From the NCBI GenBank assembly GCA_902514765.1, contig CABXSA010000005.1, forward strand, positions 1-45,917: a DNA stretch of 45,917 nt, read 5' to 3'. Position 1 is the stretch's first letter. Every line of letters begins with the position of its first letter. The translations under genes and the position numbers were made by a program. Positions 1 to 45,917 of the stretch are shown in pieces. The notes beneath the pieces were generated by a model. That model saw nothing but the letters and a program-made list of their open reading frames with translations. It was not told where the DNA came from and ran no database searches. The DNA comes from an uncultured SAR86 cluster bacterium. GTDB lineage: Bacteria > Pseudomonadota > Gammaproteobacteria > Magnimaribacterales > AG-339-G14.

Positions 1-229
1 CTTTTTCTTTGAAATTCGTAAGAAGCTTAATTTTAGAATTATTTAAATGAAGAATGATGTCTTCTGGGGAATTTAGCTTTTCTTTTAAATTTAAATATCC
101 TATAAGTCTATATATAAGGCCGCTATCAAGAACATTCCAACCTAATTTTTCTGCAAGAGAAAATGCGAGCGTTCCTTTTCCTACTCCGCTAGGACCGTCT
201 ATGGTAATAATATTTTTAAACTCTTTCAA
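1..229 (-). CDS. cmk: Cytidylate kinase, N-terminal part (cut by window edge)
   Basis: Phosphorylates CMP/dCMP with ATP in the cytoplasm. Only the first 76 codons are present; the gene runs off the left edge. The start of the protein holds a P-loop, [11 protein letters not shown], followed by the conserved LDSGLIYR segment that matches the LDSGAxYR of cytidylate kinases. The start is inferred to be TTG at 229: it has AGGA at 240-237 seven bases upstream, and no ATG or GTG precedes the P-loop in frame. It overlaps the 3' end of aroA by 14 bases, the usual aroA-cmk order of gammaproteobacteria. Identity is secure from the P-loop plus context; the exact start is less so. Confidence 0.9.
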
Positions 230-1523
230 AGTTACATCCTAGCTTTTTTCCTAGATCTATAAATTCAGGAAATGAGGTATTGATACTCTCTGGAGAAGAA
301 ATTTCAATCGAAGAGCTGCTATTTAAACCCGCAATAGCAAAGGACATTGCGATTCGGTGATCATAATATGTTTCGGCTAAAAAATGTGGCGTCTTAAAGT
401 CTTGACCTCTTCCCTCAATGCAAAATTTGTTGCCACTAAAGAAGTTTTTTATTTTCATTTTGTTTAATCCTTCCTGCATGGCTTTTAGCCTGTCACTTTC
501 TTTGTGTTTGAGTTCCTGTATGTTATCAAAACTAGATGTACCCTCAGCAAAGGAACTGGCTATGAATAATATAGGTAACTCGTCAATTAAATTTGGGACA
601 TCTTCTGATGTAACTTCGCAGGCAATTAACGGGGAACTTTTGACTTTCATATCGGCGACTGGTTCTTTTCCGAATAGAGAGTTATTAAATACTTTGATAT
701 TTGCACCCATTTCAACCAACTTATTCAAAAGAGCAATTCTAGAAGGATTTAACCCTACGTCTTTAAGAGTAATTTCAGAATTTTTTGAAATTAAAGAGGC
801 AACTATATAAAAAGCTGAAGACGAGAAGTCTCCAGGAATTTGGATATTTTGTGCATTGAAGTTCTTTGTTTTTTCTAAAGTTGTTTCGGTTTTGGAATAA
901 GAAATATTTGCTCCAAAATATTCAAACATTCTTTCTGTATGATCTCTTGATACTGATTTTTCAGTTATTTTTGTTTTGCCATCTGCTCCTAAACCAGCAA
1001 ACAAAATTGCAGATTTTACCTGTGCGCTTGCTATTTGCATCTCATAGTTTATTCCCTTAATTTTTTTTGTTGGAATAATATTAATTGGCAAAGTATCCAT
1101 CTGTGAACCAGAAATATTTGCTCCCATTTCTACCAAAGGATCTAATATTCTTTTCATTGGTCTTTTAGAAAGCGATTCGTCACCTGATAAGCTTGAAGAA
1201 AAATCTTGAGATGACAGTAAACCTGACATTAATCTCAATCCTGTTCCAGAATTTCCAAAATAAAGTTGGCTATCTGATTTTTGTAAACCTTTAAAGCCCT
1301 TACCCTCTACAAAATAACAGTCGCTTTCTTTATAAATATTAATACCTAACTGCCTTAAAGAATTTAAAGTATTCATTACATCTTCACTTTCCTGAAGATT
1401 GGCAATCTTTGAAATCCCCTCTGATATAGATGCGCATATCAATGCCCTGTGGGAGATTGATTTATCTCCAGGAATTCTAATTTTTCCATTTAGATTCATG
1501 GACGGTTTTGAAATGAGTTTCAT
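216..1523 (-). CDS. aroA: 3-phosphoshikimate 1-carboxyvinyltransferase (EPSP synthase)
   Basis: Transfers the enolpyruvyl group of PEP to shikimate-3-phosphate, the sixth step of the shikimate pathway. 435 residues, normal for the family. Visible signatures are [10 protein letters not shown] near residues 18-27 (substrate-binding Lys21), GNSGTGLRL near 90-98, a KRPM segment near 120-123, SRDHTERM near 192-199 and a C-terminal KESDRLKAM and [11 protein letters not shown]. The ATG at 1523 overlaps the tyrA stop as ATGA, so translation is probably coupled. Same-strand order serC-pheA-hisC-tyrA-aroA-cmk puts the end of the shikimate pathway and the Phe/Tyr branches in one operon. Confidence 0.97.
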
Positions 1524-2383
1524 CTATTTAAAGATTCTTTAGTTTTTTTAATTTTTTTTAGGTGTGCTTCTAACTTATTTCCTTCGTCTTTAAGAATAAA
1601 GTTTTTAATTTTATCAAGTTCCTTTTCAATATCCTTTATATCCTTCAATATATTCTTCTTGTTTAAAGAAAAAATATTTTCCCACATTTGAGGATCACTT
1701 TCTGCAATCCTGGTGAAATCTTTTAATCCACCACCTATAAATTTTTTATATTCAGATGCTTTTCTTTTTGAAAAAAGAGCGATCAAGCTGAATGCAATGA
1801 TATGAGGGAGGTGACTGGTTAAAGAAAAAATTTTGTCATGTAGTTTTGGATTTAGATTATGAGTTTTTGACCCTAACTCAAACCAAAATTCTTTGCATTT
1901 TTGTAAAGTAGGAATGGTTAATCCTTTATGCTTGGAAATTATTGAAATTTTATCTTTAAATAGGTCTTCACTTGAATTTAAGAATCCGCTTTTTTCAGAC
2001 CCTGCAATCGGATGGGATAAAATAAATTTTGCTTCAAGTTTGTTCTTTTTAATTTTATTGAGTAAAGACTTTTTTACACTAGTGCAGTCAGTAATAAAGT
2101 CAGCTTTATAAAAAAAATCTAGATATTTATCAAAATTACTAAGAATAACTTTAGGAGCTAGAGCAACTATTACAAAAAGTTTTTTTGTGCTATCAATCTT
2201 TTCGGAACTACCAATTATAATTTTTGATTTTTTTGCATAATTTAAATGGGATTTATTCTTTTCAATAGCTAGAACCTCAAAGCCATTTTTTGACAATCTT
2301 TTTGCTATAGAACCTCCAATCAAACCAAGACCAATAATTAAAAACTGAATCTTTTTTTTATTTTTTAGAAAGGTCTTTTTCAT
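1520..2383 (-). CDS. tyrA: Prephenate dehydrogenase
   Basis: Oxidative decarboxylation of prephenate to 4-hydroxyphenylpyruvate in tyrosine synthesis (arogenate use cannot be excluded). 287 residues, a stand-alone dehydrogenase without the chorismate mutase domain of the enteric TyrA. An N-terminal Rossmann motif GLGLIGGSIAKRL lies near residues 18-30. The family segments LSHPIAGSEKSGF and LTSHLPHIIAFSL, with the conserved catalytic-region histidines, follow. The ATG at 2383 has GAGG seven bases upstream and lies inside the hisC coding sequence (26-base overlap). The Lys-rich N-terminus and C-terminus fit the AT-rich genome and carry no extra domain. Confidence 0.94.
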   Translation of the reverse strand: MKKTFLKNKKKIQFLIIGLGLIGGSIAKRLSKNGFEVLAIEKNKSHLNYAKKSKIIIGSSEKIDSTKKLFVIVALAPKVILSNFDKYLDFFYKADFITDCTSVKKSLLNKIKKNKLEAKFILSHPIAGSEKSGFLNSSEDLFKDKISIISKHKGLTIPTLQKCKEFWFELGSKTHNLNPKLHDKIFSLTSHLPHIIAFSLIALFSKRKASEYKKFIGGGLKDFTRIAESDPQMWENIFSLNKKNILKDIKDIEKELDKIKNFILKDEGNKLEAHLKKIKKTKESLNR

Positions 2384-3485
2384 AATCCTCTAATACTTGG
2401 AGAAAAAAATCCATCTCGTCTTCTGTACCAATGGAAACTCTCAAATGCCGAGGCATTTCGTATACTTTTAATGATCTGAGGATAACTCCCTTTTCTAAAA
2501 AGTATTGAAAAGCAACATCAGAGTCTTGCTTGGCATCAAAAGAAATAAAATTTCCCCAAGATTCGATAAAGTTGTAATCAAGATTAGTGAAGGCTTTTTT
2601 TACTCTGTCCATACCGGAAGAATTAATTTTTACAGATTTATTAATGTGTTCTTGATCAGAGAGAGCAACTTTTCCTAAATCTAAGGCAAGTGAATTTGCA
2701 TTAAAAGGCTGTCTGACTCTATTAAGATAGTCAGACAACTCAGGATTTGAAACGCAAAAGCCTAATCTTAATGCTGCCAATCCATGAGCTTTAGAAAAGC
2801 TTCTTGAGATCACTAAATTAGGATGATCATCAACTAATGAAAAAGGAATATCAAACTCTGAACCTTCTATATATTCGTAATAAGCTTGATCAAGAAAGAC
2901 CAAAATATCGTCAGGTAAATTATCCAAAAAATCATTAATCTCTAGAAGAGTTTTTGCTGTTCCGGTAGGATTATTTGGAGAGGCTATAAAAACAACTTTT
3001 GTATTGTCGTCTATTAGATCGATCATTAATTCCAAATCATGACCCCAATTTTTTGCTTTAGATTTTACTGGAAAAGCTCCAGTTGCTTTTATAGCTAATG
3101 GGTAAATGGCAAAACCATGTTGTGAATAAATTGCTTTTTTTCCTTCTCCCAAAAAACACCTAGAGACGAACTCAATTAAATCATTAGAGCCATTACCTAT
3201 TGTTATTTGTTTTGGATCAACACTATATTTTTTTGATATAGCTTTCTTTAATTCGTAAGCGTTTCCATCAGGGTATCGGTTTAATTCGGATGAAAAGCTA
3301 TTAATTTTTCCTTGAAGCAAATCTAAAGCCTTTGGGCTTGGTCCTAAAGGATTTTCATTACTGGCAAGTTTGATCATTTTTTTTAGACCTAATTTCTTTT
3401 GAGTATGTTCCAAAGGTAATCCTGGTTCGTAGGGTTTTAGTCCAAGAACACCCTGATTAAGATTTTCTAGAAATGAATTCTTCAT
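2358..3485 (-). CDS. hisC: Histidinol-phosphate / aromatic aminotransferase, HisC type
   Basis: PLP-dependent class I/II aminotransferase of the HisC family, 375 residues. It shows SNENPLGPSPKA near 42-53, PNNPTG near 170-175, the PLP-lysine motif SRSFSKAHGLAALRLG (Lys232) and the C-terminal Arg of LRVSIGT. No other his gene adjoins it. It lies between pheA and tyrA, as hisC2 does in pseudomonads, so a role in transaminating phenylpyruvate and 4-hydroxyphenylpyruvate is likely. Whether it is also the only histidine-pathway enzyme of this genome cannot be seen. ATG at 3485, three bases after the pheA stop. Confidence 0.88.
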   Translation of the reverse strand: MKNSFLENLNQGVLGLKPYEPGLPLEHTQKKLGLKKMIKLASNENPLGPSPKALDLLQGKINSFSSELNRYPDGNAYELKKAISKKYSVDPKQITIGNGSNDLIEFVSRCFLGEGKKAIYSQHGFAIYPLAIKATGAFPVKSKAKNWGHDLELMIDLIDDNTKVVFIASPNNPTGTAKTLLEINDFLDNLPDDILVFLDQAYYEYIEGSEFDIPFSLVDDHPNLVISRSFSKAHGLAALRLGFCVSNPELSDYLNRVRQPFNANSLALDLGKVALSDQEHINKSVKINSSGMDRVKKAFTNLDYNFIESWGNFISFDAKQDSDVAFQYFLEKGVILRSLKVYEMPRHLRVSIGTEDEMDFFLQVLEDYEKDLSKK

Positions 3486-3488
3486 AGA

Positions 3489-4577
3489 TTAATATGCCGC
3501 TGGATAGGAACCTAAGACTTTTAGGTCATAACTAACTTTTTGAAGTTCTCTAAATAATTTTAAGACATTTTTATCTGAAGCATGTCCATAGAACTCTAAA
3601 AAGAAAGAATATTGCCATTTATTTTTCTTAACCGGCCTAGATAAGATATTTGTAAGATTGATTTTATTCTTATTTAGTATCTGTAGAACTTTTAACAAGG
3701 CTCCCTGTTCGTTATTTAAACTTAAGCTTATCGACGTTTTATCGTCAGAAGTTTTCTCTGGAAATTCATTTCCAATTACCAAGAACCTAGTTGTATTAGT
3801 TAGTTGATCTTGAATTTTTTCTTTCAGTAGATTTAAAGAATAAATTTCAGATAAATTTTCTGGTCCAATAGACCCTTTTCCAGATTTATTCTTAATCAAC
3901 TGAGCGGCTTTAGCAGAACTTTCTGTTTCAACTATTTTTACTTTAGGAAGATTTCTACCTAACCAATTACGACATTGAGCAAGAGCCTGAGGATGTCCAT
4001 AAACGGTATTGATTTTCTTTATGTTTTTTTCAGATGAAATAAGGCAATGTTCTATAGACAATTCCAATTCTGAACAAATTTTTAAATTGCTTTCTATGAG
4101 ATTATCTAAAGATTGATTCACCATGCCTTCTATTGAATTTTCAAAAGGTAACATTCCGTAGGAATTTTTATCTTTTGCTACTTCTTTAAAAATATCTTGA
4201 ATATTTTCTGTTTCTACCTTTTCAACAGAACTTCCAAAATGCGATGCTGTTGCAATTTCTGAAAAAGTACCTTTAGGACCCAAATAATAAACTTTTATTT
4301 TTTTTTCAAGGGTAAAGCATGCTGAGATAATTTCTTTAAAAATAAATTTAATTTTTTCGGCGGGAATAGAACTTTTATTTTTCTTTTGTAGAGTCTTAAT
4401 TAAACTTGCCTCTCTATCTGGTCTATAAAATGTCTTATCACCTGATTTCTTTTTTATTTTTCCAGCATTTATAACAAGCTTGGATCTGTCATGGATGAGA
4501 TTGAGAAGCTTTTGGTCAATTTGATCAATTTCTTTTCTATTGTCGGTTAAATTATCCGGTAGATTTTTTTCAGCCAT
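3489..4577 (-). CDS. pheA: Bifunctional chorismate mutase / prephenate dehydratase (P-protein)
   Basis: Converts chorismate to prephenate and then to phenylpyruvate. From ATG 4577 it has 362 residues: an AroQ-type chorismate mutase helix domain at about 8-90, prephenate dehydratase at about 95-270 starting YYLGPKGTFSE and including the catalytic NTTRF near 261-265, and an ACT domain at about 280-355. The in-frame TTG at 4589 would add only four residues; the ATG at 4577, overlapping the serC stop by eight bases, is preferred. In the ACT domain the usual Phe-binding ESRP/ETRP motif reads LSRP (residues 312-315), so feedback control may differ. Confidence 0.94.
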   Translation of the reverse strand: MAEKNLPDNLTDNRKEIDQIDQKLLNLIHDRSKLVINAGKIKKKSGDKTFYRPDREASLIKTLQKKNKSSIPAEKIKFIFKEIISACFTLEKKIKVYYLGPKGTFSEIATASHFGSSVEKVETENIQDIFKEVAKDKNSYGMLPFENSIEGMVNQSLDNLIESNLKICSELELSIEHCLISSEKNIKKINTVYGHPQALAQCRNWLGRNLPKVKIVETESSAKAAQLIKNKSGKGSIGPENLSEIYSLNLLKEKIQDQLTNTTRFLVIGNEFPEKTSDDKTSISLSLNNEQGALLKVLQILNKNKINLTNILSRPVKKNKWQYSFFLEFYGHASDKNVLKLFRELQKVSYDLKVLGSYPAAY

Positions 4578-5652
4578 TATTTTTTTCAAATTCTTTCATA
4601 AAATCTATCAAAGCATCCACTCCCTCTTCAGGAACTCCGTTGTAAATACTTGCCCTCATACCACCAACAGCCCTATGACCAGCAAGATTTAATAATCCAT
4701 TACCTTCAGAATCTTCCAAAAATTTACTGTTTAAAGAGTCTTCTTCCAACAGAAATGGAACATTCATTATAGATCTAGATTCTTTGTCAACATCATTTTT
4801 ATAAAAATCGCTTTGGTCTATGAAAGAATAAAGTTTGTTAGCTTTTGACTCATTAACATTCTTTTGGTTCGTAAGGCCCCCATTCTTTTTTAACCATTTA
4901 AAAACCATGCCCGATAAGTACCAGGCAAATGTAGGTGGGGTGTTATACATTGAGTCCGAATCAGCATAAGTCTTATATTGCATCATAGCTGGCAAACTGT
5001 CTTTTTCCTCTAAGAGATCTTTTTTTATAATAATAATAGCTAATCCAGAGGGGCCTATATTTTTTTGAGCTCCTGCGTAAAGCATACTGAATTTTGTAAC
5101 ATCAAGAGGCTCAGAAAGAATACAAGATGAGCAATCTGCAATAAGACTTTTCTTCGGAAGATTATCTAAGTTCCTTAGACAAACTCCATCGATCGTTTCA
5201 TTCAATACAAGATGAGTAAAAATAGAATCAGGATGGATTTTCCATGTATCGGGTTTTGGGTATTTTTTATAAGATAAATCTGCTGAAGATGCAGAAATTT
5301 CTACCTGTCCAAATTTCTTTGCTTCTTTAATTGCTTTCTTAGACCACTGCCCAACATCGAGATAACTGCATAAAGCTTGATTATTCTCTAAGAAATTCAT
5401 TGGAATCATTGAAAATTGCAGAGAAGCACCTCCTTGTATAAAGAGAACGTCGTAGTCATCATTTATTTCCAGTAAATCAATAAAATCCTGTTTTGCAGTT
5501 TCAGCAATCTCAACAAACTCTTTACTTCTATGACTCATTTCCATGACGGATAGACCTTTCCCTTGCCAGTCAGGTATTTCTGCTTTTAACTGATCCAAAA
5601 CCTCATTTGGAAGGGCTGCAGGTCCTGCACAAAAGTTGTAATTTCTAGACAT
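4570..5652 (-). CDS. serC: Phosphoserine aminotransferase
   Basis: Transaminates 3-phosphohydroxypyruvate to phosphoserine in serine synthesis and also serves pyridoxal phosphate synthesis. 360 residues, normal length. Recognised by the N-terminal NYNFCAGPAALP, the GGASLQF motif near 74-80, the PLP-lysine region AGAQKNIGPSG (Lys197) and the C-terminal GGMRASIYNG. It follows gyrA by 11 bases and overlaps pheA, the standard gammaproteobacterial order. Confidence 0.97.
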   Translation of the reverse strand: MSRNYNFCAGPAALPNEVLDQLKAEIPDWQGKGLSVMEMSHRSKEFVEIAETAKQDFIDLLEINDDYDVLFIQGGASLQFSMIPMNFLENNQALCSYLDVGQWSKKAIKEAKKFGQVEISASSADLSYKKYPKPDTWKIHPDSIFTHLVLNETIDGVCLRNLDNLPKKSLIADCSSCILSEPLDVTKFSMLYAGAQKNIGPSGLAIIIIKKDLLEEKDSLPAMMQYKTYADSDSMYNTPPTFAWYLSGMVFKWLKKNGGLTNQKNVNESKANKLYSFIDQSDFYKNDVDKESRSIMNVPFLLEEDSLNSKFLEDSEGNGLLNLAGHRAVGGMRASIYNGVPEEGVDALIDFMKEFEKNNG

Positions 5653-5663
5653 AGATAAATTAT

Positions 5664-8186
5664 TTACGAATCAATAGCTAATGCAAGTCCATTTAAGGCC
5701 TCATCATCTTTAAGCTTGATAACTCTAACTCCTTGAGTATTTCTACCGATCAAACTAATTTCTGATACCTTGGTCCTCACAAGCATTCCTTTGTTAGTGA
5801 TGAGAATAACTTCGTCCATTTCGCTTACTTCCTTAGCAGAAATTAAGCTCCCATTTCTATCGGAAGTTTGCATGGCTATAACGCCTTTAGCTCCTCTTTT
5901 GGTTTTTCTAAAATCATTAACTTTTGATCTTTTCCCATACCCATTTTCTGAAACGGTTAATATCTCAGATTCTTTAGAAGGTTTTAATAAAGAAATTACT
6001 TTTTGGTCTACGTCTAAAGTAATGCCTTTTACTCCTCGAGTGTCTCTACCCATAGATCTAGCATCTACCTCATTAAAAAATACTGCCTTTCCTGCATTAG
6101 AAACAACCATTAAATCAGCACTGCCATCGGTCAAAAGAGTTCCGACAAGTTCGTCATTATCGTCAAGTTTTATTGCTCGCTTGCCATTCTTTCTAGGTTT
6201 CTTAAATTCTGATAGGGGAGTTTTTTTAACTATCCCATTTTGGGTAGCCATGAATACATAGGCTTCACCCTCAAAAGACTCTACATCTAAAAGGCTAGTA
6301 ACTCTTTCCGATTCATCCAAATCTATTAAATTTACAAGAGGTCTTCCTTTTGCTGTTCTAGAGGCTTGTGGAATTTCATAAACTTTAAGCCAATAAACTT
6401 TTCCTAGGTTTGAAAAACATAAAAGAGTTCTGTGAGTATTGGCAACTATTAATTGTTCAACAAAATCCTCATCTTTAACTGATGCCGCTGTTTTACCCAT
6501 GCCGCCTCTTCTTTGGGATTGATATACCTCAAGAGGTTGGGTTTTTGCATATCCCATATTCGAAATGGTAACAACCATATCTTCAGGTTTGATTAAATCT
6601 TCAGTGGAAAGATCTAATTTATCTTCGATAGGAGTTTTTCTTTCGTCGCCAAATTCTTCTTTAACAGATAACAGCTCTTCTTCAATTACTTCTTGTAATC
6701 TTAAAGGATTTTCTAGAATTTCATTCAAAGCAGCAATGTCTCGAAGAACCTCTTCATACTCTTTAATTAAATTATCTTGTTCTAAGCCTGTAAGTCTTTG
6801 TAGTCTTAAATCGAGAATAGCTTGAGCTTGTTTTGAAGAAAGTTTGTAGCTCGAACCTGAAAGACCAAAGTCTTCAAATATATCCTCAGGACGAGTATCA
6901 ATTGAACCTGCTTTTTTTAATAAATTATTTATCAAAGTAGATTTCCATTTTTTAGCTAGCAGCTTACTTTTAGCTTCATTAGGATCTTTGGATTTTTTTA
7001 TTAAATCAATTATTTGATCAATGTTTGATAGGGCAATTGTTAAGCCTTCTAAAATATGACCTCTATCTTTTGACTTTGCTAAATCAAAAGCTGTTCTTCT
7101 TGAGACAACAGACCGTCTGTGACTTAAGAATATTTCAAGAAGCTCCTTTAAATTTAAAACTTTTGGAACTCGGTCGACAATAGCGACATTGTTTATGCCA
7201 AAAGAGGTTTCTAGTTGAGACTGAGCATATAAATTATTCAAAATTACTTCAGGATTTTGACCAATTTTGAGATCTACTACTATTCTGACCCCTTCTCTGT
7301 CCGATTCATCTCGAATTTCAGATATACCTTCAATCTTTTTGTCTTTTGAAAGGTCTGCAATTTTTTCTACCAAGTTGGCTTTATTTACCTGATAGGGAAT
7401 TTCAGAAATTATTAATCTACTTTTTTCATTTTTCCCATTTTCAATTTCTACTTTTGCTCTCAGAACAACTTTTCCTCTTCCGGTCTTGGCAGCTTCAATA
7501 GCGCCCGCCTTTCCATTTATGATTCCTCCTGTTGGAAAGTCAGGTCCAGGAATTATAGCTACCAATTCATCAATGGATATTTCTGGATTTTTTAAAATTG
7601 CTAAAGCTCCATCAATTGTTTCACTCAAATTGTGGGGAAGAATGTTGGTGGCTAATCCTACAGCTATACCAGAAGATCCATTAACCAATAAATTAGGATA
7701 TGATGCTGGGAGTACTTCTGGAATTAATTCCGTTCCGTCGTAATTCTCAACATAATTGACAGTTTCCTTGTTTATATCGTTTAGAAGAGCATTGCTAATT
7801 TTAGCCATCCGGGCTTCGGTATATCTCATGGCTGCTGCGCCATCACCGTCCATAGAACCAAAATTTCCCTGACCGTCAACTAAGGGGTAACGTAGGCTAA
7901 ATTCTTGAGCCATTCTAACCACTGTTTGATAGATTGCTGAGTCTCCATGAGGGTGATATTTACCCATCACCTCCCCAACAATTCTTGCAGATTTCAAATG
8001 GGGTCTATTCCATTCGTTATTTAGCCTGAACATAGCATAAAGAGTTCTTCTGTGAACAGGTTTTAAACCATCTCTTGCGTCAGGCAAAGCTCTTCCAACG
8101 ATTACACTCATTGCGTAATCCATATAAGAACTCTTTAATTCATCCGTAATATTTACGGGAATTACATCTTCAGTTATGTCATCCAT
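5664..8186 (-). CDS. gyrA: DNA gyrase subunit A
   Basis: Breakage-reunion subunit of gyrase, which introduces negative supercoils. 840 residues, slightly shorter than the 875 of E. coli. The N-terminal numbering matches E. coli exactly: catalytic Arg121-Tyr122 in AAMRYTEAR, and [13 protein letters not shown] at 75-87. The GyrA box QRRGGMG is present, followed by a six-bladed C-terminal beta-pinwheel with repeated blade motifs. The quinolone-resistance region has Ser83 but Gln at 87, where E. coli has Asp. The C-terminal acidic tail is short. ATG at 8186, without a clear Shine-Dalgarno but downstream of a good promoter. Heads the gyrA-serC-pheA run. Confidence 0.98.
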
Positions 8187-8215
8187 AGAGAAAAGTTAAT
8201 GAAAAACTAATGAAA

Positions 8216-8244
8216 TTTATATTAAAAAATAGTGGCTCATTCAA
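8216..8244 (-). promoter_or_regulatory. Candidate sigma-70 promoter of gyrA
   Basis: On the minus strand, -35 TTGAAT (8244-8239) and -10 TATAAA (8221-8216) are separated by exactly 17 bases. Transcription would begin near 8209, giving a leader of about 23 bases before the gyrA ATG. This is the only good match in the 108-base pntB-gyrA spacer. I see no terminator hairpin for pnt there. Confidence 0.5.
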
Positions 8245-8294
8245 AACCATTATTTTAACATTTTATGGGTGTTTTAGCTCTTAAAAATGGGTCC

Positions 8295-9698
8295 TTAAGT
8301 TTTAAATTCAGAGACCAAAGTTGAGATGGATTCTTTAGCATCTCCAAACAACATTCTTGAATTTTCTTTGAGGAAAAGTGGGTTATCTATGCCTGCGAAA
8401 CCTGCAGCCATACTTCTCTTTAAAACGAATACCGTCTTTGCTCTGTCGACTTCAATCACTGGCATTCCGTATATAGGGCTTCCTTCATTTTCCCTTGCAT
8501 CCGGATTTACAACATCATTTGCCCCAATGACTATGCACACATCAACAGTATCCATTAAGGGGTTTACATCATCTGGTTCAGCTAAAACATCATAGGAAAC
8601 ATTTGCCTCAGCAAGAAGAACATTCATGTGTCCAGGCATTCTGCCAGCAACAGGATGAATGGCATATTTGACTTCGCAACCGTTATCTTCAAGTAACTCG
8701 CCTAATTCCCTTACAACATGTTGTGCTTGAGAGACTGCCATTCCATAACCAGGAACAACTAAAACAGAATTTGCAGCTTCTAGAATTAGATAAGCATCCT
8801 CAGCTGTAATAGGTTTAACCTCTCCTTGAATTTGCCCACTTCCTTCCGAAGATGAAGAAGCAGCACCAAAACCACCAAACAGAACATTTGATAGAGATCT
8901 GTTCATTGCCTTACACATGATATTAGTAAGAATAAGTCCACTTGCTCCAACCAAAGCACCAGCAACTATAAGTACGTTGTTATTAATTACAAAACCTGCT
9001 GAGGAAGCTGCAAGCCCAGAGTAACTATTTAACAAAGCAATGACTACTGGCATATCAGCTCCGCCAATTGGTGCAGTTAAAAGCACGCCCAATATCAAAG
9101 TCACGCCAATAAGAATAAAGAGAATAGTCTGAGAGGAAATATTCAATAAGCCTGTTGATATGATTAATTCAAGAACTAAGAGCAAGGCAACCAATAATAA
9201 AGCTGATAAAACAAATCTTTGGCCAAACAGGATAAGCGGCTTACCGGAAATAATTTCGGATAACTTACCAAAAGCTACAAGACTTCCTGAGAATGTTATT
9301 CCGCCTATTAGAACAGTAAATGAAATTGCGATTATCTGAATAAGAGTCGAACTGGATGGGTTAACAAATTCAGCAACACCAACCAGAAGACTAGCAATTC
9401 CTCCAAAACCATTGAACAAAGCGACTAATTCTGGCATTGAGGTCATTTTGACGAGCGAAGAAGCCAAAACTCCAACAATCAAACCACCAATAAGAGCTAC
9501 TAATAAATACTCATAAGCAATGATTTCGTTTTGAGCCAGGGTAACTAAGATTGCAATCAACATCCCTGATGCAGAAACAAGATTTCCTCTTTGAGCAGTC
9601 TCTGGTGAGCTCAACATTTTTAAACCAAAAATAAATAAAATTGAAGCAAAAATGTAAGCTAAATTTACAAAAATTGAAGATTGAAAAAAAGCGATCAT
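8295..9698 (-). CDS. pntB: NAD(P) transhydrogenase subunit beta
   Basis: Inner-membrane subunit of the proton-translocating transhydrogenase, which makes NADPH from NADH using proton-motive force. 467 residues, normal for PntB. The N-terminal two thirds holds about eight or nine hydrophobic helices. The C-terminal soluble NADP(H)-binding domain III begins near residue 295 (ITAEDAYLILEAANSVLVVPGYGMAV). It has the GYGMAVSQAQ nucleotide loop, the AGRMPGHMNVLLAEANV stretch and IGANDVVNPDA. ATG at 9698 overlaps the upstream subunit's stop as ATGA. Last gene of the three-gene pnt operon. Confidence 0.97.
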   Translation of the reverse strand: MIAFFQSSIFVNLAYIFASILFIFGLKMLSSPETAQRGNLVSASGMLIAILVTLAQNEIIAYEYLLVALIGGLIVGVLASSLVKMTSMPELVALFNGFGGIASLLVGVAEFVNPSSSTLIQIIAISFTVLIGGITFSGSLVAFGKLSEIISGKPLILFGQRFVLSALLLVALLLVLELIISTGLLNISSQTILFILIGVTLILGVLLTAPIGGADMPVVIALLNSYSGLAASSAGFVINNNVLIVAGALVGASGLILTNIMCKAMNRSLSNVLFGGFGAASSSSEGSGQIQGEVKPITAEDAYLILEAANSVLVVPGYGMAVSQAQHVVRELGELLEDNGCEVKYAIHPVAGRMPGHMNVLLAEANVSYDVLAEPDDVNPLMDTVDVCIVIGANDVVNPDARENEGSPIYGMPVIEVDRAKTVFVLKRSMAAGFAGIDNPLFLKENSRMLFGDAKESISTLVSEFKT

Positions 9699-9982
9699 TT
9701 TTTCTTAAACATTTTTAACATTCTGTTGGTTACCAAATAACCTCCAACAACATTTATAGAAGCAAAGAAAACAGCAAAAGTACCCACTAATACTGATGAA
9801 AAAGTACCCTCTCCTCCTGAGGCTAAAAGAGCTCCAACAATAGTAATTCCTGATATCGCATTTGCTCCTGACATCAGAGGAGTATGAAGTGTTGATGGCA
9901 CTTTATTGATTAACTCAAATCCTAAAAATATTGAGAGTACAAGAACAAATAAAAGCAAAACTAATAAAGCTTGGGATTCCAT
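9695..9982 (-). CDS. pntAB: NAD(P) transhydrogenase subunit alpha, part 2 (membrane)
   Basis: 95-residue membrane piece of the alpha subunit, equivalent to the C-terminal domain IIa of the single-chain E. coli PntA. Three hydrophobic helices are evident: residues about 5-24, 34-60 and 64-86. The conserved NKVPSTLHTPLMSGANAISG segment is characteristic of this subunit. It lies directly after the part-1 gene (stop and start adjacent) and overlaps pntB by four bases. The split alpha subunit is the alphaproteobacterial/pseudomonad arrangement rather than the enteric one. Confidence 0.95.
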   Translation of the reverse strand: MESQALLVLLLFVLVLSIFLGFELINKVPSTLHTPLMSGANAISGITIVGALLASGGEGTFSSVLVGTFAVFFASINVVGGYLVTNRMLKMFKKK

Positions 9983-11110
9983 TTAGTTCATTATCTCCTT
10001 TATAGTTTTGTTTATATATTCATTTTCATGAGAAACAAGGCAAATTGATAGAATTTCGTCTTTAATATCAAGGTTTAGTTTTTTCTCTTCTTCATTCCAA
10101 AACTCATCAATCAAATTGAATACATTTGAAGAATAAACTTGGCTTGAGTGGAAAGGAAGTTCGCCAGGGAGATTAGTATTACCAACTATTCTTACGCCAT
10201 TTAAATTAACGGTTTCATTTGGGACAGATCCTTCAACATTACCTCCCGTTCCAACAGCCATATCTACAATTACTGAACCTTGGCTCATGGCAGAAACCAT
10301 TTCACTTGTAACAAGTGTGGGAGCCGGCCTACCAAAGACTTGTGCAGTGGTGATTACGATATCGGAAGAAGCACAAACTTTTTTCATCCCTTCTCTTTGC
10401 GTTTCTATTTGTTCTGGAGTTAATTCTTTTGCATATCCCTGTTCAGTCTCTCCTGTTTCTCCAATATCTATTTTTACAAAACGAGCTCCCAATGATTTAA
10501 CTTGTTCTTCTACCACAGGTCGAGTGTCAAAAGCTTCAACCTTTGCACCTAATCTTTTCGCCGTTGCAATTGCTTGGAGTCCAGCGACTCCTACGCCAAT
10601 TATAAATACTTTTGAAGGGGAGATTGTACCTGCAGCAGTCATCATCATCGGTAATGCTTTTTGGAGCTCTTGAGAGGCAATTATGACTGCAGAGTATCCA
10701 GCCAAATTTGCTTGTGAGCTTAAGGCATCCATCTTTTGAGCTCTTGTGATTCTGGGAACAAGTTCCATGCTGACAGCTGATATGTTTTTTTCTTTTATTT
10801 TTTTAACAAGAGATTTTTCGTTAAAAGGGTCAAGAAAACTTACCAATAAGGTACTCTGATTTATTTTATCCAGTTCTTCCTCTGTTAGATTTCTAACACT
10901 ACAAATTATTTCGGCTAAAGCAAAACCTTCGTCACGGTTTAATGTTTTTACCCCAAGATCTTCGAATCCTTTATCGCTGGTTCCAAGGTGTTCAGCATAA
11001 GATTTTTCTATTGAAACATTCAAGCCTTTATCTAAGAATTTTTTAGCAGATTCCAAGGTTAAAGAAACTCTAGTCTCAACTTCAGGTTCTTTAGGAAAAA
11101 AAATATTCAT
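9983..11110 (-). CDS. pntAA: NAD(P) transhydrogenase subunit alpha, part 1 (NAD-binding)
   Basis: Peripheral NAD(H)-binding domain I of the transhydrogenase, 375 residues. It belongs to the alanine dehydrogenase/PntA family. The N-terminal half shows EPEVETRVSLT. The second Rossmann domain has IIGVGVAGLQAIATAKRLGAK near 170-190, followed by EAFDTRP and the loop VDMAVGTGGN. ATG at 11110; no clear Shine-Dalgarno. First gene of pntAA-pntAB-pntB, divergent from ubiG across a 58-base spacer that contains a perfect palindrome. Confidence 0.96.
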   Translation of the reverse strand: MNIFFPKEPEVETRVSLTLESAKKFLDKGLNVSIEKSYAEHLGTSDKGFEDLGVKTLNRDEGFALAEIICSVRNLTEEELDKINQSTLLVSFLDPFNEKSLVKKIKEKNISAVSMELVPRITRAQKMDALSSQANLAGYSAVIIASQELQKALPMMMTAAGTISPSKVFIIGVGVAGLQAIATAKRLGAKVEAFDTRPVVEEQVKSLGARFVKIDIGETGETEQGYAKELTPEQIETQREGMKKVCASSDIVITTAQVFGRPAPTLVTSEMVSAMSQGSVIVDMAVGTGGNVEGSVPNETVNLNGVRIVGNTNLPGELPFHSSQVYSSNVFNLIDEFWNEEEKKLNLDIKDEILSICLVSHENEYINKTIKEIMN

Positions 11111-11147
11111 ATAAGTTTCTTAGACTTTAATTTGAAATGCAGTATAA

Positions 11148-11166
11148 ATCTAACATAATGTTAGAT
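11148..11166. promoter_or_regulatory. 19-bp palindrome in the pntAA/ubiG divergent promoter region
   Basis: ATCTAACATAATGTTAGAT is a perfect inverted repeat of nine bases each side of one central base. It ends two bases before the ubiG ATG. It exactly fills the space between a candidate pntAA -35 (TTTATC, 11169-11164) and -10 (TATACT, 11146-11141) on the minus strand. It also contains a possible ubiG -10 (CATAAT, 11154-11159) placed 16 bases after TTGAAA (11132-11137). An operator for a dimeric regulator is inferred; the regulator is unknown. Confidence 0.5.
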
Positions 11167-11168
11167 AA

Positions 11169-11861
11169 ATGAATATCGACCCAAAAGAAAAAGAAAAATT
11201 TAATAAAATAGCTGAAGAATGGTGGGACCCTTCTGGAAAGTTTGCTCCTTTACACAAAATCAATCCTCTTAGAGCTAACTATATTTCTGAAAGAACTGAA
11301 ATAAAAAATAAGCAAATTCTTGATGTTGCCTGTGGTGGCGGTTTGTTAGCAGAAGCACTTTCAATTAAAGGAGGTAATCTATCTGGAGTTGATATATCTG
11401 ATGTTGCAATTCATACAGCTAAAAATCATGCAAACAAAGAGAATATTGATATCAACTATATTTTGGGAGAAGCAGAAAATTTGCTTCCTGAAAAAAACGA
11501 ACATTTTGATGTTGTAACCTGTCTCGAAGCTATTGAACATGTTCCTGATCCAAATCAACTAGTAAAAACATGTTCAGATCTTTGCAAAAAAAATGGTGAT
11601 ATTTTCTTTTCAACCATAAATAGAAATCCAAAGTCATTTCTTTTTGCGATTGTAGGAGCTGAATATATTTTGAACTTGTTGCCCAAAGGAACTCATGAAT
11701 ATGAAAAATTTATTAAGCCATCTGAGCTCATACAAATGATGGAGAATAATGGCCTTACAATCAAAGAATTAACTGGTATGAGTTACAACCCCCTAACTAA
11801 AAATTATTGGTTAGGAAAAAATATTGATGTTAATTATCTGATTCATGCAAAAAAAATATAA
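11169..11861 (+). CDS. ubiG: Ubiquinone biosynthesis O-methyltransferase
   Basis: SAM-dependent methyltransferase acting at both O-methylation steps of ubiquinone synthesis. 230 residues. The N-terminal EEWWDPSGKFAPLHKINPLR matches UbiG, the SAM motif I is LDVACGGGLLAEAL (51-64), and the motif II/III region VVTCLEAIEHVPDP follows. The start at 11169 aligns well with known UbiG N-termini. There is no Shine-Dalgarno, because a palindrome occupies that place, so a leaderless or very short-leader message is possible. gph overlaps its 3' end by 17 bases. ubiG divergent from the gyrA side is the common gamma arrangement, here with pnt inserted. Confidence 0.95.
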   Translation: MNIDPKEKEKFNKIAEEWWDPSGKFAPLHKINPLRANYISERTEIKNKQILDVACGGGLLAEALSIKGGNLSGVDISDVAIHTAKNHANKENIDINYILGEAENLLPEKNEHFDVVTCLEAIEHVPDPNQLVKTCSDLCKKNGDIFFSTINRNPKSFLFAIVGAEYILNLLPKGTHEYEKFIKPSELIQMMENNGLTIKELTGMSYNPLTKNYWLGKNIDVNYLIHAKKI

Positions 11862-12498
11862 ATGTTTTCTATTTGATCTAGATGGCACTCTTTTAGATAC
11901 AGCACCGGAATTTTTAACTTGTCTGAACGCATTATTAAAGAAAAATAAAAAGAAGTCAGTCAGTTATGATTTTATTAGAAATAGAGTCTCTGATGGTGTT
12001 GGTAGGTTGATTCAAGATAGCTTCATTATTGATGAAAACCATCCTGAATTTGAGAAATTAAGAAATGATCTCTTAGATGAATATCATAAGAACTATCTTC
12101 TTTCTAAAACTTTTCCTGGTGTTGATGATTTTCTTTGTCAATTATCCAAAAATAAGATTGATTGGATGATTGTAACTAATAAGCCAAAAAGGTTCTTTCA
12201 AGAAATTTGCGAAAAGTTTGAATGGCATAAATATGCAAAGGCAATGATTTCCCCTGAAGACGTAAATGGTAAAAGAAAGCCAGATCCTGCAAGCTTAGAT
12301 GCAGCTTTAGCAAAAACATTTATAAAAAAAGAGCAATCTATTTACATTGGAGATAACTGGCGAGATATAGAAGCAGCAAATAATTCAGGAATAGATTCAG
12401 CACTTGCTTTATACGGTTACATCGATGAAAGAGATACTTCTCTTTTAAAGCCAACCTCAAAAATAAATCAAATAGAAGATTTAATTAAATTTATTTAG
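11845..12498 (+). CDS. gph: Phosphoglycolate phosphatase-like HAD hydrolase
   Basis: HAD-superfamily phosphatase, 217 residues, with motif I FDLDGTLLDT (nucleophile Asp11, acid Asp13), motif II VTNKPK, motif III Lys in GKRKPDP and motif IV YIGDNWRDIEAA. The helical cap between motifs I and II fits Gph/MupP types. Its place behind ubiG with a 17-base overlap is the pseudomonad ubiG-mupP/gph order. Dephosphorylation of 2-phosphoglycolate or of MurNAc-6-phosphate (MupP) are both possible. Its stop overlaps the convergent rluB stop by four bases. Confidence 0.82.
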   Translation: MQKKYKCFLFDLDGTLLDTAPEFLTCLNALLKKNKKKSVSYDFIRNRVSDGVGRLIQDSFIIDENHPEFEKLRNDLLDEYHKNYLLSKTFPGVDDFLCQLSKNKIDWMIVTNKPKRFFQEICEKFEWHKYAKAMISPEDVNGKRKPDPASLDAALAKTFIKKEQSIYIGDNWRDIEAANNSGIDSALALYGYIDERDTSLLKPTSKINQIEDLIKFI

Positions 12499-13199
12499 CC
12501 TAAAACCTCGTCAGGACTTATTCTTCTGAATTTTCCTTCCTTGAGTTCTTTTGATAAAAACAGCTTTCCTAGTCTCACTCTCTTTAGTCTAGATACTTCA
12601 TGCCCTATTGAACTCCATAATTTTCTTACAGATCTATTTTTGCCAGACATGATGACCAAAGCAAACCATGTATGAGATGAGGTTTCTTTACCCTTAACAA
12701 GATCAGAAAAAAATACTTTTTCTTTATCAATTTTAATACCAGATAATAATTTTTTTAAATCTGTATCCAAAGGCTTACCTCGAACTCTAACAATGTATTC
12801 TCTTTCAATTTCATTAGAAGGATGAATTATTTCATTTGCTAATTTTCCGTCATTTGTAATTAATATTAGCCCGCTGGTATTTATATCCAATCTTCCTACG
12901 GATATCCATTTTCCTGATTTTGGTTTAGGTAAATTCTCAAATATAGTTTTTTTAGATGAGGTATGGGAGCATTCTTCCCCAACTGGTTTGTTATACATTA
13001 ATAGTTCAGATGAAACTCTCTCAGTAATATTGAATTCTTTGCCATCTATATAAACTTTATCCTGACTAGAAATCTTGTCTCCCAACTTAGCAGGTATATT
13101 GTTGATGAATACTCTACCTTCTTTAATAAGTCCTTCAACTTTTCTTCTTGATGAGTATCCGTTTTGAGCTAATATTTTTTGAATCCTTTCCTTAGACAA
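12495..13199 (-). CDS. rluB: 23S rRNA pseudouridine synthase, RluB/RsuA family
   Basis: Isomerises a uridine of 23S rRNA (position 2605 in E. coli numbering for RluB). 234 residues: an S4 RNA-binding domain at about 1-60 (ERIQKILAQNGYSSRRKVE), then the catalytic domain with VGRLDINTSGLILITNDG (catalytic Asp105) and the C-terminal KNRSVRKLWSSIGHEVSRLKR. The start is TTG at 13199 by necessity: the next upstream in-frame codons are CAG, AAG and the TAG stop of scpB. The gene is therefore in the same frame as scpB. Downstream of scpB, as in many gammaproteobacteria. Shorter C-terminal tail than E. coli RluB. Confidence 0.92.
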   Translation of the reverse strand: MSKERIQKILAQNGYSSRRKVEGLIKEGRVFINNIPAKLGDKISSQDKVYIDGKEFNITERVSSELLMYNKPVGEECSHTSSKKTIFENLPKPKSGKWISVGRLDINTSGLILITNDGKLANEIIHPSNEIEREYIVRVRGKPLDTDLKKLLSGIKIDKEKVFFSDLVKGKETSSHTWFALVIMSGKNRSVRKLWSSIGHEVSRLKRVRLGKLFLSKELKEGKFRRISPDEVLG

Positions 13200-13205
13200 C
13201 TGCTT

Positions 13206-13781
13206 CTATTCTGAATTACTTGGGGAAGGTTCATTTAAAAGAGATATTTGGGCTTCCTCAGGAATATTTTGAATTTCTGGTAATTCTGGTAAATCGGAAA
13301 GTTTAGATAGATTTAAATCATCTAAAAAGTCTTTTGTTGTTGAAAATAATGCTGGTCGTCCGGGAACGTCTCTGTGTCCTACAACTTTGATCCAAGATCT
13401 ATCTAAAAGAGTTCTAATGATTTGACTACTAACAGAAACTCCTCTTACCTCTTCAATTTCCCCTCTGGTAATAGGTTGTTTATAGGCTATCAAAGCTAAA
13501 GTTTCCAAAAGAGCACGAGAATATTTTTGAGGTTTGGCTTCCCATAATTTTGCCACCCAAGAAGAATACTCTTGTCTTATTCTAAGGCGATAGCCACTAG
13601 CAACTTTTACTAATTCAATTGAATTTTCAGAATATTTTTCCTCAATGGATTTCAAAGCTTTTTTAATTTCAATCGATGTCGGAAGACTTCTTTTATCAAA
13701 GGCAGACAATATTTCTTTTTCACTTAAAGGTCTTGAAGAAGAAAAAAGTAAGGCCTCAATAATTAAAGATAAATTATCCAT
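13206..13781 (-). CDS. scpB: Segregation and condensation protein B
   Basis: Winged-helix kleisin-associated subunit that works with ScpA and SMC in chromosome condensation. From ATG 13781 it has 191 residues. Family hallmarks are IIEALLFSSSRPLSEKEI near the N-terminus and LLETLALIAYKQPITRGEIEEVRGV, then LLDRSWIKVVGHRDVPGRPALFSTT. An upstream frame extension to 13826 exists, but ATG 13781, four bases after the scpA stop, gives the normal N-terminus. The acidic Ser/Pro tail is variable in the family. Ends in TAG, with rluB continuing in the same frame three codons later. Confidence 0.93.
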   Translation of the reverse strand: MDNLSLIIEALLFSSSRPLSEKEILSAFDKRSLPTSIEIKKALKSIEEKYSENSIELVKVASGYRLRIRQEYSSWVAKLWEAKPQKYSRALLETLALIAYKQPITRGEIEEVRGVSVSSQIIRTLLDRSWIKVVGHRDVPGRPALFSTTKDFLDDLNLSKLSDLPELPEIQNIPEEAQISLLNEPSPSNSE

Positions 13782-13785
13782 ACTT

Positions 13786-14601
13786 TTAATGCACCTTTTC
13801 CTTCGCTTTGACATGAATGGGGCCAAAAGAATCGGATTGAACCAACTGAATCATAGAGTCTTTTACTAATTCTAAAACAGCTAAAAAGGTAACAATCAAG
13901 CCAAGCTTTCCATCGGCCTTCTTGTAAAGATTATAAAATTCCAAAAAGTTTTCGCTTACCAGCAGTTCTAAGACATTGGACATTTTTTCTCTAGTAGAAA
14001 GTTTTTCAAATTCGATAATATGACTACCTCTAAGTTTTTGTTTTTCTAATAACTCATAAAAAATATTTGATAACTTATCCAACTCTAAAGTTGGCAGAGC
14101 CTCTTTAGATTCAAACTCGGGAAGAGCAGTACTTGCAGGAAAAAAATCTCTATTTATTCTCGGCATTGATTCAATTTTCATAGATGCCGTTTTGAAACGC
14201 TCGTATTCTTGAAGCCTTTTAATAAGTTCTGCTCTTGGGTCATCTTCTAATTCATCTTCAGCCGTTTCAACTGGTAACATCATTCTGGACTTAATTTCAG
14301 TTAAATATGCTGCCATCAGAAGATACTCGCCAGCTAGATCAAACTGCAATTTTTCCATTAATTCAATGTACTCAACGTACTGATTTGTGATTTCAGCGAC
14401 ATTGATATCAAGTATGTCTAAATTTTGTTTTCTTATGAAATAAAGAAGAAGGTCCAAAGGACCTTCAAATGATTCAAGAAATATTTTTAAAGCATTTGGT
14501 GGGATATAGAGGTCGTCGTGAGGAAGTAATATTTCCTCGCCGTTAACCGTAGCTAGATTAAACTCCGATTGCCTCGGGTTTTTTTCCTGCTCTTTTTTCA
14601 T
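13786..14601 (-). CDS. scpA: Segregation and condensation protein A (kleisin)
   Basis: Kleisin subunit bridging SMC heads, acting with ScpB in chromosome condensation. 271 residues. The core begins near residue 41 with FEGPLDLLLYFIRKQNLDILDINVAEI, followed by YLLMAAYLTEIKSRMMLP, both diagnostic. A 40-residue N-terminal extension precedes the core. ATG at 14601 has no Shine-Dalgarno and would sit about seven bases from the predicted transcription start. Two NrdR-box-like sequences lie directly upstream. First gene of scpA-scpB-rluB. Confidence 0.94.
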   Translation of the reverse strand: MKKEQEKNPRQSEFNLATVNGEEILLPHDDLYIPPNALKIFLESFEGPLDLLLYFIRKQNLDILDINVAEITNQYVEYIELMEKLQFDLAGEYLLMAAYLTEIKSRMMLPVETAEDELEDDPRAELIKRLQEYERFKTASMKIESMPRINRDFFPASTALPEFESKEALPTLELDKLSNIFYELLEKQKLRGSHIIEFEKLSTREKMSNVLELLVSENFLEFYNLYKKADGKLGLIVTFLAVLELVKDSMIQLVQSDSFGPIHVKAKEKVH

Positions 14602-14614
14602 AATATGATAGGCA

Positions 14615-14644
14615 ATTATAGTTTAAAAAGCCTTAATTACACAA
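14615..14644 (-). promoter_or_regulatory. Candidate promoter of scpA-scpB-rluB
   Basis: Minus-strand -10 TATAAT (14620-14615) is a perfect consensus. TTGTGT (14644-14639) lies 18 bases upstream as a -35 and is half of NrdR-box 1. Predicted start near 14608 gives a leader of about seven bases before the scpA ATG. Confidence 0.5.
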
Positions 14645-14654
14645 AATATTGTGT
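14639..14654. promoter_or_regulatory. Candidate NrdR box 1
   Basis: ACACAAAATATTGTGT matches the published NrdR-box consensus acaCwAtATaTwGtgt at 15 of 16 positions (only position 7 differs). It overlaps the -35 of the scpA promoter, a position suited to repression. NrdR itself is encoded at 34867-35319. Confidence 0.6.
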
Positions 14655-14669
14655 TTTAAAGCTAAAAAT

Positions 14670-14685
14670 TGTCTATATATTGTTT
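14670..14685. promoter_or_regulatory. Candidate NrdR box 2
   Basis: TGTCTATATATTGTTT contains CTATATATTGT, which matches the whole core of the NrdR-box consensus; only the outer bases 1-3 and 15 deviate. It starts exactly 31 bp from box 1 (15-base linker), the spacing of known tandem NrdR boxes. It overlaps the last codons and stop of nadE. Confidence 0.55.
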
Positions 14686-16286
14686 TTCCAGAAGTTAGTA
14701 ATTGGATACCTTCTGTCTTTTCCAAAATTTCTAGCCGAGATCTTAATTCCAAGGGGAACTTGCCTTCTTTTATACTCATTGAAATTGATTAAATCTATAA
14801 CCTTTTGAACATCGTCTGAGTTAAAACCTGAGTCTATAATTTCTTTTTTAGTTTTGTCGTCTTCAACATATGCTTCAATAATGGGGTCAAGCAAATCATA
14901 AGTTGGAAGTGAATCACTATCTTTTTGATCCTCTGATAACTCTGCGCTAGGCTCTCTATCAATTATTCTTTGTGGAATGGCTTTACTGAGAGAATTTCTG
15001 TACCTGGCCAAATCATATACGGTTGTTTTGTAAACATCTCTGAGAACAGAAAATCCTCCCGCAGTATCACCATATAAAGTTGAATAACCTACAGCTGCTT
15101 CACTTTTATTTCCTGTTGTTAGAACTAGATAGCCCAAATTGTTGGAAAGAGCCATAAGTGTAACTCCTCTGCATCTTGATTGAAGATTTTCTTCAGTTTT
15201 ATCAAATTCTTTATGTTCTAACTTATCATCCAAAGAATTTTTAAATGCCGTAAACATCTCGGATATGGGAATTACCTCATGAGTAAAGCCAAGATTATCT
15301 GCTAGCTGTTGAGCATCTTCAACGCTAATGTCTGCAGTATATTTAAAAGGCATCATAACTGTATTGACCTTATCGGGTCCTAATGCATCAGATGCTATTG
15401 CAGCAGTTAACGCTGAATCAATCCCTCCAGATGAACCAATTAATATTCCTTTAAAATTATTTTTTTGAACATAATCTTGAGTACCAAGAACCAACGCTTT
15501 GTAAATATCTGAAATATCCCCTACCTTGCTTAATTTTTCTCCTTTTAAACTTGTTGAAATATTACTGTTGTCTATTTCAATCACGGTTTGATCTATTTCG
15601 AAACTTTTTAAACGCTTTACGGAATCTTTTGAATCAATAATCAGAGAACTTCCATCAAATACAAGTTCGTCCTGTCCACCCACCTGATTAACGTAAATTA
15701 TTGGTTTTTTAAATTTAGCAAAATAATTGCAAAGCATTTCTTCCCGAAGATTTTTTTTATCTATTGTGAAAGGCGATGCACTTAAATTTATGAGTAAATC
15801 TATGTCTTGGTTGCATATTTCTGTTGTTAAATCTTCGTTCCAAATATCTTCACAAATAGAAATTCCAAACTTAAGGCCTCCATCCTCAAAAACTTCATGA
15901 GATTCTCCTTTTGAAAAATATCTTTTTTCGTCAAATTCTTTGTAATTAGGAAGAATTTGCTTTTTATAATTTTTAACAATTTTTCCATTTTGATAAAAAA
16001 TTGCCGAGTTAAAGATATTTTCTCCCTCGCGAGATGGACATCCAATAATTATTGATATTTCTTTTGATAACTGTTCAAGCTCAAGAGAACATCTCTCGCT
16101 TTCTAGAAGAAAATCTTCCCTTAGTAGTAAATCCTCAGGTGGATAACCTGTTAAAAACATTTCAGAAAATACTATGAGATCCAAGTCTTTTGCTACAGCT
16201 CCGTCAATATATGACTTTGCAAGGTCTAAATTTCCTTGAATATCACCAACTTTTGGGTTTTCTTGAACTAATTTTATTTTATACAT
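14673..16286 (-). CDS. nadE: Glutamine-dependent NAD+ synthetase
   Basis: Amidates deamido-NAD to NAD+ using glutamine. 537 residues in two domains: an N-terminal nitrilase-type glutaminase at about 1-250 with the Glu-Lys-Cys triad (Glu42 in FSEMFLTGYPPEDLL, Lys109 before ILPNY, Cys145 in GISICEDIW), and a C-terminal ATP pyrophosphatase synthetase domain with the P-loop GSSGGIDSA near 284-292. The conserved GYSTLYGDTAGGF and RREPSAEL-like IDREPSAELS segments follow. ATG at 16286; divergent from the DAHP synthase gene across 52 bases. Confidence 0.97.
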   Translation of the reverse strand: MYKIKLVQENPKVGDIQGNLDLAKSYIDGAVAKDLDLIVFSEMFLTGYPPEDLLLREDFLLESERCSLELEQLSKEISIIIGCPSREGENIFNSAIFYQNGKIVKNYKKQILPNYKEFDEKRYFSKGESHEVFEDGGLKFGISICEDIWNEDLTTEICNQDIDLLINLSASPFTIDKKNLREEMLCNYFAKFKKPIIYVNQVGGQDELVFDGSSLIIDSKDSVKRLKSFEIDQTVIEIDNSNISTSLKGEKLSKVGDISDIYKALVLGTQDYVQKNNFKGILIGSSGGIDSALTAAIASDALGPDKVNTVMMPFKYTADISVEDAQQLADNLGFTHEVIPISEMFTAFKNSLDDKLEHKEFDKTEENLQSRCRGVTLMALSNNLGYLVLTTGNKSEAAVGYSTLYGDTAGGFSVLRDVYKTTVYDLARYRNSLSKAIPQRIIDREPSAELSEDQKDSDSLPTYDLLDPIIEAYVEDDKTKKEIIDSGFNSDDVQKVIDLINFNEYKRRQVPLGIKISARNFGKDRRYPITNFWKNNI

Positions 16287-16338
16287 TAGTTAATTTAAGC
16301 TTTAATTTAAATTTAGAAGAGATAAAATCAACGGTCAA

Positions 16339-17409
16339 ATGAAATATTTAACGGATAATACCAGAATAACAGGCTTGATGGAGGTGTCTCCTCCTGTGGA
16401 AGTTATTGAAAAGCTTCCAATTTCAGAAAAGGTTTCGGAACTGGTTTTCAATTCCAGAAATGAAATCTCAGATATTCTTCACGGAAAAGAAGATAGATTG
16501 GTTGTAGTTGTTGGTCCATGTTCAATCCATGATCCTAAAGCTGCGATTGAGTATGCTAAAAAACTCAAAACCCTAGAAAATGACTTAAATGATCAGCTCA
16601 AAATAGTTATGAGAGTTTATTTTGAAAAACCCAGAACGACTGTTGGTTGGAAAGGTCTTATTAATGACCCAAATCTAGATAATAGTTATGACGTAAATAA
16701 AGGTCTCAAGGTAGCTAGAAAGCTTTTATTAAAAATTAATGAATTGGGTTTGCCTGCGGGAACTGAATTTTTGGATATGATTACTCCACAATATATTTCA
16801 GACTTAATTTCTTGGGGTGCAATTGGAGCTAGAACTACCGAAAGCCAAATACATAGAGAGTTAGCTTCAGGTTTATCTTGTCCGGTTGGATTTAAAAATT
16901 CTACTAACGGTTCTATTCAGGTTGCCTTGGATGCAATCGGCTCCTCTTCAAACAGCCATATTTTTCTTTCCATCACGAAAGAAGGAAGATCTGCTATTTT
17001 CAATTCTTCTGGAAATAAAGATTGTCATGTGATTTTAAGAGGTGGAGAGGCTCCAAATTATTCAAAAAATGACATAAAAAGAGTCAATGAGGATTTAAAA
17101 AATTCTAATATTACTCAAAAAATCATGGTTGATATGTCACACGGAAATAGTCAAAAACAATTCAAAAAGCAACTCATAGTGAACAAAGATATTTCAGATC
17201 AAATTGCATCAGGAGATCAAAGTATTTTTGGAGTTATGATTGAAAGTAACCTGGAAGAAGGAAACCAAAAAATAGATTCACTTAAAAACCTTAAATATGG
17301 CCAAAGCGTTACTGATGCCTGTGTAAGTTGGAAAGATACCGAAGTGATGTTAAAGCTCTTAGCTAAAGCCGTTGATGCCAGGAGAGAAAAACTTAAGCGC
17401 TCTGCCTAA
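16339..17409 (+). CDS. 3-deoxy-7-phosphoheptulonate synthase (DAHP synthase, class I)
   Basis: First step of the shikimate pathway: condenses PEP and erythrose-4-phosphate. 356 residues, AroF/G/H type. Conserved stretches are VVVVGPCSIHDPKAA near residues 53-67, the PEP/E4P region MRVYFEKPRTTVGWKGLINDP, GAIGARTTESQIHRELASG and MVDMSHGNSQKQ. Which amino acid inhibits it cannot be told, so no AroF/G/H letter is given. No clear Shine-Dalgarno precedes the ATG. The two replication-type genes follow on the same strand after four bases. Confidence 0.94.
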   Translation: MKYLTDNTRITGLMEVSPPVEVIEKLPISEKVSELVFNSRNEISDILHGKEDRLVVVVGPCSIHDPKAAIEYAKKLKTLENDLNDQLKIVMRVYFEKPRTTVGWKGLINDPNLDNSYDVNKGLKVARKLLLKINELGLPAGTEFLDMITPQYISDLISWGAIGARTTESQIHRELASGLSCPVGFKNSTNGSIQVALDAIGSSSNSHIFLSITKEGRSAIFNSSGNKDCHVILRGGEAPNYSKNDIKRVNEDLKNSNITQKIMVDMSHGNSQKQFKKQLIVNKDISDQIASGDQSIFGVMIESNLEEGNQKIDSLKNLKYGQSVTDACVSWKDTEVMLKLLAKAVDARREKLKRSA

Positions 17410-17413
17410 GTTT

Positions 17414-18370
17414 ATGTCAAAAAAATCAAACATATTAAGCTTTGACAAAGAAATCGCTTCTAGCATTGGTCTAAAAGAAGCAATTGTTCTTCAATTACTT
17501 AATACCAGTACAAAGCTCAGTTTACATTTATTATTAAACAAACTTTCATTTATTGAAGAAAAAGATATACAAAATGTTCTTAAAAAACTTCTTAAACTTA
17601 AATTAATAGAAGAGTCATCGAAAGAGACTTTTTGTCTTAAATTTAAAGGTGAAGAAATTATCCCGGAGAGAAAGCAAAATATTTCTAAAAGATATATCCC
17701 TTCTAATAATATTTTGAAAGAAGCTAAAAGCCTTGGTGTTTCTGAAGACTTCATTAAAACTAAACTTCCTGAGTTCAAAATTTACTGGTCCGATCGAAAA
17801 GATAAAAGCTTCTCTTGGGACTATAAATTTCTTAAATACCTCTTAAAAGAATGGAGAAGCGAAGAAGAAAAATTGAATAAGGCATCCAAAAAGAGACCAA
17901 TTGAAAAAAATTGGAAGCCTTCAAAAGAAGCATTACAAATATTAAAACATGCCGAAATAGAAGAAAAATTTATCATTGACGCCTTGCCAGAATTTATTTT
18001 GTATTGGAGCGATAGAAATACAGCATCAGATTCATGGAATAGTAAATTTCTAAATCATATTAAAAATCAGTGGGTCAGATATCAAAATTTAATTTCTTTA
18101 GTTAGGAAACCAACTAGAATGAGTAAAGATTGGAAACCTTCAGGAGATTGTTATGATGTTTTGAGTTTAGCCAAAATAAATAAGAGTTTTGCTTTGTCTC
18201 AAATACCAGAATTTAAATTATATTGGTTGGAGACAAAAGAAATGCGTAATTGCTGGAACTCTAAGTTTATCCAACATGTTAAATTTAAATGGAAAGCTAA
18301 ACATGGGAATACAAAAAATGTATTATCAAGACTAAAAGATGATGAGTGGGCAGTTAACTTCAAAAATTAA
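17414..18370 (+). CDS. Protein with three tandem DnaT-type ssDNA-binding repeats
   Basis: 318 residues from ATG 17414 (four bases after the DAHP synthase stop); upstream in-frame TTG 17372 and ATG 17375 would overlap that gene and are less likely. Residues about 1-90 look like a winged-helix fold. Three repeats follow, near 94-148, 167-221 and 240-294. Each has the pattern W/Y-x-P-S, a helix, (L/I)PEF-x-x-YW, W-x-x-KF, a hydrophobic helix and a final W. This is the signature of the DnaT C-terminal domain, which binds ssDNA in primosome assembly. Enteric DnaT has one copy. The next gene overlaps by 32 bases and resembles lambda P, so a helicase-loading or restart role is inferred. Confidence 0.72.
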   Translation: MSKKSNILSFDKEIASSIGLKEAIVLQLLNTSTKLSLHLLLNKLSFIEEKDIQNVLKKLLKLKLIEESSKETFCLKFKGEEIIPERKQNISKRYIPSNNILKEAKSLGVSEDFIKTKLPEFKIYWSDRKDKSFSWDYKFLKYLLKEWRSEEEKLNKASKKRPIEKNWKPSKEALQILKHAEIEEKFIIDALPEFILYWSDRNTASDSWNSKFLNHIKNQWVRYQNLISLVRKPTRMSKDWKPSGDCYDVLSLAKINKSFALSQIPEFKLYWLETKEMRNCWNSKFIQHVKFKWKAKHGNTKNVLSRLKDDEWAVNFKN

Positions 18371-18941
18371 AATACCTCAAAGCCAAGTAGAGCTAATTAA
18401 TCTCATTTTTGCAGAGTTAGAAATCACTTTTCATAATCAATTTCATAAAGCATTTCCTGATGAGGAAACCTTATCCTTAGCTAAGCAACTTTGGCTCGCA
18501 AAGCTAAAAAAATATCAAAATGAGATAGTATTCAGAGCAATAGATAAAATTATAGAGACTTCAAAATATTTGCCATCTCTTAGCGCAGTTTTAAATCAAA
18601 TTAAAGAATTAAAACTTCTTGAACAAAATATCCCCTCTTCAAATGCTGCTTATGTTGAAGCAAGTTCTCTGGGAGAGACAAATCCATTGGATTTTAATTG
18701 GTCTCATCCATTTGTTTATCATGCTGGTGCAAAAATAGGCTGGTATAGGTTAAAAACAGAGTCTGAGTTTGATATTAAAAAGGAATTCTTAGAGGCCTAT
18801 GAGGAAGTAATAGAAGAAAGTGAATTTAAGGAAAGTCTGCTCCTTTTACCTGAAATCAAAAAAGGGTTTAATGAAGAAAAGCCCCTTTCAAGTGATTTAC
18901 AAAAATTAAGGCTGGAGAAGATAAAAAAGAAATATTTGTAG
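18339..18941 (+). CDS. Lambda P-like replication protein (candidate helicase loader)
   Basis: 200 residues (ATG 18339 or 18342). From memory of phage lambda P, the layout agrees. There is an N-terminal helix INLIFAELEITFHNQF matching IINGVFSQLLATF. Next comes AKQLWLAKL matching the RRQWVLAF helix, then KYLPSLSAVLNQI matching RPFLPSPGQFVAW. An aromatic segment NWSHPFVYHAGAKIGWYRL matches YPWKSNAHYWLV, and a short basic C-terminal helix LEKIKKKYL closes it. P loads DnaB helicase without ATP hydrolysis, and no P-loop is seen here. Overlap with the DnaT-repeat gene implies coupled translation. Function is inferred from this resemblance only. Confidence 0.62.
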   Translation: MMSGQLTSKIKIPQSQVELINLIFAELEITFHNQFHKAFPDEETLSLAKQLWLAKLKKYQNEIVFRAIDKIIETSKYLPSLSAVLNQIKELKLLEQNIPSSNAAYVEASSLGETNPLDFNWSHPFVYHAGAKIGWYRLKTESEFDIKKEFLEAYEEVIEESEFKESLLLLPEIKKGFNEEKPLSSDLQKLRLEKIKKKYL

Positions 18942-18948
18942 ATTTTCC

Positions 18949-18977
18949 TTGATATAATCGCCCCTCGCCTCTATATA
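18949..18977 (+). promoter_or_regulatory. Candidate promoter of the RND efflux genes
   Basis: TTGATA (18949-18954) and TATATA (18972-18977) are 17 bases apart. A TATAAT at 18953-18958 offers an alternative -10 without a good -35. It lies just after the P-like gene stop and before the adaptor gene. Confidence 0.4.
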
Positions 18978-18995
18978 AAGTTGAGGGATTATTTA

Positions 18996-20051
18996 ATGAG
19001 TATCGTTTCAAAGTTTCTTAGCAGATCCAACTTAGAATGGGCGTCTATTTTCATTGGTTTTGCAATAATTTGGATGGTTTCTGGTCTATTCGTTCAAGAA
19101 CCGGCTCCTAAGGCATTGATTGAAAAAAAAGATGCAGTAGTTAGGGTTATTGATCAAAAAGCAGAGAATTTCTCTAAAGAAATTGTAGTCAAAGGTTTTA
19201 CAAAAGCTGATAAAAAAGTATTAGTCAAATCAGAAACCTCAGGGAAAATTATCGATTTACCAATTGCCCAAGGTACTTTTGTTAAAAAAGGGGATGTTAT
19301 CTGTTCTTTGTTTGTTGCCGAAAGACAAGCAAATTTTGATAAAGCATTGCTTGATTTTAATTCAGCACAAAAACTTTACGAAGAAGAGCTTTATTCATCA
19401 AAGCAACTGCAAAATGCAAAATCAAATTATGAAAGAGCTAAACTTGAATTAGACTATGCAAGCATAAAAGCGCCATTTGATGGTGTAGTAGATAAAATTG
19501 ATTTGGATGTTGGAGATTTTCTAAGTCGCGGCTCTACCTGCGCTACCCTTTTGGATTTAGATCCTATGATGGTAACAGGTGATATTTCTGAATCTGAACT
19601 TTTAGATTTAACAAAAGATAGCGGCGTTAAAGTTGTAACCAATGATGGTCAAGAGTTTCAAGGACAAATTACTTTTATCTCTTCTTCAGCAGATGAGATG
19701 ATGCATACTTTTGACATTGAGATTTCTATCCCCAATCCACTTGGAAAGATCAAAGATGGACAAACAGCTGAAGTGGTAATCTTTGCTACTCCTGAGCCAG
19801 CTCATATAGTTCCACTTTCAATTCTAAGATTAGATGAGGCAGGTGATATTGGTGTCAGAGTCGTCAACAAAGATAGTCTTGTTGAGTTTTATAAAGTGGA
19901 AATCATTCAAGATACAGAAAAAGGAGTTTGGGTGACTGGTCTACCTTTCAATTCAAGAATCATTACTGTCGGTCAGGACTATGTAAATAACAATGAAAAG
20001 GTTGATATCGCGATTGACTATAGACTGAATACTGATGAAAACATTAATTGA
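18996..20051 (+). CDS. RND efflux periplasmic adaptor (membrane fusion protein)
   Basis: Links an inner-membrane RND pump to an outer-membrane channel. From ATG 18996 (GAGGG at 18983-18987, eight bases upstream) it has 351 residues: an N-terminal membrane anchor at about 15-33, a first lipoyl half near 70-100 (SETSGKIIDLPIAQGTFVKKGD), a short alpha-hairpin near 105-145, a second lipoyl half (YASIKAPFDGVVDKI), then beta-barrel and membrane-proximal domains. The hairpin is much shorter than in AcrA. Overlaps the pump gene by 17 bases. No TolC-like gene is nearby. Confidence 0.9.
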   Translation: MSIVSKFLSRSNLEWASIFIGFAIIWMVSGLFVQEPAPKALIEKKDAVVRVIDQKAENFSKEIVVKGFTKADKKVLVKSETSGKIIDLPIAQGTFVKKGDVICSLFVAERQANFDKALLDFNSAQKLYEEELYSSKQLQNAKSNYERAKLELDYASIKAPFDGVVDKIDLDVGDFLSRGSTCATLLDLDPMMVTGDISESELLDLTKDSGVKVVTNDGQEFQGQITFISSSADEMMHTFDIEISIPNPLGKIKDGQTAEVVIFATPEPAHIVPLSILRLDEAGDIGVRVVNKDSLVEFYKVEIIQDTEKGVWVTGLPFNSRIITVGQDYVNNNEKVDIAIDYRLNTDENIN

Positions 20052-23000
20052 TTTTTTTGTAGATCGCTACAAGGCTACATTTACCTTCTTAACCTTCATA
20101 TTAGTCTGGGGATTTACTTCGATCATACAAATACCGGCTTCAGCCTATTCAGACATTAATATTCCATATGTATTTGTCTCTACTTATTACGATGGTGTCT
20201 CTGCTCAGGATGCTGAAAGGCTTGTTACTAGGCCATTAGAGCAAAAGTTAAAGACCGTCGATGAATTAGTAGATCTTCAATCTTACAGCAGACAAAACAT
20301 GTCTTATATTATTTTAGAATTTCCAGTTGAGTATTCAAAAGATGAAGCTGTTAAAGATGTTAGGAACCTGATTGATGAAACTAAGCAAGATTTACCATCA
20401 GAATCAGAAGATCCTGTGGTAAAAGAATTCACTTTGGATGAGTATCCAATATTGGATATAAACTTAATTTCTGGTTCTGCAAGTCAGCGAGAACTTTTGG
20501 CTTTTGCTAGAGAGCTTCAAACTGCAGTAGAGGCTATTCCAGATGTTTTAGAGGCACAGTTAAGAGGAGTTCCTGATGACTTATTAGAGGCCTTAATAGA
20601 TAAAACCAAACTTGAAAGCTATAACGTCTCTCCAAGAGATCTGTACAATGCCATTGGAGATGCTAATCGGGCAATCCCTGCGGGAGACTTAAGATCATCG
20701 ACCGGTAAGTTTTCTGTATTAGTCCCTTCTGTTTTTGAGAATGTTACAGATGTTGAGAATATCCCAATCATAGAAAACAATGGAAAGGTCATTACTCTTA
20801 AGGATTTAGTTTCTTTAAAAAGGACATTCAAGGATAAAGACTCCTTTTCGAGGGTAAACGGGAAAGATTCCGTCACCCTTTCTGTCATGAAAAGACAAGA
20901 TGCCAAAGAAGTAGTTGCTGCAGCGAAAGTAAATTACGTTCTAGACCAATTTCGTCCTAATTTACCTAATGGGGTAGAAATAGTGATTACCCAAGATAGG
21001 ACTGGTTGGTCTTCTATGATGGTTGGAGAACTAGGTGGCAACATTCTTACAGCTTTGATTTTAGTAATGACCATTGTTGTTGGAACCATGGGCTTGAGGT
21101 CATCAACCATGGTTGCGGGTGCAATCCCTACCTGCTTTCTTTTCGCTTCAATTTTTTTAGCTGCGATAGATTACAGTTTTAATTTTATGGTGTGTTTCGG
21201 GTTATTGATATCCCTGGGAATGTTAATTGATGGCTGTGTTGTGGTGGTTGAATATGCTGATAGGAAAATGGCCGAGGGATATGACAGAATTGAAGCCTAT
21301 AAATTTTCTGCTAAGAGAATGTTTTGGCCTGTAACAATTTCTATCGGAACTACTTTATCAATCTTTGTTCCAATGTTTTTTATGCCAGGAATTTCAGGTC
21401 AATTTTTAAGGCCAATGATTACGACATTGTTTATTGTTTTATTGGGATCAATTCTGTACGCATTAATATTCACTCCGGCAATTGGATCTAGATTTGGCAA
21501 TTTAGGAATTAGAAAGTCTAAAACTTTACAGAATGCTGACATTCTTGAGCATGGAGATCCCACTGAAATAAATGGCATGACAGGAACTTATGCCAGAGCT
21601 CTTGCTAAAGTTATCGCGTCTCCCGGAAAGTTTATAGTTTTTGTTGTTTTAACCGTTGCAACAATTTTTATGTTGTATGCGCAGCATGCCCCTGGAAGCA
21701 GATTCTTCATTGAAGAAGAGCCAATGGAAATGGAAGTAAAAATTGAGGGTCGTGGAAGTTTTGGTGAATCTGAGAAATTGGGTTTTTTAAAAGAAATAGA
21801 AGATATTGTCTTAAGTATTCCTGGTCCAAGTTCTATTTCTTTGAATATGAATGGCGTAGGTGACCCCAGAGATAGAGGTAATTCTGATGAAATAGGAACT
21901 ATTTTCATAGAAATGCCTTTTGAAAAAGACCTTCGGCGCTCTGGCTGGGATGTATATGATGATCTTATAGAAAAAACCAAAGATATTCCGGGACTCATAG
22001 TAAACGCAAAAATAAGAGAGAATGGTCCGCCAACTGACTCCCCAATAGAGATAGAAATATTTGGTAAAGATTTTGACATGGTAACGGATGCAACTATAGC
22101 CTTAACAAAATACATGAAAGATTCTGTTCCGGGTGCAAAAAATATTTATAACACCATTCCAACAAATCTTTTGAAATGGACCATTAAAATCGATAAAGAA
22201 AGAGCAAAGCAATTTGGCGTGGCAACTCAAGATATTGGAGCTGCAATTCAATTCATGACTGCCGGAGTAAAAGTAGGAGAATATAGACCTGAAGATTTGG
22301 ACGAAGAAGTTGACATAAGAGTTAGATTTCCGGCCAACCAGAGACGATTGGACCAATTCAACGAGCTAACCGTAAATACTAGATTTGGACAGGCTCCATT
22401 AAGCAGTTTTGTAGAGGTCGTTCCAGCATATATTCCACCTTCTATAAGAAGAGTATCTGGGGAAAGAGCATTCACGGTAGCAGCCGAATATGCAAAAGGT
22501 GCACTAGTAGAAGATGTCATTCCAAAAATTGAACAGTGGATTGCAGATAATAATGAGTATGAAAGATTGCAATTTAGATTTGGCGGACAACAAGCAGAAG
22601 CTGATGCTAACTCAGCTTTCTTTCTTTTTGCTTTTATTGTTGGCATATTTTTAATGTCCATTTTATTGATGGTTCAGCTCAATAGCTTTTATCAAGTTTT
22701 CATAATTGTTTCTGCTGTTATTTTATCCACAGCTGGAGTTCAATTAGGCTTGTTAGTCACACAACAAATATCAAGCGCCTTATTTACCAGTTTAGGAGTA
22801 ATAGCCTTAGCTGGAATTGTTGTGAACAATAATATTGTTCTGGTTGATACATACAACGTTATTTCTAAAGAAAATCCTGATCTATCGAGAGACCAGATTG
22901 TGATTCGTACTGCAGCCCAAAGACTAAGGCCTATAATTCTAACAACAGCAACAACCGTTATTGGTTTATTGCCTTTAGCTTCCGGAATTGGAATTGATTT

Positions 23001-23199
23001 TTACCAAAGAAATATCGAATTGGGTGGAAGAGTTTCCGAGTGGTGGCAACCCATGTCCTTTGCTGTCGTTTGGGGCTTAACCTTTGCTTCAGTATTAACC
23101 TTGTTCTTAACTCCTTGTTGGCTTATGCTACCCGAAGCTATAAGAAAAACACTCAGAAACATAAAAAACACATTCTTAAAAACTGCCAGTGAACGATAA
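20035..23199 (+). CDS. RND-family efflux transporter permease
   Basis: Inner-membrane resistance-nodulation-division pump, 1054 residues, the normal length. Layout is classical: TM1 near 15-33, a first periplasmic porter domain about 35-330, TM2-6 about 333-480, TM7 near 532-549, a second periplasmic domain about 555-850 and TM8-12 about 860-1030. In TM4 the usual Asp-Asp proton relay reads Asp399-Gly400 (MLIDGCVVVVE). In TM10 the relay Lys is Asn931 (VVNNNIVLVD). It therefore belongs to a divergent RND branch; substrate cannot be assigned. Starts inside the adaptor gene; the xseB GTG lies inside its last codons. Confidence 0.92.
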   Translation: MKTLIDFFVDRYKATFTFLTFILVWGFTSIIQIPASAYSDINIPYVFVSTYYDGVSAQDAERLVTRPLEQKLKTVDELVDLQSYSRQNMSYIILEFPVEYSKDEAVKDVRNLIDETKQDLPSESEDPVVKEFTLDEYPILDINLISGSASQRELLAFARELQTAVEAIPDVLEAQLRGVPDDLLEALIDKTKLESYNVSPRDLYNAIGDANRAIPAGDLRSSTGKFSVLVPSVFENVTDVENIPIIENNGKVITLKDLVSLKRTFKDKDSFSRVNGKDSVTLSVMKRQDAKEVVAAAKVNYVLDQFRPNLPNGVEIVITQDRTGWSSMMVGELGGNILTALILVMTIVVGTMGLRSSTMVAGAIPTCFLFASIFLAAIDYSFNFMVCFGLLISLGMLIDGCVVVVEYADRKMAEGYDRIEAYKFSAKRMFWPVTISIGTTLSIFVPMFFMPGISGQFLRPMITTLFIVLLGSILYALIFTPAIGSRFGNLGIRKSKTLQNADILEHGDPTEINGMTGTYARALAKVIASPGKFIVFVVLTVATIFMLYAQHAPGSRFFIEEEPMEMEVKIEGRGSFGESEKLGFLKEIEDIVLSIPGPSSISLNMNGVGDPRDRGNSDEIGTIFIEMPFEKDLRRSGWDVYDDLIEKTKDIPGLIVNAKIRENGPPTDSPIEIEIFGKDFDMVTDATIALTKYMKDSVPGAKNIYNTIPTNLLKWTIKIDKERAKQFGVATQDIGAAIQFMTAGVKVGEYRPEDLDEEVDIRVRFPANQRRLDQFNELTVNTRFGQAPLSSFVEVVPAYIPPSIRRVSGERAFTVAAEYAKGALVEDVIPKIEQWIADNNEYERLQFRFGGQQAEADANSAFFLFAFIVGIFLMSILLMVQLNSFYQVFIIVSAVILSTAGVQLGLLVTQQISSALFTSLGVIALAGIVVNNNIVLVDTYNVISKENPDLSRDQIVIRTAAQRLRPIILTTATTVIGLLPLASGIGIDFYQRNIELGGRVSEWWQPMSFAVVWGLTFASVLTLFLTPCWLMLPEAIRKTLRNIKNTFLKTASER

Positions 23200-23431
23200 A
23201 TCTAAAGAAAAGAGTCTAGATTTTGAAAAATCTCTTACAAAACTAGAAAGTATTATTGAACAGCTTGAAGATGGTGAGTTGCCTCTGAATGAATCAATAA
23301 AGACTTTTGAAGAAGGAGTTAAATTAACTAAACACTGTCAGGAACTTCTCACCAAAGCTGAATTGAAAATTCAAAAGCTTTTAGAAAAAGATGATGGCAC
23401 GCTTGATCTAGAAGATTTTGATGATAAATAA
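23189..23431 (+). CDS. xseB: Exodeoxyribonuclease VII small subunit
   Basis: 80 residues, the usual size. The conserved core DFEKSLTKLESIIEQLEDGELPLNESIKTFEEGVKL is diagnostic; it then continues KHCQELLTKAELKIQKL. Helical subunit that binds XseA to form the ssDNA exonuclease. GTG start at 23189, overlapping the RND pump gene by 11 bases. Followed by ispA with an 11-base overlap, the typical xseB-ispA-dxs cluster. No xseA in the window. Confidence 0.94.
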   Translation: MNDKSKEKSLDFEKSLTKLESIIEQLEDGELPLNESIKTFEEGVKLTKHCQELLTKAELKIQKLLEKDDGTLDLEDFDDK

Positions 23432-24338
23432 TCTAGAAAGTTTAAATATAAAAGACCTACCCTTTTTAAACAAAAATTTAAAAAGAATAGATAAAGCGAT
23501 TCTTCAGTCTCTTCCTCCTAAAAACCTTTCCAAAATTTCTAAGGCTATTCATTATTCTGTCCTAAACGGAGGTAAAAGAATAAGGCCTCAGCTTGTTTTA
23601 TTAATGGCTGAAACTTTGGAGGTGGATGTTAGTAAAAAAACCATTGATTTGATGGCAGCCTCAGGAGAGTTAATTCATTGTTATTCCCTCATACATGATG
23701 ATCTACCATCTATGGATGACGACGATTTCCGAAGAGGTAAGCTTTCTTGTCATAAAAAATTTGATGAAGCAACAGCTATCCTAGCGGGTGATGCAATTCA
23801 ACCTCTCGCTCTTGAGGTTTTAACAACGATAAAGGATGGACGATTAATGCCTGAACAAAAACTTCAAATAATTAATCTTTTTGCAAAAGCTTGCGGGCCA
23901 AAAGGCATGGTAGAAGGACAAAGTAGAGATATAGATGCAGAAGGAAGAAATATTAATATTGATGCTTTAGATAAAATTCATTATCTAAAAACAGGAAAAC
24001 TTATAGAGGCTTGCGTAGAATCGATTTGTATCCTAAAAAAAGATTTACCTAAAAAACATTTAAAAGCTTTTTTGGATTTTGCAAAAAAGTTTGGCTTAGC
24101 TTTTCAAATCAAGGATGATATTTTGGATGTCCTTGGAGATGAAAATACAATTGGTAAGCCTATAAATTCGGATTCTAAACTTAAAAAAGCTACTTATCCG
24201 TCAATCATCGGATTAGAAGCTTCTCAATTGAGGGCAGAAAAATTATGCTCAGAAGCTTTAAAAATATTGAATAGGCTCCCCTATAATACTGATAATTTAA
24301 TTAAGCTCTCGAAATTCATTATCTTGAGAAACAAATGA
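23421..24338 (+). CDS. ispA: Farnesyl diphosphate synthase
   Basis: Builds geranyl and farnesyl diphosphate from IPP and DMAPP. 305 residues from ATG 23421 (a TTG one codon earlier is unlikely). First aspartate-rich motif HDDLPSMDDDD near 92-102 (Asp93, Asp94, Asp99), second motif IKDDILDVLGD, and GGKRIRPQLVLL near 50-61 for IPP binding. The two-residue insertion in the first Asp motif is of the bacterial type II FPPS kind. The dxs ATG overlaps its stop by four bases. Confidence 0.96.
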   Translation: MINNLESLNIKDLPFLNKNLKRIDKAILQSLPPKNLSKISKAIHYSVLNGGKRIRPQLVLLMAETLEVDVSKKTIDLMAASGELIHCYSLIHDDLPSMDDDDFRRGKLSCHKKFDEATAILAGDAIQPLALEVLTTIKDGRLMPEQKLQIINLFAKACGPKGMVEGQSRDIDAEGRNINIDALDKIHYLKTGKLIEACVESICILKKDLPKKHLKAFLDFAKKFGLAFQIKDDILDVLGDENTIGKPINSDSKLKKATYPSIIGLEASQLRAEKLCSEALKILNRLPYNTDNLIKLSKFIILRNK

Positions 24339-26230
24339 CCAAAACTTATTTTGAAATTCCATCCTCTTGTCCCAACACTCCTTTGCTTGATGAAATAAAT
24401 TATCCTGCTGATTTAAGAGATCTTTCAAAAAAAGAACTCAATCAGCTTGCTGATGAACTAAGAGAATTCCTAATATATTCGGTTGCACAAAGTGGAGGTC
24501 ATTTTGGAGCTGGTCTTGGAGTGATAGAACTCACCATTGCATTACATTATGTATTTAATACGCCTGAAGATAATTTAATCTGGGACGTAGGTCATCAAAC
24601 TTATCCTCACAAAATTTTAACTGGAAGAAAAAAAGACATGCATACAATTAGATCAAAAGGAGGTTTGCATCCCTTCACCAACATTGAGGAGAGTGAATAT
24701 GACTCTTTTGGAGCAGGGCATTCAAGTACTTCTATTAGTGCAGCACTAGGAATGTCCGTCGCTAGTCCTGAAAAAAAACACGTAGCCATAATCGGTGATG
24801 GTGCAATGACAGCAGGCATGGCTTATGAAGCGCTTGCTCATGCAGGTTCTTTAGATTCAAATATTTTAGTTATATTGAATGACAACAATATGTCAATTTC
24901 TAGAAATGTTGGGGGCTTCTCTAATTACTTAGCAAGGATTTGGGCGAGTAAACTTTATTCATCTATAAGAGAGGGAGGCAAAACAGCTTTAAGATTTATC
25001 CCATCTGCCAAGAGTTTTGCTAAAAGAGCAGAAACCCATTTTAAAGGTATGTTAGCTCCCGGTACTCTTTTTGAAGAGTTAGGATTTAACTATATAGGTC
25101 CAATGGATGGTCATAATTTAGATGAAGCTATAAAAACCCTTAACAACCTTAAGGATTTGAAAGGGCCAAAACTTCTTCACCTAATTACACAAAAAGGAAA
25201 AGGTTTTGAACCCGCTGAGGAAAAGCCAATAACCTTTCATGCCCTAAATAAAATTGAGCCTGAAAATAAGAAGTCCAATGGAACAAAATATTCTGCTGTT
25301 TTTGGAGAATGGCTTTGTAACAAAGTAGAAACCGGAGATAAAAACTTATTTGCCATAACTCCGGCTATGTCTGAAGGTTCTGGTATGAATGAGTTTGCAG
25401 AAAAATATCCAGAAAAATTTTTTGATGTTGCAATTGCTGAACAACATAGTATGACTTTTGCTGCTGGTCTGGCTAAAGAAGGTAAAAAACCTATTCTGGC
25501 AATTTACTCTACTTTTCTGCAAAGAGCCTATGATCAACTTATTCACGACGTTACTCTACAAGATTTAGATGTAACCTTAGCCATTGATCGAGCTGGGTTC
25601 GTCGGAGGAGATGGAGCTACTCATGCAGGGATCTTTGATGTTTCATTCCTTAGATGTATACCGAATATGATAATCATGAACCCCTCTGATGAAGCAGAGT
25701 GTTGGAAAATGCTTTCCACTGGATATAACTACCAAGGTCCAGCAGCAATACGTTATCCAAGAGGTGAGGGGCCAGGAGCAGAAATTTTAAAAAACTTTGA
25801 TTGCCTTGAAATAGGAAAAGCTAGGATAATTAATGACCTAGATTCAGAAATTGCCATTTTCTCTTTTGGAAACGTACTGGATTTATCATTGGATATTGCG
25901 GATGAATTGAACTGCTGTTTAATAGATATGAGATTTATAAAACCTCTTGATGAAGAACTCATAGAAAAATATGCTAAGAAATGCAAACATCTGATTTCCA
26001 TAGAGGAAAACGTAATCTCAGGTGGAGCAGGTTCAGCAGTAAATGAGTTTCTATCGACAATAGGCTTTTCAGAAAAACTAAAAATATTTGGTATTCCGGA
26101 CGAATTTCCAATAGTGGGTAGTCAATCTGACCAAAGAGAAGCAGCAGGATTAACTAAAAAAGAAATAATTAGGAAACTTTCTTTGGAATTGAACTTAGAA
26201 GAACTCAATAAAAAAATTTCCACCCAGTAA
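24335..26230 (+). CDS. dxs: 1-deoxy-D-xylulose-5-phosphate synthase
   Basis: Thiamine diphosphate-dependent condensation of pyruvate and glyceraldehyde-3-phosphate, first step of the MEP isoprenoid pathway. 631 residues, normal. Visible are SGGHFGAGLGVIELTIALHYVF at the start, the ThDP-binding GDGAMTAGMAYEALAHAG with ILNDNNMSIS, the catalytic Glu region VAIAEQHSMTFAAGLA, and DRAGFVGGDGATHAG. Preceded by ispA (4-base overlap). Its 3' end runs 36 bases into the convergent pgpA gene. Confidence 0.98.
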   Translation: MTKTYFEIPSSCPNTPLLDEINYPADLRDLSKKELNQLADELREFLIYSVAQSGGHFGAGLGVIELTIALHYVFNTPEDNLIWDVGHQTYPHKILTGRKKDMHTIRSKGGLHPFTNIEESEYDSFGAGHSSTSISAALGMSVASPEKKHVAIIGDGAMTAGMAYEALAHAGSLDSNILVILNDNNMSISRNVGGFSNYLARIWASKLYSSIREGGKTALRFIPSAKSFAKRAETHFKGMLAPGTLFEELGFNYIGPMDGHNLDEAIKTLNNLKDLKGPKLLHLITQKGKGFEPAEEKPITFHALNKIEPENKKSNGTKYSAVFGEWLCNKVETGDKNLFAITPAMSEGSGMNEFAEKYPEKFFDVAIAEQHSMTFAAGLAKEGKKPILAIYSTFLQRAYDQLIHDVTLQDLDVTLAIDRAGFVGGDGATHAGIFDVSFLRCIPNMIIMNPSDEAECWKMLSTGYNYQGPAAIRYPRGEGPGAEILKNFDCLEIGKARIINDLDSEIAIFSFGNVLDLSLDIADELNCCLIDMRFIKPLDEELIEKYAKKCKHLISIEENVISGGAGSAVNEFLSTIGFSEKLKIFGIPDEFPIVGSQSDQREAAGLTKKEIIRKLSLELNLEELNKKISTQ

Positions 26231-26719
26231 AGTCAAGCCAGCAAAAACTCCGGCAATTAAGTCGTCTAAAACGACTCCAAATCCTGACTTAAATTTTTGA
26301 TCTATATAAGAAATTGGATGAGGTTTAAAAATATCAAAAAACCTAAAAAAAAATATTAAAATTATTGCAGCAATAAAACTTTCTTTTTCCCACTTATCCA
26401 AAGCAAAGTCATAAACCCCCAACAAAGGCAAGAATAAAAAGGCCATCCAAGCTCCTGCCACTTCATCGATTACGATAGTTTTATGATCTTTTTCAGATAA
26501 TCCTTTAGTTGCAAGGTTGCATGCAATGATAGCTACAACTGTTAGTCCCAAAAATACTAGAAAAAAAAGAAAATAACTTAATTGCACATATACGAGCAAA
26601 CAAAATAATATGAATGCTGCAATTGAGCCCCAAGTCCCTGGAGCTTTAGGTAACAACCCTACTCCAAAAAAAGTAACTATCAAGTGAGAAATTTTATTTA
26701 AATTTGGGAATTCATTCAT
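26195..26719 (-). CDS. pgpA: Phosphatidylglycerophosphatase A
   Basis: Membrane phosphatase giving phosphatidylglycerol from PGP. 174 residues with the PgpA signatures FGVGLLPKAPGTWGSIAAF near residues 18-36, DEVAGAWMAFLFLP, FRFFDIFKPHPI and GFGVVLDDLIAGVFAG. Four hydrophobic segments. ATG at 26719 overlaps the thiL stop by four bases. Convergent with dxs, sharing 36 bases of coding sequence on opposite strands. Confidence 0.95.
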   Translation of the reverse strand: MNEFPNLNKISHLIVTFFGVGLLPKAPGTWGSIAAFILFCLLVYVQLSYFLFFLVFLGLTVVAIIACNLATKGLSEKDHKTIVIDEVAGAWMAFLFLPLLGVYDFALDKWEKESFIAAIILIFFFRFFDIFKPHPISYIDQKFKSGFGVVLDDLIAGVFAGLTLLGGNFFIEFF

Positions 26720-27666
26720 TTTTTAAAATGGTTATAACCTTTTTGTTTTAAATATACCCTTTTTTCTTCATTATAGATTTTGATTCCTTTTGACTTGGTG
26801 ATTTTTCCAATATTATTGATTTTAATCTTTAGGTTTTTAGCTAAGTCGTCGATTTTTTTTTCTCTTCTTTGTGGCACAGTAAAGCAGAGTTCATAATCAT
26901 CGCCCCAAGTGAGTGCCTCTTCTAAAGATCCAGCATGAGGAATTGATGCAATATTAATTTCAGCTCCTTTATTGCTTTGATTGCAAATGTGACCTAAATC
27001 ACTCAACAAGCCATCTGAAATATCTATGCAACTGGTTGCGATATTTTGCAAATTTTTACCAAGCAAAGTATGCACCTTGGGCTTTAAAAATTTTTTAAGA
27101 TATTTTTTTTCATCTTTAGATAAGTTCTTTTTTTTAGATCTTAAAACTTTCAATCCTAGTCTAGCTTCTCCTAAGGAACCGCTGGTAAATATCAAGTCAT
27201 CTTCTTGTGCACCTTCTCGCGAAAGGAAATCTTTTTTATCTACTTCACCACAAACTCCAACCGAGACTGAGCATTCTTTTCCTTTGATTAAGTCTCCCCC
27301 AATAACAGGTACTTTGTAATCCTTAGTAAAAAGCTTTAAACCTTTGGCAAATTTTTTTATCCAATCGAGATCTGTTGTTGGCGATACCAAGGTAATAGAA
27401 AGCCACTTAAGAGTTCCTCCACAAGCAGGAATGTCGCTAGCTGCCACACAACATCCTCTATAAGCAATTAGTTCAGGATCTAATGACTTAGGAAAATGAA
27501 CGTTTGAATTTGAGACATCAGTGGAAAAAATTAGATCAGTTTTTTTGGCAGAAAAAAGTCCTGCATCGTCTCCTGGTCCAATCAAAATACCTGAGGAGTC
27601 GTTGTATCGACTCCCCAAGTTTTTAAAATATTTTTGTAGAATTAAAAATTCATCCGATTCTCTCAT
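26716..27666 (-). CDS. thiL: Thiamine-monophosphate kinase
   Basis: Phosphorylates thiamine monophosphate to the active cofactor. 316 residues of the PurM/SelD-like family: N-terminal ESDEFLI, the Mg/ATP loop GPGDDAGLF near 26-34, DVSNSNVHFP, VGGDLIKG, CIDISDGLLSDLGHI and WGDDYELCF. ATG at 27666 has no Shine-Dalgarno and lies in the loop of a perfect 10-bp inverted repeat. thiL-pgpA is the normal pair, though nusB, its usual neighbour, is 10 kb away here. Confidence 0.95.
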   Translation of the reverse strand: MRESDEFLILQKYFKNLGSRYNDSSGILIGPGDDAGLFSAKKTDLIFSTDVSNSNVHFPKSLDPELIAYRGCCVAASDIPACGGTLKWLSITLVSPTTDLDWIKKFAKGLKLFTKDYKVPVIGGDLIKGKECSVSVGVCGEVDKKDFLSREGAQEDDLIFTSGSLGEARLGLKVLRSKKKNLSKDEKKYLKKFLKPKVHTLLGKNLQNIATSCIDISDGLLSDLGHICNQSNKGAEINIASIPHAGSLEEALTWGDDYELCFTVPQRREKKIDDLAKNLKIKINNIGKITKSKGIKIYNEEKRVYLKQKGYNHFKK

Positions 27667-27678
27667 ACAGAATCGGAT
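27652..27678 (-). promoter_or_regulatory. Perfect 10-bp hairpin enclosing the thiL start codon
   Basis: On the minus strand ATCCGATTCT (27678-27669) and AGAATCGGAT (27661-27652) pair perfectly around the seven-base loop GTATGAG, which contains the thiL ATG. GAATTTTTAATT follows. It could terminate thiolase transcription, control thiL translation, or both. Confidence 0.6.
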
Positions 27679-27684
27679 AAATTG

Positions 27685-28878
27685 TTAAGAATTGTAGGCT
27701 TCAAAAAGACCAGTCGCTCCCATACCTCCACCGACACACATGGTGACGATGCCATACTTTCCATCTCTTCTGTTCAACTCTCTGGCTACGTGTCCTACTT
27801 GTCTAGAACCTGTCATGCCGAAGGGATGTCCTATAGAAATAGAGCCACCATTTACATTAAGCTTTTCGGTTGGTAGACCAAGCTTGTCTCTTATATAAAC
27901 AACTTGAGAAGCGAATGCTTCATTAAGCTCCCATAGGTCAATGTCTTCCATCTTCAGGTTGGCAGCTTTTAGAAGCTTAGGTATTGAATAAACAGGGCCA
28001 ATTCCCATTTCATCTGGCTGACAGCCAACTACTGTAAAACCTCTAAAATAAAGTTTTGGAGTTAAGCCCAATTCTTTAGCTTTTTCTTCACTCATAACAA
28101 GAGTGACTGATGCACCATCTGAAAGTTGCGAAGAGTTTCCAGCCGTTACTGAGCCGTTTTCAGGATCAAAAACTGGTTTCAAAGAAGAAAGGCCATCAAT
28201 GGTTGTTTCTGGGCGGTTGCAGTCATCACGATCTACAGTAACTTCAACGTCTTTTTCTTCTCCAGACTCTTTATTTACCAACTTCATAATAGTGTCCATT
28301 GGAACAATTTCATCGTCGTAATAGCCTGCTTCTTGAGCTGCAGCTGTTCGCTGTTGACTGGATAAAGCATATTCGTCTTGAGCTTCTCTAGTCACGTTAT
28401 AACGCTTAGCTACGCATTCTGCAGTTTGTCCCATTGCATGATAGATTCCTGGTACATCAGCTGCCAATTTATCATTTACATACATATGCATATTTGTATT
28501 TCCTTGCGTGGTGGATATTGACTCAACACCACCAGCTATGATGCAGTCTGAAAAACCACTTTGAACTTGAGTCGCAGCCATAGCGACTGTTTGTAAACCA
28601 GAAGAACAATATCTATTTACAGTTGTTCCTCCTACTTCAATTGGTAATTTAGACAATACTGCAACATTCCTTGCAATATTGTGTCCTTGAGCTCCTTCAG
28701 GAGCACCACAACCAAGAATCATATCCTCTACCATTGAAGGATCTAATCCAGGATTTCTTTCTAGAAGAGCATTAACTAAGTGCGCTGTCATATCATCAGC
28801 ACGTGTTTGATTGAATCCCCCTCTGAAAGATTTAGCTAATCCAGTACGGACGCTATCAACAATTACTACATTTCTCAT
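27685..28878 (-). CDS. Acetyl-CoA C-acyltransferase (thiolase)
   Basis: 397-residue thiolase with Cys91 in NRYCSSGLQT as the acyl-enzyme nucleophile, His351 in GHPFGMTG and Cys381 in MCVGGGMGATG as the acid/base pair. The length and the CSSGLQTVAMAA and HPFGMTGSRQ forms fit FadA-like beta-oxidation thiolases or acetyl-CoA acetyltransferases; the two cannot be separated here. No fadB neighbour. ATG 28878 has AGGAG five bases upstream, one of the clearer ribosome sites in the window. TATAAT at 28911-28906 is a likely -10. Confidence 0.93.
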   Translation of the reverse strand: MRNVVIVDSVRTGLAKSFRGGFNQTRADDMTAHLVNALLERNPGLDPSMVEDMILGCGAPEGAQGHNIARNVAVLSKLPIEVGGTTVNRYCSSGLQTVAMAATQVQSGFSDCIIAGGVESISTTQGNTNMHMYVNDKLAADVPGIYHAMGQTAECVAKRYNVTREAQDEYALSSQQRTAAAQEAGYYDDEIVPMDTIMKLVNKESGEEKDVEVTVDRDDCNRPETTIDGLSSLKPVFDPENGSVTAGNSSQLSDGASVTLVMSEEKAKELGLTPKLYFRGFTVVGCQPDEMGIGPVYSIPKLLKAANLKMEDIDLWELNEAFASQVVYIRDKLGLPTEKLNVNGGSISIGHPFGMTGSRQVGHVARELNRRDGKYGIVTMCVGGGMGATGLFEAYNS

Positions 28879-28905
28879 AAAATCTCCTATTTTTGTAGAA
28901 CAATG

Positions 28906-28911
28906 ATTATA
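28906..28911 (-). promoter_or_regulatory. Candidate -10 of the thiolase gene
   Basis: Perfect TATAAT on the minus strand, 27 bases upstream of the ATG; no convincing -35 is seen at 16-18 bases. The AGGAG at 28888-28884 follows. Confidence 0.35.
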
Positions 28912-28936
28912 AAGAGTAATTTTGTTTATTACTAAT

Positions 28937-28970
28937 AAAAAAAACCCCTACAAAAGCAGGGGTTTTTTTT
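28937..28970 (-). terminator. Intrinsic terminator after the TonB-dependent receptor gene
   Basis: Inverted repeat AAAACCCCT / AGGGGTTTT with an eight-base loop, flanked by runs of eight A and eight T. Read on the minus strand it ends the receptor transcript 15 bases after its stop. The symmetric A and T runs mean it could work in both directions. Stem limits 28937-28949 and 28958-28970. Confidence 0.88.
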
Positions 28971-28985
28971 GGTTAAGAGTGATTT

Positions 28986-31900
28986 TTAGAAACCAATTCC
29001 AAAAGTCATTCCAAAAGATCTTGGCTCTCTAACCCATACAGAAGCTGTATGACCTACAGAAGAGTTACCAACAGCGGTTCCAGTAATATTTCTGTCATCG
29101 GTAAGGTTTTGTGCCCAAAATCTTAAGTTCCAGTCACCATCAGTTGGAATCACAGAAAGTGAGAAGTTCCACTCATCCCACGCAGGGATTTTAGATGTTT
29201 CGATATTGAAAATACTTGAGTAGCGCTCACTTTGGTAGTAGTAATCCAATCTAGGAGTAACTTCTAAGTTGTTTGTTTGGAAAGTGTAAGCAAGACCCAT
29301 GGATAATGTCATGTCTGAAAAAGGCATTTCATTTCCAGTTAGGTTTTGTTGCAGACCAGAACTTAGCCACTTACCAGTAGCAGTAGCAGTTCCTAAACAA
29401 ACTTCATTAGCACCAATTGTAAGAGCATTAGCACCGCCTGCTGCTCCAAAATCAGTCATTGCTTTGAATAACTTACAAACACCACCAGTTTGAATAGCTG
29501 CACCAGTACCTCTAATTACTACTGAAGGTAGTAAAGTTCCATCAGGTCCAGCAGTACCAGTAGCATTAGCAACTGGAGAATAAACTTGGATACTTGAAGC
29601 TGTTCCACCACCAGCAGCTGGTAAACATGTGTTTGGTCCACCAACAGAAGTCATAAAGTGACATACACCACCCAAGTTTCCGTATCCTTCGGCAGCGGAG
29701 CTCATTTCGAAAGGAACGACGTTAACAAGATCAAGTGCAGTAATTGCAGTTCCTGATCCACAGTCACTTGCACCATCACAAGTTAATCCAAACGCAATCT
29801 CGTTAGACCCTCTTAAGGCAGCAATTGCGTTTGCTCCTGCTGTAGCTTGAGCAGTTGCATCACCACCGCCTTGAGCAGAAGCTGCGACTGCAGCAGCTTG
29901 ACTTAATTGTACGTCAAGAATTTTTCCGTACATGTAACCAAAGGCATCTTTGTTTAATAAGAATGAGTTAGCAGTTTGGTTTTTAGCCACGTGCCAGTCT
30001 GTGTAACCATCCATACTTCCAGTGGAAGCTTGTTTTCTGTAATGACCGCCTAAGTCATGAGGATTGATCATTGAGAAATTACCCACTTCAGTACTTGAAT
30101 AACTGAACATCATGTTGAAAGTTAAACCTGGAACATCTGGGGGAGCTAATAAAAATTCAAGCTCAGCACCCATAGTTTCTAAAGGCATACCTGTATTAAT
30201 TGCAGTTTCATTCCTAATTACACCAACGTGATAATTAGTGAAGTCATAGTAATAAACTGAAGCGTTAGCAACAATTCCTTCTTCTGGAACTGAAGCTTTC
30301 ACACCGAATTCAAAAGCATCAACTTCTGTGCTTTCAAATGCAAAAGGAGTATTAGGGAATTGCGCCGCATTAAATGGCGGGTTAAATCCACCTCCTTTAA
30401 ATCCAATTGAATAACTTGCATAAAACAAAGTATCGTCATTGATTTGCCAATCCCAAACTAAACGACCCGTTGTTTGAGAGAAATCTTTAATTGGACTTAC
30501 ACCAAAAGAAGTATAGTCGGCGTTATTCGCAGGTAGTGTTCCAAAGATTTGTGCTCCATTTGTGTTACCTAGACCTGTTGCTGTAGGTTGTTGTCCTACT
30601 GTTTGACCGACAGTATTTGCTTGTTTTCCATCAGGTGCTTGAATTCCATTAGAAGTAAAACATGCTGTATTTTCTACACCAGTACTCATATTGTATGATC
30701 CCGGCGTACCGTTTGCCTGAATACCACAAGCATTAGCAGATGCTGTTGCCCATGAGGAAAGCAATGGTACTTTATAAAAAGTGGAATTCACCGAAACCGA
30801 CTTAGTATCTTCATTGTATCTAAAACCAGCAGTCAATTTGTGGTTATCAGCAACATCAAAGTAAAACTCTGTAAAGATTGCAGAAGAATCTAGCTTATAA
30901 GATTCAGTCGTATTATGGAAAAATTCAGTATACAAACCATCAATTCTGGAAACCATATCGTGAGCAACCGCAGCAGCAGTTGTAGTGACACCATTAGCTG
31001 CATACTGTGCAACAGCCGGAGCCATTGTTGCTAAGACAGCGTCTCCCGTAGCAGCTGTAACTGCAGCAGTAGTAGCATCAAGTCCTAAAGTAGACGCACA
31101 ATTCGTTGCGCCTAAAGCTGAACAAGTGATAAGTCCTCTAAAAGTTTGTCTAGTAGAGGTAGATATCGTAGAAGGTAAACTAAGAGCATTTAAAGTAATA
31201 CCAGATGCATAGACATCATAAAAAGAAGAAGTGTCATTGGAGATGTTAATACCACCAATTAAGAAATTAAACATACCATCTAAATCAGATGAATACTTAA
31301 TCTCGTAAACACTTCCTTTAGAGTCCTGTTTAGATGCATCACCAGAAACTGGTAAAATATGATTTCCTCTAACTCCCTCTCCATTTGGACAGAAAATACC
31401 TGCTTTAAACTGCTCTATAGCACATTGAGGTGTAATTTCTGAATTACTGTAACCCAGAGGTAAACCTTCGTTACCTTGAGCGGTTGAGTATATTGGAAGA
31501 TTTTGCACTGCAGCACTCCATCTCACGCCACTTCCTTCACTGGATAGTGAAGATGTATCACGATAAAACTGTCTTCTTTTATTATTGTAAGTGAACGTTA
31601 AAGTACCTTGATCGAAAGCTTCTTCAAAAATTAGCTGAGAATTAGATTCTTGAGCAAAGTGTCTAGGCGCAGCCCATGCATTTGCTTGGAAAAATTCTTG
31701 AGGAATTGTACCGCTATCCTGTGGAAGTCCAGTAGGTGCATAAGTTGCTGATCCGCCAGCAGTACCATTAGTTAAAGTACTGGGTACGTAAAAACCTAAA
31801 GTACCTCCTAATAAGCCTGGAAGAGTAGAACCATTAGACATTGGGTGGATTGGATTAAATGCTTGTTTACCACCCATAACACAACCTTGTACTAGGTTAG

Positions 31901-32684
31901 CACCAGTATCACAAAAGACACCATTTACTTGGGATCGGTTAGATTCCTCATCGAAAGCATTATGAATCAATGTGATCGTAGAAGAGTCTCTAGGTTCCCA
32001 TTGCAAACTAGCACGCCATTGATAAGATCCTCTGTCATCAAATTCACCAGTTGCTTTAGAATATAAATTTTTAGTTACTCCGTCTTTTTCAAAATTTGTA
32101 TAAGCAAGTCTTATACCTAGTTCATCACTGACAGGTACGTTAAAAATTGCCTCAATATTTTGGTAGTTGTCTGACCCTGCCTGAAGTCTAACACTTCCTT
32201 CAAATGCATCTAAGTCAGGTCTAGCAGTAATCAAGTTAATAACACCACCAGTTGAGTTACGACCAAATAGAGTACCTTGAGGTCCACGTAAAACCTCAAT
32301 ACGAGCCATATCTAAAAAGCCTTGCTCATTGGTAGACGTTGCTCCAATAGGCATACCATTGACATGAAGTTCAACACCGGCATCGGAACTTGCAGCTGTA
32401 GCAAAGTTAGCTACCCCACGAATTGAAAATCCACCGCCGTTAAACCCATCTGCGGAATAACCTAGGCCCGGAACTTGAAGTTGTAAATCACTTGCAAATT
32501 CCATTTGACGTTCTTCTAGAATGTCATCGGTAAATGCAGAAACCGCAATAGGAACGTCTTGCAGACTTTGCTCAGTTCTTTGCGCTGTAACGATTACTTC
32601 CTCAATTGTTGCTTGAGCGAATGCAGTAGTAGATAAAAGAGCTCCTACAATAAACGCTAAGCTTAGTTTAAAGAAATTACTCAT
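28986..32684 (-). CDS. TonB-dependent outer-membrane receptor, unusually large
   Basis: 1232 residues against 700-900 for most of the family. Signal peptide at about 1-24 ending AFAQA, then a TonB box EEVIVTAQR (28-36), a plug domain about 40-155 (LRGPQGTLFGRNSTGGVIN), and a beta barrel to the C-terminal Phe1232 (FGMTFGIGF). The extra length is Ala/Gly/Thr-rich sequence at about 515-575 and 925-1100, probably extracellular loops. All 14 cysteines fall in seven local pairs (258/268, 421/432, 521/529, 653/675, 969/975, 1008/1020, 1070/1096). Substrate unknown. Strong GGAGGA six bases before the ATG suggests high expression. Confidence 0.93.
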   Translation of the reverse strand: MSNFFKLSLAFIVGALLSTTAFAQATIEEVIVTAQRTEQSLQDVPIAVSAFTDDILEERQMEFASDLQLQVPGLGYSADGFNGGGFSIRGVANFATAASSDAGVELHVNGMPIGATSTNEQGFLDMARIEVLRGPQGTLFGRNSTGGVINLITARPDLDAFEGSVRLQAGSDNYQNIEAIFNVPVSDELGIRLAYTNFEKDGVTKNLYSKATGEFDDRGSYQWRASLQWEPRDSSTITLIHNAFDEESNRSQVNGVFCDTGANLVQGCVMGGKQAFNPIHPMSNGSTLPGLLGGTLGFYVPSTLTNGTAGGSATYAPTGLPQDSGTIPQEFFQANAWAAPRHFAQESNSQLIFEEAFDQGTLTFTYNNKRRQFYRDTSSLSSEGSGVRWSAAVQNLPIYSTAQGNEGLPLGYSNSEITPQCAIEQFKAGIFCPNGEGVRGNHILPVSGDASKQDSKGSVYEIKYSSDLDGMFNFLIGGINISNDTSSFYDVYASGITLNALSLPSTISTSTRQTFRGLITCSALGATNCASTLGLDATTAAVTAATGDAVLATMAPAVAQYAANGVTTTAAAVAHDMVSRIDGLYTEFFHNTTESYKLDSSAIFTEFYFDVADNHKLTAGFRYNEDTKSVSVNSTFYKVPLLSSWATASANACGIQANGTPGSYNMSTGVENTACFTSNGIQAPDGKQANTVGQTVGQQPTATGLGNTNGAQIFGTLPANNADYTSFGVSPIKDFSQTTGRLVWDWQINDDTLFYASYSIGFKGGGFNPPFNAAQFPNTPFAFESTEVDAFEFGVKASVPEEGIVANASVYYYDFTNYHVGVIRNETAINTGMPLETMGAELEFLLAPPDVPGLTFNMMFSYSSTEVGNFSMINPHDLGGHYRKQASTGSMDGYTDWHVAKNQTANSFLLNKDAFGYMYGKILDVQLSQAAAVAASAQGGGDATAQATAGANAIAALRGSNEIAFGLTCDGASDCGSGTAITALDLVNVVPFEMSSAAEGYGNLGGVCHFMTSVGGPNTCLPAAGGGTASSIQVYSPVANATGTAGPDGTLLPSVVIRGTGAAIQTGGVCKLFKAMTDFGAAGGANALTIGANEVCLGTATATGKWLSSGLQQNLTGNEMPFSDMTLSMGLAYTFQTNNLEVTPRLDYYYQSERYSSIFNIETSKIPAWDEWNFSLSVIPTDGDWNLRFWAQNLTDDRNITGTAVGNSSVGHTASVWVREPRSFGMTFGIGF

Positions 32685-32690
32685 TTAGAA

Positions 32691-32699
32691 TCCTCCCCT
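32691..32699 (-). promoter_or_regulatory. Strong ribosome binding site of the TonB receptor gene
   Basis: GGGGAGGA on the minus strand, six bases before ATG 32684. It is the best Shine-Dalgarno in the window, where many genes have none. Confidence 0.7.
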
Positions 32700-32736
32700 A
32701 ATGAGTTAAAAAAATTTTAATGTGAAGAATTCTGAT

Positions 32737-32777
32737 GCTTATAAACAATCTAAGTCTAATAACCTTTACTTATAAGC
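32737..32777. repeat. Spaced inverted repeat upstream of the TonB receptor gene
   Basis: GCTTATAA (32737-32744) and TTATAAGC (32770-32777) form a perfect 8-bp inverted repeat 25 bases apart, within the 223-base divergent spacer between the receptor and nth. It may bind a regulator; chance is possible in such AT-rich sequence. I see no other structure in this spacer, and promoters there are not clear. Confidence 0.3.
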
Positions 32778-32907
32778 TTAAGATTTCTCCCCCTATAGCA
32801 ATCGATAATACCTAATTTTGTAAGTACTGCAACCCTTTAAGGTCAAAAAACAATCATTTAAAGTAAACTAGTTTTATCAATTTATAACCAATTTAAAGCA
32901 AGATGAA

Positions 32908-33561
32908 ATGAATAAAAAAGAGAGGGCGCTATTTATAGAAACTAAATTGAATGAATTATTTCCAAATCCTAAAGCTCCTTTAGATCATTTGAATGCTTTT
33001 ACGTTTCTAATTGCCGTTCTTTTGAGTGCGCAGACTACTGATAAACGAGTTAACGTCGTGACAAAAGAACTATTCAAATTAGCAAAAGATCCAAAGAGTA
33101 TGTTTAATCTTGGAGAAAAAAAGGTCTATGAACACATAAAAACTTGTGGATTAGCTCCAAAAAAAGCTAGAGCAATAATAGAAACTTCTAAAATTTTAAT
33201 CGATAAACATCACGGAAAGGTGCCTAAGGAACTTGATGATCTTAAGGAGTTGCCAGGAGTTGGGCACAAAACAGCTTCTGTTGTGGTGAGTGAGTTTTAT
33301 GGAATACCTGCATTTCCTATAGATACTCATATACATCGTCTTGCACAGCGTTGGGGTCTTTCCAATGGAAAATCAGTAAAACAAACTGAAAAAGATTTAA
33401 AAAATATCTTTGATGAAATGAGTTGGCGTAATTTACATCTGCAGATAATTTTTTATGGGAGAGCATTTTGTACCGCAAGAGGCTGTGACGGAACAGTCTG
33501 TTTTATGTGTAAAAGTTTATATCCTAATAGAAAAAACAAAATTAAGACTTCAAAAGCTTAA
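32908..33561 (+). CDS. nth: Endonuclease III
   Basis: DNA glycosylase/AP lyase for oxidised pyrimidines. 217 residues with the helix-hairpin-helix LPGVGHKTASVV (catalytic Lys121) and Asp139 in FPIDTHIHRL. The C-terminal iron-sulfur site normally reads C-x6-C-x2-C-x5-C. Here the cysteines are at 188, 193, 198 and 201, so the spacing is changed although four cysteines remain. ATG at 32908; divergent from the TonB receptor. An alternative is a related HhH-GPD glycosylase, but the fit to Nth is good. Confidence 0.93.
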   Translation: MNKKERALFIETKLNELFPNPKAPLDHLNAFTFLIAVLLSAQTTDKRVNVVTKELFKLAKDPKSMFNLGEKKVYEHIKTCGLAPKKARAIIETSKILIDKHHGKVPKELDDLKELPGVGHKTASVVVSEFYGIPAFPIDTHIHRLAQRWGLSNGKSVKQTEKDLKNIFDEMSWRNLHLQIIFYGRAFCTARGCDGTVCFMCKSLYPNRKNKIKTSKA

Positions 33562-33579
33562 AATAATTTCTTTCAAGAG

Positions 33580-33585
33580 TATAAT
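33580..33585 (+). promoter_or_regulatory. Candidate -10 of glyA
   Basis: Perfect TATAAT 21 bases before the glyA ATG, with only a weak -35 (CTTAAA, 33557-33562, 17-base spacer). Predicted leader is about 15 bases without a Shine-Dalgarno. No glycine riboswitch or PurR-type palindrome is seen. Confidence 0.4.
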
Positions 33586-33606
33586 TAGATTTTTGTTCTC
33601 ATAAAT

Positions 33607-34863
33607 ATGTACGGCAACAATCTATCTATAAAATCCTTTGACGATGATCTTTGGCAAGCTTTGGAACAAGAGCGCGTAAGACAGGAACAGCATATTGAGT
33701 TAATTGCTTCTGAAAACTATGCCTCTCCAAGAATATTAGAAGCTCAAGGTTCTATTCTTACTAACAAATATGCAGAAGGCTATCCAGGCAAAAGATACTA
33801 TGGAGGCTGCGAGTTCGTCGATATTGCAGAGCAATTAGCAATCGATAGAGCAAAGGAATTATTCAACGCAGATTATGCTAATGTTCAACCGCATTCAGGA
33901 GCAAGTGCAAATGCTGCAGTCTTTCTTGCTTTGTTGAATGCAGGTGACAAAATTTTGGGAATGAGCTTGGATCATGGAGGTCATTTAACCCATGGTTCCA
34001 AAGTAAATTTTTCAGGAAAAATTTATGAATCTTATAGTTATGGAATAGATCCTGAAACTGGAGATATTGATTATGCCCAAGTGGAAGCTTTAGCTAAAGA
34101 ACACAAACCGAAACTAATCATATGTGGCTTCTCAGCTTTCTCCGGGATTCTTGATTGGGCCAGGTTTAAGAAAATTGCTAAATCAATAGATGCTTATTTA
34201 TTAGCAGATATTTCTCATGTTTCTGGTTTGGTTGCTGCAGGCTTGTATCCTAACCCCTTCCCTCATGCGGATGTGGTTACAACTACTACTCACAAAACTT
34301 TAGTAGGACCAAGAGGTGGTTTGATTCTAGCCGGTCCAAATGAAGAGCTACAAAAAAAGCTTAACTCTGCACTCTTTCCTGGATCCCAAGGCGGTCCCCT
34401 TATGCACGTTATAGCTGCCAAAGCAGTTTGCTTCAAGGAAGCTATGGAAGATGACTTCAAATCCTATCAGCAACAAATTTTATCGAATGCAAAAGAAATG
34501 AGTAAGCGATTAATGTCTAATGACATAGACATTGTCTCCAATGGAACATCGAATCACATGTTCCTTGTTAACTTGATAAAAAATGAGGTAACTGGAAAAG
34601 AATTGGAAGCGGCTTTGGGAGAAGCATTTATTACTGTCAATAAAAATTCAGTTCCTAATGATCCAAAATCTCCTTTTGTTACTTCAGGAATTAGAGTTGG
34701 AACTCCTGCTGTTACAAGAAGAGGTTTTAAAGAAGAAGAAGTTTCTAAAGTTGCTGACTGGATTTCACAAATTATTCAAAATGTTGATGACAAAAATTTA
34801 ATCGCTGAAATTAAAGATGAAGTTTTAAAACTCTGTAGTAATTTCCCAGTTTACTCCCAGTAA
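33607..34863 (+). CDS. glyA: Serine hydroxymethyltransferase
   Basis: PLP enzyme interconverting serine and glycine with one-carbon transfer to tetrahydrofolate. 418 residues, normal. Conserved [10 protein letters not shown] near 31-40, [17 protein letters not shown], the HSGASANAA motif near 96-104 and the PLP-lysine motif [14 protein letters not shown] (Lys230). Starts the nrdR-ribD-ribBX-ribH-nusB run; nrdR begins three bases after its stop, a common gamma pairing (glyA-nrdR). Confidence 0.98.
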
Positions 34864-34866
34864 AAT

Positions 34867-35319
34867 ATGCATTGTCCTTATTGCTCCTTTGAAGAAAGTA
34901 AGGTCATAGATTCTCGTCTTGTAACCGAGGGAAGTGAAATTAGAAGAAGACGTGAATGCCTTAAATGTGGAGAAAGGTGGACTACCTTCGAAGTTGGCGA
35001 ACTAGTTATGCCAAAAATCATTAAACAAGATAAATCTAGAGTTCCTTTTGATGAAACAAAAATAAGAGAAGGTATAGCTAGATCTCTTGAAAAAAGACCG
35101 GTTAGTGATGCGCAATTTCAAACGCTTATTGAAACTATTAAGAAAGAGATTAGAGATTTTGGAGAAAGAGAAATTGAATCTAAACAAGTTGGTGAAACAG
35201 TAATGAGATATCTAAAGAAACTAGATGAAGTTGCTTTTGTCAGATTTGCTTCAGTTTATAGAAGCTTCCAAGATCCTAATGAATTTAGTGAAGAAGTAAA
35301 AAAATTGAGCGATGAATGA
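34867..35319 (+). CDS. nrdR: Transcriptional repressor NrdR
   Basis: Represses ribonucleotide reductase genes in response to ATP/dATP. 150 residues: an N-terminal zinc ribbon with Cys3, Cys6, Cys31 and Cys34 (HCPYCSFEE and CLKCGERWTT), then an ATP-cone at about 48-138 starting VMPKIIKQDKSRVPFDETKI. Sits between glyA and ribD, its usual place. No nrd gene is in the window, but a tandem NrdR-box pair lies upstream of scpA at 14639-14685. Confidence 0.97.
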   Translation: MHCPYCSFEESKVIDSRLVTEGSEIRRRRECLKCGERWTTFEVGELVMPKIIKQDKSRVPFDETKIREGIARSLEKRPVSDAQFQTLIETIKKEIRDFGEREIESKQVGETVMRYLKKLDEVAFVRFASVYRSFQDPNEFSEEVKKLSDE

Positions 35320-36412
35320 TTCTTACTTTATCTCCAAAGCCATATCTCTTGCTCTTAAAGGAAAATTTAATACTAAGCCCGGAGTAAATGTTGGCGCTAT
35401 TATTGTTAAAAATAATAAGATCATTGGTAAAGGATTTTATGAGGCTTATGGAGGTCCTCACGCAGAGATTAATGCCATAAATCAAGTTAAGAATAAGTAT
35501 AAAAAAAATTATCTTAAGCATCTTTCCCAAAGCGAGATATTCGTTACTCTAGAGCCATGTAGCAAGGAAGGAAAAACAGGCGCTTGTGTAAATGAGCTAA
35601 AAAAATATGATTTCAAAAGAATAATTGTTGGCGCAGAGGATCCTTCCCAAAATGGCTTGAAAAGTTTGCGACGTGCTGGCTTTGAAGTAAGAAATTTAAA
35701 TAGTGAAGAATGTCTGAACATAAATAGAGCCTTTCTTCATAAGGCAAAATTCGAAAAACCTTACGTTAAGGCGAAAATTGCAATATCTAATGACTATAAA
35801 TCTGTCCATCTATCAAAAAATAGAAAATGGATTACTGGGGCTCCGGCTCGTAAGGACGTTCAATTATTGAGAGCTCAGGCAGACATTATCCTTACAGGAT
35901 CTGGAACAATAAATTTTGACAAACCTTCTATGAATGTAAGAGCAAAAAAAATTATTTCTAATAAAAGTTTTATTCAGCCAGCTAGATATGTTTTTTCTAA
36001 TGATCTTTTACTAAATTGGTCGGCTCCTTTTTTTAAATTACCAGGTAAAAAGGTAGTTGTAACTTCAAAGAAAAGCCTCCCAAAAGAGGCAAAGAAAATA
36101 AAAGATATTTCATTAGAAATAGTAAATAAAAAAAATAATTTGTTGAATCCGGAACACTTTATAAAAAAAATATCCAAGAAAAATTTAAATAGTATATTGA
36201 TTGAATCTGGTCCAAAACTTCTCGGCAGTTTTGGAGATAATAATTTAATTGATGAATATATTTTTTATATTTCTAAAGAAAATCTAGGCGATAAAGGTTC
36301 CTACTTTTATGCGGGCAAGAATAAATTTAACTTTTTTGATAACAAGCAATTCGATATAGTTGAAGATATCGAGATTGGAAGAGATAAAAAAATAGTTTTA
36401 AGGAAAAAATAA
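35312..36412 (+). CDS. ribD: Riboflavin deaminase/reductase RibD
   Basis: Bifunctional: deaminates the pyrimidine and then reduces the ribose side chain in riboflavin synthesis. 366 residues. N-terminal zinc deaminase domain with GGPHAEINAI near 48-57 and TLEPCSKEGKTGAC near 78-92. C-terminal reductase domain from about 148 (KAKIAISND; QLLRAQADIILTGSGTI; LIESGPKLLGSF). Overlaps nrdR by eight bases. No FMN riboswitch is visible upstream. The reductase half is AT-rich and Lys-rich but intact. Confidence 0.95.
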   Translation: MNDSYFISKAISLALKGKFNTKPGVNVGAIIVKNNKIIGKGFYEAYGGPHAEINAINQVKNKYKKNYLKHLSQSEIFVTLEPCSKEGKTGACVNELKKYDFKRIIVGAEDPSQNGLKSLRRAGFEVRNLNSEECLNINRAFLHKAKFEKPYVKAKIAISNDYKSVHLSKNRKWITGAPARKDVQLLRAQADIILTGSGTINFDKPSMNVRAKKIISNKSFIQPARYVFSNDLLLNWSAPFFKLPGKKVVVTSKKSLPKEAKKIKDISLEIVNKKNNLLNPEHFIKKISKKNLNSILIESGPKLLGSFGDNNLIDEYIFYISKENLGDKGSYFYAGKNKFNFFDNKQFDIVEDIEIGRDKKIVLRKK

Positions 36413-36413
36413 A

Positions 36414-37505
36414 ATGGATTTGAATGGCACAAAAGAACTAATTTCAGAAATTAAGAAAGGAAATATGGTGTTATTAATGGATGATGAAGATCGGGAAAAC
36501 GAAGGAGACCTTATTCTAGCTGGAGAAAAAGTTACCGCAGAAAAAATAAATTTCATGGCAAAACACGCAAGAGGATTGATTTGTCTAGCAATGAGCCAAA
36601 ACAAATGTGAATCTTTAAATTTAAATCAAATGGTAAGCGATAACAAAAGCGGTCTTGGAACAGGCTTTACAGTATCTATTGAAGCTGCTTCCGGAATAAC
36701 TACCGGTATTTCAGCTGCCGATCGCGCAAGGACAATTTCTGTTGCTTCAAAAGCCAAAGCTAAGTCCAATGACATTGTTTCTCCCGGACATGTATTTCCT
36801 GTTAGAGCTATACCAGGAGGAGTTTTGTCGCGAACAGGTCATACAGAAGGAAGCACAGACTTATGTAGGTTGGCTGGGCTAACAGAATCAGCTGTAATTT
36901 GTGAGGTAATGAATGAAGACGGAACCATGGCTCGAAAAAAAGCTTTAATGGATTTCAGTAGAAAACATAACCTAAAGATAGGAACGATTGCCGACCTAGT
37001 AAACTATAGAATTTTAAATGAAAAAACCATAGAGAAAATAGATCGAAAAACGGTAAAAACAGAGTATGGAAAGTTTAATCTTATTATGTACAAAGATTTG
37101 ATATTCGGAGAAACTCACCTGGTCCTTCAAAAAGGTAAAATTTCGAAAAATAGCCCTACTCTTGTCAGAGTTCAGCAAAGTAATTTCTTTCACGATCTAT
37201 TAAATGTAAATGAATTTGGTGCTAGATGGTCTGTTTCGGATGCCATGAAAAAAATAAATGAAGAAGGTAAGGGAATTATTCTAATGATTGACGGAGAAAG
37301 AGATAAAGCTACTGAATTTAATGAAATAAATGCCTCAAAGAAAAATAGAAAAAGTATTCCCAATAACGATCCCAGAAGAATTGGTATAGGGTCACAAATC
37401 CTTAGAGACTTGGGAATCAAAAAAATTAAGTTAATGGGTTCTGAAGTTCGATATCCATCCTTATCAGGATTTGATCTAGAAGTTATAGAATACGTAAAAA
37501 AATGA
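36414..37505 (+). CDS. ribBX: 3,4-dihydroxy-2-butanone-4-phosphate synthase with degenerate GTP cyclohydrolase II domain
   Basis: The N-terminal half (about 1-200) is a full RibB: DDEDRENEGDLILAGE near 22-37, HARGLICLAM, GTGFTVSIEA, FPVRAIPGGVLSRTGHTEGSTDLCRLAG. It makes the four-carbon unit of riboflavin. The C-terminal half (about 205-363) resembles GTP cyclohydrolase II, but the zinc cysteines and catalytic motif are gone: LVRVQQSNFFHDLL stands where LVRVHSECLTGD and two further cysteines would be. It is therefore a RibBX-like protein as in pseudomonads, and a separate RibA must act elsewhere. ATG start, one base after ribD. Confidence 0.92.
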   Translation: MDLNGTKELISEIKKGNMVLLMDDEDRENEGDLILAGEKVTAEKINFMAKHARGLICLAMSQNKCESLNLNQMVSDNKSGLGTGFTVSIEAASGITTGISAADRARTISVASKAKAKSNDIVSPGHVFPVRAIPGGVLSRTGHTEGSTDLCRLAGLTESAVICEVMNEDGTMARKKALMDFSRKHNLKIGTIADLVNYRILNEKTIEKIDRKTVKTEYGKFNLIMYKDLIFGETHLVLQKGKISKNSPTLVRVQQSNFFHDLLNVNEFGARWSVSDAMKKINEEGKGIILMIDGERDKATEFNEINASKKNRKSIPNNDPRRIGIGSQILRDLGIKKIKLMGSEVRYPSLSGFDLEVIEYVKK

Positions 37506-37954
37506 AATCTTCGAAAATAGACATTCAAAAACCTACTATAGATTTAAATAAAGTAAAGTTTGCAGTTGTCAGCACCTACTGGAACGAAGAAATTATCAAG
37601 CCAATGCTTGATGATTGCCTTTCGACATTGAGTGAATATAACTTACAAAAAAAATCTTTTATTGTCCCAGGAGCTTACGAACTACCCTTTATAGCCCAAT
37701 CTCTTTGTGATACCTATGATGCAATTATTTTACTTGGTTGCATTATCAAAGGAGAAACACCTCATTTTGAAATTATCTCACAGAGCATAAGTGATAAAGT
37801 TTTAGAGACCTCTCTCAATAAAAATATTCCTATAATTTTTGGTGTGCTTACAACTAACAATGAAAGTGAAGCAAAGGAAAGAGCAGCGTATAAAGGATCA
37901 GAGTTTGCTCTATCAGCTTTAAGTGTATTAGATACATTAAACAAAATTAAGTGA
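37502..37954 (+). CDS. ribH: 6,7-dimethyl-8-ribityllumazine synthase
   Basis: Condenses the dihydroxybutanone phosphate and pyrimidine substrates to lumazine, the step before riboflavin. 150 residues, normal. Conserved VSTYWNEEIIKPMLDDC near the N-terminus, VPGAYELPF near 56-64, GCIIKGETPHFEIIS near 80-94 and FGVLTTNNESEAKERA with the conserved Lys/Arg. ATGA overlap with the preceding gene's stop. No riboflavin synthase gene (ribE) is in the cluster. Confidence 0.96.
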   Translation: MKSSKIDIQKPTIDLNKVKFAVVSTYWNEEIIKPMLDDCLSTLSEYNLQKKSFIVPGAYELPFIAQSLCDTYDAIILLGCIIKGETPHFEIISQSISDKVLETSLNKNIPIIFGVLTTNNESEAKERAAYKGSEFALSALSVLDTLNKIK

Positions 37955-38349
37955 AATCCAATCCATCTCCTACCAAAATACGAGAGTTAGTTATTCAGAC
38001 ACTCTATCAGAAGACTATTTCTGGAGATTCAAATACTAAAGTTTTAAAAGAATTAAAACAGTCACAAAAAAGTTTAAACACTGAAAAAGTCAGTGAAATA
38101 ATAAAAGATATAAAACTATCTGAAGACAAATATTTAGAATCCATCACAAAATTTTCTCATATTCCATCTTCTAGAATTGGAGGAATTGAACTTTCTATTT
38201 TGTATCTTGCATTTCATGAAATTTCTCATTCGAATCTTGACAAACCAATTATCATAAATGAAGCCATCAAACTGGCTAAAAAATTCGGACAAAGTTCTAG
38301 TCACAAATTTATAAATGCAATCTTAGATAAGGCAATAAAGAGTATTTAA
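37951..38349 (+). CDS. nusB: Transcription antitermination factor NusB
   Basis: Binds boxA RNA with NusE in rRNA antitermination. 132 residues, all-helical. N-terminal RELVIQTLYQKTISG, and the conserved C-terminal half VSRIGGIELSILYLAFHEI-like segment followed by KPIIINEAIKLAKKFGQSSSHKFINAILDKA. GTG start at 37951, overlapping the ribH stop (GTGA). Ends one base before the convergent purA stop, with no visible terminator. Confidence 0.95.
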   Translation: MKSNPSPTKIRELVIQTLYQKTISGDSNTKVLKELKQSQKSLNTEKVSEIIKDIKLSEDKYLESITKFSHIPSSRIGGIELSILYLAFHEISHSNLDKPIIINEAIKLAKKFGQSSSHKFINAILDKAIKSI

Positions 38350-38350
38350 A

Positions 38351-39625
38351 TTATCTTAGGACAGTGCTTTCACTATCAGGTCCAGTGGAAATAATTTTTA
38401 CAGGTACTTCGCAGATATTTTCAATATATGAAATAAAGTCTTTTGCTTCTTGAGGAAACTTATCAAAATTAGTTAGATTTTTTGTTGGGGATTTCCATCC
38501 AGTTAAAGTCTCGTAAATAGGCTTCACATTATCAAGATCCATACATTCTCCAAATGTTGTATCTGTTTCATCATCGGCGTATGCCTTGCAAACCTTTATC
38601 TCATCAAGGCCATCTAAAACGTCTATTTTTGTAAGACAAAGTCCTTTAATGCTATTTGTTTGAATAATCCTATTCATTAAAACTGCATCAAACCAGCCAC
38701 ATCTTCTTAGTCGGCCTGTTGTAGCACCTACTTCTCCGCCAGTTTTTGCAATATAGTCTCCAAGTTCATCATGAATTTCAGTTGGCATTGGCCCCTCTCC
38801 AACTCTTGTGACGTAGGCTTTAACTACACCCAAAATATTCTGAACATCTAAAGGACCACAGCCTGCTCCTGCGGCAATACCAGAAGGAGAACAATTACTA
38901 GATGTAACGAACGGATAAGTTCCTTGATCGATATCGAGTAAAGCTCCTTGCGCGCCCTCAAACAAAACTGATTTTTCTTTAAAATTTAATTGTTTTATCA
39001 ACATTGAAACATCTGCTAACAATGGTTTTACCTTCTCTCCAAATGCCAAATTTTCGTCAATTAAATTACTCAAGGACAAGGCTTCTTTCCCAAAAAATTT
39101 CTCGATCGAAAAATTATAAAAGTCTAGAGTTTCTTCTAACAAAGGTCTCAATTGTTTTTCATCGAGAGTATCTACAACTCTTATCGCCCTTCTAGCAACC
39201 TTATCTTCATAAGCCGGTCCAATTCCTCTAAGCGTTGTTCCAATGTTTTTTTGGTTATTTGACTTCTCTCTGTAGAGGTCTACTAGCTTGTGGTAGGGTT
39301 GGATCAAAACGCATGCTGGACTAATTTTCAATCTATCTGCAATACCTGAGGTATGTTGACTTATTTCTTCTATTTCTGAGAAAAGTGCGTCATAAGATAT
39401 TACGACACCCCTACCTATCAATGACAAAGAATCTTTATGACAGATTGATGAAGGTAATAAGTGAAGAACAATTTTTTTTCCATTTACAATAAGAGTGTGG
39501 CCTGCATTATGTCCGCCTTGATACCGACAAGCTGCGCCAAAATTTCCTGCCATAAAGTTTACAATTTTACCCTTCCCTTCATCACCCCACTGAAGACCTA
39601 AGATCGCAGTATTTAAAATCGTCAT
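38351..39625 (-). CDS. purA: Adenylosuccinate synthetase
   Basis: Joins IMP and aspartate with GTP, first step of the AMP branch. 424 residues, normal. GTP loop LQWGDEGKGKIVN near 11-23, YQGGHNAGHTLIV near 36-48, GTTLRGIGPAYEDKVAR near 128-144, and the aspartate-binding GATTGRLRRCGWFDAV. ATG 39625 overlaps the hisZ stop by four bases. Last gene of the miaA-hflK-hflC-hisZ-purA run. Confidence 0.98.
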   Translation of the reverse strand: MTILNTAILGLQWGDEGKGKIVNFMAGNFGAACRYQGGHNAGHTLIVNGKKIVLHLLPSSICHKDSLSLIGRGVVISYDALFSEIEEISQHTSGIADRLKISPACVLIQPYHKLVDLYREKSNNQKNIGTTLRGIGPAYEDKVARRAIRVVDTLDEKQLRPLLEETLDFYNFSIEKFFGKEALSLSNLIDENLAFGEKVKPLLADVSMLIKQLNFKEKSVLFEGAQGALLDIDQGTYPFVTSSNCSPSGIAAGAGCGPLDVQNILGVVKAYVTRVGEGPMPTEIHDELGDYIAKTGGEVGATTGRLRRCGWFDAVLMNRIIQTNSIKGLCLTKIDVLDGLDEIKVCKAYADDETDTTFGECMDLDNVKPIYETLTGWKSPTKNLTNFDKFPQEAKDFISYIENICEVPVKIISTGPDSESTVLR

Positions 39626-40581
39626 TTTTTTTGATTAAGCTTTATGAGCGATGAAACATTGATGTCAAACCCAATTGCTTCTCTAAATAGGTTTTGTTGC
39701 TCAGTTTTATAATGGCCTCCTTTTGCTATCGGAAAACCAAACCCCGAAGCATGTAAAGAAAAAACTAAACCAGAATGATAGTCAAAGCCAGGGAAATCCG
39801 AAAAGTCTAAATGATAGTCAATCGAACTAGGCAAATTTTTTATTATTTGTTTTATTTTTTTAGCGGAGTCTTTGAAAATTTTATTTTTGTGTTCCTTCAA
39901 ATACTTTAAACAATCAACTTTTCCACTTAGCGACATGAGTTTTTTCAACTCAAATAAATTTTTTTTATTAAGCTTTTTTGATATGAAGAATTCCTCAAGG
40001 TCAGTTTCTGATTTAGATGACATAATCTTTTTTAATGTTTTTAACTCTTGCAAAGATAACTTCAAATTAGTTAATAAGTAATCCATTGGTTCAGTTCTGC
40101 CCAGTGAAAGAGTAAGTTTATATCTTCCTGTCTTCTTTAAAGACGAAATCATTAGTCTGACAATATCAATTTCGTCAGAAATGGAAATTCTTCCAAAAAG
40201 CTCTACTCCAGTTTTGTATGCAATTTTTGATTTAGTTAGTGAGTCTTTAGTTTTTCTTAAAGTTTCACCGAAATAACAATATTTTTTTTTGGATTTAACG
40301 CCTAGCTGAAGATCAATTCTTGCTATTTGCTGAGATATGTCCGGTCTGATGGAAATATTTTTTAAATTTTCGTCAGAAAAAGTATATGTAAACTCTCTCA
40401 AAGAATCGTTTGCGCTTCCTCCTATGCTATCTGAAAACTCTATTAAAGAAGGTATGACAAGTTCACAATTATCACTATAAAATTTATTAAGAAGTAGAGT
40501 GCGAAGGTCTTCTAATTCCTTAGCTTTAATGCCTACAAAATCTTCCGTTCCATCTGGAAGACCTAAATTGGAAGTAGACAT
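39622..40581 (-). CDS. hisZ: ATP phosphoribosyltransferase regulatory subunit HisZ
   Basis: Class II histidyl-tRNA synthetase-like protein that regulates a short-form HisG. 319 residues, shorter than the roughly 390 of most gammaproteobacterial HisZ. Visible are LPDGTEDFVG at the start, the motif 2 region ISIRPDISQQIARI near 75-88, YCYFGETLR, and the C-terminal YHSGLVFSLHASGFGFPIAKGGHY. The HisRS anticodon-binding domain is missing, as expected. hisZ between hflC and purA is the standard place. A true HisRS is excluded by length. Confidence 0.88.
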   Translation of the reverse strand: MSTSNLGLPDGTEDFVGIKAKELEDLRTLLLNKFYSDNCELVIPSLIEFSDSIGGSANDSLREFTYTFSDENLKNISIRPDISQQIARIDLQLGVKSKKKYCYFGETLRKTKDSLTKSKIAYKTGVELFGRISISDEIDIVRLMISSLKKTGRYKLTLSLGRTEPMDYLLTNLKLSLQELKTLKKIMSSKSETDLEEFFISKKLNKKNLFELKKLMSLSGKVDCLKYLKEHKNKIFKDSAKKIKQIIKNLPSSIDYHLDFSDFPGFDYHSGLVFSLHASGFGFPIAKGGHYKTEQQNLFREAIGFDINVSSLIKLNQKK

Positions 40582-40587
40582 GGAAAT

Positions 40588-41472
40588 TTATTCTGATTTT
40601 TTGCCTTTAGAACTATCCAAATACTTGAAAAAGTCACTGTCTGGATCAATTAAAAGTACATCGGATTTATTTTCAAAAGTTGATTGATAAGCTTTTAAGC
40701 TTCTAGTGAACTCATAAAATTCTGGATCTTTATTATAAGCATTTGCATAAATTCCTGTTGCTTTAGCATCACCATTTCCTCTTAATTCTTCAGCTGTTTT
40801 GTAAGCTTCAGCAAGAATTATTGTTCTTTCACGATCTGCGTTTGCTCTAATTCCTTCAGCTATTTCGGTTCCTTTTGCTCTAAGTTCCTGAGCAAGCCTT
40901 TCCCTCTCTGTTCTCATTCTATTATAAACAGACTCATTAACTTCTGTTGGTAATTCAATTTTCTTAACTCTTACATCCAAAACTTCAATTCCTAATTCGG
41001 CTCCTGCTACTCTGTTTAAATCATTTGTAAGTATGCTCATCAACTGATCACGTTCTCCTGAGACTACTTCTTGGACAGTTCTTGTACCAAATTGGTTCCT
41101 TAAACCCTCATCAACTCTTTGTGTTAAAAGAGTTCTCATTGCACTTAGTTGCCCTCCGGACGAAGTGATATAAAACTGTTCATTATTTGTAATACGCCAT
41201 TTAACAAAAGCATCTACAATGAGACGTTTTTTTTCCGCAGTAAAATATGGTTGCGGTAGAGCATCAAGTGTAAGCACTCTTGAATCGAATTTTCTTACTG
41301 AATGATAAACAGGAACTTTAAAATGCAAGCCGGGGTTTATTTTAGGGTCTACAATCTCTCCAAATCTAAGCAAAATAGCGGTTTGTTTGTCATTAACGAT
41401 GTAAATTGCATTTGCAAGAATAACTACAGAGATTAAAACTATTATTGCTAAGGTTAAATTTAATGATTTCAT
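40588..41472 (-). CDS. hflC: FtsH modulator HflC (SPFH family)
   Basis: Membrane-anchored subunit of the HflKC cage that surrounds the FtsH protease. 294 residues. One N-terminal transmembrane helix (about 6-24), then IVNDKQTAILLRFGEIV, the SPFH domain, and a long charged coiled coil around 190-240 (MRTERERLAQELRAKGTEIAEG, then ADRERTIILAEAYKTAEELRGNGDA). Two bases after hflK. Normal pair order hflK-hflC. Confidence 0.96.
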   Translation of the reverse strand: MKSLNLTLAIIVLISVVILANAIYIVNDKQTAILLRFGEIVDPKINPGLHFKVPVYHSVRKFDSRVLTLDALPQPYFTAEKKRLIVDAFVKWRITNNEQFYITSSGGQLSAMRTLLTQRVDEGLRNQFGTRTVQEVVSGERDQLMSILTNDLNRVAGAELGIEVLDVRVKKIELPTEVNESVYNRMRTERERLAQELRAKGTEIAEGIRANADRERTIILAEAYKTAEELRGNGDAKATGIYANAYNKDPEFYEFTRSLKAYQSTFENKSDVLLIDPDSDFFKYLDSSKGKKSE

Positions 41473-41473
41473 C

Positions 41474-42616
41474 TTATCTTCTATCCTGTCTTCTTCTTAG
41501 TTCTTCAATAACTCGATCTGTAATCTCTTGAATATTTGATCCAAGGGTAGTTGACGAAGAAGAAAGTTGATTATCCTCCCTAGAACGTCTATTTGGATCT
41601 AACGATGCAGCTGCAATTTGATCTAAAGGTAGATACAAAATATTGTTGCCTTCTTTGACATCAATCATTACTTTGGTGCTGCTATTCATTACGGATTGTA
41701 CTGCATCAAGGTAGAGTCTTTGTCGGGTTACTTCTGGAGATTTTGTATATTCAACTAAAAGTTGATCGAATCTAGATGCCTCACCTTGAGCTTCAGATAT
41801 AACTTTCTGTTTATAACCTTCAGCATCTTCAACGGCACGTTTAGCCTCACCTCTAGCAATTGGCACTACCTCATTTGCGTATGTTTCGGCCTCATTACGA
41901 AGCCTTACTTCGTCCTCACGAGCTTTAACAACATCATCAAACGCTTCTTTAACTGCTTCTGGCGGTCTTGACTCTCTTATCGAAACAGCAACAACCTCGA
42001 TTCCTGTTTTGTAAGTATTTAGTCTAGTTTGTAGTCTAGATTTAACATCCATTGCAATTTGTTCCCTTCCTACAGTTAAAACACTATCCATTGAAGTACT
42101 TCCAACAACGTGTCTTAATTCTGCTTCAGAAGCTTGTGCCAAGCTATCCTCTGGAGCCGAAGCTTCTAAGAGAAAGAAAACTGGATTAGATCTTTTGTAT
42201 TGAACTGCTACTTCAACGTTTACAATATTTTCGTCTTTTGTAAGCATTGAGGAGTTTGTTGTATGCGTGAACAACTTTTCAGTGTTAACAATGAACCTAT
42301 TATCTATAAAAGGAGGATTCCAATGAATTCCTGGTCCTTTAGTGGAAGAATATTTTCCGAATCTCAAGATCACAGCTTCTTCTTGAGCATCAACTGTATA
42401 GATACCAAAAGCAGAATACAAAAGAACTATTGCAATTAAAACGGAAGGAAGAATTTTTTTAGCTCCTCCGCCACTACTTCCAGAGCCTCCTCCAAACAGA
42501 GAGTTAATTTGAGCTCTAAATTTTTTTATTAGCTCATCGATATCCGGAGGCGGATTATTATTTCTGCCCCATGGGTCTCTTGAGCCATTATTATTTCCCT
42601 GATCATTCCATGACAT
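41474..42616 (-). CDS. hflK: FtsH modulator HflK (SPFH family)
   Basis: Partner of HflC, 380 residues. Cytoplasmic N-terminus rich in Asn, Gly and Pro (MSWNDQGNNNGSRDPWGRNN), a Gly/Ser linker, one transmembrane helix near 56-74, then VDAQEEAVILRFGKY and the SPFH domain with a coiled coil near 230-290. The tail is Arg/Ser-rich. Upstream, only 36 bases separate it from miaA, so hfq and hflX, normally found there, are not present. No Shine-Dalgarno. Confidence 0.96.
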   Translation of the reverse strand: MSWNDQGNNNGSRDPWGRNNNPPPDIDELIKKFRAQINSLFGGGSGSSGGGAKKILPSVLIAIVLLYSAFGIYTVDAQEEAVILRFGKYSSTKGPGIHWNPPFIDNRFIVNTEKLFTHTTNSSMLTKDENIVNVEVAVQYKRSNPVFFLLEASAPEDSLAQASEAELRHVVGSTSMDSVLTVGREQIAMDVKSRLQTRLNTYKTGIEVVAVSIRESRPPEAVKEAFDDVVKAREDEVRLRNEAETYANEVVPIARGEAKRAVEDAEGYKQKVISEAQGEASRFDQLLVEYTKSPEVTRQRLYLDAVQSVMNSSTKVMIDVKEGNNILYLPLDQIAAASLDPNRRSREDNQLSSSSTTLGSNIQEITDRVIEELRRRQDRR

Positions 42617-42652
42617 TAGGACATTCTAAGTTGTTAAAAGGAATAATGGAAT

Positions 42653-43561
42653 TCAATTTTTGATGATAGATAGAATCTTCATAACCTTATCATCTTCATC
42701 TGAAAAAAATGTTTTATCTAGATTAAATTTTTTAAGCCAAGTTATTTGTCTTTTAGCTAGCTGATAAGTCGCATTAGTAGCTAACTCAATCATTTCTTCA
42801 TAGGAAATTTTACTGAAAATAAAGTCAACTACTTGTTTGTAACCTACCGTTTCTAGAACTTTTATTCTCTCTCCATCTTTATGTTTCAATATATTTTTTG
42901 TTTCTTCAATAAGACCCAATTCAAGCATTTTCTCAAATCTTTCTTTCAATTCATTTTTAAATGTTTTTTTGCATCTAGGTATAACTGCAAAAGAGTATTT
43001 TTGATAATCCTCAATTACACTCTTCTCGTTCAAGTTCTTCAATTTACTAAAAGTAGTCTTGGAAAAATGATTTACCTCTAATGCTCTCAGTATTCTTTGT
43101 GAGTCAGTGTCTTTTATAGTTTTTGCTGCTTCAGAATCAATTTTTTCGAGTCTTTTATGCATTAATTTCCAACCTTTGTTTTTTGCCTCTTTTTCTAGTT
43201 CCTCTCTAAGCTGCTCGTTCTTTTCTGGTAATTTTGAGATGCCATTCAAAAGAGAATAAAAATACATCATGGATCCGCCAACAAATATAAAGTTCGTTTC
43301 AGAATTAAAAGTCTCATTGGTAACTTCATTTAGAAAATCCTTAACCGAAAAATTTTCTTCAAGATCTAAAATATTTATTAGCCCATGATGAATATCATCT
43401 AAGACTTTTTGATTGGGTTTGCTACTGCCGATATTTGCACCTTTGTATACCTGAACTGAATCAACGCTAATTATTCTAGATGGTAATTGTTTATTTATTT
43501 CTATCGCCAGCTCAGTCTTACCACAATGAGTAGGACCTAAAATAGAAATTGCTTTCTTCAT
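42653..43561 (-). CDS. miaA: tRNA dimethylallyltransferase
   Basis: Adds the isopentenyl group to A37 of UNN-decoding tRNAs. 302 residues. P-loop GPTHCGKTELA near 9-19, the conserved DSVQVYKGANIGSSKP, FVGGSMMYFYSLLNG, DSQRILRALEV and the C-terminal YATNATYQLAKRQITWLKK-like ATNATYQLAKRQITWLK. ATG at 43561 without a Shine-Dalgarno, divergent from the acyl-CoA synthetase gene by 49 bases. Confidence 0.95.
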   Translation of the reverse strand: MKKAISILGPTHCGKTELAIEINKQLPSRIISVDSVQVYKGANIGSSKPNQKVLDDIHHGLINILDLEENFSVKDFLNEVTNETFNSETNFIFVGGSMMYFYSLLNGISKLPEKNEQLREELEKEAKNKGWKLMHKRLEKIDSEAAKTIKDTDSQRILRALEVNHFSKTTFSKLKNLNEKSVIEDYQKYSFAVIPRCKKTFKNELKERFEKMLELGLIEETKNILKHKDGERIKVLETVGYKQVVDFIFSKISYEEMIELATNATYQLAKRQITWLKKFNLDKTFFSDEDDKVMKILSIIKN

Positions 43562-43610
43562 GTTTTTTTGGTTTTATTTTAGGATATTTAGAGTTTAATG
43601 GGAGATAAAG

Positions 43611-45598
<1,988 letters not shown>

Positions 45599-45656
45599 TT
45601 AAACAAATAAGTAATCACTTTTTATTAGGAAGTAACAAAGATAACCAAAACTAAAG

Positions 45657-45917
45657 TTATAAAGGAAGATATTCAAATACTCTCGAAGATGCTCCTTGTC
45701 TTTCTTTTAAATAACGTTCTGTTTTTTCTAAAATTCTATCTGGGGTTGAAGAAAGTTGCTTTTTCCAGATATCTTTTATTTCCTCAGCTGAATTAGCAAC
45801 TTCTAGTATCTCCATTGTTATAAGATCTTCTGCAATTTCTTGAAAATTATAAAAGCTCTTTCCGGACGAAATCGGAAGGGAAAACTTTACAGCCTCTAAG
45901 AAATTTTGTCCTCCTCG
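45657..45917 (-). CDS. waaA: 3-deoxy-D-manno-octulosonic acid transferase, C-terminal end (cut by window edge)
   Basis: The last 86 codons of a gene entering from the right edge, stop TAA at 45659-45657. The fragment begins RGGQNFLEAVKFSLPIS and continues SFYNFQEIAEDLI. These match the GGxNxLEPxxxxxPV and NFxxI segments at the nucleotide-sugar end of Kdo transferase (KdtA/WaaA), a GT-B enzyme of lipid A-Kdo assembly at the inner membrane. The tail RYLKERQGASSRVFEYL also fits. Identity rests on this C-terminal part alone. Confidence 0.75.
   Translation of the reverse strand, partial: RGGQNFLEAVKFSLPISSGKSFYNFQEIAEDLITMEILEVANSAEEIKDIWKKQLSSTPDRILEKTERYLKERQGASSRVFEYLPL

Follow-up and report, generated by a model that had tools for sequence, protein, structure and literature searches.

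A SAR86 TonB-dependent receptor with five enlarged extracellular loops, probably closed by seven local disulfides

The receptor gene and its domain layout

The DNA analysed here, a 45,917 nucleotide stretch from an uncultured SAR86 bacterium (hereafter the window), carries the gene of a 1232 residue TonB-dependent receptor, located between a divergent nth-like (endonuclease III) gene 223 bp away and a co-directional thiolase gene 107 bp away (Table 1). A T-tailed hairpin, likely an intrinsic terminator although absent from the list produced by a simple terminator scan, separates the receptor gene from the thiolase. A ribosome-binding site, AGGGGAGGA, ends 6 bases 5' of the ATG start codon, and a promoter scan gave matches no better than those in shuffled sequences. 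The neighbouring genes are nth-like, glyA-like, thiolase, thiL-like and pgpA-like, and a SusD-like lipoprotein gene, the companion expected of a SusC-type receptor, was not found beside the receptor. The isolated position ascribed to the gene in a preliminary description, made from the nucleotide sequence, is right as far as can be read from these flanks, given the divergent nth and the hairpin before the thiolase. The same description called the receptor oversized, which agrees with a median of 731 aa among 145 plug-bearing open reading frames (ORFs) sampled across the class, six of which reach at least 1100 aa and one at least 1200 aa.

Both domains expected of such a protein were recognised by Pfam, with the plug (PF07715) scoring 53.2 bits against a cut-off of 23.9 over the full profile length, and the barrel (PF00593) scoring 47.6 bits against a cut-off of 27, its halves being found on either side of extracellular loop L9. 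This loop is inserted at a single point of the barrel profile, with profile positions 150-362 matched before it and 356-436 after it. The 22-strand topology was assigned by hand from the sequence, and its strand borders could be misplaced by a few residues; in favour of the assignment, mean amphipathicity is 3.6 in strands vs 1.3 in loop windows, and the periplasmic turns are 1-5 residues long. The extra sequence, originally described as low-complexity and rich in Ala, Gly and Thr at about residues 515-575 and 925-1100, has the composition claimed: residues 505-580 are 25% Ala and 20% Thr, and residues 885-1110 are 18% Ala and 16% Gly. AlphaFold2 models of residues 36-1232 (alignment of 8 sequences, pLDDT 26) and of the L9 region (alignment of 5 sequences, pLDDT 38, with weak hints of helices) are too low in confidence to trust, because just 5-8 input sequences were usable.

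Table 1. Positions of the receptor gene, its parts and its flanking features in the window
Feature	Position	Strand	Basis or remarks
TonB-dependent receptor ORF, 1232 aa	28986..32684	minus	Pfam Plug 4.8e-14 and TonB_dep_Rec_b-barrel 2.9e-12; ATG start
Ribosome-binding site AGGGGAGGA	32691..32699	minus	Read from sequence
Putative signal peptide, residues 1-23 (MSNFFKLSLAFIVGALLSTTAFA)	32616..32684	minus	Hydrophobic core and AFA cleavage motif, read from sequence
TonB-box-like segment, residues 27-36 (IEEVIVTAQR)	32577..32606	minus	Near-invariant across 13 orthologues; identified from sequence
Plug domain, residues 41-148	32241..32564	minus	PF07715 profile positions 2-107 of 107
22-strand barrel and loops, residues 161-1232, last residue Phe	28989..32204	minus	Hand strand assignment
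Extracellular loop L3, residues 245-346	31647..31952	minus	Cys 258/268; second pair (~306/315) in one subclade
Extracellular loop L4, residues 379-457	31314..31550	minus	Cys 421/432; hand topology and alignment
Extracellular loop L5, residues 493-597, Ala/Thr-rich	30894..31208	minus	Cys 521/529; hand topology and alignment
Extracellular loop L6, residues 638-737	30474..30773	minus	Cys 653/675; hand topology and alignment
Giant extracellular loop L9, residues 873-1122 (250 aa), Ala/Gly-rich	29319..30068	minus	Cys 969/975, 1008/1020, 1070/1096
Hairpin and T tail 3' of receptor gene, likely intrinsic terminator	28942..28965	minus	Read from sequence
nth-like (endonuclease III) gene, one slot edge	32908..33561	plus	Name from sequence; order-wide conservation beside slot
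Thiolase gene, other slot edge	27685..28878	minus	Pfam Thiolase_N and Thiolase_C; 95-98% identity across genus

Cysteine pairs in the receptor and its relatives

The receptor contains 14 cysteines, arranged as seven consecutive close pairs with spacings, in order along the chain, of 10, 11, 8, 22, 6, 12 and 26 residues. Randomly placed cysteines match the summed spacing with a probability of 1.5e-5 and the largest spacing with a probability of 5e-6. In the hand topology, all 14 fall in five extracellular loops, with one pair in each of L3, L4, L5 and L6 and three in L9, where the choice of partners is assumed from proximity; the plug, barrel wall and periplasmic turns contain none.

Sixteen genomes of the genus, including that of the window, were compared. 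The receptor is complete in 12, with lengths of 1232-1359 aa, and cut by a contig end in one (G011). In a further genome (G001; loci L020 and L039), the orthologue is spread over two overlapping ORFs through a change of frame, representing either a pseudogene or an assembly error. Two genomes (G002 and G005) have no receptor at the orthologue level, an absence that may stem from assembly because the nth neighbour was not seen there either. The relatives identified belong to uncultured SAR86 bacteria, with an identity of 89% to the isolate AH-326-N13; a scan of viral contigs for further relatives found none. One contig titled as a Euryarchaeota MAG (NZLM01000067.1, L038) bears the SAR86 receptor locus and is probably misbinned.

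Receptor identity among orthologues is 50-90%, vs 95-98% for the thiolase, a degree of conservation well above that of the adjacent thiL and pgpA. The orthologues of the genus keep the seven-pair plan, with six of the seven pairs retained almost throughout the 13 orthologues, and the cysteine columns of their alignment persist where conservation of the surrounding loop drops to 0.4-0.5. The exception is three loci (L013, L015 and L016) in which pair 969/975 has been lost and L3 has gained a pair near 306/315, in each case both members together.

An even number of cysteines was found in the mature chain of every homologue first examined, and in 58 receptors of the wider family the extracellular loops hold 544 of the 548 mature cysteines. 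As these 58 sequences share ancestry, per-loop patterns rather than sequences were taken as the unit, and 17 of the 18 distinct patterns consist of even counts alone, an outcome with a chance of 1-4% for any single pattern. Pairs therefore come and go as units, with the loops changing fast around them. The sole non-even pattern arises in one paralogue group, in which the last pair, a C-x-x-C near strand 21, straddles the strand and, on the assigned topology, does not fit a simple loop placement. Placing the loop borders at strand ends instead of strand middles gives odd counts in 14 of 243 cells, every one of which is among adjoining loop and strand-edge cells. In a small set of control receptors (n = 16), those of 597-808 aa have 0-2 pairs and most of those of 948-1061 aa have 3-4. 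Outside SAR86, in one gammaproteobacterium (G169, L110), three receptors lie in tandem, with lengths of 1118-1184 aa and 4-5 close cysteine pairs apiece.

Chance placement of the cysteines is rejected by both the random-placement trials and the even loop counts across the family. Loop placement, even patterns and conservation of the pairs together mean that disulfide-closed surface loops are well supported, and oxidised pairs are the simplest reading of the sequence data. That the cysteines might instead act as metal ligands or redox sites is very improbable: although close cysteine pairs can bind metals, and C-x-x-C spacing occurs in a few relatives, the intra-pair spacing varies widely between orthologues (for example, 6-30 or 26-48 residues), conserved clusters of His, Asp and Cys were not seen around the pairs in the orthologue alignment, and the genome of the window encodes proteins of the DsbA (four loci) and DsbB (one locus) families.

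The preferred reading, which is considered highly probable, is a SAR86 TonB-dependent receptor with five enlarged loops closed by seven local disulfides and stapled into compact knobs. The protein is an outer-membrane receptor, most likely an importer of a scarce organic or metal-bearing ligand, with five of its eleven extracellular loops enlarged to 79-250 residues and each probably closed by local disulfides, three of the putative seven lying within L9. The bonds would be formed by the DsbA/DsbB system while the receptor passes through the periplasm, and would staple the large Ala/Gly-rich loops around the barrel mouth, allowing them to carry a fast-changing ligand-binding or shielding surface that is neither floppy nor easily cut. 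The even, loop-confined distribution of cysteines could also serve as a cheap marker of surface loops in SAR86 receptors.

A related proposal is that the loops mainly shield the barrel mouth against phage, bacteriocins and proteases, with transport needing little of them. This would suit their variable length between relatives and the faster change of the loops, in which dN is two to five times that of the barrel and plug when the window receptor is compared to one relative (L008), as well as the persistence of the cysteines. It is nevertheless judged unlikely, given that the seven-pair plan is kept genus-wide and that dN/dS nowhere exceeds 1 (pairwise values are 0.03-0.58 over all regions tested), and the closest relatives, among which an arms race should be visible, show only a small excess in the loops. 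Episodic positive selection in the loops is likewise not supported, though the power of the dN/dS test is low because synonymous sites are near saturation.

The preliminary description had identified all 14 cysteines as close pairs 6 to 26 residues apart, which was confirmed, random placement having a probability of about 5e-6. It had further regarded cysteines in the periplasm or barrel, or pairs unconserved in homologues, as evidence against its interpretation, and neither was observed. Of that interpretation as a whole, the disulfide-closed loops are well supported, whereas the diversifying selection suggested for the loops is not, dN/dS being below 0.6 in every region. The substrate-binding cap and the defence against phage or protease that it also put forward are candidate roles of the loops.

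The nth-thiolase interval and the question of substrate

SAR86 are among the most abundant bacteria of the surface ocean. Their transporter pool is dominated by TonB-dependent receptors (PMC11582366), which are highly expressed (PMC4410273) and often annotated as being of the iron-siderophore type (PMC11582366). Their substrates have mostly been surmised from annotation or from adjacent genes. All orthologues with flanks examined share the order nth, receptor, thiolase, thiL. The interval between nth and thiolase (28879-32907 in the window), here termed the slot, was surveyed in 38 further SAR86 loci (L181-L218), using nth as the anchor and a family profile for recognising receptors.

The slot is variably occupied. 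Genera g14, g15 and g20 of family f3, and family f4, have one receptor there, and genera g2 and g4 have one or two, whereas no profile-recognised receptor lies between nth and thiolase in g3 and several genera of families f2 and f3; in several genomes of the f2 genera g8 and g13, nth has other neighbours altogether. In one genome (G110, L198) the slot receptor is broken into ORFs of 150, 123 and 249 aa, which may reflect gene decay or faulty assembly. The slot receptors do not form one clade: constraining them together lowered the log-likelihood by 854 (p-AU 4e-61), in a test of a group defined by position whose result had already been suggested by an earlier tree. The tree needs at least four changes between the slot and elsewhere, and the closest kin of the clade containing the window receptor are receptors outside the slot. 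Among these outside kin are receptors next to a GH3 glycosidase with an MFS transporter, next to an amidohydrolase, and next to an S9 peptidase with a carboxylesterase. Genus g3 has a cluster of three related receptors (L056, L057 and L058), the first of which adjoins an S9 peptidase and a carboxylesterase.

The polyphyly of the slot receptors, and the position of the nearest kin outside, indicate that receptors have moved into or out of the slot. As the slot may be empty, single or double, and filled with non-orthologous receptors, its fixed neighbours say little about substrate, which is a warning against inferring substrates from neighbouring genes. The specific nutrient uptake role first proposed for the window receptor fits its membership of the TonB-dependent family, but the neighbours point to no substrate, persisting as they do without a receptor.

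This bears directly on the suggestion that fatty-acid or lipid-type substrates are imported for the adjacent thiolase. The co-directional thiolase is the next gene in each orthologue with this flank examined, and lipid use by SAR86 has been proposed from such neighbourhoods, as quoted in a passage of PMC8371827. However, in genus g3 and several genera of families f2 and f3 the thiolase stays beside nth without such a receptor, which weakens its candidacy as a functional partner; it also adjoins receptors of other clades, and the hairpin separates it from the receptor gene. Import for the thiolase is consequently regarded as improbable.

A more speculative possibility is that the slot acts as a fixed exchange site at which large stapled receptors from different clades are swapped, duplicated or lost, the receptor of the window's genus having settled there with a new 250-residue, three-disulfide L9 that came to serve as a separate ligand-capturing module. 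Were this tentative proposal true, such a site would let streamlined SAR86 genomes change their diet.

Comparison with known receptors

Among receptors of solved structure, CirA (the colicin I receptor) is the closest by sequence, together with that for pesticin, which might suggest a receptor for iron siderophores like CirA or FepA. These matches cover only the plug region, however, and none of the 19 NCBIfam siderophore, B12 and heme receptor models matched came near its cut-off, the best (TonB-siderophor) scoring 93 bits vs 223.5; a siderophore receptor of this type is accordingly thought unlikely. FepA and CirA, the catecholate receptors of Escherichia coli, belong to the same fold family and have one close pair each in the mature protein (509/516 and 435/439, respectively).

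FhuA, the ferrichrome receptor of E. coli, is a TonB-dependent receptor with a close cysteine pair at 351/362 (precursor numbering), the spacing of which, 11 residues, equals that of the L4 pair in the window receptor. The close cysteine pairs of FhuA are real disulfides. In a profile alignment that stops before the L9 insert, FhuA C362 aligns with C421 of the L4 pair, although FhuA has 747 aa and two pairs vs the 1232 aa and seven pairs found here. In ZnuD, the zinc receptor of Neisseria, two cysteines of L3 have been proposed to form a disulfide joining stretches of the loop (PMC2895646); ZnuD combines this one pair with His/Asp-rich stretches of a kind not seen in the window receptor.

SAR86 also has other receptors, 900-1200 aa long (genera g2, g3 and g4; families f2-f4), which belong to the same family by profile and all have close loop pairs, that in L3 being present almost throughout, as in the window receptor. 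They differ in having shorter chains and 2-6 pairs, the clade of the window's genus being the only one found with seven. Since FhuA, FepA and CirA also bear close pairs, the window receptor is an extreme variant and not a new kind, extending a known trend of loop cysteine pairs in smaller receptors.
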